This document shows positions 1 to 64,000 of a DNA stretch of 64,000 bases, piece after piece. The stretch spans positions 124,001 to 188,000 of the forward strand of contig CAJXQI010000001.1 in assembly GCA_913058395.1 (NCBI GenBank). The letters are read 5' to 3'. The stretch's first letter is position 1. Each line of letters begins with the position of its first letter. The position numbers and the translations under genes were made by a program. This stretch comes from an uncultured Colwellia sp. GTDB lineage: Bacteria > Pseudomonadota > Gammaproteobacteria > Enterobacterales > Alteromonadaceae. A model generated the notes under the pieces. It was not told the DNA's origin and did no database searches. It saw only the letters and a list, made by a program, of their open reading frames with translations.

Positions 1-650
1 AGTAAGTCACTAATGTAGTTTTGCATTGGTTCTTGCCAAAAACGTTGATTTGACATGTTAATAGCAAACTCTTGCGTGTCTTGTGGTACTTGTACGTTAC
101 GTTCAACTAATAAGTAACCGCCATGAGTGCGGTCTAAAACGTAAAAATGCGTACCGCTACCCGTTGTCATTACTAACATGGTTGACGGGCCGTAAAGCAC
201 GTAACCAGCACAAACCTGACGATTTCCTGATTGCTTGAACATATCAGGGTCTGAAGGTTCAGCATCTTTTGGCGCTTCATGAATTGAGAAAATAGTACCA
301 ATTAACGAGTTAATATCGATATTTGAACTGCCGTCTAGTGGGTCAAACGAAACAATAAACTTGCCGTCTTTATCTCCACCTACTGAGGTATCTTCTTCTT
401 CTGATGATATGGCTTTAACAAAACCAGACTCTAATAAAATATCTTTGAAAAGTTCATTAGCAACAACATCAAGTTTCTTTTGCACTTCACCTTGAATGTT
501 TTCATCCAAAGTCGAGCCCATTAAACCACCTAAGTGAGCTTGGCTGACGCGGAATGAAATTTCTTTAGTGGCGGCTAGAATAGTTTTTATTAATGAAATT
601 AAATCTAACGGTACATTGTCTTCACGTAAAGCTGGAGCTAGTCGTTGCAT
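1..650 (-). CDS. fbp: Fructose-1,6-bisphosphatase class 1, C-terminus cut by window edge
   Basis: Gluconeogenic enzyme that hydrolyses fructose-1,6-bisphosphate to fructose-6-phosphate in the cytoplasm. The reverse strand reads from an ATG at 650 ([11 protein letters not shown]) with no stop before the window edge, so about 216 N-terminal residues are present of roughly 330 expected. Family features seen are the [15 protein letters not shown] helix, an SSEEE acidic stretch and the metal/substrate motif [16 protein letters not shown] followed by GTIFSI. These identify class 1 FBPase. It is divergent from the metalloprotease gene at 880; the 229 bases between hold both promoters and an inverted repeat. 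Confidence 0.95.
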
Positions 651-771
651 CGGGTTACCTAATCACTTTAGAGTCGGGCTCTTATTATAAGAGTAAATTG
701 TATATTGTATTTAATTTTCGATGTAATGATGTATCATCAAGGCATCAAAAGTTGCTTTAATTGTTGTATTC

Positions 772-799
772 AGTAATCTTGAAAACTTTCAAGATTACT
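772..799. repeat. 13-bp perfect inverted repeat in the fbp/metalloprotease intergenic region
   Basis: Arms agtaatcttgaaa and tttcaagattact are separated by two bases, followed on the + strand by a short T tract (ttttacg). It could be an operator for either divergent gene or a stem-loop in a 5' leader. It is not obviously a terminator, since no + strand gene lies upstream. Confidence 0.5.
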
Positions 800-879
800 T
801 TTACGTCGATTATAACAAGAATATGAGTATTTTCAGTACTTCTAATTATTTTAATTTTTACTGATAGCAAGGATATGGA

Positions 880-3315
880 ATGAGGTTTTTTATTAGGGTA
901 ATAGTTTTATGTATCTGTAGTGTGTTATCCACACAAGTGCTGGCAAAAACAGAAACAACTTATGCTGATTTCATTAAAGGCAAGCAGCACCATCAAGGTT
1001 ACTTTTCTTTTTATCTTGATGATAAAACAGGGAAAGTGTTTTTAGAAATAGAAAACTTTCAACAAGAGTTTCTATTTCAAAGTGGTTTGCCGCATGGTGT
1101 TGGTTCTAATGATATTGGTTTAGACCGCGGCCAATTGGGCGATACACGATTAGTGCGTTTTGAAAAAGTAGGTGAAAAAGTATTTTTACGCCAGCTTAAT
1201 ACTTATTACCGCGCTGATACTGATAATGAACTTGAGAAACAAGCCATTGATGAAGCGTTTGCTAGCTCAATTATTTGGGGCTTTAAGGTCAGCAAAAATT
1301 CGGCAGATAACAGTAAAACCCTTATTGATTACACGCCATTTTTATTGTCAGATATTCATAACTTATCTGAACAGTTAAAGCGTAGAAAGCAGGGCAGTTA
1401 TAGTATTGATGCAACACGCAGTGGTGTTTATGCAAAACGTACAAAAGCGTTCCCAAATAATACTGAATTAGAAGCAACCGTTACTTATAAAGGCTCAAAA
1501 GCTGGTGCTCATTTACGCTCAGTCACCCCTGATGCTTCAGCCGTTACCGTGAATTTACATCATTCTTTAGTTAAGTTACCGGATGATGGTTATAAAACCC
1601 GTCAATTTCATCCTTACAGTGGTTTCTGGGAAAACTCATATGCTGACTATGCCAGCGCTATTGATGAGCCTTTAATCAAACGCAATATTCCTCGTCATCG
1701 CCTAAACAAGAAAAATCCACAAGCAAAAGTTAGTGAAGCGGTTGAGCCTATTATTTACTATTTAGATGCTGGCGTGCCTGAGCCAGTTAAAAGCGCTTTA
1801 TTAGATGGTGCTCGTTGGTGGGACCAAGCATTTTCTGCTATTGGTTATGAAAATGCCTTTCAAGTGAAAATGTTACCTAGTGATGCTGACCCAATGGATG
1901 TACGTTACAACGTAATTCAGTGGGTACATCGTGCCACACGCGGTTGGTCGTATGGCTCTTCGGTTATTGACCCTCGTACGGGGGAAATTATAAAAGGTCA
2001 TGTGACGTTAGGATCTTTACGCGTACGCCAAGACTATTTAATAGCATTAGGCTTAACATCGCCTTTTAAAACTACGGATACCGATACCAGTGCGATGAAA
2101 GAAATGGCATTAGCACGTATTCGTCAATTATCAGCGCATGAAGTAGGGCATACCTTAGGCATCGCCCATAACTTTGCTGCCAGTGTTAACGACCGAGCTT
2201 CTGTTATGGATTATCCACACCCGTTAATAACGATTAAAGATGATCAAATTAGCTTAGAAAATGCTTACGCAGAAGATATTGGTGATTGGGATAAATTCGT
2301 TATTGCTTATGGCTATGCTGATGTTGAAAAAGCGCAAGAAGGGCAATATCTTGCAGAGTTAGTTAAATCGACTCAACAGAAAGGATTAGAGTATGTTTCT
2401 GATCCAGATGCACGCCCGAAATCAGGATCGCATGCAACAGGGCATTTGTGGGATAACGGTAAAAATGCTGCAGCTGAGTTAACTCGGGTATTAGAGGTTA
2501 GAAAGCTTGCCTTAGAAAATTTTGGTTTGAACAGTATTCCTGTTGGCACTCCAATGTCAGAACTGGAACTGGTATTAGTGCCAATTTATAATTTTCATCG
2601 TTTTCAAGTGGAAGCTACTGCTAAGCTTATTGCCGGTGTTGATTACGGCTATCAGTTGCGAAGTAAAGAATTTACTAACCAGCAAAAAATGGTTTCAGGT
2701 AAGTCGCAACATGCAGCACTTAAAGCTCTGTTGTTAACCTTATCACCTGATACTTTAACTTTACCTGCGAAAATTACTGCATTAATTCCACCAAAAGCCT
2801 ATGGCTACAGTCGTAACCGAGAAAGTTTTATTAGCAATACCGGTTTAACGTTTGATCCAATAAGTGCAGCAGAAGCTAGCGCCAAGCATACTTTGTCATT
2901 ACTGCTTAATGCAGAGCGCTTAGCGAGACTACAACAACAAACCATGCTTGATGATGATATCCCTTCTGTGGGGCAGTTATTTAACGAGCTTATTGATGCG
3001 ACGTTACAAGCAGATGCGGAAAAATCTACCGCATTATTGGTACAGCAACGCGTAAACCAGCAATTGGTAGAACACTTATTAGCGTTGTGGCATAGCCAAA
3101 ATGTAGTGCCTGAAGTGCGAGCTGAAGTATATTTAACCTTAACTGAATTATCACAATGGTTAAGCGATAAACGTAGCACGAGAAAATATAAAGGCTCTCG
3201 CGCTCAGTTCACTTTGTTAGCAAATCAAATTAATTACAGTTTAAGCCATGACAAGCTATCTACGCCGGTATCGAAAATAAAATTACCGCCAGGCTCTCCG
3301 ATTGGCGCTAACTAA
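880..3315 (+). CDS. Secreted zinc-dependent metalloprotease, HExxHxxGxxH type
   Basis: Probable periplasmic or secreted zinc peptidase of 811 residues. An N-terminal signal peptide (MRFFIRVIVLCICSVLSTQVLA) is followed by a long N-terminal region and then the extended zinc motif HEVGHTLGIAHN: H420, E421, H424, H430, with the ASVMDYPHP Met-turn-like segment just after. This arrangement matches the bacterial metzincin-like family annotated with DUF5117/DUF4953-type domains; the natural substrate is unknown. The gene begins a likely two-gene unit: the ureohydrolase gene starts 14 bases after the stop. A start at 880 is supported by the preceding gcaaggat and by the signal peptide. Confidence 0.85.
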   Translation: MRFFIRVIVLCICSVLSTQVLAKTETTYADFIKGKQHHQGYFSFYLDDKTGKVFLEIENFQQEFLFQSGLPHGVGSNDIGLDRGQLGDTRLVRFEKVGEKVFLRQLNTYYRADTDNELEKQAIDEAFASSIIWGFKVSKNSADNSKTLIDYTPFLLSDIHNLSEQLKRRKQGSYSIDATRSGVYAKRTKAFPNNTELEATVTYKGSKAGAHLRSVTPDASAVTVNLHHSLVKLPDDGYKTRQFHPYSGFWENSYADYASAIDEPLIKRNIPRHRLNKKNPQAKVSEAVEPIIYYLDAGVPEPVKSALLDGARWWDQAFSAIGYENAFQVKMLPSDADPMDVRYNVIQWVHRATRGWSYGSSVIDPRTGEIIKGHVTLGSLRVRQDYLIALGLTSPFKTTDTDTSAMKEMALARIRQLSAHEVGHTLGIAHNFAASVNDRASVMDYPHPLITIKDDQISLENAYAEDIGDWDKFVIAYGYADVEKAQEGQYLAELVKSTQQKGLEYVSDPDARPKSGSHATGHLWDNGKNAAAELTRVLEVRKLALENFGLNSIPVGTPMSELELVLVPIYNFHRFQVEATAKLIAGVDYGYQLRSKEFTNQQKMVSGKSQHAALKALLLTLSPDTLTLPAKITALIPPKAYGYSRNRESFISNTGLTFDPISAAEASAKHTLSLLLNAERLARLQQQTMLDDDIPSVGQLFNELIDATLQADAEKSTALLVQQRVNQQLVEHLLALWHSQNVVPEVRAEVYLTLTELSQWLSDKRSTRKYKGSRAQFTLLANQINYSLSHDKLSTPVSKIKLPPGSPIGAN

Positions 3316-3329
3316 TAAACAGGTAATAA

Positions 3330-4148
3330 ATGACAAAAAGTGATTTATTTAAGGTTGCCTTATTAGGTGTGCCATTCGATGAAAATTCTTCATTTGAACG
3401 AGGACCTGCTTTAGCACCAAGCGTTATTCGCGACGTGCTAAGCCATGGCTCACTTAATGGCTCAACTGAGTTAGGCATAAACTTACGAGAGTCTGATCGG
3501 TGGCTGGATGCTGGCGATATTAATGTTACTGTGCCGGAAAACTTTATCGTGGCAATTGAGCAACGCTGTGATCAGTTGTTGTCTAACAATACCCGTTTAG
3601 TGACCTTAGGTGGTGACCACAGTATTAGTTATCCAGTGCTAAAAAGTTATCGTAAACATTTTGATCAGTTAACGATATTACATATTGACGCGCATTCAGA
3701 CTTATATGACTCGTTCAAAGGGAATCGTTATTCAAATGCTTGTCCTTTTGCACGTGTAATGGAAGATGGGCTTTGCGAGCGATTAGTACAAGTTGGTATA
3801 CGAACACTGAACCTGCATCAAGAACAACAAATTGCCAAGTTTAGTGTTGAATCGTTAGAAATGAGGCACTGGCCATTATCACAGCCTTTAGTTTTTGAAC
3901 ATCCGGTGTATTTATCACTTGATATCGATGGCATCGATCCTGCCTTTGCACCTGGAGTTTCGCATCGAGAGCCCGGCGGGCTAACAACGCGAGAGGTTAT
4001 CAATATGATCCATCAAATTAATACGCCTTTAGTCGGCGCTGATGTGGTTGAATTCAATCCGAACAAAGACATCGACAATATGACCTCGCAGCTAGCAGCT
4101 AAGCTGGTGAAAGAAATTGCTGGTAAAATGTTGTTAAGTGATTGTTAA
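3330..4148 (+). CDS. Arginase/agmatinase-family ureohydrolase
   Basis: Predicted binuclear manganese hydrolase of the ureohydrolase superfamily, 272 residues. Metal ligands are all in place: GGDHS (H97), DAHSD (D120, H122, D124) and SLDIDGIDP (D198, D200). Family members cleave guanidino groups (arginine, agmatine, formiminoglutamate, guanidinobutyrate). The sequence alone does not tell which, and no urea- or histidine-catabolism genes are adjacent. The gene follows the metalloprotease by 14 bases, so co-transcription is likely; a link between peptide breakdown and arginine use is only inference. Confidence 0.85.
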   Translation: MTKSDLFKVALLGVPFDENSSFERGPALAPSVIRDVLSHGSLNGSTELGINLRESDRWLDAGDINVTVPENFIVAIEQRCDQLLSNNTRLVTLGGDHSISYPVLKSYRKHFDQLTILHIDAHSDLYDSFKGNRYSNACPFARVMEDGLCERLVQVGIRTLNLHQEQQIAKFSVESLEMRHWPLSQPLVFEHPVYLSLDIDGIDPAFAPGVSHREPGGLTTREVINMIHQINTPLVGADVVEFNPNKDIDNMTSQLAAKLVKEIAGKMLLSDC

Positions 4149-4200
4149 CTTAATACTAGTAATTATTGTCTAGTGCATTTTATATAAAGGGAATAAAAAA

Positions 4201-4230
4201 CGGCGCTGAAAAGGAAGGAGTTCAGCGCCG
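4201..4230 (-). terminator. Rho-independent terminator for the EamA transporter gene
   Basis: Perfect 10-bp stem (cggcgctgaa / ttcagcgccg) with a 10-base loop. Read on the minus strand it is followed by TTTTTTATT. It lies about 70 bases past the stop of the minus-strand transporter gene and converges on the ureohydrolase gene. On the + strand the stem is not followed by a T tract. Confidence 0.85.
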
Positions 4231-4302
4231 TGTTGTGCAATTGGCACTTAGTAATAAGTGTACTGCGCACAAAGTTGACCATTTGGAAAATAGTAGACCT
4301 AA

Positions 4303-5271
4303 CTATAAAGCTTCTGTATTCAAAGTTTTTTGATTTAAATTCGATTCTTTTAAATCTTTTTCATTGGTTGAATTTAGCTGATTACTTGTTGCCTTTAATT
4401 TATTTGGTCGAGCCAATACCACTAAGTTGCCAATAACAATAAAGGTTAAACCTGTAACGGTAAAAAGTGTCCATGAGAAATCTTCAACAATCGTAGAAAT
4501 AATCACCGCAACAGCAGGGAACATAATTGATGCATAAGATGTCTTATGTGTACCAATACGGTTAAGTAATGTCAGGTAGCAGCCAAACGCAATGACAGAG
4601 CCAAATATTGATAAGTAAAGTAACGAACTAACGTAAGAAAATGAATAATCAAAGTTAAAGCTTTTACCTTGTACAATTGCCACCAAGGCCATAAATATTG
4701 AGCCATAGAGCATTCCCCATGCATTTGCCGACATAAGCGGTAAGTGTAGCTTTTGGTTTCTCATTGATAGCATATTACCGGTGGAAGCAAACAGCGTTCC
4801 TGTAACACATAGCCCCAAACCTAGTAGTGTTTCAGCACCTAATTTTGTGTCATTAATTTGCGGCCAAAAAAGCGTGACTATACCTATTAGCCCAAATGCA
4901 CCACCAAGGTAAACTTGCTTGGTTATTTTAGTGCCGTACCAAATCCTGGCATTAAAAACGTTAAAAAACATGATGCTTGAAAAGGCAATACAAGTGAGCG
5001 CCGAATTAATGTGCTGCTGCGCCGAATAGAGTAAATAATAATTAAAGCCAAATAGCGTGATACCAAAAATCGCAAACTGTATATGGTTTTGCAATGAAAA
5101 CTTCAAAGGTAAGTGTTTGTATTTACAATAAGCAAACAGAATAAGTGCAGCTAGCCCAAAGCGATAGACTATTGATGCCTCTGCCGCAACATCGCCTAAT
5201 TGGTAGTTGATAGCAATCCAAGTTGAGCCCCAAATAGCAACTGTAACGATATATAGAAATGTGTTGTTCAT
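4303..5271 (-). CDS. EamA/DMT-family inner-membrane exporter
   Basis: Predicted drug/metabolite transporter of 322 residues with about ten hydrophobic segments in two EamA repeats, the family's usual form. The first repeat opens with VTVAIWGSTWIAINYQLG, the typical WG(S)xW motif. Members export amino acids, metabolites or drugs; the substrate cannot be read here. A Shine-Dalgarno-like AGGATT precedes ATG 5271. A small ORF and hairpin lie just upstream on the same strand, and a MocR-type regulator is divergent, an arrangement common for such exporters, so control by that regulator is plausible. The last 30 residues or so are hydrophilic. Confidence 0.85.
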   Translation of the reverse strand: MNNTFLYIVTVAIWGSTWIAINYQLGDVAAEASIVYRFGLAALILFAYCKYKHLPLKFSLQNHIQFAIFGITLFGFNYYLLYSAQQHINSALTCIAFSSIMFFNVFNARIWYGTKITKQVYLGGAFGLIGIVTLFWPQINDTKLGAETLLGLGLCVTGTLFASTGNMLSMRNQKLHLPLMSANAWGMLYGSIFMALVAIVQGKSFNFDYSFSYVSSLLYLSIFGSVIAFGCYLTLLNRIGTHKTSYASIMFPAVAVIISTIVEDFSWTLFTVTGLTFIVIGNLVVLARPNKLKATSNQLNSTNEKDLKESNLNQKTLNTEAL

Positions 5272-5299
5272 AACAATCCTATGAAATAAATCGAAAAGG

Positions 5300-5324
5300 G
5301 ATAGCGAGCTAACTTCTCGCTATC
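5300..5324 (-). terminator. Hairpin between small ORF and EamA gene, possible attenuator
   Basis: Perfect 9-bp stem gatagcgag / ctcgctatc with a 7-base loop. On the minus strand it is followed by CCCTTTTCG, then 28 bases later by the exporter start. It begins 12 bases after the small ORF stop. This placement would suit an attenuator or an mRNA-processing stem; the weak U tract makes full termination uncertain. Confidence 0.5.
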
Positions 5325-5335
5325 AGGTTTGTAAA

Positions 5336-5497
5336 TTACTTAATGCCGCAGTGTTGGTTATCAACAGGTACTTTATTAACATGAGAAGACAAAGCTATTT
5401 GAGTTTCATGGCTGACAAGTTGAGTGCTAAACCCTCTTTTCGACAATGTGGTGATCCATTTCTTCAATACTGTTTTTGCGATATATGCAAATGTCAT
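5336..5497 (-). CDS. Small ORF (53 aa) upstream of the EamA exporter, unknown
   Basis: An ATG at 5497 is preceded by a strong ribosome-binding site (CGAGGAGAGGCAC). It encodes 53 residues beginning MTFAYIAKTVLKKWITTLSK and ending DNQHCGIK. The N-terminal part is basic and amphipathic; there is no clear membrane segment or metal motif beyond one Cys-His. It lies on the exporter strand, 64 bases before the exporter start, with a stem-loop between. It could be a leader peptide controlling the exporter or a genuine small protein. I recognise no family. Confidence 0.6.
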   Translation of the reverse strand: MTFAYIAKTVLKKWITTLSKRGFSTQLVSHETQIALSSHVNKVPVDNQHCGIK

Positions 5498-5642
5498 GTG
5501 CCTCTCCTCGTTAATTGTTAGTACTGACTATTGGTTATTTACGTCCGTTCTAAATAAATTGTTTATCTTGATGGATGGACAGTTTACTGATTTTTTGTTT
5601 TAATAACATACACAGAAAAATGAAAATGCAACCTATACAGTT

Positions 5643-7088
5643 ATGCGATTAGTTGATAAATCAGCACCGGAGTTTTTATACCAACAAGTTATCGACTTTG
5701 TTGAACACCAAGAAAAAATTGGTGCCTTGCGCGCAGGCGATAAATTGCCAAGTTTGCGTAAGTTAAGCCGACAATTTGAGATCAGTGTGCCAACGGTCAA
5801 GCAGGCTTATGTTGAGCTTGAGCGACAAGGTACTATTTCTGCTCGTCCTCAATCGGGTTATTATTTAAAAGCGAAACAAGCACGAACACTGCTGCCACGA
5901 AGAGCAAAGTGGGCGAGTTGTGAGCCAGCAGAGATATCCTGTCGAAGTTTAATTGAACAAGTTTATGATGCGGTACATATGCCTGACTCTGTAGCGCTAG
6001 GTATTTCTAATCCTGTACATGCTCATCCACCTGATAAAGCACTGGCAAGATTAATGCGCTCAGTGCTAAGCCGAGTATCTGAAAAGGCGGTAAGTTATGG
6101 TCCGGTAAATGGTGACCCTAAGTTACGGTTGAGTTTGGCTTGTCGCTATCAAGAACAAGGCGTGTTGGTAAACCATAATGATTTAATTATTACCAATGGC
6201 GCACAAGAAGCTTTGTCAATAGCATTGCAATGTGTTGCTGAAAGAGGTGATGTTATTGCTGTTGAGTCGCCTTGTTACTTTGGATTAATTGAACTTATTG
6301 AAAGCTTAGGGATGAAAGCGTTGGAAGTTTATACCAGTCCTGAAGATGGTGTTTGTGTTCCTGAATTAGCCAGTGTTATTAAACAGCATTCGGTTAAAGC
6401 TTGTTTATTTTCCACGGCAATTAATAACCCGCTGGGTTCTATGATGACAGATGCGCAGCGAAAAAACATGGTCGAGCTGCTTGAAGCCAATAATATTCCG
6501 CTTATTGAAGATGAAGTTTACAGCGATTTGTATTTTACCGAGCGTCGACCGACTTCAGCACAGCTGTATTCAGAAAAAGGCCTAGTACTGACTTGTTCCT
6601 CTTTCTCTAAAACGGCTGCACCAGGCTATCGAGTAGGTTGGTTACTACCAGGGCTATTTGAAGAAAAAGCTAAGCGTATTAAACGTGCGCAGTCTTGTTC
6701 TACGCCAATGTTACAGCAATGGACATTAACTGATTATTTAATGAGCGGTGAATACGATAGGCATTTACAAGTATTACGCAAAACCTTGCGTTATAACTGT
6801 GAACGTATGCGGGCATTAATTGCTCAGCATTTTCCAGAACAAGTGTGTATTTCTAAGCCGCAAGGTGGCAGTGTGATATGGGTGCGATGTCGTTCTCATG
6901 TTGATACTAGTCAATTTTTCAGCCAAGCGATTACGCAAGGTGTTAGCTTTGCACCCGGTGAAATATTTTCCCCGTCAGGTAAGTATAAAAACTATATGCG
7001 AATAAGTTTTGGTGTGCAGTGGTGTGAACGTATTGATGAAGCCATTCAAACGCTTGGTAAATTAGTACACCAATATCCTGATGCGTAA
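5643..7088 (+). CDS. MocR-like regulator: GntR winged helix fused to class I aminotransferase
   Basis: Transcription factor of 481 residues. Residues about 10-75 form a GntR-type winged helix (AGDKLPSLRKLSRQFEISVPTVKQAY), then a linker, then a fold-type I aminotransferase domain. PLP-binding features are conserved: INNPLG (N262), IEDEVYSDLYF (D290) and SSFSKTAAPGYRVGW with Schiff-base Lys323. MocR proteins usually sense PLP or an amino-acid adduct and control neighbouring metabolic or transport genes. Here it is divergent from the EamA exporter and its small ORF, and 64 bases upstream of the Bcr/CflA exporter on the same strand, so both are candidate targets. Confidence 0.9.
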   Translation: MRLVDKSAPEFLYQQVIDFVEHQEKIGALRAGDKLPSLRKLSRQFEISVPTVKQAYVELERQGTISARPQSGYYLKAKQARTLLPRRAKWASCEPAEISCRSLIEQVYDAVHMPDSVALGISNPVHAHPPDKALARLMRSVLSRVSEKAVSYGPVNGDPKLRLSLACRYQEQGVLVNHNDLIITNGAQEALSIALQCVAERGDVIAVESPCYFGLIELIESLGMKALEVYTSPEDGVCVPELASVIKQHSVKACLFSTAINNPLGSMMTDAQRKNMVELLEANNIPLIEDEVYSDLYFTERRPTSAQLYSEKGLVLTCSSFSKTAAPGYRVGWLLPGLFEEKAKRIKRAQSCSTPMLQQWTLTDYLMSGEYDRHLQVLRKTLRYNCERMRALIAQHFPEQVCISKPQGGSVIWVRCRSHVDTSQFFSQAITQGVSFAPGEIFSPSGKYKNYMRISFGVQWCERIDEAIQTLGKLVHQYPDA

Positions 7089-7152
7089 TCGCTTAGGTGA
7101 TTGTGCTAACTGAAAATAAAATCTACAGACTATAAATGAGGACAATTATAGA

Positions 7153-8331
7153 GTGCCAAATAACTCGACACAATTATCACTAAAATTTCTATTACCGTTG
7201 CTGGCGGCAATCATCGCGGTTTCTCCGCTAGCGATAGACATGTACTTGCCGGCAATGCCTAAATTAGCTGAACATTTTTTCACGCAAATGCCTTTGGTGC
7301 AAAATAGTTTAAGTATTTATTTATTTGGCTATGCCGCAGGTATGCTAGTTTTTGGTCCTATGGCCGACAAACACTCTCGACGTGGTTTAGTGATGCTAGG
7401 GCTGACAGGGTTTATCCTGACAACACTAATGCTAACATATGCGCAAAATATTGAGCAGTTTATCGCGTTACGATTTTTGCAGGCCTTTATTGGCAGCGCA
7501 GCCACGGTGGTGGTGCCAGGAATTATAAGTCAACTTTATGGCAAAGATACGGCAAAAGGGCTTTCCTATGTCAGTATGATCATGATGATGGCGCCTATGA
7601 TTGCCCCAAGTATAGGTAGTGCGTTGCTGCTGCATAGTTGGCAAATGGTTTTCTACGTTTTGGCTATTTATGCTCTGATCATTTTTATTTGTAGCTTTTA
7701 TTTTTTACCAGAAGTTAAGTCAGTAAAAAAACGTGAAGAATTTAGTATTATTCAACGTTATAAAATTGTATTTAGTAATAAAAAAGCGCGTTTAGATCTT
7801 ATTTCATCAATGATGGTATCGTTAGCTTTTTTTGCCTACATTACTGCTATTCCATTTGTTTATTTAACTGTGTTTAAAGTGTCTGAATTTACTTTCAGTA
7901 TTTTATTTGGCTTGAATGTATTTGCTTTAATGAGCGCACATTTTATTAATACTCGCTTAGTGACAAGAATTGGTTCACGAAAAATGCTCAGTTATGGTGT
8001 TTTGTTGTCAATAACCGCAGCGACAAGTTTGTTTTTAGCAAATATTTTGTCGTTACCTTTGCCATACCATGTTGTAGCAATTCTGCCGTTAATGGGCAGT
8101 TTATCGATGATTTCGGTCAATGCTAATGCGCTTATTCTGCAAGAATTTACTGAGCATACTGGCACCGCAACGGCGGTAAATGGTACTTTGCGTTTTGGTG
8201 TTGGTGCTTTAGCAGGTCCAATATTAGCGGTGTTTTATGATGGCAGCGCACTACCATTTGCGGGTTTAATGCTAGTATCCGTGCTTGCGGTATTAGTTTG
8301 TCAATTAATCCATAACCTGAACTCTGGATAA
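7153..8331 (+). CDS. Bcr/CflA-family MFS drug-efflux transporter
   Basis: Predicted proton-coupled exporter of 392 residues with about 12 membrane segments. The N-terminal AIDMYLPAMP motif and GYAAGMLVFGPMADKHSRRGLVM (MFS motif A region) are typical of the Bcr/CflA group. The start is a GTG at 7153 with GAGGA about ten bases upstream. It lies downstream of the MocR-type gene and may share its transcript. The last five codons and the TAA stop (NLNSG) are inside the left terminal repeat of a MITE-like element, so the native C-terminus was probably replaced. Confidence 0.88.
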   Translation: MPNNSTQLSLKFLLPLLAAIIAVSPLAIDMYLPAMPKLAEHFFTQMPLVQNSLSIYLFGYAAGMLVFGPMADKHSRRGLVMLGLTGFILTTLMLTYAQNIEQFIALRFLQAFIGSAATVVVPGIISQLYGKDTAKGLSYVSMIMMMAPMIAPSIGSALLLHSWQMVFYVLAIYALIIFICSFYFLPEVKSVKKREEFSIIQRYKIVFSNKKARLDLISSMMVSLAFFAYITAIPFVYLTVFKVSEFTFSILFGLNVFALMSAHFINTRLVTRIGSRKMLSYGVLLSITAATSLFLANILSLPLPYHVVAILPLMGSLSMISVNANALILQEFTEHTGTATAVNGTLRFGVGALAGPILAVFYDGSALPFAGLMLVSVLAVLVCQLIHNLNSG

Positions 8332-8543
8332 GCAGCACTTGCTCAATACTTCCTTTTAATCCATTTTCTGCGTTAAAACGTCGATAAATAGCTCGCTATT
8401 CATAAACGTTTTGCCTTGGAAATGGCATAAAATAAAGCATTGATGGCGTCTATAAGGCGTTTATCTTGCTATAGTATTTACTTCACTAGCTAAGTTGTTA
8501 ATCTACTTTAATATCAAGCACTCATTATCCAGAGTTCAGGTTA
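8313..8543. mobile_element. MITE-like element with 19-bp perfect terminal inverted repeats
   Basis: taacctgaactctggataa at 8313-8331 is repeated exactly inverted at 8525-8543. The 231-bp element holds no gene, but has internal palindromes (aaaacg...cgtttt around aatagctcgctatt). If the outer TA on each side is target duplication, the element would fit a Tc1/IS630-type non-autonomous transposon; this is inference. It overlaps the 3' end of the efflux gene and supplies its stop codon. Confidence 0.75.
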
Positions 8544-8575
8544 CATAAAATAATGGAAAAAAATCAGGATAAAGC

Positions 8576-9232
8576 ATGAAAAACATAGCAGTAATTTTAT
8601 CAGGATGCGGAGTTTATGATGGCGCCGAAATACATGAGTCAGTACTAACATTGCTTGCCATTGAACAAGCAGGGGCAAAATATCGTTGCTTTGCGCCGAA
8701 TATCAATCAGCATCATGTTATTAATCATGTTACCGGTCAGGTTATGGAGCAGGAACAGCGAAATGTGCTCGTTGAGTCGGCTCGTATTTCTCGTGGTGAT
8801 ACTGAAGATCTTAGCGAGTTTTACATTGATGAGTTTGATGCTTTGATTGTGCCTGGGGGCTTTGGGGCGGCAAAAAATTTATCTGATTTTGCCATTAATG
8901 GTGAAGCTATCGCTATAAATGAACAGGTATTGTCAGTATGCCAAGCATTTGCAAAAGCGAAGAAGCCAGCGGGATATATGTGCATTGCGCCAGTAATGAT
9001 CCCATTAATCTACGGAAAAAACGCTACAGCAACTATTGGCAATGATACCGCACTTGCTGAGTCATTAAACAATATCGGTTTGGTTCACCAATGCTGTGAG
9101 GTTAACGATATTGTTGTTGATGAAGAGCGACAATTAGTTTCAACACCTGCCTATATGCTAGCAACTTCATTGGTTGAAGCGGCAAGTGGTATTAACAAGT
9201 TAGTTGCAAAAGTGCTTAAAATGGCAGATTAA
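8576..9232 (+). CDS. elbB: DJ-1/PfpI-family glyoxalase ElbB
   Basis: DJ-1/PfpI superfamily protein of 218 residues, matching the ElbB (isoprenoid biosynthesis protein/glyoxalase III-like) length and sequence. Typical features are the start MKNIAVILSGCGVYDGAEIHE, the IVPGGFGAAKNLSDFA stretch and the nucleophile elbow GYMCIAP with Cys136. E. coli ElbB has glyoxalase activity in vitro; its in vivo role is not settled. AGGATAAAGC precedes the ATG. It stands alone between the MITE-like element and a hairpin. Confidence 0.92.
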   Translation: MKNIAVILSGCGVYDGAEIHESVLTLLAIEQAGAKYRCFAPNINQHHVINHVTGQVMEQEQRNVLVESARISRGDTEDLSEFYIDEFDALIVPGGFGAAKNLSDFAINGEAIAINEQVLSVCQAFAKAKKPAGYMCIAPVMIPLIYGKNATATIGNDTALAESLNNIGLVHQCCEVNDIVVDEERQLVSTPAYMLATSLVEAASGINKLVAKVLKMAD

Positions 9233-9253
9233 CTATTTTAAATAGCTTATACC

Positions 9254-9287
9254 CAAACTACTTGAAACTACATCTTCAAGTAGTTTG
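9254..9287 (+). terminator. Stem-loop downstream of elbB
   Basis: Perfect 13-bp stem caaactacttgaa / ttcaagtagtttg with an 8-base loop, 22 bases after the elbB stop; only an AT-rich run follows, not a clean T tract. A half copy (ctcaagtagtttgagtat) occurs near 17863 between thpR and hrpB, so this may be a dispersed palindromic repeat used as a terminator or mRNA end. Confidence 0.55.
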
Positions 9288-9336
9288 AATATATATTAAT
9301 ACGATACATTCAATGAATGACAATGTCAGGCTTAAG

Positions 9337-9510
9337 CTAATCGCTAGTTTGTGCTTTTTGTAATTCTGCAGCGTCTTTTAATTCTACTTGTTGTAAGCGC
9401 CATTTTTTACGCTCAGCGTAATAATGATCCCACACACAAGGGTTACAAGAGCCACCACCACAGCAATCGTCATCTGCAGGAGGGCTAGGTTTTTCTAATA
9501 AATCAGTCAT
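9337..9510 (-). CDS. Small Cys-rich protein with oxidoreductase-like domain
   Basis: A 57-residue ORF starting MTDLLEKPSPPADDDCCGGG and continuing SCNPCVWDHYYAERKKW. The pattern DDCCGGGSCxPCVWDxYxxE is that of the short 'oxidoreductase-like' domain found at the N-terminus of some eukaryotic proteins and as stand-alone bacterial proteins. The four cysteines suggest metal or Fe-S binding, but no activity is established. It is flanked by elbB (convergent) and, upstream, by the repeat array. Confidence 0.8.
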   Translation of the reverse strand: MTDLLEKPSPPADDDCCGGGSCNPCVWDHYYAERKKWRLQQVELKDAAELQKAQTSD

Positions 9511-9581
9511 ATTCTTAAATCTTTCATACGTAATAAGTATTGCATTATCACGATGATATCACGACATGCCGTTTATCTTGA

Positions 9582-9733
9582 GCATAACAGCTCTTTTACA
9601 TCCATGTAATCGCTTAATACCGCCATCCATGGCATAACAGCTCACTCACTCCATGTGATTGCTTAATACCGCCATCCATGGCATAACAGCTCACTCACAT
9701 CCATGTGATTGCTTAATACAGTTCATCCTGAAC
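9582..9733. repeat. Three tandem ~50-bp intergenic repeats abutting the accC terminator
   Basis: Units start gcataacagct at 9582, 9632 and 9681, with spacing of 50 and 49 bases; each contains catccatg and gattgcttaata. The last copy runs into gttcatcctgaacat, which touches the accC terminator. Read on the minus strand, the terminator T tract is followed by ATGTTCAGG. The array shares AGC(T)GTTATGCCATGG-like wording with the array at 27362. Confidence 0.8.
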
Positions 9734-9739
9734 ATAAAA

Positions 9740-9760
9740 AAGCCCTGCGGTGCAGGGCTT
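9740..9760 (-). terminator. Rho-independent terminator of the aroQ-accBC operon
   Basis: 9-bp GC-rich stem aagccctgc / gcagggctt with a 3-base loop, followed on the minus strand by TTTTTATG. It sits 22 bases past the accC stop, so prmA, often next in this operon, is not here. Confidence 0.9.
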
Positions 9761-9782
9761 ATATTCAAAACTAGTTAAAGCT

Positions 9783-11129
9783 TTATTCAGTTTCAGCTAA
9801 TTTCTTTTCTAGGTAGTGAATGTTAGCACCACCATTAACAAAACCTTGATCATCTAAAATATCTTGATGTAAAGCAATGTTAGTTTTAATACCGTCAATC
9901 ACTAATTCGCTTAAGGCATTGCGCATACGAGCAATGGCTACATCACGGTTATCACCCCAAGTGATCAATTTACCAATCATAGAGTCATAATGTGGTGGTA
10001 CAGAATAATCAGCATAAATGTGAGAATCCCAACGTACGCCTAAACCGCCCGGTGGGTGGAAGCGCGTAATTTTGCCCGGTGAAGGGATAAAAGTTCGTGG
10101 GTCTTCAGCATTAATACGACATTCAATTGAATGTCCAACGACTTTAATATCATCTTGGGTATAAGATAATGGCTGACCAGCGGCAACACGTAGTTGCTCT
10201 TTGATCAAATCAACACCAGTAACCATTTCAGTGACAGGATGCTCAACTTGAATACGAGTATTCATTTCAATGAAATAGAACTCACCATTCTCGTACAAAA
10301 ATTCAAATGTTCCTGCACCACGATAGCTAATATCGATACAAGCTTTACAACAACGCTCACCAATTTTTGCGCGCATTTCTGGTGTAATGCCTGGTGCAGG
10401 AGCCTCTTCAACCACTTTTTGATGGCGACGTTGCATTGAACAATCACGCTCACCTAAGTGAATTGCGCCACCTTGGCCATCAGCCATAATTTGAATTTCA
10501 ACATGACGAGGATTTTCAAGGAATTTCTCCATGTATACCATGTCATTTTTGAAAATAGTGCCAGCTTCTCTCTTTGTTAAAGCAATTGAGTCGATTAGTT
10601 CTTCTTCGGTGCGTACAACACGCATACCACGACCACCACCGCCACCAGCGGCTTTAACAATAACAGGGTAACCAATGCGTTTAGCATGGGCTTTATTTGT
10701 TTCTTCGTCATCATTTAGTGGGCCATCTGAACCTGGTACACAAGGAACACCAGCAACTTTCATTGCTTTAATTGCGGCAACTTTATCACCCATGATGCGA
10801 ATGCTTTCAGCTTTAGGGCCAATAAAAGCAAAACCAGACTGCTCAACTTGTTCAGCAAAGTCAGCATTTTCAGCTAAAAATCCGTAACCCGGATGAATAG
10901 CAACCGCGTTTGTTACTTCTGCAGCAGTTATAATTGCTGGAATATTAAGGTAACTGCTAGGTGCGGCCGCTTTACCAATACAGATGGTTTCATCAGCTAA
11001 TAAAACGTGCTTTAAGTTTCTGTCTGCAGTTGAATGCACAGCAACTGTTTTAATGCCTAACTCTTTACATGCACGTAAGATTCTTAGTGCAATTTCGCCT
11101 CGGTTGGCGATAACAACTTTATCTAACAT
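9783..11129 (-). CDS. accC: Acetyl-CoA carboxylase biotin carboxylase subunit
   Basis: Cytoplasmic ATP-grasp enzyme that carboxylates biotin on AccB, the first half-reaction of fatty-acid synthesis; 448 residues, the usual length. It begins [20 protein letters not shown]. It has the glycine-rich ATP loop [33 protein letters not shown]-type catalytic residues and [14 protein letters not shown]. The gene follows accB by 32 bases in the same operon and ends at a strong terminator. Confidence 0.98.
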
Positions 11130-11161
11130 AGAATGACCCTTATGCGTTGATGTATATGGGA

Positions 11162-11608
11162 TTATTCAATGATGAATAGCGGTTGATCAAATTCAATTGC
11201 ATCTTCATTTGATGCTAAAATTTCTTTGATTACGCCAGACTTGTCAGCTTCAATTTGGTTCATCATTTTCATTGCTTCAAGGATACATAAAGTATCACCA
11301 GCGTTAACATGCTGACCAACTTCAACAAATGCAGGGGCATCAGGAGAAGCAGAAGCGTAGAAAGTACCAACCATTGGAGAGCGAACAAGATGGCCTGATA
11401 ATGCTGGAGCTGCTGGTGCCGCGGCTACCGCAGGTGCTGCCGCTGCTGGTGCCGCTGCGATTGGTGCAGCTTGCATCATAGGAGCTGCTTGCACAACTGT
11501 GCCGCCACGGCTTATACGTACTGACTCTTCACCTTCAGAGATCTCTAATTCGTTAATTCCAGACTCTTCAACTAACTCAATTAACTTTTTTATTTTACGA
11601 ATATCCAT
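11162..11608 (-). CDS. accB: Acetyl-CoA carboxylase biotin carboxyl carrier protein
   Basis: Carries biotin between the carboxylase and transferase subunits of acetyl-CoA carboxylase; 148 residues. The N-terminal [23 protein letters not shown] is followed by an Ala/Pro-rich linker (about residues 40-70) and then the biotinyl domain with EAMKMMNQI, where Lys114 is the biotinylation site. It lies between aroQ and accC, the standard gammaproteobacterial order. Confidence 0.98.
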
Positions 11609-11680
11609 TTGAATACCTTTTAATATTTATTAAATTTATGTTTTGAATGACTAAAATGCCTAAGGCACTTTAGTTGTTAA

Positions 11681-12130
11681 TTACTGCTTTTCAAGGTGCG
11701 AAACGGCTGCTTTTAAAGCAAACTCATAGCCATTTGCACCTAAGCCACTGATAACGCCTATGGCGATATCTGATAAATATGAATGTTGTCTAAACGTTTC
11801 ACGTGCGTGAACATTTGACAAATGAACCTCAATAAACGGAATGTTAACCGATAACAAGGCATCTCTAATCGCGACACTGGAATGAGTAAAAGCAGCAGGG
11901 TTAATGATAATAAAATCTACTTTCTCAAAGCCTTGATGAATTTCATCAATCAATACGTGTTCGGCATTTGACTGACAATGACTTAATTCAGCATTTACCT
12001 CATTGGCAATACGCTGTAAATTTGTCATAATCTCAGCCAGTGATAATGAACCATAAATAGCGGGTTCACGCTTACCTAACATATTCAAGTTAGGACCATT
12101 TAAGACTAAAATGTTAAACTTTGTAGTCAT
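11681..12130 (-). CDS. aroQ: 3-dehydroquinate dehydratase, type II
   Basis: Shikimate-pathway enzyme that dehydrates 3-dehydroquinate; forms a cytoplasmic dodecamer. From ATG 12130 it is 149 residues. Signatures are [18 protein letters not shown] with the following AIYG tyrosine, [35 protein letters not shown] and the [14 protein letters not shown] end motif. An in-frame GTG at 12145 would add MFLPK, but no well-spaced ribosome-binding site favours it, and the family normally begins close to the NGPNLN motif. It is the first gene of the aroQ-accB-accC operon. Confidence 0.93.
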
Positions 12131-12453
12131 CTTCGGTAAAAACACCTTTAACGTTGATTAATGCTGTCATCATGTCATATTTATATATGATTTTGTACAA
12201 AATTTAGCAAAATACCGTATTTAATACAATTAGACGATTATTATAGTGTTTTCGCAGAATATAGCAGCAAAATACTGGTCTAATCACTTAGACGGTGTAT
12301 TTAGGGGAATAATACGTTGTAACTGAGAATAAGTTTACTAAACTAAATATTGTAGTAATTTTAATTAATTCATTGATTTAACTTAGGTGCTGGGAGTTGG
12401 CTCCATGGTTAAATGTTGTCATGTCGTTCTATGTTTAAAACAAGGATGAAGTT
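12131..12453. other. Divergent intergenic region, aroQ operon / PstS-like operon
   Basis: About 320 AT-rich bases with no ORF I can support. It must hold the aroQ-accBC promoter on the minus strand and the promoter of the PstS-like trio on the plus strand. I see no strong operator palindrome. Confidence 0.4.
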
Positions 12454-12873
12454 ATTAAAGTCATATTTACCCTTTTTGCTTTCGTTATCTTGCTATTTAC
12501 ATCTCAAGTACAAGCAATAAATATTATCTCAAATAGTACGGCCGAAACTGTTTCGTTGTCGACGACACAGTTGCGCCGAATATTTTCTATGCGCCAAGTA
12601 CATTGGAAAAATGGTACACCAATTGTCGTTTATGTGTTGCCTAGTGATAACCTTATTCATCAGAAATTCTGTAAAGAGCAATTGCAGTTGTTTCCTTACC
12701 AGCTTGACCGTATCTGGCATAAGTTAACATTTTCTGGCTATGGTGTTGCCCCTATTGAAGTTTCGAGTGAAGTAGAGCTTGTCGAGGCCATAAAGTCGAC
12801 TAAAGGTGCTATTGGTTATGTGGAAAGTGTGTTGGAGGTCAAAGATGTTAACATTATTAAAATTGACGAGTAG
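12454..12873 (+). CDS. Small PstS-like periplasmic protein, probable ATT start
   Basis: Short phosphate-ABC-type substrate-binding-like protein (139 residues) with INIISN..STTQLRRIFSMRQVHWKNGTPI and GAIGYVES, as in the compact stand-alone PstS-like proteins found beside sensory operons. No ATG/GTG start exists in frame. An ATT at 12454 sits 7 bases after AAGGA and gives a good signal peptide (KVIFTLFAFVILLFTSQVQA, cleavage after VQA). A TTG at 12490 would delete most of that signal peptide. Alternatively a one-base deletion has separated an ATG at 12446 (MKLLK...) from this frame. Its 3' end overlaps the next gene by 29 bases. Confidence 0.7.
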   Translation: MKVIFTLFAFVILLFTSQVQAINIISNSTAETVSLSTTQLRRIFSMRQVHWKNGTPIVVYVLPSDNLIHQKFCKEQLQLFPYQLDRIWHKLTFSGYGVAPIEVSSEVELVEAIKSTKGAIGYVESVLEVKDVNIIKIDE

Positions 12874-14065
12874 AACGTTAAAGACGCTACTTTGCTCTAT
12901 CGGATATCTTTGTCTGGCTTTTGTTGCATCAGCAACAGAATTGAAAAGTGAATCATTGCAAGTTCATGGTTTCGTGGCGCAAGGTGTTATCGATGCCAAT
13001 AATAGTAATTATATTAATGCTGATGAAAATGTTTCATTAGAGTTAACAGAAGTTGGGCTTAATGCTTCATATCAACTTAATGATGATTTTCGTGTTGCAG
13101 GACAAGCTGTTTATCTAAATGGTGGTAATCGTTACCACGCGGGTATGCGATTAGATTACTTACTTTTAGAGTGGGACGCATTTCATAATGATGCTTGGCA
13201 AGCTTCATTTTATTTTGGCAGAGTTAAAAATAATCATTGGCTGTACTCAAGTACGCGTGATATCCCGTTTGCGCGTCCTTCAATTATTATTCCTCAAGTC
13301 GTATATTTCGACGGCTTTAGAGATATTGCCGTTGGTGGCGATGGCGTTGCAGCAAAATTAAGCTATAGCGATGACAGTCTTGGAGAAATTGATTTTAACT
13401 TTAGCCGAGGGAAAAGTACGATTTCCGATAAACAAGCAGATGTTATTCTTGGTGGCCTTTCTACTGGTGAGTTTGGGCATGATTTAGATTTACAGGCCAG
13501 TGTGTATTGGCGGCCTGCAAACTCACAATGGCGATTTGGATTTTCTGCGCTTGACTCTACTTTTAACTATAATAGCGGGAACGCTGATAACTATTCGGAT
13601 GGAAGTTTTACTTTTCAATTTTATACTGCCAATGCGCTATATGAAGGTGAATTTTGGGAGTTCACGGGGGAATTATTTCAAGAGCGCTTTATAACTAAAG
13701 ACTTCTATTTTTCAGGTTTTAATCGTGACGAAGTAGGGCAAGGTTATTACCTACAAGCACGCTATAAACTGCAAAAAGATCTTTCAATAATGGCGCGGCA
13801 TGAGCGTTTTTACAATAATAAAGAGGATAAGAATGGTAGCAAGCTAGAGCAAAATACTGGCGGATTAGTACCGGCATATTTTGGTTATCACAATGATACT
13901 GTCATTGGCTTATCATATGATTTTTCAAGTGACTTTAGGGTAAATGCTGAATATCACTGGATGCAAGGTGCTGCAAGGTTGTCTCCTATTGTTCAGCCTG
14001 ATCCTATCGCTAATAACAGCAAAAACTGGCAGGTTTGGGCCATTCAATTTATGTACTGGTTCTAA
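12845..14065 (+). CDS. Outer-membrane beta-barrel protein of the PstS-like/EAL trio
   Basis: Predicted outer-membrane porin-like barrel of 406 residues. ATG 12845 has an excellent GGAGG six bases upstream and gives a signal peptide ending VASA; an upstream in-frame start at 12806 is less likely. The mature protein is made of alternating amphipathic strands, for example LQVHGFVAQGVIDANN, and ends in the aromatic IQFMYWF typical of barrels inserted by the BAM complex. It overlaps the PstS-like gene and the sensory GGDEF-EAL gene, so the three are surely co-translated. Ligand unknown. Confidence 0.8.
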   Translation: MLTLLKLTSRTLKTLLCSIGYLCLAFVASATELKSESLQVHGFVAQGVIDANNSNYINADENVSLELTEVGLNASYQLNDDFRVAGQAVYLNGGNRYHAGMRLDYLLLEWDAFHNDAWQASFYFGRVKNNHWLYSSTRDIPFARPSIIIPQVVYFDGFRDIAVGGDGVAAKLSYSDDSLGEIDFNFSRGKSTISDKQADVILGGLSTGEFGHDLDLQASVYWRPANSQWRFGFSALDSTFNYNSGNADNYSDGSFTFQFYTANALYEGEFWEFTGELFQERFITKDFYFSGFNRDEVGQGYYLQARYKLQKDLSIMARHERFYNNKEDKNGSKLEQNTGGLVPAYFGYHNDTVIGLSYDFSSDFRVNAEYHWMQGAARLSPIVQPDPIANNSKNWQVWAIQFMYWF

Positions 14066-16518
14066 TGATGAAAGTTAGTTTTATGAGTGTATCGATAAAG
14101 CTTTTCATGCTGGTTGTTAGTGCATTGATGGTATTAAGCTTGGCAATATCAATGTTGTCTATTTCTCGATTAGATCAAGAATTTGAACAATATCAAGGCA
14201 ATAAACTACGCCAAGGTAATGCTCAATTTGACATGCAAAGTAGAATTGTTCGCGAGAAAGTGGGCGTATGGCTAGAGTCTTTTACTGATCTTATTCAGCT
14301 TAGAGAGCAAGATGGTTTTTACCAAGCCGCAAATGCTTTAGAGCAGCAATTTGATGCCTTGCAGATCAATCATAATGTCGAGTCGTTGTGGCTGGTTTCC
14401 GAGCAGGTAAAACCTGTCTTTCAATCTTCGCCAATGCCAGCACAAGTGTTAGCAAGTATTAAACGAGTTATTCAAACCAGTGCACCAGATTATCAATTAA
14501 GTTGTGTGCAAGAATGCTTGCAACTAGTTTCAATCCCTATTCTAAATGCTAAAGGTGATATGGCAATTGTTTCAATGGCGATTTCTTTTGTTGACGTTAT
14601 TTTTGCAATTAATCAAGCATTAGAAAATCAAGTGGCTATTGTGGCGTTTGAAAAGTCAGCTGCAGTTAAGTTAGCGCAGGCCGAAATCATTACTTCATCT
14701 GCGCCTAAGTTGATGAATAGCTTATTTATGAATAGTCAATCACAAGCAATGCTTTCGAATGTGAAAAAAGATGGTTTGCAAATTGAGTTTAACGATAAAA
14801 GTTATTTAATTAATTTGATGCATTTGGCGGATTCCAAGACTCAAGATTTTTATATGGCACAAGTTGATGATGTGAGCTCGTTTACTGAAAAATATCGAGA
14901 TTACCGTTTACAATTCGTATTTTCAGCCATCGCAATTCTTATTGTCATCGCTTTTCTCGTGCACTTTGTCGCTGGACCATTTACCAAACGATTATTAGTC
15001 CTTACAGATATTTTGCCTTTATTGGCGAAAAAGGAATTTGAACAATTTCGAAAAACTAAAATAAAGCAATCGAAGGTTTTTCCTGATGAAATTGATGTCT
15101 TAATTAATGCGACAACAGCGTTAAGTTATGAGTTAGAGCAGTTGAATATTGAAATTACTCAGAAGACTAAAGAGCTTGAAAATATCGCTATGTATGATTT
15201 ATTAACCGGTCTACCTAATCGTAATATGCTTAATTTTCAGCTACGTAAAGTAATAAATAATGCTAGTCGTAAAAGCAGTAATGCCGGCATTTTATTTTTA
15301 GATTTAGACGACTTTAAAAAAGTTAATGATACCCATGGTCACGGTGAAGGAGATAAACTGCTAATTGAAGCGGCTAACCGTATTAACTTAAGCGTAACAA
15401 GTGCAGATATCGTTTGCCGTTTCGGTGGTGATGAGTTTCTTATTCTATTAAATGAAAATACCTCGCTTGAATTGGCGCAAGAACTCGCCAAGTCGATTTT
15501 AAAAAGCTTCCAGAAACCGATAAAGATTAATAGTAGCTTGTTTTACGTTACCTGCAGTATTGGTATCGCGATGTTAGAAGATGAGTTAATTCAAGCCAGT
15601 GAGCTAATTAGTCGTGCTGATATCGCTATGTATGAAGCCAAGGGAAATGGTGGCGATCAGTACTTTGCATACCAAGGCGGAATGTTCCAACGCGTTGCGC
15701 ATAGAGTCATGATGGAAAGTGAAGTTAAACAAGCATTGGCCAAAGGTCAATTTAGTTTAAGTTTACAACCTCAACTAGTTGCTAAAACTAATAAATTACA
15801 TGGTTTTGAAGCACTTTTACGGTGGCAGCACCCTGAACGTGGCATGGTTTCGCCCGATGACTTTATTCCTATCTTAGAAAATTCAGAGCATATGATCGAA
15901 TTAGGCTATTGGGTTATTCGCCGATGCTTTGAGCTCAGTAAAGGTTTGGGAAAAATTGGTTTAACTGATGCCATTATTGCTATTAATCTTTCTGCGGGGC
16001 AGTTTGCTGACGTTAACTTAATAAGCTATTTGGAAGCCTTATTAGTTGAGTTTGATTTACCTGCAAAAAACTTTGAACTGGAATTAACCGAGCAAACATT
16101 AGTTAAAGATATTGATAAGGCCATTGAAACTATGGATGCCATGCGTAGTCTTGGCTTTAGTTTTGCTATTGATGATTTTGGCACTGGCTATTCCTCTTTG
16201 GCCTATTTAAAACGTATGCCAGTAGACGTTATTAAAATAGATAAAAGTTTTGTTTTCGGTATGTTAGAAAATCATGCAGATTTTCAAATTATTATGTCGA
16301 CGATTGCAATGGTGAAAAATTTAGGCTTAACGGTTATTGCAGAAGGCGTTGAAACCAAAGCACAATTACGCAGTTTAACTGATAACGATTGTGATCTAAT
16401 ACAAGGCTATTATTTTTCTAAGCCAATTCCTGAAGCCGAGTTATTCGAATTTATCAGCCAAAAAATTGTTGCAGGTAAATGGAAGATGTTTGTCAATTCA
16501 GAATTAGTCGTTAATTAG
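14065..16518 (+). CDS. Membrane-bound GGDEF-EAL c-di-GMP protein with periplasmic sensor
   Basis: Predicted cyclase/phosphodiesterase of 817 residues. ATG 14065 overlaps the porin stop (TAATG), implying translational coupling; start codons at 14068 and 14083 are alternatives. Layout: TM about 8-28, periplasmic domain to about 285, TM about 286-308, linker, GGDEF about 370-530, EAL about 540-800. GGDEF (454-458) and EAL (582-584, HGFEALLRW) are both intact, so either activity is possible. The inhibitory RxxD site before GGDEF is absent (SVTSAD). Gene order suggests that the PstS-like protein or the barrel delivers the signal to the periplasmic domain. Confidence 0.88.
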   Translation: MMKVSFMSVSIKLFMLVVSALMVLSLAISMLSISRLDQEFEQYQGNKLRQGNAQFDMQSRIVREKVGVWLESFTDLIQLREQDGFYQAANALEQQFDALQINHNVESLWLVSEQVKPVFQSSPMPAQVLASIKRVIQTSAPDYQLSCVQECLQLVSIPILNAKGDMAIVSMAISFVDVIFAINQALENQVAIVAFEKSAAVKLAQAEIITSSAPKLMNSLFMNSQSQAMLSNVKKDGLQIEFNDKSYLINLMHLADSKTQDFYMAQVDDVSSFTEKYRDYRLQFVFSAIAILIVIAFLVHFVAGPFTKRLLVLTDILPLLAKKEFEQFRKTKIKQSKVFPDEIDVLINATTALSYELEQLNIEITQKTKELENIAMYDLLTGLPNRNMLNFQLRKVINNASRKSSNAGILFLDLDDFKKVNDTHGHGEGDKLLIEAANRINLSVTSADIVCRFGGDEFLILLNENTSLELAQELAKSILKSFQKPIKINSSLFYVTCSIGIAMLEDELIQASELISRADIAMYEAKGNGGDQYFAYQGGMFQRVAHRVMMESEVKQALAKGQFSLSLQPQLVAKTNKLHGFEALLRWQHPERGMVSPDDFIPILENSEHMIELGYWVIRRCFELSKGLGKIGLTDAIIAINLSAGQFADVNLISYLEALLVEFDLPAKNFELELTEQTLVKDIDKAIETMDAMRSLGFSFAIDDFGTGYSSLAYLKRMPVDVIKIDKSFVFGMLENHADFQIIMSTIAMVKNLGLTVIAEGVETKAQLRSLTDNDCDLIQGYYFSKPIPEAELFEFISQKIVAGKWKMFVNSELVVN

Positions 16519-16563
16519 TTTGTAGATTAATTTGTAAATTAATTTGTAAATTAATTAACGACT
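16506..16563. repeat. 12-bp inverted repeat around three 12-bp tandem repeats
   Basis: agtcgttaatta (16506-16517, overlapping the end of the GGDEF-EAL gene) and taattaacgact (16552-16563) flank three near-copies of tttgtaaattaa. The stem could form in the transcript end; AT-rich slippage explains the tandem part. No clear T tract follows. Confidence 0.5.
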
Positions 16564-16705
16564 CAGAATTTATACTTTGTCGGCTTTAGAATGAAGCATG
16601 GTTTGTTTAAGTTAATTGAGCTCTAGTAACGATCATTCCTATTATCTTTATTCTCTTAGGCTGACGTTTTTTTATTACCATTTAAAACTTTAAGTGGTAA
16701 TAAAA

Positions 16706-17116
16706 CTAACCCGCGCGAGTTTGTTGCAGATGTTGCTCTAGCCAAGATTTTGCACTATCAACATCGCTAAACACGTAAAAGGTAATGTTACAGGCTTGGT
16801 AAATTCGGCGTAGTTGTAATTGTTGAATATCGGCGGTACTGCTATCAATAAGTACGCTAGCACTGGCAATTAAGCCATGTTTAACGCGGTATCTATTGAC
16901 CTTAATTAGTGCTGCTTCAGCTTCAGGTGAAAACACGCTATTGCCGTGAAAGGAAATGAGTAAGCCCCATGGCTCACTAGAAAATTGCTCGCAAGCCTGA
17001 TACATATCGTCAATGTACTGCTCTGTTACACTATTATTAAATGGGCCAAATGCATCTACCTGCAAAATGTTCGACTGCGATGCAATCGAGTATTCTCCTT
17101 TAACTGACGTATCCAT
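16706..17116 (-). CDS. SpoIIAA/STAS-like protein, 136 aa
   Basis: Hypothetical cytoplasmic protein. ATG 17116 is preceded by AAGGAG at good spacing; the longer frame from 17146 lacks this. The pattern of strands and helices (NILQVDAFGPFNNSVTEQYIDDM, WGLLISFHGNSVFSPEAEAAL, ASVLIDSS, AKSWLEQHL) resembles STAS/SpoIIAA-like domains. A second such protein of similar length is encoded at 26874. No partner kinase or sulphate transporter is adjacent. Role unknown. Confidence 0.7.
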   Translation of the reverse strand: MDTSVKGEYSIASQSNILQVDAFGPFNNSVTEQYIDDMYQACEQFSSEPWGLLISFHGNSVFSPEAEAALIKVNRYRVKHGLIASASVLIDSSTADIQQLQLRRIYQACNITFYVFSDVDSAKSWLEQHLQQTRAG

Positions 17117-17227
17117 TCTCCAACTCCTTTTCAAACGGGGTGGCAATAAATAGCAGTATTTTAATCACTTGCCAAGTAAGCAGATTTTTCTAATTTTTCA
17201 AGTTTAAATTAATATAAAAATCAATAG

Positions 17228-17827
17228 CTAATAATTTAGCTTCCAAGTGTGAATGGGGAGATAAGTGACACCTGAAGTGTTTGAGTAAGAATAATACAAA
17301 CTAAAGCTCTTGATGTTGAGTTGATAGCAAAAACCATTCGGAAGTTGAGTGTTTAACAATAATGGCTCAGGCAATGCTAAGGGCGTTTTTGCTTTACGAT
17401 ATAAGCTTAAATGAGGTTTGTAAGCCCTATTTTCGAGTAATATATCACTTTGTTGACATATCTCGGTGATGACTTTTTCTAGGTAAGATAACCAATCAGG
17501 GGAAGTTGTAGGCATCAAGTGTAATACTTGTGCTTTGTTAAAATGCCCCAACTGTGACAGTGTTAATTTAAGGGCATTTTTATTCGTGCAGCTACCTTGT
17601 AAAAAGTTACTAAGCCGTTGCTTAATATTGTCATGATTTTCACTGATAATTTTTGCTACATCATTTTGCTGTTTTTTATTAATTACACCTAAAAAAGCTA
17701 AGGTTATATGGAAATTTTGCTGTGGAATTACTTTAAAAGGCAGCGATAAATGTTGTTCACGCCAAAGTGTAATTGCTGATTTATCTGCAATTGTTATATC
17801 CCAGGCGATAAACATTCTTTTATTCAT
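17228..17827 (-). CDS. thpR: RNA 2',3'-cyclic phosphodiesterase (2'-5' RNA ligase family)
   Basis: Two-histidine phosphoesterase of 199 residues that opens 2',3'-cyclic phosphate ends of RNA. Both catalytic motifs are present, FHITLAFLG (H40) and PHLSLYR (H139). It is divergent from hrpB, as in E. coli where thpR-hrpB-mrcB are neighbours, which strengthens the call. Confidence 0.9.
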   Translation of the reverse strand: MNKRMFIAWDITIADKSAITLWREQHLSLPFKVIPQQNFHITLAFLGVINKKQQNDVAKIISENHDNIKQRLSNFLQGSCTNKNALKLTLSQLGHFNKAQVLHLMPTTSPDWLSYLEKVITEICQQSDILLENRAYKPHLSLYRKAKTPLALPEPLLLNTQLPNGFCYQLNIKSFSLYYSYSNTSGVTYLPIHTWKLNY

Positions 17828-17940
17828 ATTTATTCGACTTCACTCTATGACTGAAATTGTGCCCTCAAGTAGTTTGAGTATAGCTATGGTAATATTAGCG
17901 CCATTGAAACCATAAAACCTAATGTGATATCCAGTAAATT

Positions 17941-20517
17941 ATGACGCTACCGGCTAGAAAGTTGCCAATTGATAATATCAAAGACGATGTTATTTCAACG
18001 TTAAAACAACACAATACCTTATTATTAACGGCGCCTCCAGGTGCGGGTAAGTCCACTCAGCTGCCTTTGTGGTTACTAGCATTAGATTGTTTAGCTGGAG
18101 AAAAGATATATTTGCTTCAGCCTCGACGCATTGCCGCTAAAAGTATTGCCTGTTACCTTGCGTCACAGCTGGGTGAGAAGGTTGGTGAAACTGTTGGATA
18201 TCGCTTACGAAATGAAAGCAAAGTATCGAAAAACACTCGCCTAGAAGTGATAACTGAAGGGATTTTAACGCAAATTATTCAGCATGACGCTGAGTTGTTT
18301 AATTGTGGACTGATAGTGTTTGATGAATTTCATGAGCGCTCACTTAATGCTGATCTTGCATTTGCCTTGACCCGAGATGTGCAATTAGGTCTACGTGATG
18401 ACTTGAAAATTCTGTTGATGTCGGCAACGCTAGCAACAGATACCATAAAGCAAAAATTGCCAGAAGCGGTTTGCCTCGAAAGTCAGGGCCGAAGCTTTCC
18501 TGTTGAAATTAGTTACCAGGCACCTACCAATGCCAGACTATGGCGTGAACATGCTTTATCGGTTTTAAAATCAGTAGTTAATTCCCATCAAGGCTCAATA
18601 TTAGTATTTTTACCGGGAACTGGTGATATCCGTTATTTAGCTGAGCAGTTATCAACTTTTATGCCTGATTCGATGTTGTTATGCCCACTTTACGGTGACT
18701 TATCGCTTACTGAGCAGCAGCAAACAATTGCCCCTGCACAAAACGGTAAAAATAAACTCGTGCTGGCAACCAATATTGCAGAAACCAGTTTAACCATAGA
18801 AGGTGTCGATTTAGTCATCGACTCTGGTTTAGAAAATGTCGCCATCTATGAAAATCAAACATTAACCAATAAGCTCACGCAGCGAGCTATTGCCAAAGCA
18901 TCCGCCATTCAACGTACTGGTCGAGCAGGGCGATTACAAGCAGGACATTGTATTCGTTTATTTAGTAAAGATGACTTTCAGCGTAGAAATGAGCAAAGCG
19001 TTAGTGAAATTCAACAGGCTGATTTGTTGCCTATGTTGATGGAGTTGGCAAGATGGGGCGCAAGTGATTGCTCACAACTGCCGATGATAGAAATGCCTGA
19101 TAGTAAGCGTGAACAGCAGGCTTGGCAGGAGTTGATTGATCTAGGTTTGCTTTCAGAAAATAAAAATTTAACGCATGACGGCAAACAAGTAAGCGTTTTT
19201 CCTTGCCACCCAAGATTTGCAAAAATGTTGCTAAGTGCGCAACAGCTAGAGCAACAACAAGATATTAGCCACTTATTGTCATTAGCTTGTTTACTTGCGG
19301 CATTATTAGAAGAGCGTGATATTTTTAATGCGCAACAGCGCAGCAATGATTGTGATATTGCACATCGCGTTATACAACTTTGCCAGCAGCCTAAAAGAGG
19401 CAACCATCAACGTATTATTCAACAGGCTCAACGTTTTTTTCGTTTAGCACGGCAGCAAAATACTAACAATATTCGCCAAACTCAATCGGCAGATAAATTG
19501 TGTACTGTTGGAGCGGATTTGCCTATTCAATATTGTGGATTAATATTAGTGCACGCCTATCCTGAACGAATAGCAAAACAGAGAAATAACCAAGGGCACT
19601 ACTTAACTGCCTACGGTAAAGGCGTAGTGATGAATGAAGCCGATGCCTTGGCGGGTGAAAGCTATATTATTGCTGCGCAGTTATTTCAACGCCAACATAC
19701 GCTCAGTATCGTATTAGCAGCAGAATTTGATTTGTTACAAGCAATCGCATGGGGAGTGGTTAATACAACCAGTAGAGCGCACTTAAAGTTTGATAATCAG
19801 CTCAACCGCATTATTTCGGGTCAGCAGGAGGTGGTTGGTTCATTGGTTATTAAAGACGAAAATAGTTCACAAAAAATATCGCCAGAGTTACTTGTTGCCT
19901 GTTGGTGTCAACAAGTACGTAAGAAAGGTCTTAATTGGTTAAGGTTTGATACCGACAGTCAGCAACTGTTGTTACGTTGGCGTTGGGTAAATAGCACGCA
20001 AAGTCATTTAACTTTTCCTGAGGTGGGCGAGCAGTTTTTATTAGACAATTTAGAGCAATGGTTAGGACCTTACTTAGCCGATATCACAACTAAAAATCAA
20101 CTGGATAAGCTTAACCTTTCAGAAGTGCTACTTAACCAATTAAGCTACCAACAGCAGCAGGTGTTTAAACAAGTCTCCCCGACATTTTTTGTTGGGCCAA
20201 CTAAGCGTAAGTGTGTTATTCGTTATAGTTTAGAGCAAGCACCGATTGTTTCCCTACCGATGCAAGAGCTATATGGTGTGACGGAAACACCCTCTGTAGG
20301 GGATAGGGCGAATCAAAGTCAAATTCCACTAATTATTGAAATACTATCGCCTGCGAAGCGTCCTATTCAAGTAACTCAAGATTTAGTGGCATTTTGGCAG
20401 GGGAGTTATCGTGCGGTACAAAAAGATATGAAAGCACAATATCCGCGACATTTCTGGCCGGATGACCCTGCTAATGCAGAAGCAACGCGAAAAACTAAGC
20501 GACACCTTAATGTTTAA
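17941..20517 (+). CDS. hrpB: ATP-dependent helicase HrpB
   Basis: DEAH-box helicase of 858 residues, close to the usual HrpB size of about 810-850. Walker A is GAGKST at 34-39 and motif II is DEFH at 128-131. MSATLAT (motif III) and ATNIAETSLTIEGVDLVIDSG plus QRTGRAGR (motifs V and VI) follow. The C-terminal HrpB-specific region ends with the conserved YRAVQKDMKAQYPRHFWPDDP. Molecular role is poorly known; in other bacteria it is linked to RNA processing. ATG 17941 is a good fit; the gene is divergent from thpR. Confidence 0.96.
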   Translation: MTLPARKLPIDNIKDDVISTLKQHNTLLLTAPPGAGKSTQLPLWLLALDCLAGEKIYLLQPRRIAAKSIACYLASQLGEKVGETVGYRLRNESKVSKNTRLEVITEGILTQIIQHDAELFNCGLIVFDEFHERSLNADLAFALTRDVQLGLRDDLKILLMSATLATDTIKQKLPEAVCLESQGRSFPVEISYQAPTNARLWREHALSVLKSVVNSHQGSILVFLPGTGDIRYLAEQLSTFMPDSMLLCPLYGDLSLTEQQQTIAPAQNGKNKLVLATNIAETSLTIEGVDLVIDSGLENVAIYENQTLTNKLTQRAIAKASAIQRTGRAGRLQAGHCIRLFSKDDFQRRNEQSVSEIQQADLLPMLMELARWGASDCSQLPMIEMPDSKREQQAWQELIDLGLLSENKNLTHDGKQVSVFPCHPRFAKMLLSAQQLEQQQDISHLLSLACLLAALLEERDIFNAQQRSNDCDIAHRVIQLCQQPKRGNHQRIIQQAQRFFRLARQQNTNNIRQTQSADKLCTVGADLPIQYCGLILVHAYPERIAKQRNNQGHYLTAYGKGVVMNEADALAGESYIIAAQLFQRQHTLSIVLAAEFDLLQAIAWGVVNTTSRAHLKFDNQLNRIISGQQEVVGSLVIKDENSSQKISPELLVACWCQQVRKKGLNWLRFDTDSQQLLLRWRWVNSTQSHLTFPEVGEQFLLDNLEQWLGPYLADITTKNQLDKLNLSEVLLNQLSYQQQQVFKQVSPTFFVGPTKRKCVIRYSLEQAPIVSLPMQELYGVTETPSVGDRANQSQIPLIIEILSPAKRPIQVTQDLVAFWQGSYRAVQKDMKAQYPRHFWPDDPANAEATRKTKRHLNV

Positions 20518-20543
20518 GTGTCTGAATATTATAAAATAAAGGT

Positions 20544-21455
20544 TTAACTACTTAAATGCCGGTTCTTATAAGCACTAGGGCTAAGATTGAAAAACTGCTT
20601 AAAGCAGCGGCTAAAGTGACTGGCATTGTTATAGCCTAGTTCAAAGCATACTTGCGTTATTTGATGACCATTTTTAATCATGCTGGCTGCTTTTTTTAAG
20701 CGAATTTGTTGTTGATAAACCGCTGGACTACAGCCCAAATGAATTCGAAACTGATGAAAGAACTTTGTTCGGCTCATACAAGCTATTTTACACAACTCAT
20801 CAATATTCAAATTCGCCGCTAGATGCTGATTAATAACATGAATAGCGGCATTTAAGCCGTTACTATCAGGGTTTTTTTCACTATGAGAAATAATAAAGTC
20901 ACGAGTTTGATGACGCAGTAGCCGTACGGTTAATTCTGAAATAGCCAAATCAATCATATAATTTCTATCTTGATGATTTTCAGTATAAATTTGTACTATT
21001 CGATTCAGTAACCCTTGAGTTTGAGCATTGTGATGTGTGTGCACTAAATGCTGATGATATTGCCATTGGCCATAAACTTGATTCAATGGCGCTTGTTGCT
21101 CAATGCTATTAACTATTTTGTTGATGCGTTCAAGTGATATTTCAATGGCTAAGCAGGTCGTGGGGTTTTCTATATTAGCATCGGGAAAATCAATTTCGAC
21201 TTGATGATCAGGTGCCATAACAAAAGATTCGTGCGGTAGGAACTCACTTTCGTAACGGGCATTGTCATCATGCATGACCTTTTTCCCCGACACCATGCCA
21301 CAAAATAAAAGTTGATCAGATCTTAATTGCACTCGGTTGGCTTGCTCAAAAGTATCGTAAATGCTCAATTCTGTTTCTGGCCCTGCAAAGCTTATTTTGT
21401 TTTCGACTAAAACTTTCGGGTTTTTCCGCTGCTTTGCTAACACTTCCTTAATCAT
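20544..21455 (-). CDS. AraC-family transcriptional regulator
   Basis: Predicted activator of 303 residues from ATG 21455, which has AAGGG seven bases upstream; a TTG at 21488 is a weaker alternative. The N-terminal about 160 residues form a sensor domain (SFAGPETELSIYDTFEQANRVQLRSDQLLFCGM), and the C-terminus has two helix-turn-helix units (NLNIDELCKIACMSRTKFF and ITQVCFELGYNNASHFSRCFK). It is divergent from an aldehyde dehydrogenase gene with 119 bases between; control of that gene is the obvious hypothesis. Confidence 0.9.
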   Translation of the reverse strand: MIKEVLAKQRKNPKVLVENKISFAGPETELSIYDTFEQANRVQLRSDQLLFCGMVSGKKVMHDDNARYESEFLPHESFVMAPDHQVEIDFPDANIENPTTCLAIEISLERINKIVNSIEQQAPLNQVYGQWQYHQHLVHTHHNAQTQGLLNRIVQIYTENHQDRNYMIDLAISELTVRLLRHQTRDFIISHSEKNPDSNGLNAAIHVINQHLAANLNIDELCKIACMSRTKFFHQFRIHLGCSPAVYQQQIRLKKAASMIKNGHQITQVCFELGYNNASHFSRCFKQFFNLSPSAYKNRHLSS

Positions 21456-21574
21456 CTTCAAGCCCTTTTTATATGTACTGGCAGTCAACTTTTTTGTACT
21501 TATTGCATAGTTAAATTTTTTTAATCTACTAAGGTAATAACAATTGACTAAAAATACAACTATAGGAAAGTCTT

Positions 21575-23095
21575 ATGATCTATGCAGCTCCAGGTACCAG
21601 TGGTGCCTTAATCAATTTTAAATCACGCTATCAAAATTTTATTGGTGGTCAATGGCTTGAACCATGTGACGGTCAGTACTTTGACAATATTAGCCCTGTC
21701 AACGGTCAAGTGTTTTGCCAAATTCCACGTTCTAATGAAAAAGATATTGAGCTTGCGCTTGATGCGGCTCATAAAGTAAAAGACGTATGGGGTAGTGCAT
21801 CAGTTACTGAACGCTCAAATATTTTATTGAAAATTGCTGACCGTATTGAGCAAAATTTAGAGTATTTGGCAGTGGCAGAAACTTGGGATAACGGTAAAGC
21901 GGTGCGGGAAACACTAGCGGCTGACATTCCGCTAGCGGTTGACCATTTTAGATATTTTGCGGGTTGTTTACGCTCGCAGGAAGGTTCGATAGGTGATTTG
22001 GACGAGAATACCGTTTCTTATCATTTTCACGAGCCTTTAGGCGTAGTTGGACAAATTATTCCTTGGAACTTCCCGATATTGATGGCGGCGTGGAAATTAG
22101 CGCCTGCCTTAGCGGCAGGTAATTGTGTAGTATTAAAACCTGCTGAACAAACACCAGCATCAATTTTAGTCTTAGCTGAACTTATTGGCGATTTACTACC
22201 TGCTGGCGCGTTAAATATTGTCAACGGTTTTGGTAAAGAAGCAGGGCAAGCATTGGCTAGCAGCACTCGTATTGCCAAAATTGCTTTTACTGGCTCGACG
22301 CCTGTTGGCTCTCACATTTTAAAATGTGCTGCGGAAAATATTATTCCTTCTACCGTTGAACTTGGTGGAAAGTCACCGAACATATTCTTTAAAGATGTGA
22401 TGGACCAAGAAGATGAATACTTGAGTAAATGTATTGAAGGCATGGTTTTAGCTTATTTTAACCAAGGTGAAGTTTGCACCTGTCCGTCACGAGTATTTGT
22501 GCATGAAGATATATATCCCAAGTTTATTGAAAAAGTTATTGAACGTTCTAAAGCCATCGTTCGTGGCAACCCGTTAGACACAGAAACTATGGTGGGTGCT
22601 CAAGCCTCTAAAGAACAGTTCGATAAAATCATGCGCTATATTGCTATTGGCCGTGATGAAGGTGCTGAAGTGTTGCTAGGTGGAGAAGTTGAAACGTTGG
22701 CTGGGGAGCACGAAAACGGCTTTTATATTCAACCGACGTTATTAAAAGGTACTAATGATATGCGAGTATTCCAAGAAGAAATTTTTGGTCCGGTTATATC
22801 GCTGTCTACTTTTAAAGATGAGGCGGAAGTGCTTGAACTTGCTAACAGTTCAGAATTTGGTTTAGGGGCTGGTGTTTGGACTCGAGACATGAATTTGGCT
22901 TATCGCATGGGACGTAAAATTCAAGCTGGCCGAGTTTGGACTAACTGTTATCACATGTATCCTGCACATGCTGCTTTTGGTGGTTACAAAAAATCAGGTG
23001 TAGGCCGTGAAACCCATAAAATGGCGTTAGAGCATTATCAGCAAACAAAAAATTTATTGGTGAGTTACGACGTTAACCCGTTAGGTTTTTTCTAA
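21575..23095 (+). CDS. NAD-dependent aldehyde dehydrogenase, AldB/ExaC type
   Basis: Cytoplasmic aldehyde dehydrogenase of 506 residues. Catalytic features are [10 protein letters not shown], the NAD-binding FTGSTPVGS, general base Glu262 in [12 protein letters not shown], and nucleophile Cys301 in [13 protein letters not shown]. The overall sequence, including the N-terminal FIGGQWLEP and C-terminal [16 protein letters not shown](V/I)GRETH, matches the acetaldehyde/short-chain type (AldB, ExaC). AGGAAAG precedes the ATG. It is likely controlled by the divergent AraC regulator. Substrate is inferred only. Confidence 0.93.
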
Positions 23096-23135
23096 CTCAG
23101 CGGGTTAAATTTCAGTAAAGTTGTTTGATAGTAAC

Positions 23136-23165
23136 AAGGACGATAATTAATGATCGTCCTTTTTT
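23136..23165 (+). terminator. Rho-independent terminator of the aldehyde dehydrogenase gene
   Basis: 9-bp stem aaggacgat / atcgtcctt with an 8-base loop, followed by TTTTT. The T tract is followed directly by ATGTTCAGG, the same word found after the terminators of accC and the STAS-like gene at 26874. Confidence 0.9.
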
Positions 23166-23236
23166 ATGTTCAGGATTAATGGCGATACGTTAGAAAGTCA
23201 CTTTTCATCGTGATTTTGGATAGTCGCTTGAATTTA

Positions 23237-24145
23237 TTATTTACTGACTTGTGCTATTACCGCCATTGCTTGTGACAATATATTTTTTTTACCGTCAAGC
23301 CAATGAATTTTACTACCATTACGCTCTAGCCGACGTAGCCATGTATCTTGTTTTTTAGAAAACTGATGAATCGCTGAATTGAGTTTTTGAAAACAATCGT
23401 TTTTCGTAAGTTGCCCTTGCAAGTGTTGGGCAATAAACCGATATTCTAGGCCATAAAAGTACAAAGTTTCCCAACTTACTCCTTGGTTATGCAAATGGGC
23501 GACTTCTTCTATCAGACCTTGTTCCATTCGCACTTTTAAACGTTCAGTAATGCGCTGACGTATGACTTCTCTTGGCCATTTTATGGCAAAAATAAGTGGC
23601 TTTAGTGCTGGAAAATCATTTATTTCATCTTTTGCGTCTAGCTCACCTTGAGCAATTTCAATTGCTCGCACCAATCTTTCACGTTCTATAATATCAGTGG
23701 TGTTATGTAAATTAGGTTTAAGCGCTAATAACTTACTAACTAAAGTTTCATGAGAAAGTGTTGATAGCGAAGCTCTCAGTGCGATATTTTCAGGTACTTC
23801 AATTAAGCGATAACCTTTTAAAATGGAGTCGACATAAAGTGCAGAGCCGCCAGCCATAATAGCAAGTTTGTTTTTATCGGTAATGTCTTGGTAAGCACCA
23901 ATAACATCTTTTTGAAAGTCGAAAATACTATATTCATAGCCAGGGTCGACGATATCAATAAGGTGATGATTTATTTCTTGGTACTCGTCGAGGTCTTTAC
24001 CGCTACCAATATCTAAGCCGCGATAGACTTGTCTTGAATCGGCAGAGATAATTTCACCATTAAGCATTTTTGCTAATTCTACCGCAAGTTTTGTTTTTCC
24101 AGATGCCGTTGAACCAAGTACAACTAACATATTAAATGCGGACAT
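23237..24145 (-). CDS. miaA: tRNA dimethylallyltransferase
   Basis: Adds the dimethylallyl group to adenosine 37 of tRNAs reading UNN codons; 302 residues, normal length. The P-loop GSTASGKT is at 11-18, with SADSRQVYRGLDIGSGK, LIDIVDPGYEYSIFDF and AGGSALYVDSILKG. The start has AGGTTAATT upstream. It stands alone here, convergent with the dehydrogenase gene, whereas in many gammaproteobacteria it lies between mutL and hfq. Confidence 0.97.
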   Translation of the reverse strand: MSAFNMLVVLGSTASGKTKLAVELAKMLNGEIISADSRQVYRGLDIGSGKDLDEYQEINHHLIDIVDPGYEYSIFDFQKDVIGAYQDITDKNKLAIMAGGSALYVDSILKGYRLIEVPENIALRASLSTLSHETLVSKLLALKPNLHNTTDIIERERLVRAIEIAQGELDAKDEINDFPALKPLIFAIKWPREVIRQRITERLKVRMEQGLIEEVAHLHNQGVSWETLYFYGLEYRFIAQHLQGQLTKNDCFQKLNSAIHQFSKKQDTWLRRLERNGSKIHWLDGKKNILSQAMAVIAQVSK

Positions 24146-24326
24146 AATTAACCTAAATATTTACCTAAAAAGAGAAGCTAATATTATATCGTTAAATAAT
24201 TGTTGATGCTTGTTTGTTGTGAAAAATTCAACAATTTTTTTTCAATCAAATAATCATTAGGGATATGTGGTTTGCTGGCTTAATATAAGCATATATTTAC
24301 ATACTACAGGTCTGGCTAAATAGCGT

Positions 24327-26684
24327 ATGGCGGCAAGAAAACCTTCTCAAACTAAAACTACTTCTCCTAAAAAAAACAGCCGAAAAACGCCGGAAGTTAC
24401 AGAGCGCACACGTATACGTAAAGTGTTGCGTTGGTCATTGTTTTTTATATTGAAAATGATGCTTCTAACGGTATTCTTTATTTCTTTATATAGTATTTAT
24501 CTTGACAGTAAAGTTCGAAGTAAGTTTGAGGGGCAGCGTTGGCAAGTGCCGGTGCAAGTCTTCGGTAAACTAGAAAGCTATGAATTGGGCGGACAATTAA
24601 ACCTGACCGACCTTAAACACGCTTTATTGGCTAATCGCTATAAAAAAGTAAACTTTGTCCAAAGGCCGGGTGAATTCGCTTTGTCGAAAAGTCGTGCCAT
24701 TGTTTTCCGCCGAGCCTTTGACTTTGGTGCCGGTATTGAAGGTAGTAAAAAAATCACCTTTGATGTTAGTAATAATGCCATTAAAGCACTGTACCTTGAT
24801 GATGTCGCGGTCAAGCAAGTCATTTTAGAGCCGCTATTACTGGATAGAATTTTACCTGAAAGTAAAGAAGACAGAGTATTAGTTTCCTTAGAAGCAGTAC
24901 CTGAAGAGTTATTAGACACGCTTTTGTTGGTAGAAGACCGCGATTTCTATTTCCATCATGGTGTATCTCCGTTAGGTATTTTAAGAGCGTTATATCAAAA
25001 CCTTAAAGCTGGACGAACGGTGCAGGGCGGCAGTACGTTAACCCAACAATTGGTTAAAAATATGTTTTTAACCCGTGACAAAACAATATGGCGAAAAGTT
25101 AATGAAGCGCTAATGGCATTGATTTTGGAGTATCGCTATAGCAAAGATCAATTGCTTGAAGCATATATCAATGAAGTGTATTTAGGTCAGCATTATGCCA
25201 ATGGTATTTATGGCTTTGGTTTAGCGGCAGAGTTTTATTTTGGTAAGTCTATTCAGTCGTTGGATGTCGAACAAATGGCGATGTTAATCGCACAAGTTAA
25301 AGGCCCAAGTTATTACGATCCTTGGCGCTTTCCTGAGCGGACGTTAAAACGCCGTGATTTAGTTCTACGCTTAATGTATCAACAAGAAATTATTGCCCAA
25401 CATGAATTTGAACGAGCAGTTGAATCACCATTGTCTATTCGTAAGAATCGTCGTCTTGCTCAACAAAAATTCCCGGCTTACTTACAGCTGGTAAAAGCTG
25501 AGCTTTCAAGGCATTTGTCAGAATATGAACAGCAGTCGGGTGTGCGTGTTTTTACGGGTTTTTCAATAACTCAACAATCAGCACTGCAAGCAAGCATTGA
25601 TCAACAACTGCCCTCGTTAGAACAAAAAACCGGTTCAGCTCTGCAAGTAGCTATGGTGGTGTCTGATTTTAAAAGTGGTGCTGTTCGAGCATTAATTGGT
25701 GGTAAAGAAGCAGGCTATGCTGGTTTTAACCGAGCTTTACATGCAAAACGCCCTATTGGTTCATTAATCAAACCTGCTGTTTATCTTGCTGCTTTAGAGC
25801 GCTATCAACGATTCAACTTAGCAAGTTTAATTGAAGACAAAGCCATTACCTTGTCGAGTGAAGACGGACAAGCGTGGAAACCGAAAAATTATGATGGTAA
25901 ATATCGTGGTCAGGTGCATTTAGTTGATGCATTAGCGTCGAGCCTAAATATTCCAACCGTTAATTTAGGTATGCAATTAGGCTTAGACAATATTGCTCAA
26001 GCAATTCATTTGTTGGGTTATTCTGGCGATATAATTACTCGACCATCAATGTTACTGGGGGCATTAAATATGTCGCCTATGGAGGTTAATCAACTTTACT
26101 TGCCTTTGGCTAATCGTGGCTCTGCAGAGCAATCTCATGCCATTGAAAGAGTAGTCAACGCCGATGGCGAAACCTTGTGGAAATTTGAAGCACAAGAACA
26201 ACAAATCATATCAACACAAGCGGCCTATTTACTTGATTATGCCTTAACAAAAGTAGCCACGTCAGGTACGGCTCGCTCTTTAGCTTGGCGCCTTAAAGAT
26301 AAAAGCTTAGCAGGAAAAACTGGCACAACGAATGAACAACGTGATAGTTGGTTTGTTGGTTATGACAATGAATTACTAGTGACAACCTGGCTTGGGCGAG
26401 ATGATAACAAACCCACCAAATTAACAGGAAGCAGTGGAGCACTTGTGTTATTCGCTGAGTTTATGAAAAAAACTGGCGCACAAAGTCGACTAGCGATTGT
26501 GCCGCAAAGTGTTGAGCTAGTGCGCTTTGATAACAAAAGCGGTCGTGCGGTAAGTCAAGCGTGTGATAACTCTCAGTTACTGCCGGCAGTAACCAATGGG
26601 TTAATTTATGAAAGCGAGTGTGAATATGATGCCAAGCAAGCTAAGAAGAAAAAGTCTTGGTTTGAAAAAATATTTGGCGATTAG
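24327..26684 (+). CDS. mrcB: Bifunctional penicillin-binding protein 1B
   Basis: Peptidoglycan glycosyltransferase/transpeptidase of 785 residues. A basic cytoplasmic tail precedes the TM at about 36-58. Next come a UB2H-like region (about 70-150) and the GT51 domain with catalytic Glu203 in LVEDRDFYFHHG and the GGSTLTQQLVKN motif. The transpeptidase follows, with S479-xx-K482 (GSLIKPA), S539-L-N541 and K664-T-G. All catalytic motifs are intact. A partner LpoB was not seen; LpoA, encoded at 29265, activates PBP1A in E. coli. It is divergent from miaA. Confidence 0.96.
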   Translation: MAARKPSQTKTTSPKKNSRKTPEVTERTRIRKVLRWSLFFILKMMLLTVFFISLYSIYLDSKVRSKFEGQRWQVPVQVFGKLESYELGGQLNLTDLKHALLANRYKKVNFVQRPGEFALSKSRAIVFRRAFDFGAGIEGSKKITFDVSNNAIKALYLDDVAVKQVILEPLLLDRILPESKEDRVLVSLEAVPEELLDTLLLVEDRDFYFHHGVSPLGILRALYQNLKAGRTVQGGSTLTQQLVKNMFLTRDKTIWRKVNEALMALILEYRYSKDQLLEAYINEVYLGQHYANGIYGFGLAAEFYFGKSIQSLDVEQMAMLIAQVKGPSYYDPWRFPERTLKRRDLVLRLMYQQEIIAQHEFERAVESPLSIRKNRRLAQQKFPAYLQLVKAELSRHLSEYEQQSGVRVFTGFSITQQSALQASIDQQLPSLEQKTGSALQVAMVVSDFKSGAVRALIGGKEAGYAGFNRALHAKRPIGSLIKPAVYLAALERYQRFNLASLIEDKAITLSSEDGQAWKPKNYDGKYRGQVHLVDALASSLNIPTVNLGMQLGLDNIAQAIHLLGYSGDIITRPSMLLGALNMSPMEVNQLYLPLANRGSAEQSHAIERVVNADGETLWKFEAQEQQIISTQAAYLLDYALTKVATSGTARSLAWRLKDKSLAGKTGTTNEQRDSWFVGYDNELLVTTWLGRDDNKPTKLTGSSGALVLFAEFMKKTGAQSRLAIVPQSVELVRFDNKSGRAVSQACDNSQLLPAVTNGLIYESECEYDAKQAKKKKSWFEKIFGD

Positions 26685-26873
26685 ATTTACTTTAAATTCA
26701 ACCATTAAGCATTTAAGACTTGTTTTTATCACTTTTGTGTTTGAATAAGCGCAATTACAAAACTATGGTTAATAGGTAGTTTATTTTACATGGTAGTAGT
26801 CTAAAAATAGCAAAGGAAGCATAGCTGCAGCAAAGAAAGGTATCAATTCTATTCCCTAGTTTAAAGGAGCAAA

Positions 26874-27296
26874 ATGAAACATAGGTTGAGTTTTGGTTAC
26901 TTTACTTTACTTGCTGAAAATATTGTTGAGGTGGTCATTGATGATGGTATCGAGCTGTCGTTAGAAATGGTTGAAGAGTGTGACCAATTCTTTAAAGCTC
27001 ATATTTTTGGTGAATTTGGCATGCTAATAAATCGTATTAATGAATATTCCTATAGTTACGAAGCCCAATTATCGATTGGCTCGTATCAAGGGCTAAAAGC
27101 GATAGCATTTGTTTATTATACCGATGAATGTAAAACCCTTTTTGAACAACTTAATGTCACGCGTGCAAATGACAATTGGAATAGCCGATTATTTTCAGGC
27201 TTAGAATTAGAGTGGCAGCAAGCATTAAATTGGTTAGAACAGGAGCTTTTACCTGAAAAGCCGCAAGTAGAAAGTAACCTGGTAGAGAGTGCCTGA
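26874..27296 (+). CDS. Second STAS-like hypothetical protein, 140 aa
   Basis: Cytoplasmic hypothetical protein starting MKHRLSFGYFTLLAENIVEVVIDDGIEL, with AAGGAGCAAA before the ATG. The alternating strand/helix pattern and the FGEFGMLINRINEYSYSYEAQLSIG segment resemble STAS/SpoIIAA-like domains, and its length matches the 16706 protein, although identity looks low. It follows mrcB by 189 bases and has its own terminator. Function unknown. Confidence 0.65.
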   Translation: MKHRLSFGYFTLLAENIVEVVIDDGIELSLEMVEECDQFFKAHIFGEFGMLINRINEYSYSYEAQLSIGSYQGLKAIAFVYYTDECKTLFEQLNVTRANDNWNSRLFSGLELEWQQALNWLEQELLPEKPQVESNLVESA

Positions 27297-27331
27297 GAAA
27301 AAGGCAATCATAATTAGCGTTAATAAAAATG

Positions 27332-27361
27332 AAAAAAGCAAACCCTAGGGTTTGCTTTTTT
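27332..27361. terminator. Bidirectional rho-independent terminator
   Basis: Near-perfect palindrome aaaaaagcaaaccc / gggtttgctttttt, giving a GC core with T tracts on both strands. It ends the STAS-like gene on the + strand and can stop transcripts coming through the repeat array from dolP on the minus strand. The + strand T tract is followed by ATGTTCAGG. Confidence 0.9.
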
Positions 27362-27700
27362 ATGTTCAGGCCTCTCCCGTACATCCTATCCTATGAGGCA
27401 TTAGTGCGTCCATGCACGTCGATGAGCAGTATGCCATGGTCACATATGTGAAAGAATGGCGATGTTCAGGCCTCTCCCGTACATCCTGTCCTACGAGGCA
27501 TTAGTGCGTCTCGGTAATTGCTCCTGCATTACTCTAATGATCAACATCCCTGTTGGAACATGCACGTCGAGGAACGGTATGTCATGAACACTGGGGTGTG
27601 AATCAATGGCTATGTTCAGACCTATCTCAGACACCCTGTCTTACAAGGTATTAGTGCATTTATACATGTCGAGGTGAATGAATAGCAATGTTCATTTTCG
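27362..27700. repeat. Degenerate ~100-150-bp tandem repeat array
   Basis: Units begin atgttcag at 27362, 27462 and 27612, and a fragment starts near 27688. The first two share atgttcaggcctctcccgt and catcct(a/g)tcct, then gaggcattagtgcgtc and catgcacgtcga; the second holds about 50 extra bases. Units contain (c)agtatgccatgg-like wording also present at 9582-9733. No ORF of credible length runs through it. It lies in the 3' region of the dolP operon. Confidence 0.8.
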
Positions 27701-27716
27701 AATAATCTATTTAGCG

Positions 27717-28289
27717 TTATTTCACATACTCAAATATTTTAAATACGCGATTAACTCCACCAACATTTCGAGCGATATCTACAGATATATCTGCTTGGGT
27801 TTTTGTCACTAAACCCATTAAAAATACTTCACCGTTTTCGGTGATCACTTTGATATTAGTCGCATCTAATTCATCACTACTAAATAAGGCAGTTTTTACT
27901 TTTGAGGTTAACCAAATATCATTGGTTTTAGTTGTAAACGCAGTGGTGTTGCTAATACGAATTTGATTATGAAGCTGATTAACACCGTTAATCTCATTGA
28001 GCAGTTTAATGGCTTGATTACGTAAATAGCTATTCGGCGCTTGGCCGATAACTAATACGCTACCGTTAACACTAACTACTTGTAGGTTTGTGTTCTCACT
28101 TAATGCATCGCTTGCCGCAAGTTTGGAATGTGCGTCGAGCTCAATTTTTTGATCATCAATCTGATTGCCTAACGAACGGTTATCCGTAGCAACGCTGGCA
28201 CCACCTACAACACCAATAACTGCAGCGGCGACACAACCTTGTAATATTGCTGCAGTAGCAATAATTGCAACAATAGATTTAATCGACAT
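27717..28289 (-). CDS. dolP: BON-domain outer-membrane lipoprotein
   Basis: Envelope-integrity lipoprotein of 190 residues (formerly YraP). ATG 28289 (after AGAGG) gives a lipoprotein signal with lipobox ILQGC, Cys19 being the lipidated residue; the frame continues upstream into diaA but that start is unlikely. Two BON domains follow (about 45-115 with LQVVSVNGSVLVIGQAP, and 120-188 with IKVITENGEVFLMGLV). It is the last gene of the conserved lpoA-yraN-diaA-dolP cluster. Confidence 0.92.
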   Translation of the reverse strand: MSIKSIVAIIATAAILQGCVAAAVIGVVGGASVATDNRSLGNQIDDQKIELDAHSKLAASDALSENTNLQVVSVNGSVLVIGQAPNSYLRNQAIKLLNEINGVNQLHNQIRISNTTAFTTKTNDIWLTSKVKTALFSSDELDATNIKVITENGEVFLMGLVTKTQADISVDIARNVGGVNRVFKIFEYVK

Positions 28290-28290
28290 G

Positions 28291-29264
<974 letters not shown>

Positions 29265-29278
<14 letters not shown>

Positions 29279-31115
29279 TTTCTTGCACCTTATTACGACT
29301 GTACTTACCCCAAATTAAACTGCGTTTTAAAATATTGTCGTCACCTAATTGCAGTATGCCGGTTTGACCATAATGTCTGACATAAGTTTTATTTTTCATT
29401 GAAGAAATTTTATCAACTAAAGATAGGCTATCAAAGCCCATGGCAAAAATAGTTTGTAAGCTATCACTACGGTTTGGCCAGAGCTTTTTGGCTTCTGCCA
29501 CTAGCGCTGCATTTTGTTGTTTACTTGCTAACTGCCAAGGCATTTCGGTAAAAGTTAAGCCTGATAAATCACGATTGTCGCTTCTATCACTTTTAGCGCT
29601 ATGGCTACGTGAGCTTGCATAAACCGGAATGATATCAGCGAATGGACTAATATTAACGTCAATATAAGGCTTCAATAATTTAGTTTCTAACGGTAAACCA
29701 ACAATGTAAATCATATCGATATCTCGACGGTTACGTAGCTCACTTTTTATAGAATATTTAATTCGGCGATCTAGCTCTTTAGTGCGCTGCTGACTTAAGT
29801 CTACACCAAGGCTAGCTTTTAGCTGACTTTGCATTTTTTCATCATTATTGAAAAATACGGTTTCAGGTTGTTGCCCCGTAATATGTTGCCATTGTTGGCT
29901 AAACGTTTTTGCAATACGGCGACTAGCTTTGTCTTGGTGGCTTAAAATTATTGGCTGCTTATAATGCTGGCGACTTAACGTGGTTGCAGCCTGTATTGCT
30001 TCATCTTCAGGACGCATCGATAAGGCAACTTGATATGGTTTTAATGCCATCGTTGCTGGAATATTAAGTAAAAGTGTTGGTAGTGTTAGCGCTTCTTGCG
30101 ACAAATACTTTTTTACATTGTCTTTGAGTAATGGGCCAATAACATAATCAATGTTTAAGTCTGCTAGCTGTAACGCTAGTGTCGACATATCTAAGGTTGT
30201 TGAATCAATAAAATGTAACGCTGCGCCACTATTAGTATCGTAAGCCGCTAATATTCCCTGCTGTGCGACTTTTCCTGCTCTTTCTTGCTTACCTGATAAT
30301 GGAATTATAATAGCGATATTTTTATTCTCATTGATTAAAGCAGGCTCAATTAGCTGTAGCTGAGTGACCACATATTGTGCTGGATGAGTGTTATATTCTC
30401 GTTGCCATTGGTTTAAATAACGCTGAAAGCGATCGTCATCATCACCAAACTTATTGGCAAAAGTTAGTAATCTACTCCAGCCTTTTATTTTAGGTGGAGC
30501 CATTTTTATTAGCTGTTGATGTTGCCATTGGGATAATTGGCAAAGTTGTTGCCATATTGCGTCTATCTCATCGCTTGTCGCTTGAGGATTTTTTGCAAAG
30601 GCTCTTAATTTTGCATCAAGTGCCGCAATCGGTAAATTTCGCTTTGTTTGCACAAAAGCTAAGGTTTGATAATAGGCAAGGCCGTGATTAAGCTCTGCGG
30701 TAATTATTATATTATTGGCACTTTCAAGTGACTGATAAGCTTTATTTACTTGTTCTAAAGCTAATAGGCTTTTTGCGCTAATTACTGATAATTGATACTT
30801 TTTTAATGGTAACTGCGTTAATGCCATGGTTTGATTAGCTAACCATAAAGCTTTATTAGGCTTAGCTTCAAGCAGATACAACTCACTAGCTTGAATGAAT
30901 GAATTTACTGCGGTATTACTATCTTGAGTAAGCGCTTGTGTCATCAACTGTTTAGCGGTAAGTGTGGTTTCTATTTTTTCAACCACAGTTGCTTTTTCCG
31001 GTAACGACTCGGTTACTTTCGTTGACTTTGTTGTTGAGCAACTCACCAATAACATCACACTAATAATTGTGAGTAGGGTGCTTTTTTCAGGTGAAAACCA
31101 TTTAGTCAGTGTCAA
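29265..31115 (-). CDS. lpoA: Penicillin-binding protein activator LpoA
   Basis: Outer-membrane lipoprotein of 616 residues that activates PBP1A from outside the sacculus. Lipobox LLVSC gives Cys26. The N-terminal part is helical and TPR-like (about 45-250); the C-terminal part is a periplasmic-binding-protein-like fold starting [28 protein letters not shown]. It is divergent from rsmI with 77 bases between starts and begins the four-gene envelope/replication cluster. Confidence 0.95.
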
Positions 31116-31192
31116 AGGTAAGAAATCCGTACTTTTTAAGAGTGCTTTATAATAAACTTCATCCTCTTCAGTCTCAACACAAGTATTTTAAT

Positions 31193-32047
31193 ATGTCGGA
31201 ACAAATTATTCAGCCAAGCACTCTTTATATCGTCGCAACGCCCATTGGTAACTTAGCTGACATCAGTCAACGTGCACTTAACATATTAGAAAATGTTGAT
31301 GTAATTGCTTGTGAAGATACTCGACATACGCAACGTTTGTTATCGGCATACAGCATTAAAAACAGAACAATGTCGATGCATGACCATAATGAACGACAAC
31401 GCCAAGAGCAAATAGCAACATTATTACAAGAAGGCAAAAGCGTTGCTTTAGTGTCAGATGCCGGAACGCCATTAATCAGCGACCCTGGTTTTCATCTTGT
31501 TCGCCATTGTCGCCAACTTGGTTTGGCGGTTTCGCCAATTCCTGGCGCTTGTGCGGCGATTTCTGCTTTGTCAGTTGCCGGACTGCCAACTGACAGATTT
31601 ACCTTTGAAGGTTTTTTACCGTCAAAATCAGGTGCAAGACAAGCAACCTTAAATGACCTTGCTAGTGAAACGCGTACTATGGTGTTTTACGATGCACCGC
31701 GCCGTGCTATTGATACCGTTGAAGATATTGTAAAAGTGTTAGGTGGCGAGCGTTACGTTGTCATGGCACGGGAGCTAACTAAAACTTTTGAAACTGTTCA
31801 CTCAGATACCGCTGAGAATTTATTAGCATGGTTACAGGAAGATCCTAACCAACTTAAAGGTGAAATGGTGTTAATTATTGAAGGCCATAAAGTCGACCAA
31901 AATGCTATTCCTGCTCACGTTATAGCCACATTGAAATTGTTATTAGCAGAAATGAAGCCGAAAAAAGCTTGTGCGATAGCTGCCGAAATTTACGGCGTGA
32001 AGAAAAATGCTTTATATGAATATGCACTTGCCATGAAAGAATCTTAG
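31193..32047 (+). CDS. rsmI: 16S rRNA (cytidine1402-2'-O)-methyltransferase
   Basis: SAM-dependent methylase of 284 residues acting on 16S rRNA C1402. Start at ATG 31193 ([21 protein letters not shown]); the frame continues upstream to 31109 but that part overlaps lpoA and is not family-like. Motifs include [24 protein letters not shown] and [27 protein letters not shown]. It is divergent from lpoA and is followed by rnpB. Confidence 0.96.
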
Positions 32048-32112
32048 TGGGTGAGTGAATAGTAAGATCGTTACGCTTTCCAAGTACAATAATATCAAGT
32101 AGAATGCGCTCC

Positions 32113-32533
32113 GAGTTGACGAGACAATCGCTGCTTCATCGTTGTGCCTTCGGGTAGACAGATGGAGGGGAGGAAAGTCCGGGCTCCAATGAGCAGGGTG
32201 CCAGGTAACGCCTGGGCGGCGTGAGCCGACGACAAGTGCAGCAGAGAGAAGACCGCCGATGGTTACTTTTTCGAAAGTTTCACAGGTAAGGCTGAAAGGG
32301 TGCGGTAAGAGCGCACCGGATTGCTGGTAACAGTAATTGCAGGGTAAACTCCACCCGGAGCAAGACCAAATAGGGTTTCATGACTACTTAAACGCAAGTT
32401 TGAATAGTATAAGCGTGGCTCGCGTGGAAACCGGGTAGGTTGCTTGAGCTATAGAGCGATTTATAGCCTAGACGAATGATTGTCACTTTTCTTCGGAAAA
32501 GCTACAAAACCCGGCTTATGCGTCAACTCACTT
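32113..32533 (+). ncRNA. rnpB: RNase P RNA, bacterial class A
   Basis: Catalytic RNA that matures tRNA 5' ends. Conserved elements are read directly: gaggaaagtccgggctcc near 32170, gccaggtaacgcctgg, cagagagaagaccgccgatgg, gggtgcggtaagagcgcacc, taaactccacccggagca, accaaatag, and the closing acccggcttatgcgtc. The 5' gagttgac pairs with the 3' gtcaactc (32522-32529), which sets the ends within a few bases. At about 420 bases it is longer than the 377-base E. coli RNA; the extra sequence is near 32385-32430. Confidence 0.95.
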
Positions 32534-32540
32534 AATTCTT

Positions 32541-32571
32541 AAAAGCCTCGACAGTGATGTCGGGGCTTTTT
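32541..32571 (+). terminator. Rho-independent terminator of rnpB
   Basis: 13-bp stem aaaagcctcgaca / tgtcggggctttt with one G-U pair and a GTGA loop, followed by TTAA; it starts about 10 bases after the mature RNA end. Confidence 0.9.
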
Positions 32572-32778
32572 AATGCCCATCCATTTATTTACTTTTCCAC
32601 GATTTTCTAAAAACTCTTGTTTAACAGCGTATTAACATAACTCGCAAGAATCGAATTGTGAAAATATAAAGGAAGGTTACTCATTAGCATTTATACTTGC
32701 GCTTATAACCGTTAATATATATTAATCGTAAAAATCAAATATTGCTGAATGAGGGATTAGGCAGCAGGTGAGTGCCTA

Positions 32779-33450
32779 ATGAAAGCAAAGAATAAAATAC
32801 TTATTGTTGAAGATAATATTGATATAGCTGAAAACTTAGTGCTTTTTTTTCAACATCAAAATTATCTAGTAAAACATATTGATGATGGTGCATTAGCCGT
32901 TCAAAGTGTGAAGGATTTTCACCCTGACATCATTATTATGGATCTGATGTTACCGAATCAAGATGGTATTACTTGCTGTCAAAAAATTCGTCAGTTCAGT
33001 AATGTTCCTATCATAATGCTGACCGCAAAAGTTGAACAAGCTGATAAACATGAAGGCTTAGTCTCTGGTGCCGATGACTATGTTTGTAAGCCTTTTGATA
33101 TTATGGAGTTAGTTTTACGTACGAAAGCAATTTTATCGCGTACTAAAGGCCATGTGAGTTTTACAAAAATCACCGTTGACCAAGATAAAACAAAAATTGT
33201 TTATCAAGGAAAAAAAGTTCTGCTTTCTACAATTGAATTTAATCTATTTAATCTGCTTTTTAGTCACCCTGAACAAATTTACTCTCGAGAAAAAATACTA
33301 CATTTAGCATATCCACAATATCGACATATTACTGATAGAACTGTTGATAGCCATGTGAAAAAAATTAGAAATAAGTTTAAAGAAGAGGGGATTATTGATA
33401 ACCCCATTGAATCAATTTATGGTGCAGGTTACCGTTTTGCACTTAAGTAA
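32779..33450 (+). CDS. OmpR-family response regulator
   Basis: DNA-binding response regulator of 223 residues. The receiver domain has the acidic pocket (EDN) and phospho-acceptor Asp55 in IIIMDLMLPNQDG, T/A-switch IMLTAK and CKPFD; residues about 130-222 form the winged helix (ILHLAYPQYRHITDRTVDSHVKKIRNKF). It overlaps the downstream kinase gene, so the two are a cognate pair. Targets unknown. Confidence 0.93.
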   Translation: MKAKNKILIVEDNIDIAENLVLFFQHQNYLVKHIDDGALAVQSVKDFHPDIIIMDLMLPNQDGITCCQKIRQFSNVPIIMLTAKVEQADKHEGLVSGADDYVCKPFDIMELVLRTKAILSRTKGHVSFTKITVDQDKTKIVYQGKKVLLSTIEFNLFNLLFSHPEQIYSREKILHLAYPQYRHITDRTVDSHVKKIRNKFKEEGIIDNPIESIYGAGYRFALK

Positions 33451-35647
33451 ACTTACGCCAATAGTTAATAAAGTTAGATGCTTGTCATTACTTTCTTTTG
33501 TTATTTTTTTAATAACTTTCTACCCTAGTCGCATCGAAGCCGCAGCTGTTATTGAACAATCAATTGAGGGAAAACTATCAGCTATTGTTTCTTCTTCTAA
33601 ATCAGCGGAAAGGAAAGTAATAGGGTTGATGGCGCTAAGCCAAGGAGACGACCTTGTATTGGTTAACCTTAAACTCATTAAAATCTATAGAAAAAGCAGT
33701 CAGCACAAAAAGGCTGCGGAATTACTTAACCAATTGTTAAATGATTTGCAGCAATTTGATGATGAATTAAAAATTAATATACTCATCAGCCACGCTCAAC
33801 TTCAGCGTAGCAACAATAAGTACGCTGACGCTGCCAATACTATGCTAACCCGCGTTTTACCTATAGCGTTACCGAACTCACCTCAGCTCGCTAAAATCTA
33901 TCAATTAACCGGCGTTTTTTTCCGCTTACAAATGAAGTTGGATCAGGCAAAAAAATACTACCATTTGGCTTTAAAACATTTTCGTGATGTTAATGATAAG
34001 GAAGGTGAAGCAAAAATATATAGCAACTTAGGTGTGCTTTATGAATCACTTGGCGATCTAGTTTTAGCGGCTGATTACCAAAAAAAAGCGATGCGCTATT
34101 TTGAAAAAGTAAATGATGTAGAAGAACTTGCCACAAACTACTTTAATTTAGGTGAGCTTTACTTTCGCTCAAAAGACTACCACAAGTCATTAGCATTTTA
34201 TGTGCAAGCGCTAGCGCTGGATACACAGCTAAACAGTATGCAAGATGTTGGCTACGATCATCATCGAATTGGTACTATATTTTTACGGCAGCGTAATTTT
34301 ATCGAGGCGTTAGCTTCTACGCAAAAGGCAATTGAAATATTTATAAACTTGTCGGCGAAACAAGTGCTTTCACGTGCCTATGTTCAGCAAGCAAAAATTT
34401 ATGCTGATATGAATAATAGCAATGCTCGACTTGAGAGCTTGAATTTAGCTAAGAACTCAGCTCAACAGGCAGCCTCAGATCATCAATTAAGAGTTGTTTG
34501 GCATAGCTTTGGTCGGTATTACTTAGAGAAGGGGGAGTATCAAACAGCAAAAAGCTATGCTGAAAAAGCTCACTCTCTTTCCGATAAACTTGGCTTATCA
34601 ATATATCAATTAGATGATTATGAATTATTATCACAAGTTTATGAAAAACTTGAGAACTATCAACTTTCTTATCAGTTTCTACAAATGGCGTTTAATATCC
34701 AACTACAGCTAAACTCTGAGCAACAAATTAAAGAAATGGAGCGGCATAAACGTGATATTAATCTGCTGCAAGAGCAAGTTAAGGTTACTAAGTTAGAGAA
34801 AGAGCAGTTACGCATTGAGGAAGAAGTGATTGCTCATAAAGCGATAAATCAACGTAATGTTTCTATTTTTATTATTGTGATTGTGTTGTTTGTTGTTATT
34901 GTCTTTATGCTATATCAACGTCGAAAAATAGCGCTGTTAAAAGCTAAACTCTATCAGGATGCGTTAGCCGAAAAAAACCAATTACTTGCTGATGTTTCTC
35001 ATGAGTTACGTACGCCACTAACGGCACTAAAGCTTCAAATTGATGCCTTACGATATAAGGTGGTGGAAAACGTTGATCTTAGTTATCAAAAATTAAGTGC
35101 CAAAGTCATGGATATCAATCGCCTAATTGCTGATATATATGAACTAGCAACGTCAGATGTTAATGGCTTATCTTTTACTACTGAACAATGCGACGTCATT
35201 CCAATCCTCAGAGAGTGGAATAATGAATTTTTACAGTACGTTGAGCAGCAAGGCTTTTCCTGGCGTTTATGCACTCACGTTGAATCAGCCCAAGTAAAAA
35301 TTGATATTGATAGAATTAAACAAGTTTTGTCTAACTTAATTTCCAATAGCGTTAATTACACGGATAAACCCGGTGAAATTCAATTATCAGCCACTATCAG
35401 GCAAGAATCGTTAGTTTTAATTGTTAAAGACAGTGCGCCAACCGTTAATGATGAAGATTTAGAAAAGATATTTGAACGTTTATATCGTGTTGAAAAGTCT
35501 AGAAACAGGCAAACAGGCGGGTCTGGTTTAGGGCTTGCTATTAGTCAAAATATTATCCTTGCCCATCAAGGTGAAATATTCGCAAAAAAAAGTAACACTG
35601 GTGGACTAGCGGTTATTATTAAGTTACCTATTTTTAAAAGTATTTAG
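33395..35647 (+). CDS. Sensor histidine kinase with N-terminal TPR region
   Basis: Membrane kinase of 750 residues from a TTG at 33395, which has GAGGGG just upstream but overlaps the regulator gene by 56 bases; ATG 33419 is an alternative. Layout: signal sequence ending SRIEA, a long TPR region (about 60-440, e.g. EAKIYSNLGVLYESLGDLVLAADYQKKAMRYF), coiled coil, TM about 488-507, HisKA with His536 in DVSHELRTPL, and HATPase with N, G1 and G2 boxes ending GGSGLGLAIS. The TPR part would be periplasmic, so it may sense a protein or peptide partner. Confidence 0.88.
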   Translation: MITPLNQFMVQVTVLHLSKLTPIVNKVRCLSLLSFVIFLITFYPSRIEAAAVIEQSIEGKLSAIVSSSKSAERKVIGLMALSQGDDLVLVNLKLIKIYRKSSQHKKAAELLNQLLNDLQQFDDELKINILISHAQLQRSNNKYADAANTMLTRVLPIALPNSPQLAKIYQLTGVFFRLQMKLDQAKKYYHLALKHFRDVNDKEGEAKIYSNLGVLYESLGDLVLAADYQKKAMRYFEKVNDVEELATNYFNLGELYFRSKDYHKSLAFYVQALALDTQLNSMQDVGYDHHRIGTIFLRQRNFIEALASTQKAIEIFINLSAKQVLSRAYVQQAKIYADMNNSNARLESLNLAKNSAQQAASDHQLRVVWHSFGRYYLEKGEYQTAKSYAEKAHSLSDKLGLSIYQLDDYELLSQVYEKLENYQLSYQFLQMAFNIQLQLNSEQQIKEMERHKRDINLLQEQVKVTKLEKEQLRIEEEVIAHKAINQRNVSIFIIVIVLFVVIVFMLYQRRKIALLKAKLYQDALAEKNQLLADVSHELRTPLTALKLQIDALRYKVVENVDLSYQKLSAKVMDINRLIADIYELATSDVNGLSFTTEQCDVIPILREWNNEFLQYVEQQGFSWRLCTHVESAQVKIDIDRIKQVLSNLISNSVNYTDKPGEIQLSATIRQESLVLIVKDSAPTVNDEDLEKIFERLYRVEKSRNRQTGGSGLGLAISQNIILAHQGEIFAKKSNTGGLAVIIKLPIFKSI

Positions 35648-35722
35648 TTCCTATTTTACTTTCATAATGTTTCCTTATTTGTTTGTTACCTTGGGTAAAT
35701 GTTACGAATTTAGGTTCTTAAA

Positions 35723-36292
35723 TTGCTTATGTTACTTTTTATTTTGGCGATACTTTTACTAGTATTTTTATTGGCTATATATATTCCCAAGCATTATCTC
35801 GGGGCGCGTCGTTTACGAAAAAAAGTCGCCAACTACGCTAACATAGGCACTACTGGCATACCGAACGGAAATAAAAACTCTCATAGCTTTTTTCAGTTAA
35901 GGTTACTAAATGGAAGAGTAACGAAAGTTTCTGAACTTAATGCTGAGTTAGAGCTATATAAAGCATTTGATAACTCACCTTTTCCTGCAATAGTTATTGA
36001 TAAAGTTTTAGATATAATTTTACAGGATATCCCCGCCTGTAGTATCGAGAAATTAAGTGCATTAGAGTATTTAAAAGGCGCAATAAAACCTCATCATTTT
36101 GATAGTCTAAAATCTTTATTTTTAACGCATGGGCGAGATAACTATTTGCTATCAATTGAAATATATCGACTGATTAAAAGTAGTGAAAACAACGCTGAAA
36201 AATCATACCTTCTTGATTTTATGAGCAAACAAATTCAACTCCCTCCAGAGCTATTGATTAAAAAATATATCCCATCCCCTAAATTGAGTTGA
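35723..36292 (+). CDS. Hypothetical membrane-anchored protein, 189 aa
   Basis: Unrecognised. One N-terminal membrane segment (LLFILAILLLVFLLAIYI) is followed by a basic patch (GARRLRKKV) and a mostly helical soluble part. The frame starts with TTG 35723; ATG 35729 is two codons later, and an AGG lies better spaced for the TTG. It is 75 bases after the sensor kinase gene on the same strand and may share its transcript. Confidence 0.55.
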   Translation: MLMLLFILAILLLVFLLAIYIPKHYLGARRLRKKVANYANIGTTGIPNGNKNSHSFFQLRLLNGRVTKVSELNAELELYKAFDNSPFPAIVIDKVLDIILQDIPACSIEKLSALEYLKGAIKPHHFDSLKSLFLTHGRDNYLLSIEIYRLIKSSENNAEKSYLLDFMSKQIQLPPELLIKKYIPSPKLS

Positions 36293-36385
36293 ACAAGCGT
36301 ATAAGCCAAAGCACAAAAAACACTACCAAGGTAAGTGAAAACTTAACCTGCTAACACACTAATATAATTAAAATAGAATGGTCGT

Positions 36386-37204
36386 ATGTCAATTAATACT
36401 CAGCTTATGAATTTTGCGCTTAAGCTCATTAATATCTTTTTCCCTAAACTCGCATATTCAATGTTAAAAAAGCGCTTGCTGATGCCGGAAAGTGAGTCAA
36501 ATGAATGGGCTGATGATATTAAAAAAGTCGTTATTGAAACTAAGTTTGGTAACGTTAACACCTATCAATATGGCCAGGGAAAATGTGTTTGGCTGTTGCA
36601 TGGTTGGTCAAACGCATATCAGTTTTGGCCATTAATGAAGAAACTTGCTAACCAAGGGTATAGTTGTATTGCTATTGAAATTCCTCCTCACAACAGGCTA
36701 AATAATAGCAATATATCGCTGCCAAAATGGGTTAATGCGTTTGATAGTGCAGTAAAAAATATCCATGAGCCCACTCATGTTATTACACAAGGTCTAGGTG
36801 CAAGCGTTATCGCGAATAGTAGCTGGTTCACTGGTTATCAATATGACTTAACGCTAATTTCTCCGGTTCTAAATTACCTAACAAGTCTTAAGCGTTACGT
36901 TAAAAAAAATACCATTCCGTCGAGTCTGCTTTCCCGTTTAGTTAATGAAATATACTCAACTGATAAAATTCATTTAAAGAACCTTGATGCAACGGCTACC
37001 ATTAATGAGTTTTCAGGACGATTGTCAATTTTTTATAGCAAACTAGATGGCTTTACTTCGCTGAATGCCATTAGTGTTATCGCGAAAAATGATGATCGTA
37101 AAGTTGTTCATTTCAAAGGAGCAACAACCCAAAAAATTATTAACAGTAAATCAATTGTTTACGCTATTCATGGGGAAGAAAGACCTCTCGATTTTGCTGT
37201 TTAA
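36386..37204 (+). CDS. Alpha/beta-hydrolase-fold protein lacking the nucleophile serine
   Basis: Alpha/beta-hydrolase-like protein of 272 residues with CVWLLHGWSNAYQFWPLMKKL (oxyanion HG at 72-73) and a possible acid and histidine late in the chain (D221, H262). The nucleophile elbow, normally GxSxG, reads T-Q-G-L-G-A (134-139), so Gly136 replaces the serine. The protein may therefore be a non-catalytic fold member or use another residue. It follows the 189-aa hypothetical gene by 93 bases. Confidence 0.75.
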   Translation: MSINTQLMNFALKLINIFFPKLAYSMLKKRLLMPESESNEWADDIKKVVIETKFGNVNTYQYGQGKCVWLLHGWSNAYQFWPLMKKLANQGYSCIAIEIPPHNRLNNSNISLPKWVNAFDSAVKNIHEPTHVITQGLGASVIANSSWFTGYQYDLTLISPVLNYLTSLKRYVKKNTIPSSLLSRLVNEIYSTDKIHLKNLDATATINEFSGRLSIFYSKLDGFTSLNAISVIAKNDDRKVVHFKGATTQKIINSKSIVYAIHGEERPLDFAV

Positions 37205-38009
37205 AATACCTAGCTATATTTTATCTTAAGTAGATACCCTCAACGTTAACCAACTCCGTTACCTAAAGCGGGAGAATATTCTCCTTTGAAAAAGCATTGC
37301 GTGTTTTTCGGTTTTCTTTAGCAAACATTTGATAAAAGAGTATTTTCACTGCAATAGAGTATTAAATATTACTTGGGTTTTTTTAAGCTTTGTTGTTGAA
37401 TTTGACCGTATCTTACTAGGAGTGTTGGCTGATTTTTACATGTGCGAAAACCTAAACTTATCGGCTTATATCGCATTACCTGAAAGTAGATTAATAGAGA
37501 TAATCATTAATCAATCATAGTGTTACTAACTACTTCTCTCTTCAATACCCCCAATTTAATTTGCTCCTACTTAGCACTCTTTGCAGTGCTACATGATTTT
37601 TATGCGAATGTACTCGCTAACCTTGATGCCCTTGATTCACGCCTAGCTGTTATGTGTAAATGTCACATTTTGTTAAATTTCATTGTCTTTGGTTAAATTC
37701 TGTCAAATGATGTAACTATGTTTCGGCTGTTTTTTAAGCTCTTCGAAACAGTTTTTTACGATATGTTTCACATCCTATAAAAACTAAACTTTGCTATTTA
37801 TAATTTGTAAAATTTTATCGTACTATCATTAAAGAAAAGGGGAAAGTCTGTTAACAACTTGTTTGATTAAACTTTAACTTTAAAAAAATTACTTATATTT
37901 GCATGAGAGAACATATAAACGTTGGTGTAAATAACCAATGGGTTTTAGACGTATGTAGCGTCAATTATAAAGCTTAATAAATTTGTATATTTGCAAAGGG
38001 GTAATATTG
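37205..38009. other. Long AT-rich gene-free region before the TetR gene
   Basis: About 800 bases with no convincing gene. A frame at 37329-37520 starts with TTG, has no ribosome-binding site and no recognisable features. A perfect 14-base palindrome ggagaatattctcc occurs at 37271-37284 and could be an operator. The rest is low-complexity AT-rich sequence. The region may hold promoters for the TetR-type gene or an unrecognised RNA. Confidence 0.4.
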
Positions 38010-38585
38010 ATGGGGAAAGTTTTGGATGATACTCGTAGTATTAAATCAAAAGAAAATATATATAACGCGTTACTAATGTCATCGTTGGAACAAGGAGCAG
38101 AAAGAATAACAATCACATACATTTTGAAGAAGGCTGAAATAAGTCGCTCAACTTTTTACCGACATTTTTCTTCACTAGATGATGTAATTCAATTTAAATT
38201 GCAAGAAACAGTAGATCAACTTTTTGAGTTTTTTAAAATTAAAGGCAAGCCTCATAAAAGTGACAAGTACTTACTTTTATATCCAACTTTAGTTTTTTTT
38301 AGAAACCGAATTGACTTGCTTAGACTACTAATAAACCTGAAAGAAACTGACACCCTCAAGCAGGTTTTATATAGCAACCTCAAGCAAGTTAATAAAAAAC
38401 TTTTAAAAGCAGAAAAGCAAGTTGATGTAGAAGACTTTTACTTGGAAAACTGTTCAAGCTCAATTGTCACGCTACTTGTTTTATGGACTAAAACTGGAAT
38501 GAGCCAATCACCTGAAGAACTTAGTTTAGCGATAAATAATGCAAAAGATATCACTCATAAAGTGTTTGAACGCTTTGAGTTATAG
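38010..38585 (+). CDS. TetR/AcrR-family transcriptional regulator
   Basis: Regulator of 191 residues from ATG 38010, which has AAAGGGG eight bases upstream; the nine extra upstream codons are unlikely. The N-terminal helix-turn-helix is ITITYILKKAEISRSTFYRHFSSLDDV (about 35-60); the remaining ligand-binding part is divergent. No adjacent exporter points to its target. It may regulate itself through the long upstream region. Confidence 0.85.
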   Translation: MGKVLDDTRSIKSKENIYNALLMSSLEQGAERITITYILKKAEISRSTFYRHFSSLDDVIQFKLQETVDQLFEFFKIKGKPHKSDKYLLLYPTLVFFRNRIDLLRLLINLKETDTLKQVLYSNLKQVNKKLLKAEKQVDVEDFYLENCSSSIVTLLVLWTKTGMSQSPEELSLAINNAKDITHKVFERFEL

Positions 38586-38915
38586 ATATTATTGGCCTAA
38601 GTACAGCAAATGGTTTTAATCTTTCCTTTCGTAACATGACGTTTATTTTCGGCGAAAAGGCTAAACATTTCATAAATTAGTTATTGAAAATGAGGCTAAC
38701 CAAATTGCTCCTTTATGTTGATAAAAGGAGACATTATAGCCTTGCTCGTATGAAGTAAATAACTACTTTGGTGAAAGCTAGAACACAGTGGTTTTAGGTT
38801 TTTATTACATAATCAAAAGCTTAGCTTTAATTGTTGCAAGCATGTTTACGAAGTAGGCATATTCTGTGATTTTGTAAAGTTTCCTAAGACAATTGATAAT
38901 TATAAGAAAAATATA
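38586..38915. other. Intergenic region between TetR and cyclase genes
   Basis: About 330 bases without a supported gene. A small stem-loop ctcctttat / ataaaaggag lies at 38708-38730. It presumably carries the promoter of the GAF-PAS-GGDEF gene; nothing else is clear. Confidence 0.35.
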
Positions 38916-40325
38916 ATGATTGATAATTCAAAGTGTATTATGAGTTACCCATTACCTAATCTGGATATGACAAAATGGGATACGATAGTTAATTTATTAA
39001 CTGAAATTTTTGCTGTTTCTTGTGGCGTAATAATTCAATACCGACACAACGAATTTAATGTCGTTTCTACTAGCTCTAATAAAGATAATTTTCTTTCTGT
39101 TAACAGTTCATGGTCTTGGGATATTAACTGTTTTTGCCGTAAAACTATTGAAGCGAACGGTGAGTTTTACGTTAAAAATGCAGTGGATGATTTTCAATGG
39201 AACGTTACAAAGTGGGATATAGGCTCATACCTTGGTGTTCCGCTGTATTGGCCCAATGGGAATTTATTCGGTGTTTTGTGTGTAATTCACAAGAAACCAA
39301 CAGATTTTTCTGAAACGCTAAAAAAAGTGTTAAGTCCATTTAGGTTAACTTTAGAATGCAATTTAAAATATGTATTGAATGTTGATAAGTTACTTATTCA
39401 AGATGAAAAAAATGAGCAAAAATTTTTAGCCCAAAAAAAAGACATTATAAACGCTAAGAAAGCGCTTGAATTGCAAGAGAGCATAAATACCGCTGCTTTC
39501 TCGTCATCTATGCTGGCAGTCATTCGAATAAGCCATCACGGAACAATACTGTCAGTTAATAAAGCTACCAATATATTGTTTAATTACAATGCCAATGAAC
39601 TTATAGGGAAAAATATTAGGTTATTAATTGCAGGAGAGCATGATAGTCATTTAAGTAGTTATTTATCATCAAATACTCCAATTACTACTCACAAAGGCTG
39701 GCAAATAGTAGCTCAACAAAAAGAAAGTTCTGTATTCGATGCAATGTTATCTATCTCTGAAATTAATGTTATATCTGAAAAACAGTACGTTGTGTCAATA
39801 ACTGATATTACTGAAAGAGTTAAAAAAGAAGCACTTTTAGAGGAGTTAGCGCTCTACGATCAGCTTACTAAGTGTGCCAACCGAAACCTACTGAATAATA
39901 GAATAAACTTACAAATTAACCATGCTGTTCGAAGTGGTTCTAGCTTTAGTGTTATATATATTGATCTTGATAAATTTAAATTAGTTAATGATTGTTTTGG
40001 GCACCAATGCGGAGATCAAGTGTTGATTTCTATTGGTAAAAGGCTACGCGAAAGTGTTCGAAAAACAGATACTGTCGCTAGAGTAGGAGGGGATGAGTTT
40101 ATAATTTTGCTATCAGAAAAAATAGATAATGCTGATTTCACTAAAAATTTACTAAATGCTATTGAAGCTCCTATCAAAACGTCTACAAAAACGCTTAATA
40201 TTCAAGCTAGCTTAGGCTTGGCTCACTTTTCTGATGATTGCAAAACGGTAAATGAACTTATTAATTTAGCTGACTCTAGAATGTATTCTCATAAGCATAA
40301 GCTTTCAAGCAGTACCATGGTTTAA
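38916..40325 (+). CDS. GAF-PAS-GGDEF diguanylate cyclase
   Basis: Cytoplasmic c-di-GMP synthase of 469 residues with no membrane segment. The GAF domain spans about 20-150 (GSYLGVPLYWPNGNLFGVLCVIHKKP), a short coiled coil follows, the PAS domain spans about 190-300 (SSSMLAVIRISHHGTILSVNKATNILF), and GGDEF about 305-465. The active site GGDEF is at 391-395 and the inhibitory I-site RKTD at 382-385, so it should be an active, product-inhibited cyclase. Its stop overlaps the stop of the convergent LysR gene. Confidence 0.92.
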   Translation: MIDNSKCIMSYPLPNLDMTKWDTIVNLLTEIFAVSCGVIIQYRHNEFNVVSTSSNKDNFLSVNSSWSWDINCFCRKTIEANGEFYVKNAVDDFQWNVTKWDIGSYLGVPLYWPNGNLFGVLCVIHKKPTDFSETLKKVLSPFRLTLECNLKYVLNVDKLLIQDEKNEQKFLAQKKDIINAKKALELQESINTAAFSSSMLAVIRISHHGTILSVNKATNILFNYNANELIGKNIRLLIAGEHDSHLSSYLSSNTPITTHKGWQIVAQQKESSVFDAMLSISEINVISEKQYVVSITDITERVKKEALLEELALYDQLTKCANRNLLNNRINLQINHAVRSGSSFSVIYIDLDKFKLVNDCFGHQCGDQVLISIGKRLRESVRKTDTVARVGGDEFIILLSEKIDNADFTKNLLNAIEAPIKTSTKTLNIQASLGLAHFSDDCKTVNELINLADSRMYSHKHKLSSSTMV

Positions 40326-41224
40326 TTAAAAGCACTGTGCTCAGATAAATGACCGGCAAGTAAGTCAATAAAATTTCTAACTTTTGCTGATGATAGTCGG
40401 TCTTCTCGATGAACAATATTCAGTGGTAATGGGGCAAGTTCAAAAGGCTCTAAAATAAATTTGAGTTTGCCACTAGCAAGCTCGTCCACCACTTGATAGG
40501 AAATGATACGCGTAATACCAAAGCCGGCAACAGCAGCGTTAATAGCGGCTTGATTTGTCGTCACACTCAGTCTTGATTTAATACGCTGTGTGATGGTTTT
40601 ACCATTTTCTACGAACTTCCAATCAGGCGTAAGGCTACCGGCTTGTACCGCTATTAAGGCATGATCTTTTAGCTCGCTATAATGTTGAGGAATATTATTC
40701 TTGGCAAGGTATTCAGGTGAGGCGACGAGTGCTAACCGCACTGAACCTACCCTTTTAGCGCGCATTGAAGAGTCGGTTAATTCGCCTATACGAACACCAA
40801 GGTCGTATCCCTCTTCAAGTAAATTAACAATGCGGTCGAGAAATATAGTCTTAACATCGGTATTAGGATAACGATTTAGGTATTCAATTACCGCGGGTAA
40901 AACAAACTTTTGCCCAAACAGTACCGGAGCCGTGACACTTAAACTGCCTTGTGGCTTGGCATTTACACCTTGTGCCGCTTCATTGGCTAATGTGATGTCA
41001 TTTAGTATGCGCTTTACATCTTCTAAATAACGTAAACCCGCATCAGTAACGCGTACATAACGAGTGGTACGATTAAAAAGCTTTACCGCTAATCTATCTT
41101 CAAGCATAGCGATAGCGCGTGTTACCGTTGGTGGTGACATATTTAACTGACGACTCGCAGCAGCAAAACCTTGCTCTTCTGCAACAGCAACAAAAATACG
41201 CATAAGTTGTATTTGGTCTAACAT
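40322..41224 (-). CDS. LysR-family transcriptional regulator
   Basis: Regulator of 300 residues starting MLDQIQLMRIFVAVAEEQGFAAASRQLNMSPPTVTRAIAMLE; a TTG four codons earlier is possible but less likely. The N-terminal winged helix is followed by a type 2 periplasmic-binding-like effector domain. It is divergent from the AhpD-like gene, with 129 bases between, and probably controls it and the downstream flavin-ferredoxin gene. Confidence 0.9.
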   Translation of the reverse strand: MLDQIQLMRIFVAVAEEQGFAAASRQLNMSPPTVTRAIAMLEDRLAVKLFNRTTRYVRVTDAGLRYLEDVKRILNDITLANEAAQGVNAKPQGSLSVTAPVLFGQKFVLPAVIEYLNRYPNTDVKTIFLDRIVNLLEEGYDLGVRIGELTDSSMRAKRVGSVRLALVASPEYLAKNNIPQHYSELKDHALIAVQAGSLTPDWKFVENGKTITQRIKSRLSVTTNQAAINAAVAGFGITRIISYQVVDELASGKLKFILEPFELAPLPLNIVHREDRLSSAKVRNFIDLLAGHLSEHSAFN

Positions 41225-41353
41225 TGATTGTTCCAAAAGTTGAAATAATTAATTGTATATTTTCTATATTCTTAAATAAAGTGAATTATTGCACACTAGT
41301 TTCATCCTGAAGTAGGGGATCAAAACCACCAATTTATTAAAGAGGAATGAATC

Positions 41354-41899
41354 ATGAGTCGAATTAATTTAGTGTCAACAGAGCAAGCGAATGAGCAACA
41401 GCAAGCACTTTATTCAGCGATTGAACAAAAGCTAGGTGTTGTACCTAATTTTCTTAAAGTATTTGCTAATTCACCAACCGCGTTACAAGCATTTCTTGGT
41501 TTGCATACAATTGCGAGTGAAGGTGCATTAGATGGCAAAACTAAAGAGCGTATTGCCTTAGGTTTAGCCGAACAAAATGCCTGTCAATATTGTGTTTCGG
41601 CACATACCGCCATTGGTAAAAAGGCAGGGTTAACAGGCGATGAAATGCTAGCGAACCGGGCAGGTGATAGCCAAGATGCTAAAGCCAGCGTGGCAGTAAA
41701 ATTTGCTCGCTCACTAGCTGAAAATAGTGGTGAAGTATCAACTGCAGAATTACTAGAAATTCGCAATGTTGGCTTTAATGATGCTGAAATCGTTGAAATT
41801 ATCACCCATGTTGGTATGAATGTTTTAACCAATATTTTAGCCAAGGCAAGTCGTGTTGAAATCGACTTTCCAAAAGTTGAATTAAAACAGGCTTCTTAG
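41354..41899 (+). CDS. Carboxymuconolactone decarboxylase/AhpD-like peroxidase-family protein
   Basis: Protein of 181 residues with the AhpD-type catalytic motif CQYCVSAH (Cys77, Cys80, His84), embedded in ERIALGLAEQNACQYCVSAHTAIGKKAG. Such proteins act as thiol peroxidases or carbonyl/peroxide-handling enzymes. It has GAGGAATGAATC upstream. It lies between the LysR regulator and the fused reductase, suggesting an oxidative or xenobiotic response unit. Confidence 0.88.
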   Translation: MSRINLVSTEQANEQQQALYSAIEQKLGVVPNFLKVFANSPTALQAFLGLHTIASEGALDGKTKERIALGLAEQNACQYCVSAHTAIGKKAGLTGDEMLANRAGDSQDAKASVAVKFARSLAENSGEVSTAELLEIRNVGFNDAEIVEIITHVGMNVLTNILAKASRVEIDFPKVELKQAS

Positions 41900-41965
41900 T
41901 TTGAGTCGTTTGTTTAGCTATTGAGGAGTTTGCTCTTCAATAGCCCATTTAATAAGGAAACTATT

Positions 41966-43561
41966 ATGGCTCATCAATACGCAAAAATTGCTTTTACTGA
42001 AACTGTTAGACAAGTACAACGTGAGCAGAACAGTCGTCAAGGTTATGCCAGTATGGACACTGGCGAAGACCACAACTACTTGTTGTCGGCGATGGAAGCG
42101 GAATTTATTGCTCAACGAGACAGCTTCTACATGGCGAGTGTCAGTGAAACTGACTGGCCGTATGTGCAACATCGAGGTGGGCCGAATGGTTTTTTAAAGG
42201 TTATTGACGCGCAAACTATTGGTTTTGCTGATTATAAAGGTAATCGACAATATGTTAGCACCGGAAATTTTAGAACCAATGACAAAGTTTCGATTATTTT
42301 AATGGACTACCCGAATCGACGACGCTTAAAGATTTTAGGGCATATATCACAAGTTGATGAACAAGATTGGACAACTTTAGCTGCCCTAGAAGATAATCAC
42401 TACCGAGCAAGAGTAGAGCGTGGTTTTGTCATTAAAATATCAGCATTTGATTGGAACTGTCCTCAGCACATTACTCCACGTTACAACGAAGTGGAACTAA
42501 CCGCATTGCTTGATCCACTGCAAGCACAGGTTGAGACATTAAAATCGCAATTGAAATTGCAAATGAGTGCAAATAAAAAAGTCGATAAACTTGAACAATT
42601 AGGTGACGGTGAACTTTCGTTAGTTATCGCAGGAATACGGCAATTAACCCCTGAAATCAGAGCATATGAATTGCGTAGTGTTGATGATAGCCCTTTACCT
42701 GAAATTAGTGCTGGCGCTCATATTCAAGTACCAGTGCAATTGCTAAATGAGCAACTGGTATGGCGAAATTATTCGATAAGTAGTAATCCTAAGCGTACTG
42801 ATTGTTATGAAATAGCGGTAAAAAAAGAACAACAAGGCCAAGGTGGTTCACAAAGTCTTCATCAACAATTTGATATTGGCTTAAGATTAAATTGTCGGAT
42901 GCCAGAAAACTTTTTTCCTTTAGCAAAGAATCGACCACATAGTGTCTTAATCGCAGCAGGTATTGGTATAACGGCAATTAAATCGATGGCATTAGGGTTG
43001 CTTCAGCAGCATGCTTCATTCGAACTGCACTATGCAGGACGTAGCCGTGAACATATGGCATATGCTGACAGGCTAACTCGACAATTGGCTGATAAATTAT
43101 TTCTATACCCTTCAAATGAAGGTAAAAAGCTGATGCTTAAATCATTGATGAGCGAGCAAAAAGCGGAAACACATTTTTATTTCTGTGGTCCAGAAGCAAT
43201 GCTAAGGGAATACCAACAACATGCAAAAGCACTTGGCATAGATAAAGGTCGCCTTCACTTTGAGCAGTTTTCCAGAGAGATTAATCAATCGGCAAACGCT
43301 TGTCAGTTAACCTTAGCTAAATCGAAAATTAGCATTGAAGTAGCAGCAGAACAAACCTTGCTCGATGCAGTATTGGCCGCAGGTGTTGATGCACCTTATA
43401 GTTGTATGACAGGCGAGTGTAAAAGTTGTGTAGTAAATGTTGCTGAAAATAGTGAAATTGAACACTTAGATGAATGTTTAACACCAACAGAACGAGCAAA
43501 TGGTAAAATGTGTTTGTGCGTATCACGACCGAAATCAAATACGTTAACGATAGAACTATAA
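41966..43561 (+). CDS. Flavin split-barrel / FAD-NAD reductase / 2Fe-2S ferredoxin fusion
   Basis: Three-part protein of 531 residues from ATG 41966 (AAGGAAACTATT upstream; earlier in-frame codons are unlikely). Residues 1-200 form a pyridoxamine-phosphate-oxidase-like flavin split barrel (SVSETDWPYVQHRGGPNGFLKVID). About 215-440 is a ferredoxin-reductase module with RNYSISSNP (FAD) and AGIGITAIKSM (NAD(P)). The C-terminus is a plant-type 2Fe-2S ferredoxin with C480, C485, C488 and C518. It likely passes electrons from NAD(P)H through the cluster to or from the flavin barrel. Substrate unknown. Confidence 0.88.
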   Translation: MAHQYAKIAFTETVRQVQREQNSRQGYASMDTGEDHNYLLSAMEAEFIAQRDSFYMASVSETDWPYVQHRGGPNGFLKVIDAQTIGFADYKGNRQYVSTGNFRTNDKVSIILMDYPNRRRLKILGHISQVDEQDWTTLAALEDNHYRARVERGFVIKISAFDWNCPQHITPRYNEVELTALLDPLQAQVETLKSQLKLQMSANKKVDKLEQLGDGELSLVIAGIRQLTPEIRAYELRSVDDSPLPEISAGAHIQVPVQLLNEQLVWRNYSISSNPKRTDCYEIAVKKEQQGQGGSQSLHQQFDIGLRLNCRMPENFFPLAKNRPHSVLIAAGIGITAIKSMALGLLQQHASFELHYAGRSREHMAYADRLTRQLADKLFLYPSNEGKKLMLKSLMSEQKAETHFYFCGPEAMLREYQQHAKALGIDKGRLHFEQFSREINQSANACQLTLAKSKISIEVAAEQTLLDAVLAAGVDAPYSCMTGECKSCVVNVAENSEIEHLDECLTPTERANGKMCLCVSRPKSNTLTIEL

Positions 43562-43574
43562 AGTGATAAGTTGC

Positions 43575-43620
43575 TGATATTAAATGTAGGATTCAAACTT
43601 TATCCTACATTTTAATATCA
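43575..43620. repeat. Long imperfect hairpin after the flavin-ferredoxin gene
   Basis: tgatattaaatgtaggat (18) faces atcctacattttaatatca (19), pairing throughout with one bulged base. It starts 14 bases after the stop. It could end the transcript or protect it; the T tract is inside, not after, the stem. Confidence 0.55.
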
Positions 43621-43801
43621 GAGCTTAACTACACCTGACGGACAGCTTTAAGTTCATAGCTGCCCTTGAGATTGATATAGACATAGTGAGCTTATTAGGT
43701 TATTGAACTTTCAACGACCGCTCGTACTCAATTCTACCATAAGCAACTTTGCGAAAATAACTCACTCTTCAAGGGCTCTATAAAAGAAAAACTGTTAAAA
43801 G

Positions 43802-44230
43802 TTATTGTTCAGGAAGTTCTACAATTCTCCAATAGTGATCAAGTAGTTTAACAAGCTCGTCAAAACCATATTGCAACCTTTCCTTAACAATGTACCCTGC
43901 TATGTTTTTTTCGTATGCTGCAAGTTTATCTTCGTCATCCTTGCTGGTTGTTAATACGAAGACTACACTGTTATTCAAGCCTTCATCTTTACGAATTTCT
44001 GCTAAAAATTCTAGTCCTCCCATTCGTGGCATATTAAGGTCTAGCAGAATCAAGTATGGCTTAGATACTTCACATTTTTTTAAAAGTTCTAATGCAATCA
44101 TGCCATCTTTAGCACGAACAATAGGGTTAACTATTTTAAGTTTTTTAAATGCACGTTCAACACCTTTCGCATCAACATCATCATCCTCCACTAACAAAAT
44201 GGTCGCATGCTTATAACTAGTATCACTCAT
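43802..44230 (-). CDS. Single-domain (Rcp1-like) response regulator
   Basis: Stand-alone receiver of 142 residues with the acidic EDDDVD pocket, phospho-acceptor Asp64 in YLILLDLNMPRMGG, and LTTSKDDEDK. The insert-rich type resembles regulators paired with phytochrome-like or CHASE kinases. It lies 17 bases after the histidine kinase gene and should be its direct partner, with no output domain of its own. Confidence 0.9.
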   Translation of the reverse strand: MSDTSYKHATILLVEDDDVDAKGVERAFKKLKIVNPIVRAKDGMIALELLKKCEVSKPYLILLDLNMPRMGGLEFLAEIRKDEGLNNSVVFVLTTSKDDEDKLAAYEKNIAGYIVKERLQYGFDELVKLLDHYWRIVELPEQ

Positions 44231-44247
44231 TGATTTATTCCAATTTT

Positions 44248-46743
44248 TTATTTAGGCCAAGTAAAAGTAAAACAAGTACCGCTCTTGCCATCAGAAATAA
44301 CCGTTATCTTACAGTTTTGATAATCAAGTAATTTCTTTATGATAGAAAGTCCCATACCACTTCCTTCTACTTCATCTCTAGGTTTTAATGTTTTAAATAG
44401 TTCAAAAATTTGTTTATGGTGTTGCTTGGGAATACCTGAGCCATTATCTTCTACCGAAAACTCGTAAAAAGTGCTGTGTTCAATAGCAGATATGTTAATT
44501 GCTAGCTTACTCTTATTGTTATTATGCTTAATCGAATTTCCAATTAGGTTACGAAAAATAGTTTCCAAAGGTACGAGGTACGTTTTAATTTCAGGAAGAG
44601 AATTATCGCATGTTATTGAAATTTCATTAGATGGATTCTGTAAATCAAATATATTCAGAATAAGCTCTCGTATATTAACAATTTGAACATCACCTATTTT
44701 ACGGCCAATGCGAGAATATGCTAATAAGTCCTCTAATAAACTCTCTAAGCGTGAGGTTCTATTCATTAGTAACGCTAAGTTGTTTTTAGTATCATCATCA
44801 GCAAAGTCAGCAATGTCTTCCTCAATCCAAGATGAAAGTTGCATTATGCCTCTTAAAGGGGCTTTCAAATCATGAGATGCTACATAGGCAAAATCACTGA
44901 GTTCCCGATTGCTCCGCTTCAACTCTTCTGTAATTTGAATATGCTCTGTCATATCAATAATGGTCGCAAGTGTTTTTAAGTCATTGCCACTTTTAAATTG
45001 CGCTAGCCCTATTTCCGCAGGAAATTCATTCTCAGTTTTTGTTAAACCAAAAACTTCCCTGTTAAGCCCCATTTGGCGATTAGAGGGGCTTTTATTAAAG
45101 CTATGACGATGCTGTGGATGTTGCTTTTGATACCGCTTAGGTATCAGCATATCAACTTTATTGCCGATTAATTCTTCACTTCTATAGCCAAAAAGTAATT
45201 CAATTTGTGGGTTTACTGTTTCAATCACACCATCAATATTAGTGATAATCATGCCACAGGGAGCTGATTCAATAATATGCTTAAAATACCTTTCTTGAAT
45301 GATGATTGCCTGAGCTATTTCATCTAATTCTTTTGACATTTTTACATGCTCTGACATATCAATAACCGTTGCGAGTGTTTTTATGTCATCACCACTTTTA
45401 AATTGTGCTAACCCTATCTCCGCAGGAAATTCGTGCTCTGTTTTTGTTAAACCAAAAACCTCTCTGTTAAGTCCCATTTGGCGATTAGAGGGGCTGTTAT
45501 TAAAACTGTCACGATGTTGTGGGTGCTGCTTTTGAAAGCGCTTGGGGAGCAGCATATCAATCTTATTGCCAATTAATTCTTCGCTCTTGTAGCCAAAAAG
45601 CAATTCGGTTTGTGGGTTTACTGTTTCAATCACGCCATCAACATTCGTGATAATCATGCCACAAGGTGCTGATTCTATAATGTGTTTATAATACTTATCT
45701 TTCACAGACAGTCGCTGATTTATTGTATTGGCAAGTGTTACTGCTTCCTTTTGAGAGCGTGCTAGCATAAGAAAAATAAACACCAACATGGCGTCAATAA
45801 CAATACCACCTCCTAGAATAATCAGCGGCTGACTTGAATGTGTAGATGTTTTAAATGAAAGTGCTGTTTGAATATTAAATGTCCACGGTCTACCGTACAT
45901 ATCTATAGTGACAGTTTTCTGAAATAGAGGTTTAGAGTCAAAGTGTTCATTGTCAGGCGTAAGCTCATCATAAAGGTTACTATCGCCATCAAAGATACTA
46001 AATGCCAACTGTCTATTGCTTTGCATAAGTGTCCCTTCCATTAATTTGTGCATAATGAAAGGAGCGTAAACGTGGCCAACAAAATGTGTTTGGCGTTGTT
46101 CAGGTGTTTCAATATTCGAAGAATTATAAAATGGAATATACTTTAAAAACCCTGGTGTTTTTTTAGCATCCTGAACAAGTACTATTGGGGCTGTGATTTG
46201 CGTAGTTGCACTATCTCGCGCTTTTTTAGCTGCGCTGAAACGGTTATATTCAAACGCCATATCTAGTCCAACAGCTTTTTCATTACCTTTAAGCGGCTCT
46301 ATATAGGTAATTGGCCAATACTCTTGCTCATCGTGTTTTGGGTGAACATTAAAGTTAGGTCTGTATTTACGCTGGTGCTCAATAAATTGACTAATATTAT
46401 TATCTGGGACAAAGTAAATTACACCAATGCCATTAATCCCTGGGTAAGTATCGGTAAGGTTTAGCCTTTTAGAAAATACCTTCCAATCGTTTACCTGTGT
46501 TTTTGGGGCAAATGTTTGGATGGCGGCTGCCCCAGCCTTTAATGCAACTTCATAATGCGACATTCGTTCAGAAATTTGGGCAAGTAACTGTTCAGACTGG
46601 ATTTTGAATAACTCAGATCTTTTTTCTTGTATTTGGTTGTCTGATATTTTCCAGGCCGTAATGGTTAGTATAAGGGAAGCCGATATAACGACCCAATGAT
46701 ACCAATGTAGAAAACTATTCGGTTTAGTTACCTTTATAGTCAT
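44248..46743 (-). CDS. CHASE-PAS-PAS sensor histidine kinase
   Basis: Membrane kinase of 831 residues. TM1 is about 14-32, a CHASE sensor domain about 75-290, TM2 about 306-328, two PAS domains (about 350-470 and 485-605), HisKA with His624 in VASHDLKAPLRG, and an HATPase domain ending GSGMGLSIIKKLL. The two PAS domains are nearly identical at DNA level with a 405-base period. AAGGATAAATC precedes the ATG. Genes for a REC-GGDEF-EAL protein upstream and a single receiver downstream are on the same strand. Confidence 0.92.
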   Translation of the reverse strand: MTIKVTKPNSFLHWYHWVVISASLILTITAWKISDNQIQEKRSELFKIQSEQLLAQISERMSHYEVALKAGAAAIQTFAPKTQVNDWKVFSKRLNLTDTYPGINGIGVIYFVPDNNISQFIEHQRKYRPNFNVHPKHDEQEYWPITYIEPLKGNEKAVGLDMAFEYNRFSAAKKARDSATTQITAPIVLVQDAKKTPGFLKYIPFYNSSNIETPEQRQTHFVGHVYAPFIMHKLMEGTLMQSNRQLAFSIFDGDSNLYDELTPDNEHFDSKPLFQKTVTIDMYGRPWTFNIQTALSFKTSTHSSQPLIILGGGIVIDAMLVFIFLMLARSQKEAVTLANTINQRLSVKDKYYKHIIESAPCGMIITNVDGVIETVNPQTELLFGYKSEELIGNKIDMLLPKRFQKQHPQHRDSFNNSPSNRQMGLNREVFGLTKTEHEFPAEIGLAQFKSGDDIKTLATVIDMSEHVKMSKELDEIAQAIIIQERYFKHIIESAPCGMIITNIDGVIETVNPQIELLFGYRSEELIGNKVDMLIPKRYQKQHPQHRHSFNKSPSNRQMGLNREVFGLTKTENEFPAEIGLAQFKSGNDLKTLATIIDMTEHIQITEELKRSNRELSDFAYVASHDLKAPLRGIMQLSSWIEEDIADFADDDTKNNLALLMNRTSRLESLLEDLLAYSRIGRKIGDVQIVNIRELILNIFDLQNPSNEISITCDNSLPEIKTYLVPLETIFRNLIGNSIKHNNNKSKLAINISAIEHSTFYEFSVEDNGSGIPKQHHKQIFELFKTLKPRDEVEGSGMGLSIIKKLLDYQNCKITVISDGKSGTCFTFTWPK

Positions 46744-46782
46744 GATTTATCCTTGAATTATTAAGCAAAAACAATGTGACAT

Positions 46783-48474
46783 TTAAAGGTAAGTTTCTTC
46801 AATATAACGTTGAGATTGAGGACGAGAATAATAGTAACCTTGAGCACGTCCAATATTAAGTTGCTTACAGAGTTCTGCATGTTGTTCTGTTTCAACACCT
46901 TCCGCTATGACACCTAAGCCTAAAATACTAGCCATAGATACCAGTCCTTCGACTAATGCAATACGCTTGATGTCGTGTTTATCGTATGGCATTAAGCTTT
47001 TATCAATCTTTACAATTGAAATCGGGTGATTTCTTAAATGTGCAATTGAAGAGTAACCTGTTCCAAAATCATCAAGCGATAAATGGCAGCCACCTTCTAC
47101 TATATCGGTTAGCACTTGACGGGAAGTAATAGAGTCTTTGAGTAATGCTGTTTCGGTTAATTCTATTTCAATTAAATGTGCGGATACATCGTATTTCGAT
47201 AAACAGTCAGCAAGGGCTTCCACAACGGTAAAATCGCCTAATTGTACGGCCGATATATTAATTGCCATTGTTAAAGGCTTTCTGCGACTTTTATTCCATT
47301 TTGCTAGCGTTGAAATAGCTTCGTCAATCACCCAAAGCCCAATATCAGAAATCTGTTGGGTTTCTTCTGCAATTTCAATAAAATCATCAGGCGAACGAAC
47401 AGCACCAGCAACATTCCAACGTATGAGTGCTTCAAATCCTGTTACGCTCTGATTAATTGGGTCGATAACTGGCTGGTAATACAACTCAAATTGCTGCTGT
47501 TCTATTGCATCTCTTAGCTCTAACTCTACTTGTAGGCGTCGATGGAATTTTTGTTGCATTTCCTCTTCAAAAAAACAAATTCGATTCTTGCCTAATTTTT
47601 TCGCACGATACATAGCAATATCAGCATATTTAAATAATTCTTCACTCGTCTTTCCGTTACATGGGTGAAGTGCTATGCCAATACTCACTGTAGAGTTTAT
47701 TGTGGTGGTTGCTATTTCAATAGGTGTTTGCATTGTGCTAATAATACGTTGTGCCACCAATAGTGCTTGTTCACTGTTTTGCAAATTACTTAAGGTGATT
47801 GCAAACTCGTCTCCACCTAGCCGTGCAAACAATTCATTGCCTCTAAGACACTTTTTTATTTTTGCTACATTCTTCTTCAGTAAAAGATCGCCAACATCAT
47901 GACCAAAGTTATCATTGATTAACTTAAAGTTATCTATATCAAAGAGTAATAGGGCAAGTGTATGGTCATTTCGTCTGTTATTTGTGATAGCTAATTTAAG
48001 TGACTCATCAAAAAAATAACGGTTGGGCAACTTTGTTAAAGAGTCTGTTTCTGCTAATTGCTTAACCTGTTGATATGTTTCAAAAAGCTTTACTTCTAAT
48101 TCATGCCGTGTCGTTGAATGAAGTATCGCCCGTCGTAACTTTTTTTCCGAGATATCAGATTTTATTAAAAAATCTTGAGCACCCGCTTTAATACATTCAA
48201 GTGCAATGCTTTCATCTTCAAATGTGCTCATCATTACAATGGCAGTGCTTGAGCCTTTGGATTCATTCCTAATATCTAGGATCATTTCTATACCATCACG
48301 AGCGGGCATGCTGTAATCAAGCAGAATGATATCAAAGGCATGTTTAGCGTATAATTCTAATCCTTGATCTACGGTAACTGCTTCTTCTATATTGACATTT
48401 AAGTTGCTTTTCTTAAGCGTTCGAGTAATAGCAGTTCTATCTACTTGATCATCATCTACTAATAAAATATCCAT
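46783..48474 (-). CDS. REC-GGDEF-EAL response regulator
   Basis: Phosphorylation-controlled c-di-GMP protein of 563 residues. The receiver is residues 1-120 with Asp53 in DIILLDYSMPARDG; GGDEF is about 145-300 with GGDEF at 220-224; EAL is about 310-560 with GFEALIRW (EAL 348-350). The I-site is RGNE rather than RxxD. Both catalytic motifs are intact, so net activity cannot be read. It is the first gene of the operon with the CHASE kinase and single receiver; a CRP-like palindrome lies about 80-110 bases upstream. Confidence 0.92.
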   Translation of the reverse strand: MDILLVDDDQVDRTAITRTLKKSNLNVNIEEAVTVDQGLELYAKHAFDIILLDYSMPARDGIEMILDIRNESKGSSTAIVMMSTFEDESIALECIKAGAQDFLIKSDISEKKLRRAILHSTTRHELEVKLFETYQQVKQLAETDSLTKLPNRYFFDESLKLAITNNRRNDHTLALLLFDIDNFKLINDNFGHDVGDLLLKKNVAKIKKCLRGNELFARLGGDEFAITLSNLQNSEQALLVAQRIISTMQTPIEIATTTINSTVSIGIALHPCNGKTSEELFKYADIAMYRAKKLGKNRICFFEEEMQQKFHRRLQVELELRDAIEQQQFELYYQPVIDPINQSVTGFEALIRWNVAGAVRSPDDFIEIAEETQQISDIGLWVIDEAISTLAKWNKSRRKPLTMAINISAVQLGDFTVVEALADCLSKYDVSAHLIEIELTETALLKDSITSRQVLTDIVEGGCHLSLDDFGTGYSSIAHLRNHPISIVKIDKSLMPYDKHDIKRIALVEGLVSMASILGLGVIAEGVETEQHAELCKQLNIGRAQGYYYSRPQSQRYIEETYL

Positions 48475-48553
48475 ATTTTTATTTTAATCTCCCTATTTGT
48501 TAAAATTGGACCTTATGAGAGCAACTACTACCAACAAGATTAAGTCCATCGAT

Positions 48554-48585
48554 AACTATAATGTGATGTATGTCACATTATAGTT
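48554..48585. promoter_or_regulatory. Perfect CRP/FNR-type palindrome, TGTGA-N6-TCACA
   Basis: 13-base arms aactataatgtga and tcacattatagtt flank tgtatg. The core TGTGA(48562-48566)-N6-TCACA(48573-48577) equals the E. coli CRP consensus. It is centred about 95 bases upstream of the REC-GGDEF-EAL start on the minus strand, consistent with cAMP-CRP (or Vfr-type) control of that operon. Confidence 0.7.
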
Positions 48586-48795
48586 AAAAAACAAATATGT
48601 ACATTTTTTTTGAATATCTCTTATGGCATTAGGTTACTATCATTAAGAGTTTCGAAATAAACTACCTAACAGATATTCTCTCGATAACTTAATTAGGCTT
48701 AACGATACTTACTGGATAGAAATTTCTTGGGAAGGTGAATTACTGTAACTAGTGAAATGTTGATATTGGTTCTGTAAAATCCACCTTTTGTTATC

Positions 48796-48839
48796 CGTAG
48801 TGGATAATTTACACCTTGCAAATTATCCACTACGTTTTT
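48796..48839 (+). terminator. Orphan stem-loop with T tract on + strand
   Basis: Perfect 15-bp stem cgtagtggataattt / aaattatccactacg with a 9-base loop, followed by TTTTTC. No + strand gene lies upstream within this intergenic region, so it could terminate an unannotated small RNA, or be a dispersed palindrome. Confidence 0.55.
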
Positions 48840-49012
48840 CAACGTCCATTTTGCTGGCTCTCGCGACAGTAAATTCTGATTAAAACCTACAAATTTTAAA
48901 ATGTCTGATCGAGTTTGAACTATGACAGATTAAAAGCGCTGCGAACGATGGTTTGCAGTGCTAATTAAGTACGAATAATGATTCAACATGATGAGTAATG
49001 GTTAAAGCTGAC

Positions 49013-51955
49013 TTACTCAAAATACTCTTTTTTAACATTAACTAATTCAATCACCTCTGGCTCAGGAATCTTTTCCTTAGGAAAAGCAGTACGAACTTTT
49101 TCGGTTAAGCCTTTGGCAAACACTTGATAGAGCACGCGTGTTTTTACCGTCAGGGGATATTGAATATTACTTGGCAATTGATAGCTTTCTTGTCGGGTTT
49201 GGCCTGACTTAATACGAGTGTCTTGGCTGAGTTTTACATAGCGCCAAAAGCGTAAACCTACTGGCTTATCGTCTTTATCAACACCAATTTTAATAAAGCG
49301 TCGAGCATCTTTTGGAATGTAGCCATTGTTCATTACGCCTGAGCTGAAAACCTCTCTACCACTAGCATCAGTCGCGATAACTTCTAACCAAACTTGGCGC
49401 CTAGCGCCGCCGGGCATATCGTGGCCTGAATTGGCATTGGTGACATTTGCGGTAAAAGTATTGCCTTGTTTTTCAACCGATAGCGTTAATGCTGTTTTTA
49501 GAATGTCGATACTCAACTTTTTATGTTCAGGGTTACGCATACCAGTGAAGTAATAATTACCCCCTGCAAAATGATGTGAGCGCATATTACTTTTTATCGG
49601 TCCGTCGTCAGTTGATTGACCAGAAACTTTGTTATCAAAATTAGTCACATCTTGGGTCATATGACAATCAATACAGGTTTTGTGTTGGCTAGGGTCGTCA
49701 GGTGAATTAAATGGTGATGCTAACCACTCGCCGAAGTTGTCATTTATTTTCGCGCCAGGACCAGTAGTGAATTCGTTATGGCAAGTCGCACAGTAAAGCG
49801 AGCTTTGGTAAAGCTCAGGCTTTGAATACGAGGCTTTATGAGCTTTCGGCGCAGCGTTAATTTGTTTTTTAGCTAACCACTGTAAAAACTGATTATTGCT
49901 GTCTTCAAAAATATAGCTAGTACGGTCTTTAATGTTGACGGTTAAATCGGTATTACCACCTGCGTCTTCCGCTTCGGTAATACGATGACAGAATACGCAA
50001 CCCGTACCACGCTCATTAACTGGCGTGCCATGCTGATAAGCAGCATTTAAGGATGCGGCATTTTTTTCCCACATATCGCCAAACTCACTTAGGGCTGAAT
50101 TATCATTGTTGATGACCATTTGTGGTGTATGACAACCTCTACACAGTACTCGAAATTCTTCCCCTTCAAGCTCTGCTGCTAAATTTTCTTGATAACGATA
50201 GTAAGGATGATCCATGTTCATGCCATGATTTGAATCAGCCCATTGGTCGTAAATGGTGCTATGACAATCTTTACATTGCGCTGAGCTTAACCACTCTTTG
50301 GGATGGGCGTATTTTTTATCGTCATCAAGTTTTAACCAAGTAGAAAGGTAAGGTAGGTTTTCTTGTGTGCGTACATAGCTATTTAACGCGCCCATCATTT
50401 TAGCGACAGCAACAGGTGGGTTTAGCATATCAATGGCGGTTAAGGTTTCTGAAGTAGCAGGATCTGCGCCCATACCGCCTTGGGTTTTTTGAATAATATC
50501 AATATAGGCGGCTACCGGATCGCCAGCGATCATTTTATAAGTATCAACATGACCTGTGATGGCATTGGAGAATTTATCTTTTGTCGCGTCTTTCATTAAT
50601 TGTTTATTAGTGAAATTAAAACCGTCGAAATGACAAGAGTTACAGCTCATCCAAAAATCACCGGCCATTGGGTGGTCTTTATTTTTTTCACTGTTGGCCT
50701 GATTGAATAGGGTTTTACCTAAACGAACTTGTGCAGGTAATGGGTCGTGGTTAACTAAATCAGCAAAGTTACCTTGCGTTAATTTAAGTTTTGCAAAAGG
50801 GCCAGCAGCGCCGGTATTAAAGTGAGCAAGGGTTAATGACATAGCATTTTGCACAAACAATTCTTGGCCATCTATCAGCAAGCCTTTTGGGTTATCGCCC
50901 GGCACGTTGCGGTATATTTGCGTGACTTTTGCGCCACCTTGAAACTTTTTACGGCGGTGGCGTTTTTTGCCTTTTCTTTTTTTAGCTTTTTTATTGGCAC
51001 TCGCTTCTCGTGATAAATCAAAGACCATTAAGTCTTCTGAGCCAGCTAATGAAATAAGTACCTTTTTGCCGTCTTCACTAAAAAGTACATCATGTGGGTT
51101 CGAAACAATGCGAACTTTATTGCCACTTTCAATTATATTAATTTGCTTAAATAGTTGCTTACGTTGCTCGGTAATTTCGTGCTCGTTATCTGGCGTTAAA
51201 TCGATAATTGAAACTGTTGGGAAAACACTTGATTGAAACTGAAAGTCATGACCAAACGACCATAACACATGCGGTAGCCAAGCTTTTGTACCATCGGGGC
51301 TAATGGCGATATTGTCGAGTAACCTTGGCTTACCTTGAGGCACTGATTTAGTTTTGTTACTTGGGGTGTCGATTAACTGAATAACACTTTTTAGTGCTGG
51401 CTGCTCGGCGTTCACATCATAAATTGATACTTGCCCTGATAAGCTGTGACTAACCAATAAGCGACCATCATCTGTTAACGCTAAACCACGAGGCGTTTGC
51501 TCGGTATTGATGGTATGGGTTATTTCACCGGTTAATGAAACGGTTAGTAGCTTATTTTCTTTGAAACTGGTTAGGTAAAATTGTTGGTTTTTATTATCGA
51601 AAATAACGCCAAAAGGACGAGCGGGCACGTTGATAGCTTTTTTTACTGACAGTGTTTTAGCGTCGAGTAAAATCGCTTTGTTGTTTTGGAAGTCGCTTGC
51701 TAGCAGTAATTGTTGTTTTTCAGCATAAGCAATTCGGCGTATGTCTCGGCCTATCGTTTGTTCGCTAATAGTGTTGCCATTATCGCGATTAATAATGCTG
51801 ATGCTACCTGCGTCAAAGTTGGCACTAAATATTTTGCTTTTATCGCTATTAAAAAGCAATGAGGCACTTTTTTCTGATGCCGATGCGCTGACACTTAATA
51901 GTTGAAGAAGTGAAATTGCTACTAGCAGTAGTGGCCACTTTAGGCGTTTAAGCAT
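49013..51955 (-). CDS. Secreted beta-propeller / six-heme c-type cytochrome
   Basis: Periplasmic protein of 980 residues. The signal peptide ends at about 27. Residues about 30-400 repeat YncE-like propeller blades (KIFSANFDAGSISIINRDNG, TPRGLALTDDGRLLVSHS), interrupted by a very basic insert at 322-337. Six CxxCH heme motifs follow: C438, C561, C605, C653, C722 and C761. The first lies in a MauG/peroxidase-like setting (RLGKTLFNQ...CNSCHFDG), the rest in a multiheme domain (cytochrome c554-like). The C-terminal about 170 residues are beta-rich. Likely an electron-transfer or oxidoreductase protein; the substrate is unknown. Confidence 0.85.
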   Translation of the reverse strand: MLKRLKWPLLLVAISLLQLLSVSASASEKSASLLFNSDKSKIFSANFDAGSISIINRDNGNTISEQTIGRDIRRIAYAEKQQLLLASDFQNNKAILLDAKTLSVKKAINVPARPFGVIFDNKNQQFYLTSFKENKLLTVSLTGEITHTINTEQTPRGLALTDDGRLLVSHSLSGQVSIYDVNAEQPALKSVIQLIDTPSNKTKSVPQGKPRLLDNIAISPDGTKAWLPHVLWSFGHDFQFQSSVFPTVSIIDLTPDNEHEITEQRKQLFKQINIIESGNKVRIVSNPHDVLFSEDGKKVLISLAGSEDLMVFDLSREASANKKAKKRKGKKRHRRKKFQGGAKVTQIYRNVPGDNPKGLLIDGQELFVQNAMSLTLAHFNTGAAGPFAKLKLTQGNFADLVNHDPLPAQVRLGKTLFNQANSEKNKDHPMAGDFWMSCNSCHFDGFNFTNKQLMKDATKDKFSNAITGHVDTYKMIAGDPVAAYIDIIQKTQGGMGADPATSETLTAIDMLNPPVAVAKMMGALNSYVRTQENLPYLSTWLKLDDDKKYAHPKEWLSSAQCKDCHSTIYDQWADSNHGMNMDHPYYRYQENLAAELEGEEFRVLCRGCHTPQMVINNDNSALSEFGDMWEKNAASLNAAYQHGTPVNERGTGCVFCHRITEAEDAGGNTDLTVNIKDRTSYIFEDSNNQFLQWLAKKQINAAPKAHKASYSKPELYQSSLYCATCHNEFTTGPGAKINDNFGEWLASPFNSPDDPSQHKTCIDCHMTQDVTNFDNKVSGQSTDDGPIKSNMRSHHFAGGNYYFTGMRNPEHKKLSIDILKTALTLSVEKQGNTFTANVTNANSGHDMPGGARRQVWLEVIATDASGREVFSSGVMNNGYIPKDARRFIKIGVDKDDKPVGLRFWRYVKLSQDTRIKSGQTRQESYQLPSNIQYPLTVKTRVLYQVFAKGLTEKVRTAFPKEKIPEPEVIELVNVKKEYFE

Positions 51956-52022
51956 TGCTGTACCGAACTTATAAAATTGAAAAATTATTCTCGATAACGA
52001 GACTTTAGTAATAGCTACTGAT

Positions 52023-52499
52023 TTACTTGCGGAAATTTAAAATACTCCAACGTAACGCATGCCTAAAAACAATCGGCGCTAATAACCATGAAGAGTAAAA
52101 ATGTAGGTCTTGTATTAGTTGGCTGATGCTATTACCCGTATTACCGTAAAAAAATAGATAAAAGCCACTTAAGGTGCAAACGACTAATAACCATTCTATT
52201 AACGTACCTGTTTGGCGAAGAAAAGCTTTTTTGCTTTTGGTGATCAGTTTACGATGCGAGCTCCAAAAAGCGCCAACAATAATGCTGAATAAGGTTACAC
52301 CGATGATCATGTGAAGAGGTAATAACCAGCGTGATAACTGCCAACTAAGCGCTATTTTATCCCACAGTAATACACCACTGACAAACATAAAATACAATAA
52401 AAACTCGGCCGACTTATGACGATAGGCGAGTTGTTTCCACCATGTTGAAATTATCAATATTGGGGAGTTAATTACTGTTGAATTATCTACGTTAATCAT
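52023..52499 (-). CDS. Small cytochrome b-like membrane protein, 158 aa
   Basis: Predicted four-helix inner-membrane protein with histidines suited to heme b ligation: H28, H63 (LLPLHMIIGVTL), H82, H132 (DLHFYSSWLL) and H147 (FRHALRW). This resembles cytochrome b561-like/b6 domains. It lies 67 bases upstream of the multiheme cytochrome gene on the same strand and would connect that cytochrome to the quinone pool. Family assignment is by pattern only. Confidence 0.7.
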   Translation of the reverse strand: MINVDNSTVINSPILIISTWWKQLAYRHKSAEFLLYFMFVSGVLLWDKIALSWQLSRWLLPLHMIIGVTLFSIIVGAFWSSHRKLITKSKKAFLRQTGTLIEWLLVVCTLSGFYLFFYGNTGNSISQLIQDLHFYSSWLLAPIVFRHALRWSILNFRK

Positions 52500-52657
52500 A
52501 TTGTTAATCTTCTATGCTTTACACCATTTGAAACGGCAAAAGCAGCAATGACATTATTGCTGCTTTATTTTCTTTTTTAGTGATTAAGCTAAGTAACTTC
52601 ACTCATTGCTTCTCTGAGCTGAGCTTAACTTAGCTTAACCTTACTAAGTTATAGCAA

Positions 52658-54673
52658 CTATTTAATGCTGACTGTATTCGCCATCACTGGCGCTGTGCCA
52701 TACTTTCCGCCTGCCGCAATAATTTGTTTTACGCCATCTTGGTCGGTATCAGCATTGTTGCTATTTTTAATCACCAACTCACCAGTATCACCAATTGGCT
52801 CTGCTAACTGCATCGCACCATTAATTACCGTACTGAACCAGCTAACATAACGTGCGGTTAATGTTGCTAATTCAAAGGCTGGATTATGTTCACCTTCTTC
52901 ATTTTGCAAATGTAAAATGGTTTCACGTAAGCCACCAGAAATAGCAGCCTCTGTGTATGGCGTATGTACTGTCGCTTTACCCGGAATTGTGGCCCAGGTA
53001 TTGAGGTTTTTATCAAACATGTGCTTTTCAACAGCAAGGTAAATACTGCGCGCAGCAGCTTTGTAACTATCATCTTTAGTGGCTAAAAATGCTGCCACTA
53101 AACCGCGAATAGCAGCAAACTGGTTCTCTAATGAGGTTGAATTATCTGCTTTAACATCTTTGCCAATATTAGCACCATCAACAACTAAACCTTTATCATT
53201 GATCAAGTGTTTAACCATAAAGTCAGCCTGTGCTTTTATCATGCTAAGAGCTTGTTTACCTGCGGTTGTTTTTAGGTTTACAGCGCTAGTTTCTGCAGCA
53301 GCATAACCAACTGGCAGGGCATCTTTAGCACGTTGATAAATTGATAAGGCAACGATGGTGTAAGCGGCGTCATAACTATTTACATAGCTACCTTGCTTTA
53401 CTTGATAATCGTTAACAAAACTGCCGTGAGTTTTATTAAAATGCAAAGCGCTCAAGTTTTTAAACACTAAGTTAGAAATGTTGTTGGCTAATGAAAAGGC
53501 ATCATCACTAACAATGTCATTATCCGGATTATTGTCGGTATTTACTTTCGGCGCGGCTGCAAATGGTGCGCCGTCAAATACCGCTAACATTGCTGGGTTT
53601 TGCCCTGTATTGGCAATACGTTGATCAGTAAATGCGTAGAATTCTGCTAATGGCCACAACATTTGCCAGGTGTCACGCAAGGTTGAACGTGCATCAGTAA
53701 CTTTTAATGACTTAATACTATTCACGCCATTGATATTGCCTTCATTAACTTGCACTTTATGTGGGAACCAAACAGCGCCATTTTTTGGTGAATAATCAAG
53801 ACCAAAGGCAGTGCCAAGTTGCTTGCCATTAAAACCAAGCTGGTTCTGCATAATAATTAATTTATCAATCGACATTTCGGTCAGCATCATGCCGTTAAAG
53901 CCATCAGCGGCAGAAACACCTAAACTGTGCACACCGTCTTGGTCCATGGTCGCTGATTCTGCTTCAACTTCTTCGTCAGTTTCGGTGACATGCATGCCGC
54001 CTAAAAAGTCTTGTGACCACATCACTTCTTTTAGGAAAATAGCGCCAATCGCGGCAGGATTAAAACTTTTATCAAAACTTTTGTCATCCCATGCCAGTGA
54101 TTTGTAATCGTGAACATAAGCAGGGGTAACCGAGATAATGGTTTTGTCTTCACCTTTTGCTGTGGTGATATCGAAAGTTTCGGCGTCACCAGCAGTGGTA
54201 TCAGGCTTTGCAACAAATTCAGGGTTACCTGAAGTGTAAGGCATGGATAATGGGTAAACATTACTTGGGATTTCGCTTTGGCTTAAACCTACTGCGCCGG
54301 CCATGATGTTGATACGCTTGCTAAGTTGTTCAATACTGCCACCACGTTTTTTATTTAATGGCCCGTTTGCTAAATGTGGCCCCATGGTTGATTGATAATT
54401 TAGCGCATACATAGCTTCTTCTGAGTATTCATAACTTTCAATACCTGCAGCAAAATCAAATGCGGTTGGTGTATTCGCTGTTGTTGCATCAAGGATATCT
54501 AAGTCTAAACCTAATGCTTCTGCTAAAGGCTCGCCAGATAATTCAAACTCGGTATAAGCTAAAAAGTTACTTGCAGGGTAATGGGTTTTATCAACAATAT
54601 TTGTTTGAGCAGCCGTTACTGCCCCTGAAAGTAATGATGCCATTATCGCGAGACTTACAAGAGATTTCTTCAC
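52658..54673 (-). CDS. Secreted protein with alpha-toroid-like C-terminus, unknown
   Basis: Unrecognised periplasmic protein of 671 residues. The signal peptide is MKKSLVSLAIMASLLSGAVTA, with TCCTTAATTTAC (weak) then a clear ATG. The middle and C-terminal parts are helical with repeated hairpins (ISNLVFKNLSALHFNKTHGSF, AADFMVKHLINDKGLVVD-like, NQFAAIRGLVAAFLATKDDSYKAAARSIYLAVEKHMF). These recall (alpha/alpha)6 toroids such as glycoside-related or DUF255-like C-terminal domains. An NADTDQDGVK segment near the end looks calcium-binding. There are no heme motifs. It leads the operon with the b-like and multiheme cytochromes. Confidence 0.65.
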   Translation of the reverse strand: MKKSLVSLAIMASLLSGAVTAAQTNIVDKTHYPASNFLAYTEFELSGEPLAEALGLDLDILDATTANTPTAFDFAAGIESYEYSEEAMYALNYQSTMGPHLANGPLNKKRGGSIEQLSKRINIMAGAVGLSQSEIPSNVYPLSMPYTSGNPEFVAKPDTTAGDAETFDITTAKGEDKTIISVTPAYVHDYKSLAWDDKSFDKSFNPAAIGAIFLKEVMWSQDFLGGMHVTETDEEVEAESATMDQDGVHSLGVSAADGFNGMMLTEMSIDKLIIMQNQLGFNGKQLGTAFGLDYSPKNGAVWFPHKVQVNEGNINGVNSIKSLKVTDARSTLRDTWQMLWPLAEFYAFTDQRIANTGQNPAMLAVFDGAPFAAAPKVNTDNNPDNDIVSDDAFSLANNISNLVFKNLSALHFNKTHGSFVNDYQVKQGSYVNSYDAAYTIVALSIYQRAKDALPVGYAAAETSAVNLKTTAGKQALSMIKAQADFMVKHLINDKGLVVDGANIGKDVKADNSTSLENQFAAIRGLVAAFLATKDDSYKAAARSIYLAVEKHMFDKNLNTWATIPGKATVHTPYTEAAISGGLRETILHLQNEEGEHNPAFELATLTARYVSWFSTVINGAMQLAEPIGDTGELVIKNSNNADTDQDGVKQIIAAGGKYGTAPVMANTVSIK

Positions 54674-54785
54674 AAGTTATCCTTAATTTACACTGGGTAA
54701 TCGAGACTAATACTAAATAATGCCGCCATGGTAGCGCATTTATTTTATCAATAAAAGAAATGAGAGTAATTCTTATTTGTATTTA

Positions 54786-54799
54786 TTAATCTAGATCAA
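54786..54799. promoter_or_regulatory. FNR-like box between secreted-protein and porin genes
   Basis: ttaat-ctag-atcaa matches the FNR/EtrA consensus TTGAT-N4-ATCAA with one mismatch in one half-site. It is about 110 bases from each divergent start (54673 and 54901), so it could serve both the cytochrome operon and the porin. Confidence 0.5.
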
Positions 54800-54900
54800 G
54801 GTTAGCTGAGTTATCATTTAAAATGGCATTTTTGCTATTGAATGATGAGAAATTGCTCTTTATATTTGCGCCACTTTTATCCTGAAAACGAATTTTAAAC

Positions 54901-56022
54901 ATGATCTTTTTTAACAAAAAACTCACCATAGTCGCTGTTGCGATAGCCAGTGTTTTTTCAAGTTCTACCTTTGCTTTTGAAAATGCTAACCAGCAGCAAG
55001 ATGCAAGTAGTGCAATATCAGCAGGTAAGTTTTCAGGTAATTTTCGATTTGGTTATATTTCAACAGAAGATAACAATGGCGATAGTGTCGAAAGTTCGGC
55101 AATTGGTGGTGAGCTAAGCTATAGCAGTGCAAGTTGGAATGGTATTAGTGCAAGGGGTAGCTTGTACACAACACAAAAGCTATTCAATGATGATAACGGT
55201 GATTTTTTTGCATCAGACGGTGATAGTTATGCCATTTTGGGGCAAGCTTATTTACAAGCCAATGTAGGCGCGACAGAAGTAAAAGTTGGCCGTTTTGGTT
55301 TTGACTCACCTCATGCTGATATGGATGATATTCGCATGGTGCCTAATACCTTTTCTGGTATTTTAATCACTAATAATGACCTTAGTGACACAACTGTATA
55401 TTTGGCGCATTTAGATAAATGGTCTGGTGTTGATTCGGATAAACCAGAAGACTTTACTGATATGAATAACAGTGATGGTGTTAATGTATTTGGCGCTGTT
55501 TACGAAGGCATTGAAAATGTTGCTTTGCAAAGCTGGTATTACAATATTAACGATTTAGCTGATTTAATTTATCTTGAAGCTATGGTTGAAGTTGAGCAAT
55601 TTTCAATTGGCGTACAATACGCTAAGCAATCAGATAATAGTGATGATAATACAGGCCCTGATGGTGATGTTTACGGCATAACAGCAAGCTATACGTTAAA
55701 TGATTTTACTTTTAGCTCAGCATACAATCATGTTTCTGGCACTATTATTAATGGCTTTGGTGGCGGGCCATTTTTTAGTAATGCAGAAGATCATACGATT
55801 GATGGTGTTATTGATCAAAAAGCACTTAGAGTTGGCATTGATTATAGCGGCATTGATAACGTAACTATTGGCCTAGCACATGTTAATTTTGATGAAGGTG
55901 AAGATGAAACTGATTTACTGATCAGCTATGACTTTGGCAACGATATGGCGTTCGACTTTACTTATCATCATATGCATGATGATGGTGACATGGTGTTAGC
56001 TATGTTTAATATTGGTTTTTAG
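54901..56022 (+). CDS. Outer-membrane porin, OprD-like
   Basis: Predicted outer-membrane barrel of 373 residues. The signal peptide ends STFAFE; the mature part is strands with acidic loops (FRFGYISTEDNNGD, VGRFGFDSPHADMDD) and ends FNIGF, the aromatic barrel signature. The sequence has the features of OprD-type specific channels. It is divergent from the cytochrome operon and has its own hairpin downstream. Substrate unknown. Confidence 0.8.
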   Translation: MIFFNKKLTIVAVAIASVFSSSTFAFENANQQQDASSAISAGKFSGNFRFGYISTEDNNGDSVESSAIGGELSYSSASWNGISARGSLYTTQKLFNDDNGDFFASDGDSYAILGQAYLQANVGATEVKVGRFGFDSPHADMDDIRMVPNTFSGILITNNDLSDTTVYLAHLDKWSGVDSDKPEDFTDMNNSDGVNVFGAVYEGIENVALQSWYYNINDLADLIYLEAMVEVEQFSIGVQYAKQSDNSDDNTGPDGDVYGITASYTLNDFTFSSAYNHVSGTIINGFGGGPFFSNAEDHTIDGVIDQKALRVGIDYSGIDNVTIGLAHVNFDEGEDETDLLISYDFGNDMAFDFTYHHMHDDGDMVLAMFNIGF

Positions 56023-56038
56023 TCGACTGGCTTTAAAA

Positions 56039-56063
56039 AGGTAGAGAGTTTGCTTCTCTACCT
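56039..56063 (-). terminator. Terminator of the c-heme sensor cyclase gene
   Basis: 9-bp stem aggtagaga / tctctacct with a 7-base loop. On the minus strand it is followed by TTTTTAAAG; it is also just past the porin stop on the + strand, so it may serve both convergent genes. Confidence 0.75.
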
Positions 56064-56121
56064 AATCCTATTTTGTATTGGTCAGTTAATTCTATTACCC
56101 ACTCCGCTGATACTAAGCGTA

Positions 56122-57393
56122 TTAAACATCTTCATCATTAATGTATGCCGCTTGATTTCTACCATTCAACTTTGCTTGATAAAGCGCCTGATCTGCTAAC
56201 GACATCATTTTTCTCATTGTGGTATTACTCTGACTGAATTTTATTGTATAGCCTATGCTGCAGGTGATATGAATATTGTTATTGTCAGGTATTTCAATGC
56301 TACTGACATTTTTTAATATTCGGTCTATGACCCTCTGCAATTCTTCTTTTGATATGTCTTGCAAAATAATGGCGAACTCTTCACCGCCAATACGAGCATG
56401 AAAGTCTTGGCTATTTCTCAGTGCAAGGTTTACTGCATTCACTACGGCTTTTAAACATTCATCACCAATATCGTGCCCATAGTTGTCATTAACGTTTTTA
56501 AAATAATCTAAATCGTAGACCAGTAATGCAATTGGCCAAATTACTTTAGACTGATTGCTAAATAATGCTTGGCCAAATTCCTCGAAATGGCGACGGTTAG
56601 CAATTGAAGTGAGCGAGTCGGTGCGTGCAAGGTGACTTAAGGCTGCTGTTCTTTTTTCAACTTGTTGCTCTAGCTCGCTTGATAAATTGAGCGCACGCTT
56701 TAAAGTAACGAACATACACAATAACCCAATCACAGAAAATGCGATAAAAATAACATAGGCATATTGCACTGTTTTTGTCAGCTCAGCATCGTCAGTACTT
56801 AATGGAATAGTAATATCAACAGCACCGCGCATGTCGCCAACCTGCCAATCTTTTTTCGGACTATCTGGGTGCATATTATGGCAATCAACACAGCTTTGTT
56901 CCATGAAAATGGGCTCTGCATGTCGAAGCACGTTAGTTTCGCCCAGCATTTCAATACGTTCAAATACAAGGGTCGTTGCGTTAAGTTTTAATAAAGCTGT
57001 TTTTTGAAAGTCATCTTTTGGGCCACCACTATTTTTTCTGCTTGCAAAAGGGTAATTACTAAAAGTATGCAAGATCAACCCTTTTTCTGGTGCTGATATC
57101 GCTTGCCCAAGTTCAATTGCAAATGTTGCGGGGTTGGGCACCGCGTAAGGTTTATCGTGATATTGCGCCTGTACTGAAATATCAGGGTGAGCACGCAAAG
57201 CTGCAACAGCATTTTTACTATAAGAATCTCGAGCTTGGTTAATGGTAGAAGCCAACACCGTGGCAGTACGAGCAGCTAGCGCGGTTGAAGCAGAATATTG
57301 TAATTTTTTAATGGCAATAAGCGAAATTACAGCCATTAGCATAAAAAGTAAGGTGAAAGCCGTGATAGCTTTTGTGTGAGAAAATTTCATCAT
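56122..57393 (-). CDS. Tll0287-like (DUF3365) c-heme sensor diguanylate cyclase
   Basis: Membrane cyclase of 423 residues. TM1 about 10-30, a periplasmic Tll0287/DUF3365 domain about 35-205 with one heme motif CVDCH (C168, C171, H172) in CHNMHPDSPKKDWQVGDMRGAVDITIP, TM2 about 211-231, coiled coil, then GGDEF about 250-415. The active site is GGEEF (336-340), still compatible with cyclase activity. The I-site is not canonical. The heme should sense redox state or a gas. It lies beside the multiheme cytochrome locus and porin, so it may report on that respiration. Confidence 0.9.
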   Translation of the reverse strand: MMKFSHTKAITAFTLLFMLMAVISLIAIKKLQYSASTALAARTATVLASTINQARDSYSKNAVAALRAHPDISVQAQYHDKPYAVPNPATFAIELGQAISAPEKGLILHTFSNYPFASRKNSGGPKDDFQKTALLKLNATTLVFERIEMLGETNVLRHAEPIFMEQSCVDCHNMHPDSPKKDWQVGDMRGAVDITIPLSTDDAELTKTVQYAYVIFIAFSVIGLLCMFVTLKRALNLSSELEQQVEKRTAALSHLARTDSLTSIANRRHFEEFGQALFSNQSKVIWPIALLVYDLDYFKNVNDNYGHDIGDECLKAVVNAVNLALRNSQDFHARIGGEEFAIILQDISKEELQRVIDRILKNVSSIEIPDNNNIHITCSIGYTIKFSQSNTTMRKMMSLADQALYQAKLNGRNQAAYINDEDV

Positions 57394-57551
57394 ATATAGA
57401 TTATGAGTTACTTCAATAAAAGTTAGCTATATCAATAGTAAAGCACAAATTATAAGCGCTTCCTAGGCACAAATGGCTAGTCGTGATTTTATTGATATTG
57501 TTACGTACTTTTATTATTTGCCAACTTAGAAAACAATACGTTCAGCGGAGC

Positions 57552-59432
57552 CTAAACAATAAACTTTTCTAATAGCACTTGCTGTTGATTCACTTCATCA
57601 ACAAGGGTTTCATTCGTGCCTACTTGTTCTTGAGAAAAATCGCCAACTTGCAAGCTAATATCATTAATATGAGTGGTATTTTTATTGATTTCTTCGATCA
57701 CAACACTTTGTTCTTCAATTGCTGCAGCAATTTGAATATTTCTATCCATAATATCTTTTACCGCTCCAGAAATATCTTCTAATGCTTGGTTGGCTATTTG
57801 TGTGTTTTCAACGCAAGAATCTGCTTTTTCACGACTCTCATTCATTGATACTTGCACTAAGCCTGATGACTGTTGAATTTGTTCAATCATAGTTTTAATT
57901 TCAGTCGTGGATTCTTGTGTGCGAGAAGCCAAAGTACGTACTTCATCTGCTACTACGGCAAACCCACGCCCTTGTTCACCAGCTCTTGCCGCCTCAATAG
58001 CGGCATTTAATGCCAGTAAATTGGTTTGTTCAGCAACACCATTAATGACGGAAAGTACCTGTTCAATATTATTACTATATTCTGCGAGTTGATTACTGAG
58101 TTCTTGTGAAGATGAGATGGTTTCTGAAAGCTCCATAACATCATGACTAGTTCTACTAAATAAATTTTTACCTTCATCAGCTCTTTCATTAACTGATGAT
58201 ATTGATGTCGCTGCATCTTGTGCGCTTGATGCAATATCCATCGAGGTTTGGCTCATTTCATTCATTGCGGTTGCTAAGCCTTCAACCAATACACCTTGTT
58301 CTTGTAATTGAACACTAGATTCACTGGCCAAATTTTTTGCACTGTCGCTGTTGTTAACCACGATATCTGCTTTGTGTTTTATGTCTTTTACTAGCTGCTG
58401 CATACTCACCAAAAAGCGATTGAAATTTGATGCGACAGCGCCACATTCGTCTTCACTTGTTATCGTTAAACGTTGTGTTAAATCACCACCACCTGATGCA
58501 ATATCAGCAATAGCCGACTCTAAAACACTTAATGGCATAAGCAGCTTTTTAGCTAATTGTCGTAATGATAAAACACAAATGGCAATACCGATAATAGCGA
58601 ACAAAATGGTTTGATTCGTCAGGTGAGTTAACGATTGATAGACTTTATCTTTTTCTAATAAAACGCCTAAATACCAGCTCATGCCAAATTCTTTTTTCAA
58701 AGGGTAAAAGTAAATGAGCTTATTGACGCCTTCATGCTCAATTTCAATAATTTGCTGGTCACTCTTTGGGAATGCGTTATATAAGTCCTCGGTACTTTTG
58801 CCATTAAGCTGTGCATTTGGGTGGGTGATGATATTGCCATTCTCGTTAGCAATAAACGCTAAGCCAGTGTTATTAAAGTTGATTGTGTTAACACTGGTTG
58901 CAATGCTATTTAGGCTTAAATCGCCGCCGAAAACACCTTGAAAGTTACCATTACTATAAATAGGGGTTACCACTGATAGTAGTAACTCATTTGTTGCTGC
59001 ATCAATATAAGGCTGGGTAAATACTACATCTTTATTTTCTTGTCCTAATTTATACCAAGGTCGTTCTCTAAAATCGACATTAGCAGGGTTTTCTCGTGTT
59101 GGATCATTCGAACGCAACTGTTTCTCATTTGCCAAAGTGCCAAACATTAGAGAGAAGTCTTTATTTAATGATGGTAGGGCTAAAGTATTTTGAAAGTTTT
59201 CTACCGAGTAATTACTTTCAACAATGTTTCTAATGATTTGGATTTGAGAGGTTTTGCTGTTTAGCCAATTACTGATGCTTTGTGCCAATAGTGATGAATT
59301 ATCTTCTACGTAAGCTTGAGTTTTTTCTTGAAGCGAACTGCTGATTAATATGTAACTGGAAAGGGAAAGTAAAGAGACAATAACAAATACAACAATACCG
59401 GATGCAACTGAAAATTTTGTTTTTATGTTCAT
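57552..59432 (-). CDS. Methyl-accepting chemotaxis protein with dCache sensor
   Basis: Chemoreceptor of 626 residues. TM1 about 8-30, a double-Cache periplasmic domain about 35-270 ([43 protein letters not shown]), TM2 about 275-295, HAMP, then a signalling hairpin whose tip is [42 protein letters not shown]. No CheBR pentapeptide tether is seen at the C-terminus. Ligand unknown, commonly amino or organic acids for this domain. It is divergent from a porin. Confidence 0.93.
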
Positions 59433-59515
59433 GCTTAAGTCCGTAATGAAAAAACTATAGAACTATAATATATAGTCTACACTGAATAAAAAGTGTAAAT
59501 CGAAAGTGATTTTTT

Positions 59516-60676
59516 ATGATAAGAATTAGAGGCTTTACTTGTTTTTTCTTGCTACTTTCTTTTGTTATTAGCCGCACCTGCTACGCACAAGAAGCTGTCA
59601 CGCTTGAAGAACTGAAATTACATCTTGAGATTTTGCAAAAAAAAATCGCCCAACTTGAAAAGCAGCAAATGGCTAGTATTGACTCTGTAGCGAAGGCTAA
59701 AAAAGATAGTCAAAAAAGCAAGCCGAAACCCACCGATAAGTTGGCTAAAAATACTAATAGCTTGAAAGTATATGGCACTATTCGTCCTACGTTTGGTTAT
59801 ATTGATGAAAATGATACTACTCAGGCTGATATTAGGGACGCGCTTTCTCACGCTGGTTTCAAAGCAACAAGTGAGGTTGATGAAGGGTGGAGTGCGACAT
59901 TGCATGGTGAGTGGGGCATTGATTTATCTAATAATGGTGATTTTGGCAAAGCAAGGCAAGTGTATGTTGCGCTAAACAGCCCAGTAGGCACTATAGGTAT
60001 TGGTAAACAAAGGCCTGCACAGTACCTTTTCATTGCAGAATATGTTGATATTTTTGATCATGGCAACAGTCCTTTTGCTTATGATCCTGAAAGCATTTTT
60101 TTTGTTGATAATTTAGTTACTTATAATTATAAAAATAATGGTTACACCTGGATGGCTGCCGCACAATTTAACGGTGAAGCAGGTGATAACTACAGTGACC
60201 TAGTTAACCTAGGTTTAAGTTATGATAATAAAGGTTTACATGTCGCTGCAACTTATCTAACGCAAGGTGCCAATGATAGTAACAATAGCGCTACTATTGG
60301 TGATGATGAAACATATGCTGCTGCAATTGCCTATGATTTTGATAGTGGCTTGTATGTAGCTCTTGGATACCAAGACAAAGAGTATCAACGAATTAATGGC
60401 GAAATGGATAGAGATGGACACACCTTAGATGCTTCCGCTGCATATTGGTTGGCGAAAGAATATCGTTTGAAATTAGGCTATTTTGACTTTTCTGATGGTT
60501 TTACTAATGACCAAAGCCGCGACTTTAGCGGTTTTAACACCACTTTAGAGTGGATACCAAAGCCTTGGCTAAGATTTCATCTTGAATATTTACAACGCGA
60601 TTTCGACTACTTAGATGATTTTTCTTCCGTATCAATAGGCTTCCGTTACGACTTTTCTAAGCAGTGGCAGTATTAA
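59516..60676 (+). CDS. Outer-membrane porin with N-terminal coiled coil
   Basis: Trimeric-porin-like protein of 386 residues. A signal peptide ending TCYAQ is followed by a coiled coil (LEELKLHLEILQKKIAQLEKQQM) and a Lys/Ser linker. The barrel starts at about residue 80 (LKVYGTIRPTFGYIDEND) and ends FRYDFSKQWQY. The coiled coil probably contacts the periplasm or peptidoglycan. The gene overlaps the start of the solute-binding gene, suggesting co-transport of one substrate. Confidence 0.82.
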   Translation: MIRIRGFTCFFLLLSFVISRTCYAQEAVTLEELKLHLEILQKKIAQLEKQQMASIDSVAKAKKDSQKSKPKPTDKLAKNTNSLKVYGTIRPTFGYIDENDTTQADIRDALSHAGFKATSEVDEGWSATLHGEWGIDLSNNGDFGKARQVYVALNSPVGTIGIGKQRPAQYLFIAEYVDIFDHGNSPFAYDPESIFFVDNLVTYNYKNNGYTWMAAAQFNGEAGDNYSDLVNLGLSYDNKGLHVAATYLTQGANDSNNSATIGDDETYAAAIAYDFDSGLYVALGYQDKEYQRINGEMDRDGHTLDASAAYWLAKEYRLKLGYFDFSDGFTNDQSRDFSGFNTTLEWIPKPWLRFHLEYLQRDFDYLDDFSSVSIGFRYDFSKQWQY

Positions 60677-61503
60677 TTGTGTTGATTGATTATAAGGCAC
60701 ATGGTTCTTTAATGATTTTAGTGCTGAGCATATTGTTTTGTTATAACACCAAAGTAGGAGCCAATGAAATTCCTGTTGTCACTATTTTAGCTGATGACAG
60801 TTATCCGCCTTATTCATATGTCGAAAATAATGAACTGAAAGGTATTTATGTAGATATAGTCAGAGCTGCAGCGAAATTGTTCAACAAAAATTATCAGGTT
60901 AAATTAGCTGGTGCACCTTGGAAGAGGGCATTGATGGAAGTAAAAAAAGGTAGGGTGTTAGGTATTTTACCACCTTATAAGCACATAGCAGAACGTGATT
61001 ATATTTGGCCTTATTCATTAGCAATTATGAGTGAAACTGTTGTCGCCTATTGTCATAATGATATCAATATTATCGAATATTTTAGTTCGGCCTCAAAACA
61101 AGTTTTGCCGATATTAAACATCGGCATAAACTCTGGGTATATGATTTTCAGTGAAGAAATCAAGGTGGCGATTGCTGATAAGAAAATGTTAGTTTGGGAA
61201 AATAAAAGCACAAACGCAAATATATTAAAGCTGCAATCGCAGCGTATTGATTGCTATTTAAATGACAGATTATCTATTCAATATGAACTACTAAGGCTGA
61301 ATAAGGCTCCTGAACTAAACTTTGATGACATATCTGAGTCACTTATTGTTATGTCGCAAACCGCACATATTGGCTACTCTGATAGTGCTAATGACGACTT
61401 CCCATTTAAAAGTGATTTTATCCAGCACATGGACTCTGCACTGACACAGATTAAAGCAACCAAGCAGTATGATAAAATTATTGCTAAGTACCTTACTCAC
61501 TGA
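60664..61503 (+). CDS. Family 3 extracellular solute-binding protein
   Basis: Periplasmic binding protein of up to 279 residues (PBPb fold): VVTILADDSYPPYSYVENNELKGIYVDIVRAAAKLF, then APWKRALMEVKKGRVLGILPP. The start is uncertain. GTG 60664 overlaps the porin by 13 bases; GTG 60679 is another option; ATG 60712 would give a short signal without a positive N-region. No ABC permease or ATPase genes are adjacent. It may bind the ligand for the divergent chemoreceptor or act with the porin. Confidence 0.78.
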   Translation: MAVLIVLIDYKAHGSLMILVLSILFCYNTKVGANEIPVVTILADDSYPPYSYVENNELKGIYVDIVRAAAKLFNKNYQVKLAGAPWKRALMEVKKGRVLGILPPYKHIAERDYIWPYSLAIMSETVVAYCHNDINIIEYFSSASKQVLPILNIGINSGYMIFSEEIKVAIADKKMLVWENKSTNANILKLQSQRIDCYLNDRLSIQYELLRLNKAPELNFDDISESLIVMSQTAHIGYSDSANDDFPFKSDFIQHMDSALTQIKATKQYDKIIAKYLTH

Positions 61504-61573
61504 AGCGCTATTGCCATGCTAAAAATTTCTAACTGGCAATGCTTTTCACTATAAAGTAAATGAGAAAACATTT

Positions 61574-62455
61574 GTGGATACAATTAGCCAGTTTACCAAA
61601 GAACAGTCGCTAAATGATGAATTTAAAGATACAGCAAGCAGCTACTTTGTACCGCTTGCTGAATTAATTAAGGCTAAACAATTTAATTTAAAAGCACCAT
61701 TATTTGTTGGTGTTAACGGTTGCCAAGGCTCTGGAAAGTCTACTTTAGCGGCATTTATTGCTAAGTACTTATCTGAAAGTTATCAATTAAAGGTTGTGGT
61801 ACTTTCTCTTGATGACTTTTATCTAGACCAAGCGTCGCGTAAAAACCTATCTCAATCTGTTCATCCATTATTAAAAACTCGAGGTGTGCCAGGCACTCAC
61901 GACATTGCATTACTGGCAAAAGTGCTTGCCGATCTTAAGCGTCATTGTGGCACAACCAATTTACCGAGATTCTCTAAAGTCATTGATAACCCTATTAATG
62001 CGGAACAAGTCAGTTTGCCTGTTGATATTGTGCTTATGGAAGGTTGGTGCTGGGGCGTTGATTCGCAAAGTGCGCAGCAACTCAGTGTTGATGCTAATGC
62101 CTTAGAAAAAGCAGCAGACCCAAATAAAGCGTGGCGTGAGTATGTAAATCAGCAATTAAAACTCAACTATCAACCACTTTACGAGATGATGAATTTTTGG
62201 GTGTTTTTGCAGGCTCCTTCCTTTGACTGTGTTTTTCAATGGCGATTAGAGCAAGAAAATAAGCTGCTTAAGGCAAATAAGAACAATACAAATAATGAGA
62301 TGTTCAGTGCAGAGCAAGTGAAAAACTTTATTCAACTATTTCAAAGGTTAACTGAGCATGCATTGCAAACGATGGCGAGAAAGTCTGATGTAGTATTGCA
62401 GTTGGATTCACAACGCAATATTGTGCAAGTTACTCCGACATTAAGTTTTCTATAA
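61574..62455 (+). CDS. P-loop kinase, D-glycerate 3-kinase family
   Basis: Cytoplasmic kinase of 293 residues starting at GTG 61574. Walker A is GCQGSGKST (49-57), with LSLDDFYLDQASRKNLSQ, the KTRGVPGTHD substrate loop and MEGWCWG. This is the pattern of plant/fungal/bacterial D-glycerate 3-kinase and YggC-like proteins. The activity is inferred from the family only. It stands alone on the + strand. Confidence 0.85.
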   Translation: MDTISQFTKEQSLNDEFKDTASSYFVPLAELIKAKQFNLKAPLFVGVNGCQGSGKSTLAAFIAKYLSESYQLKVVVLSLDDFYLDQASRKNLSQSVHPLLKTRGVPGTHDIALLAKVLADLKRHCGTTNLPRFSKVIDNPINAEQVSLPVDIVLMEGWCWGVDSQSAQQLSVDANALEKAADPNKAWREYVNQQLKLNYQPLYEMMNFWVFLQAPSFDCVFQWRLEQENKLLKANKNNTNNEMFSAEQVKNFIQLFQRLTEHALQTMARKSDVVLQLDSQRNIVQVTPTLSFL

Positions 62456-62532
62456 CGATTCTAATCATTGCTTAACCCTAACTTCCTTTTTAATTCTTAG
62501 CTCTGATTGTTTTACAAATAGCAGACAAAATA

Positions 62533-62564
62533 AAAGGCAAACAGTAGGGAAACTGTTTACCTTT
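62533..62564 (-). terminator. Terminator of the surface-protein gene
   Basis: 13-bp stem aaaggtaaacagt / actgtttgccttt (minus strand, one G-U pair) followed by TTATTTT, about 50 bases past the stop. Confidence 0.8.
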
Positions 62565-62614
62565 GCTCTTTCTCGTCTTTTTTACGTAAACTACTTTACG
62601 TTAATCGTATAGTG

Positions 62615-64000
62615 TTATGCGTTAACTTTAATTTTTCTACGTAAGCCAAAGCATGCTGCTAAACCTAACATTAACCAACCAAAAGAACCTGAAGATTTCT
62701 TCTTCTCTTCTTCAAAAATACAACTTCCGTTGTCTTGGTTCGCTGCGGAATCAAAGTTTGTTGCTGAGCTATCAGTACAACCTAATTCAATGCCATCAGA
62801 GTTAACGGTTAGCATGAAGCTAGTCATCGCTTTGTCTGAAACAACATCAACATCTGAAACAGTAACTGTTATTTTTGATTCACCGTGGTAATTTGCTTTA
62901 GGTGTTACCGTTAAGGTTGCACCTGCAGCCGTACCTACTGAAGTGAAGCTAGCAATAGCATCACCAGAAACAGAAACAGTGTTAGCTGTGTTTAAGTCAT
63001 CAATAAATACAACATTAATGTCAAAGTCTGAATTTTCATCAACTTCCATATCATTCAATGTTGATACGGTGATGTTGCTGTTAATAGCAATGTTTTTACT
63101 CATGCTAATGTCAGCCATGCCTTCAATGCTAGAAACTGCAGAAAATTCAAGGTTACGACCTGAAAAGTCATTGGTAACATCAAAATTCAAAGTAACATTA
63201 AATTGTGAAGATTCAGGCCCAACATAGTCATAACAAACAATTAGGTCATCTTTAAGGACTTCATCTAAGTTGTTCAATGCAAATTGTTCACCTTTGTAAC
63301 CTGTAAGTGGACCGTAAGCATCAAACTTGTCAGAGTAGCCTTTAATACCTATTGAACCGCGACCATCAGTGCTGCCAAAGTCGATATTATCATAAGCCAT
63401 GATTAATTCGTATTCACCATCATTATGGCGAACGTTAGCGTTGATAAGTACTTCAAAATCTAAGCTATTGTCACGACGTTCCCAAAGTGTTTTACCTGCT
63501 GGCAAGTCTTGACCCGCATAGGCGTAATCGCTAGCATTATCCCATTCAATAATTGCCCAACCGTTATTAGTGAAGGCCATTGAAACACCAGAGTCCCAAG
63601 CTAATTCAGTGTTAAATGATTCTCTGTTGGTGATCGGGTTAGCTGAACGCCAAAGTGGTGCAATAACTTCATCTGGGAATCCGTCAAATGGTAATGGGAA
63701 GTAGAAATCCCAAAACATTGGACGTTGGCCAAACATAATTGCACCATTGCCGCCAATTTTTAATATGTCAGGTGCGTAGCTTTCTTGGTTGTTATACAGG
63801 TGGAAAGAATCTGTATATCCCCCGAAAAGAACTGATGTTTCAAATACGTTTGTATTTGCCCATTTAAAACTAACATTGGTGTTGTTACCATTTTCGTCAA
63901 AGCCACCAAATAGAGGGTTAATACCAAAATCTTTCATGTCAATGTAGCCACCCGGATTTGAGTTACCGACATTAGGAGTCATACACATAGCATTAGTAGC
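62615..64000 (-). CDS. Large exported protein with GlyGly-CTERM-like tail, N-terminus outside window
   Basis: The open frame runs past the window edge (A-T-N-A precedes the first Met at 63988), so about 461 residues of a larger protein are seen. Features from N to C: a nidogen/NIDO-like segment (WAIIEWDNAS, NIDFGSTDGRGSIGIKG), cadherin-like repeats (SDFDINVVFIDDLNTANTVSVSGDAIASF, TVTPKANYHGESKITVTVSD), the motif GCTDSSATNFDSAANQDNGSC, and a C-terminal KKKSSGSFGWLMLGLAACFGLRRK. The last is a Gly-rich / membrane / Arg-rich tail of the GlyGly-CTERM (rhombosortase substrate) kind. The N-terminal part may be a protease; that cannot be seen. Confidence 0.8.
   Translation of the reverse strand, partial: ATNAMCMTPNVGNSNPGGYIDMKDFGINPLFGGFDENGNNTNVSFKWANTNVFETSVLFGGYTDSFHLYNNQESYAPDILKIGGNGAIMFGQRPMFWDFYFPLPFDGFPDEVIAPLWRSANPITNRESFNTELAWDSGVSMAFTNNGWAIIEWDNASDYAYAGQDLPAGKTLWERRDNSLDFEVLINANVRHNDGEYELIMAYDNIDFGSTDGRGSIGIKGYSDKFDAYGPLTGYKGEQFALNNLDEVLKDDLIVCYDYVGPESSQFNVTLNFDVTNDFSGRNLEFSAVSSIEGMADISMSKNIAINSNITVSTLNDMEVDENSDFDINVVFIDDLNTANTVSVSGDAIASFTSVGTAAGATLTVTPKANYHGESKITVTVSDVDVVSDKAMTSFMLTVNSDGIELGCTDSSATNFDSAANQDNGSCIFEEEKKKSSGSFGWLMLGLAACFGLRRKIKVNA

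Follow-up and report, generated by a model that had tools for sequence, protein, structure and literature searches.

Three minus-strand genes from an uncultured Colwellia sp. form a genuine, conserved unit, whose probable role is to alter the oxidation state of iron for uptake with no need for oxygen, because in many relatives iron-uptake genes adjoin the unit and control sites of the iron and oxygen type precede it. The genes lie in a stretch of 64,000 nucleotides (the window; GCA_913058395.1, contig CAJXQI010000001.1, positions 124,001-188,000 of the forward strand) and encode a propeller and six-CxxCH cytochrome of 980 aa (Cyt980, 49013..51955), a four-helix, His-rich membrane protein of 158 aa (Mem158, 52023..52499) and a secreted alpha/alpha-toroid protein of 671 aa (Tor671, 52658..54673). 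The whole could be read as a quinone-wired periplasmic iron-redox core, a predicted oxygen-independent ferroxidase induced at low iron and low oxygen, and we would give this account an even chance of being correct.

Relatives were surveyed in the best 80 of 153 loci; with 21 Aeromonas loci excluded, 59 remained, 49 of them with enough flank. The Tor, Mem and Cyt genes occur together on one strand in 46 of the 49, including one locus (L039) in which the Tor671 gene is 8.5 kb away and six opposite-strand genes separate it from Mem158 and Cyt980. The unit is present in Gammaproteobacteria, Alphaproteobacteria and Campylobacterota. Across 197 Vibrionaceae genomes, the Tor gene and the whole Cyt980 were found in the same 16 (Tor671 is partial in G695 and Cyt980 lies in two ORFs in G634); related Vibrionaceae genomes are not independent, so Fisher p values for this co-occurrence are too small. 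Of 28 loci lacking Cyt980, 11 were followed into the rest of the genome; Tor671 stands alone in these, and Cyt980 was found elsewhere in all 11 cases. Two of the Aeromonas Cyt980 genes carry one in-frame TGA, one gene is split across two contigs, that of L032 begins at a contig edge, and that of L035 (the same genome as L027) belongs to a second Tor671 cluster. Compared with the sister genome, Cognaticolwellia mytili (the only such genome seen; its locus L014 contains L010 letter for letter, so the two are counted once), the trio is under purifying selection, with dN/dS of 0.05-0.07 across the three genes at a dS of 1.2-2.5, which is near saturation. Replacements are therefore far rarer than synonymous changes, marking the trio as more than a chance arrangement. 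No paper treating this gene set was found by title or abstract in the open-access literature, with subscription papers mostly outside the scope of the search.

Tor671 carries a signal peptide, judged by eye, and zero CxxCH motifs. The AlphaFold model (pLDDT 93.9, pTM 0.94) matched alpha/alpha-toroid enzymes in Foldseek with a best E of 3e-6, TMt being at most 0.54 and identity 8-15% among the 50 matches listed. Cellobiose 2-epimerase, GH76 and YihS share this fold; unlike them, Tor671 has no Pfam membership and travels with heme proteins, in addition to the low identity. Even distant relatives share residues such as H78, H206, H389, E20, E26 and E603 (full-protein numbers are these plus 22), and these could contribute to a predicted metal site. 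A redox partnership of Tor671 is suggested by two kinds of relatives. In two Colwelliaceae genomes, Tor relatives end in a class I cytochrome c domain (PF00034, 1.8e-8 and 4.7e-9); a search for a Cyt980-type protein found none in one of these genomes and a weak propeller match only in the other. The second kind is a 43% Tor relative on an Anoxybacillus plasmid; the protein encoded next is of the propeller/di-heme MauG-like type and aligns to residues 33-569 of Cyt980. A known family name for Tor671 was considered and rejected, as Pfam gave nothing at E<=1, NCBIfam a single match below threshold (0.1), and the PDB only sequence matches of E 0.2 or worse.

Cyt980 consists, in order, of a signal peptide, a YVTN-type beta-propeller (about 30-400), a MauG-like domain with a single c heme (CxxCH 438-442), a c552/PHC-type pentaheme module (CxxCH motifs beginning at 561, 605, 653, 722 and 761) and a C-terminal beta domain. 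Exactly six CxxCH occur in all 46 relatives with ORFs longer than 900 aa among the best 80 of 153 loci, and the six motifs are invariant across a 36-row alignment. L015 was left out of an alignment as its Cyt980 lies in two frames, and L090 out of another because of a stop. The module combines five CxxCH with a c552 fold, matching 5ze8 in Foldseek at E 3.7e-13 (TMt 0.68, 19% identity; model confidence is middling there), and Cyt980 scored 55.5 bits against NF040886 (ExtKL), below the cut-off of 250. A C-terminal five-heme module is thus shared with T. tepidum c552, ExtKL, Gsu2801 and the cable-bacteria PHC; what sets Cyt980 apart is that a propeller and a MauG-like heme domain share its chain and that it is linked to a membrane b subunit. 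Stand-alone pentaheme loci examined in Vibrionaceae gave no clue to the substrate.

Mem158 has four hydrophobic stretches, identified by eye, and conserved histidines H63, H82, H133 and H147, each present in at least 90% of 28 alignment rows. With helices read by eye, the pairs H63/H82 and H133/H147 give the two-pair, b561-like pattern of a di-heme b protein; the match to Pfam b561 (0.022) was under the cut-off. In 15 loci of Alphaproteobacteria or Campylobacterota among the best 80 of 153, Mem158 and Cyt980 form one protein with Mem158 at its N-terminus, and 13 of these fusions were seen in alignment; the Cyt980 ORF of L073, the sixteenth longer than 1100 aa, aligns poorly in the membrane part and is outside the 15. 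Mem158 is therefore a probable di-heme b subunit, and both the His pattern and the fusions point to the quinone side of the unit.

A first-pass annotation of this DNA, made from the letters alone, had described six ORFs here, all of which were found at the positions it gave, and had seen the three minus-strand genes as an uncharacterised redox module, quinone-linked by its make-up; our results support this. Its label of toroid-like was right, given the enzymes matched by the Tor671 model; the four hydrophobic stretches and conserved His bear out a small four-helix His-rich membrane protein, and the invariant motifs a propeller plus six-CxxCH cytochrome. It had proposed checking the co-occurrence of the three genes and the structure of the 671-aa protein, and would have given way if the genes were not co-located elsewhere or the protein were a known unrelated enzyme. 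Both were examined; the genes are co-located as described above, and structure prediction gave a toroid fold and identified no known unrelated enzyme. No substrate was named in that annotation.

We consider that the substrate is probably iron, judging from the neighbourhood and the control sites. FTR1 (PF03239) is in the cluster in 30 of the 49 loci with enough flank (best 80 of 153), with two RExxE motifs, exactly, in 28 of the 30 proteins; the permease of L017 scored 145 bits against PF03239 and 204.7 bits against NF041756 (EfeU), below the curated cut-off of 255. In Vibrionaceae, FTR1 is inside the operon in all 16 Tor-bearing genomes, 626-675 bp from Tor, compared with 25 of 181 genomes without Tor that have FTR1 anywhere. 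On the other side, 16 of the 49 loci have no FTR1, FeoB, FbpA or FecCD. Characterised FTR1-type permeases import Fe3+ as it is produced on the spot from Fe2+, which makes Fe2+ to Fe3+ the likeliest direction. We infer that the toroid cavity of Tor671 would accommodate iron, free or complexed, that Tor671 and the Cyt980 hemes would exchange electrons, and that the two b hemes of Mem158 would then pass them to quinone, rather than oxygen, as the acceptor; in most lineages, the FTR1 permease in the cluster would import the Fe3+. The unit would be expressed in response to iron shortage through Fur and to low oxygen through FNR.

Fet3-Ftr1, FtrABCD, EfeUOB and P19-cFtr1 share with the unit the two-RExxE FTR1 in the cluster, and are also alike in their periplasmic redox partners and Fur-like control sites. 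The difference is that the toroid, the propeller/six-heme cytochrome and the b-type membrane subunit replace the known partners; a Pfam search of the trio and the companions F2, F3, F5 and F6 of L017 found no cupredoxin, P19, multicopper oxidase, DyP or M75. The fuller proposal, that a ferroxidase made of a new toroid family, a propeller-hexaheme cytochrome and a b-type quinone subunit drives FTR1 uptake in anaerobic, iron-starved cells, and that the window holds a stripped-down form with another Fe3+ importer, is tentative, and we incline somewhat against it as a whole. If true, a quinone-linked partner would explain how FTR1 could work without oxygen, iron nutrition would be joined to the respiratory chain, and an unnamed family in Gammaproteobacteria, Alphaproteobacteria, Campylobacterota and a Bacillota plasmid would gain a function.

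Electrons could also flow the other way. As a periplasmic ferric reductase, the unit would use quinol electrons, relayed by Mem158 and Cyt980, to reduce Fe3+ or a ferric chelate bound to Tor671, giving Fe2+ for FeoB or freeing iron from chelators. FeoB flanks four of the 59 loci (best 80 of 153), FeoA is present in L080, FecCD-type transporter genes lie upstream of Tor671 in Pseudovibrio, and the pentaheme module resembles c552, which a paper title describes as low-potential, and this would suit a reductant. However, the iron gene of the cluster is FTR1, not FeoB, and all four FeoB loci also have FTR1, as do all three of the 59 with FecCD; in the systems that two papers describe (PMC11966278, PMC9174327), FTR1 permeases pair with a copper oxidase or heme peroxidase. 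We therefore regard a ferric reductase as unlikely. As a counter-point to the ferroxidase, FeoB neighbours would suit a reductase.

Fur-like sites are enriched upstream of the toroid gene (23 of 30 sequences). FNR-like ones are enriched too, being present in 10 of 30, whereas 15 permuted forms, some of which duplicate one another, gave 0-1. At p<=0.05, Fur-like sites were present in 18 of 28 non-alpha genus representatives and 3 of 8 alpha ones; a repeated scan gave 17 of the 28 against 0-3 for 40 permuted palindromes. In the window, the first Fur consensus, a 19-mer, found nothing (p 0.94). The 7-1-7 form, a second look as it was adopted after viewing the upstream bases of the window, found a site at 54761..54775 (strand not assigned) with 12 of 14 letters of TGAKAATNATTMTCA; shuffling the 200 bp upstream gave p 0.025. 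Of 15 permuted controls for the 7-1-7 form, one nearly the same as the real pattern reached 18 of 30, the next 5, and the rest 1 or 0. The window site is weak alone, because three sites of equal quality were seen in the window and 1.8 expected. The FNR-like site (54786..54799, strand not assigned; 9 of 10 letters of TTGATNNNNATCAA), 10 bp farther upstream, had p 0.05 in a search designed after these bases were viewed. The spacing between the two recurs within 1 bp in L015, L016, L017 and L036. The window has modest versions of both sites; the sister locus L014 has neither.

The window falls inside a clade without FTR1 (supports 98/97) in a tree that scored short contigs as lacking the gene, called L042 and L052 FTR1-bearing from L041 only and left L065 unlabelled despite its FTR1. 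Searched as a whole with PF03239, the window's genome gave no FTR1, which sets it apart from the FTR1-type systems; FTR1 is absent from four genomes of the clade and from the fifth, that of L015, and the loci of the clade have no FTR1, F3, F5 or F2. Nine other genomes searched, picked since their loci lacked it and several being MAGs, also had no FTR1. In this clade, Fe3+ would go to another importer, for example FbpABC: FbpA genes flank 3 of the 59 loci (best 80 of 153), none with FTR1, and FbpA was found in 7 of 7 FTR1-less genomes, which is not specific. These absences, the FNR-like site and the persistence of strong purifying selection would also suit a trio that has become a branch of anaerobic respiration with a substrate that is not a nutrient. 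The first-pass annotation had been close to this with its respiratory or oxidative system; the redox unit stands, and a growth-supporting respiratory chain fits less well than iron uptake. Since Fur-like sites at p<=0.05 persist in the window, L015 and L074 (p 0.11 in L016, 0.16 in L014), and FbpA adjoins the unit in L015, such a branch seems quite improbable.

Cyt980 resembles MauG/MbnH and propeller plus CCP_MauG proteins in having a propeller and then a MauG-like N-terminal heme domain, so it could act as a maturase, oxidising Tor671 residues into a cofactor or metal site while the quinone link merely resets the hemes. PF03150 matched L080 at 1.8e-4, below the cut-off, and the Anoxybacillus relative, which has two CxxCH, at 5e-7 (30.9 bits), above it; Tor671 and Cyt980 are closely paired, and Tor671 has invariant W197 and W318. 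However, Cyt980 itself scored 13.5 bits (cut-off 25.6), and the proteobacterial form keeps the first MauG heme only, with the pentaheme chain in place of the second and protein modification not in evidence. The distant Tor relatives with a plain class I cytochrome c also argue against a maturase, which we consider very doubtful.

Equally doubtful is a periplasmic sugar or sugar-acid oxidoreductase, in which Tor671 would bind a glycan that the FAD and GT-C companions help to make or trim, and electrons would reach quinone by way of Cyt980/Mem158: the toroid fold is common to epimerases and glycosidases, Tor671 adjoins glgC in Aeromonas and an alpha-amylase-like gene, named by eye, in L035, and the Tor-cytochrome fusions weakly match C5-epimerase (5e-4 to 7e-4), but Tor671 has no redox cofactor domain of a known kind, the loci of the window's clade lack the companions, and the Fur-like sites and iron transporters are left unexplained. 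With AGE/toroid sugar epimerases, the match is one of fold only. Two companion genes resemble glycan genes: a PRK07208-type flavoprotein (653.7 bits, cut-off 380) and a GT-C-like protein (GPI mannosyltransferase, E 0.002); F2 and F5 profiles gave one weak GT-C match in the PDB and otherwise nothing credible. As a counter-point to iron, the fold of Tor671 is a sugar-enzyme fold, and its invariant W, R, D, E and H would suit a sugar pocket too.

Three neighbours had been taken by the first-pass annotation as parts of the system: an OprD/Opr-family porin divergent from Tor671 (54901..56022, plus strand; PF03573, 1e-20), a GGDEF protein (56122..57393, minus strand) with a Tll0287-like domain (PF11845, 1.5e-17) containing one CxxCH, and a dCache chemoreceptor, MCP626 (57552..59432, minus strand). 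Pfam confirmed their domain content, and the sister genome and wider loci did not support their membership, which was rejected. The porin in Cognaticolwellia mytili is a remnant of the last 77 residues, MCP626 had no significant match in L014, and the GGDEF gene has a full-length match (80-81% identity) in the sister genome only, five other loci matching the GGDEF domain alone. Two Sulfurimonas loci have a porin of that family (27-30% identity) next to Tor671, and a third has one near the unit.

Tor671 (52658..54673, minus strand), Mem158 (52023..52499, minus strand) and Cyt980 (49013..51955, minus strand) form a real, conserved and so far unnamed redox unit. One scan of 84,980 species genomes gave 153 Tor671 relatives, and the loci of the best 80 were studied, 59 of them non-Aeromonas and 49 of these with at least about 8.5 kb past Tor671. 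All six ORFs proposed in the first-pass annotation lay at the places it had given, and the co-occurrence it expected of the three minus-strand genes was borne out, as Tor671, Mem158 and Cyt980 shared a strand in 46 of the 49 loci, including L039, where six opposite-strand genes separate Tor671 from the other two. Cyt980 turned up elsewhere in the genome in 11/11 genomes tested, namely those of the three loci that break the pattern (L035, L040 and L091, with L035 having it in a second cluster) and eight more with a lone Tor671, seven of them Aeromonas; the displaced gene lies at a contig edge in L032. Among the best 80 relatives, Mem158 is fused to the Cyt980 N-terminus in 15 alphaproteobacterial or Campylobacterota loci (ORFs of 1120-1290 aa). 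Strong purifying selection continues to act on the trio.

Tor671 is sparsely distributed. It was present in 16 of 197 Vibrionaceae genomes (one partial), and the same 16 had a whole-length Cyt980 match (one as two ORFs), always on the Tor671 contig; in eight other Vibrionaceae genomes the match was confined to the pentaheme module. A sample of 397 Pseudomonadota returned the window's own genome only, plus two weak matches, and among 147 Colwelliaceae a close relative occurred only in the window's genome and Cognaticolwellia mytili, with distant ones in three more. In the 21 Aeromonas loci (L041 to L075; H2-H4), the flank fetched around Tor671 lacked Cyt980; glgC adjoined Tor671 in most of them, and Aeromonas Tor671 is also plasmid-borne (L112).

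Tor671 matched no Pfam family at E<=1. Its predicted structure (pLDDT 93.9, pTM 0.94) was placed by Foldseek with alpha/alpha-toroid enzymes (best E 3e-6, identity 8-15%). Mem158 has four conserved histidines, 18 residues separating the first pair and 13 the last, which is the pattern of transmembrane di-heme b proteins. Cyt980 (model pLDDT 81.8, heme modules lower) starts with a propeller matching 1l0q and hydrazine synthase beta; a MauG-like heme domain comes next, and then a pentaheme module resembling T. tepidum c552 (5ze8, TMt 0.68); six CxxCH motifs were present in all 46 relatives with ORFs >900 aa in the loci fetched for the best 80 of 153. The pentaheme cytochromes of cable bacteria have been proposed as kin of ExtKL and Gsu2801, and their structural homology to c552 has been pointed out (PMC11976967).

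The redox partnership of the toroid protein is old. On the Anoxybacillus plasmid pDSM15939_1 (Bacillota; L111:14875-18973), the gene after a 43% Tor671 relative encodes a propeller protein that has two CxxCH motifs and aligns to Cyt980 33-569 (31%, 6e-75); this is a complete MauG-type version, and it lacks the pentaheme chain. Genes annotated as a zinc ABC substrate-binding protein and a GTP-binding protein adjoin this pair on the other strand. In two Colwelliaceae genomes (L113:7451-11690, L114:8112-12467), distant Tor relatives of 907-908 aa (identity 23-25%) end in a class I cytochrome c and adjoin an outer-membrane-barrel-like protein (by eye; no Pfam match), a second, unnamed toroid redox pair. 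Occurrence with heme electron carriers in three forms supports, but does not prove, electron exchange by Tor671. Another propeller and pentaheme module is found in Vibrionaceae, where pentaheme proteins that are 660-672 aa long and have a hydrophobic N-terminus (L126:3689-9457, L128:3967-9214) adjoin FG-GAP/HEAT or FG-GAP/UnbV_ASPIC propeller proteins.

The trio most probably serves iron. Among the best 80 of 153, FTR1 and then a PRK07208-type flavoprotein (F3) stood within the cluster in 30 of 49 loci, followed where found by a 200-aa periplasmic protein (F5, motif AYSYAAAGKEP) and then a GT-C-like membrane protein (F2), always in this order, as in L017:12681-17013 and relatives; F3, F5 and F2 occurred without FTR1 in some further loci. 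Exactly two RExxE motifs were present in 28 of the 30 called FTR1 ORFs. FTR1 was found in 16/16 Tor-bearing Vibrionaceae, 626-675 bp off Tor671, compared with 25/181 others, and in Aeromonas L041 it adjoins Cyt980, with Tor671 elsewhere. Of the 59 loci in the same set of 80, four had FeoB in the flanks, each also FTR1-bearing, three had FecCD (all Pseudovibrio, all with FTR1) and three had FbpA, none with FTR1; the L015 flank protein matched FbpA 1q35 at 9e-119. None of FTR1, FeoB, FecCD and FbpA was found in 16 of the 49 loci.

FTR1 is a partner in many lineages and is missing from the window's clade. In a tree of 48 Tor sequences, the window, L014 (C. mytili), L015, L016 and L074 formed an FTR1-less clade (98/97) adjacent to FTR1-bearing Vibrionaceae/Ferrimonas (97/89), and FTR1 would need about 10-11 gains or losses, with labels partly assumed and short contigs counted as FTR1-less. 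Whole-genome searches found no FTR1 in 10 of 12 genomes, including the window's, nine of the others having been picked for an FTR1-less locus. An FbpA relative was present in 7/7 FTR1-less genomes tested (the window's at 64%), a finding that is not specific because the comparison covered FTR1-less genomes only.

Iron control was examined in the 200 bp before Tor671 in genus representatives. A 19-letter Fur consensus reached p<=0.05 in 18/28 non-alpha (1.4 expected) and 3/8 alpha representatives, and on repetition in 17/28, against 0-3/28 for 40 permuted palindromes of equal make-up; it found no site upstream of Tor671 in the window (p 0.94). The 7-1-7 form TGAKAATNATTMTCA, adopted after the window's upstream bases had been read, gave 23/30 sequences including the window (p 0.025), and an FNR consensus 10/30 including the window (p 0.05; permuted forms 0-1/30). 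The best Fur and FNR sites start 23-24 bp apart in the window, L015, L016, L017 and L036, and this equal spacing argues that the window's putative site pair was inherited. Against this, L016 had neither site at p 0.05 and the Fur match in L036 did not exceed chance; spacings differed in six other FNR-positive sequences, and the L014 upstream region had neither a Fur-like nor an FNR-like site. The whole window held 15 FNR-like sites (<=1 mismatch; 5.6 expected by shuffling), and six of the seven in the 44-64 kb stretch, where ORFs are listed, lay inside ORFs.

Ftr1p carries only Fe3+ that an oxidase has just produced in situ; the partners in FtrABCD and EfeUOB are a cupredoxin or heme peroxidase (PMC11966278, PMC9174327). 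The trio would do the same job with quinone: Fe2+ entering the periplasm through any porin would bind Tor671 and be oxidised by the Cyt980 hemes, the electron would pass through Mem158 to quinone, and the Fe3+ would be taken up by FTR1 or another importer. A quinone-linked version would fit both the FNR-like control and the occurrence in hosts like Sulfurimonas and Arcobacter. Which way the electrons flow is the weakest step, and the main rival is that the trio acts as a ferric reductase. The trio is best read as a new version of FTR1-type, oxidation-linked iron systems and not a known one; no paper on this gene set was found in the open-access literature searched.

The first-pass annotation had also counted a porin, a c-di-GMP cyclase and a chemoreceptor as parts of the system, which the comparison with one sister genome (C. 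mytili; L010 and L014 represent a single locus) did not uphold. The porin, intact in the window (54901-56022, plus strand), is reduced there to its last 77 residues (L014:9554-9784), the chemoreceptor MCP626 (57552..59432, minus strand) had no significant match, and the cyclase was matched whole only in that genome. Three Sulfurimonas loci have a same-family porin next to the unit or close by, so the unit may have an outer-membrane partner but can do without one. The cyclase (56122-57393, minus strand), which is kept in the sister genome, joins a Tll0287-like sensor with one CxxCH to a GGDEF domain.
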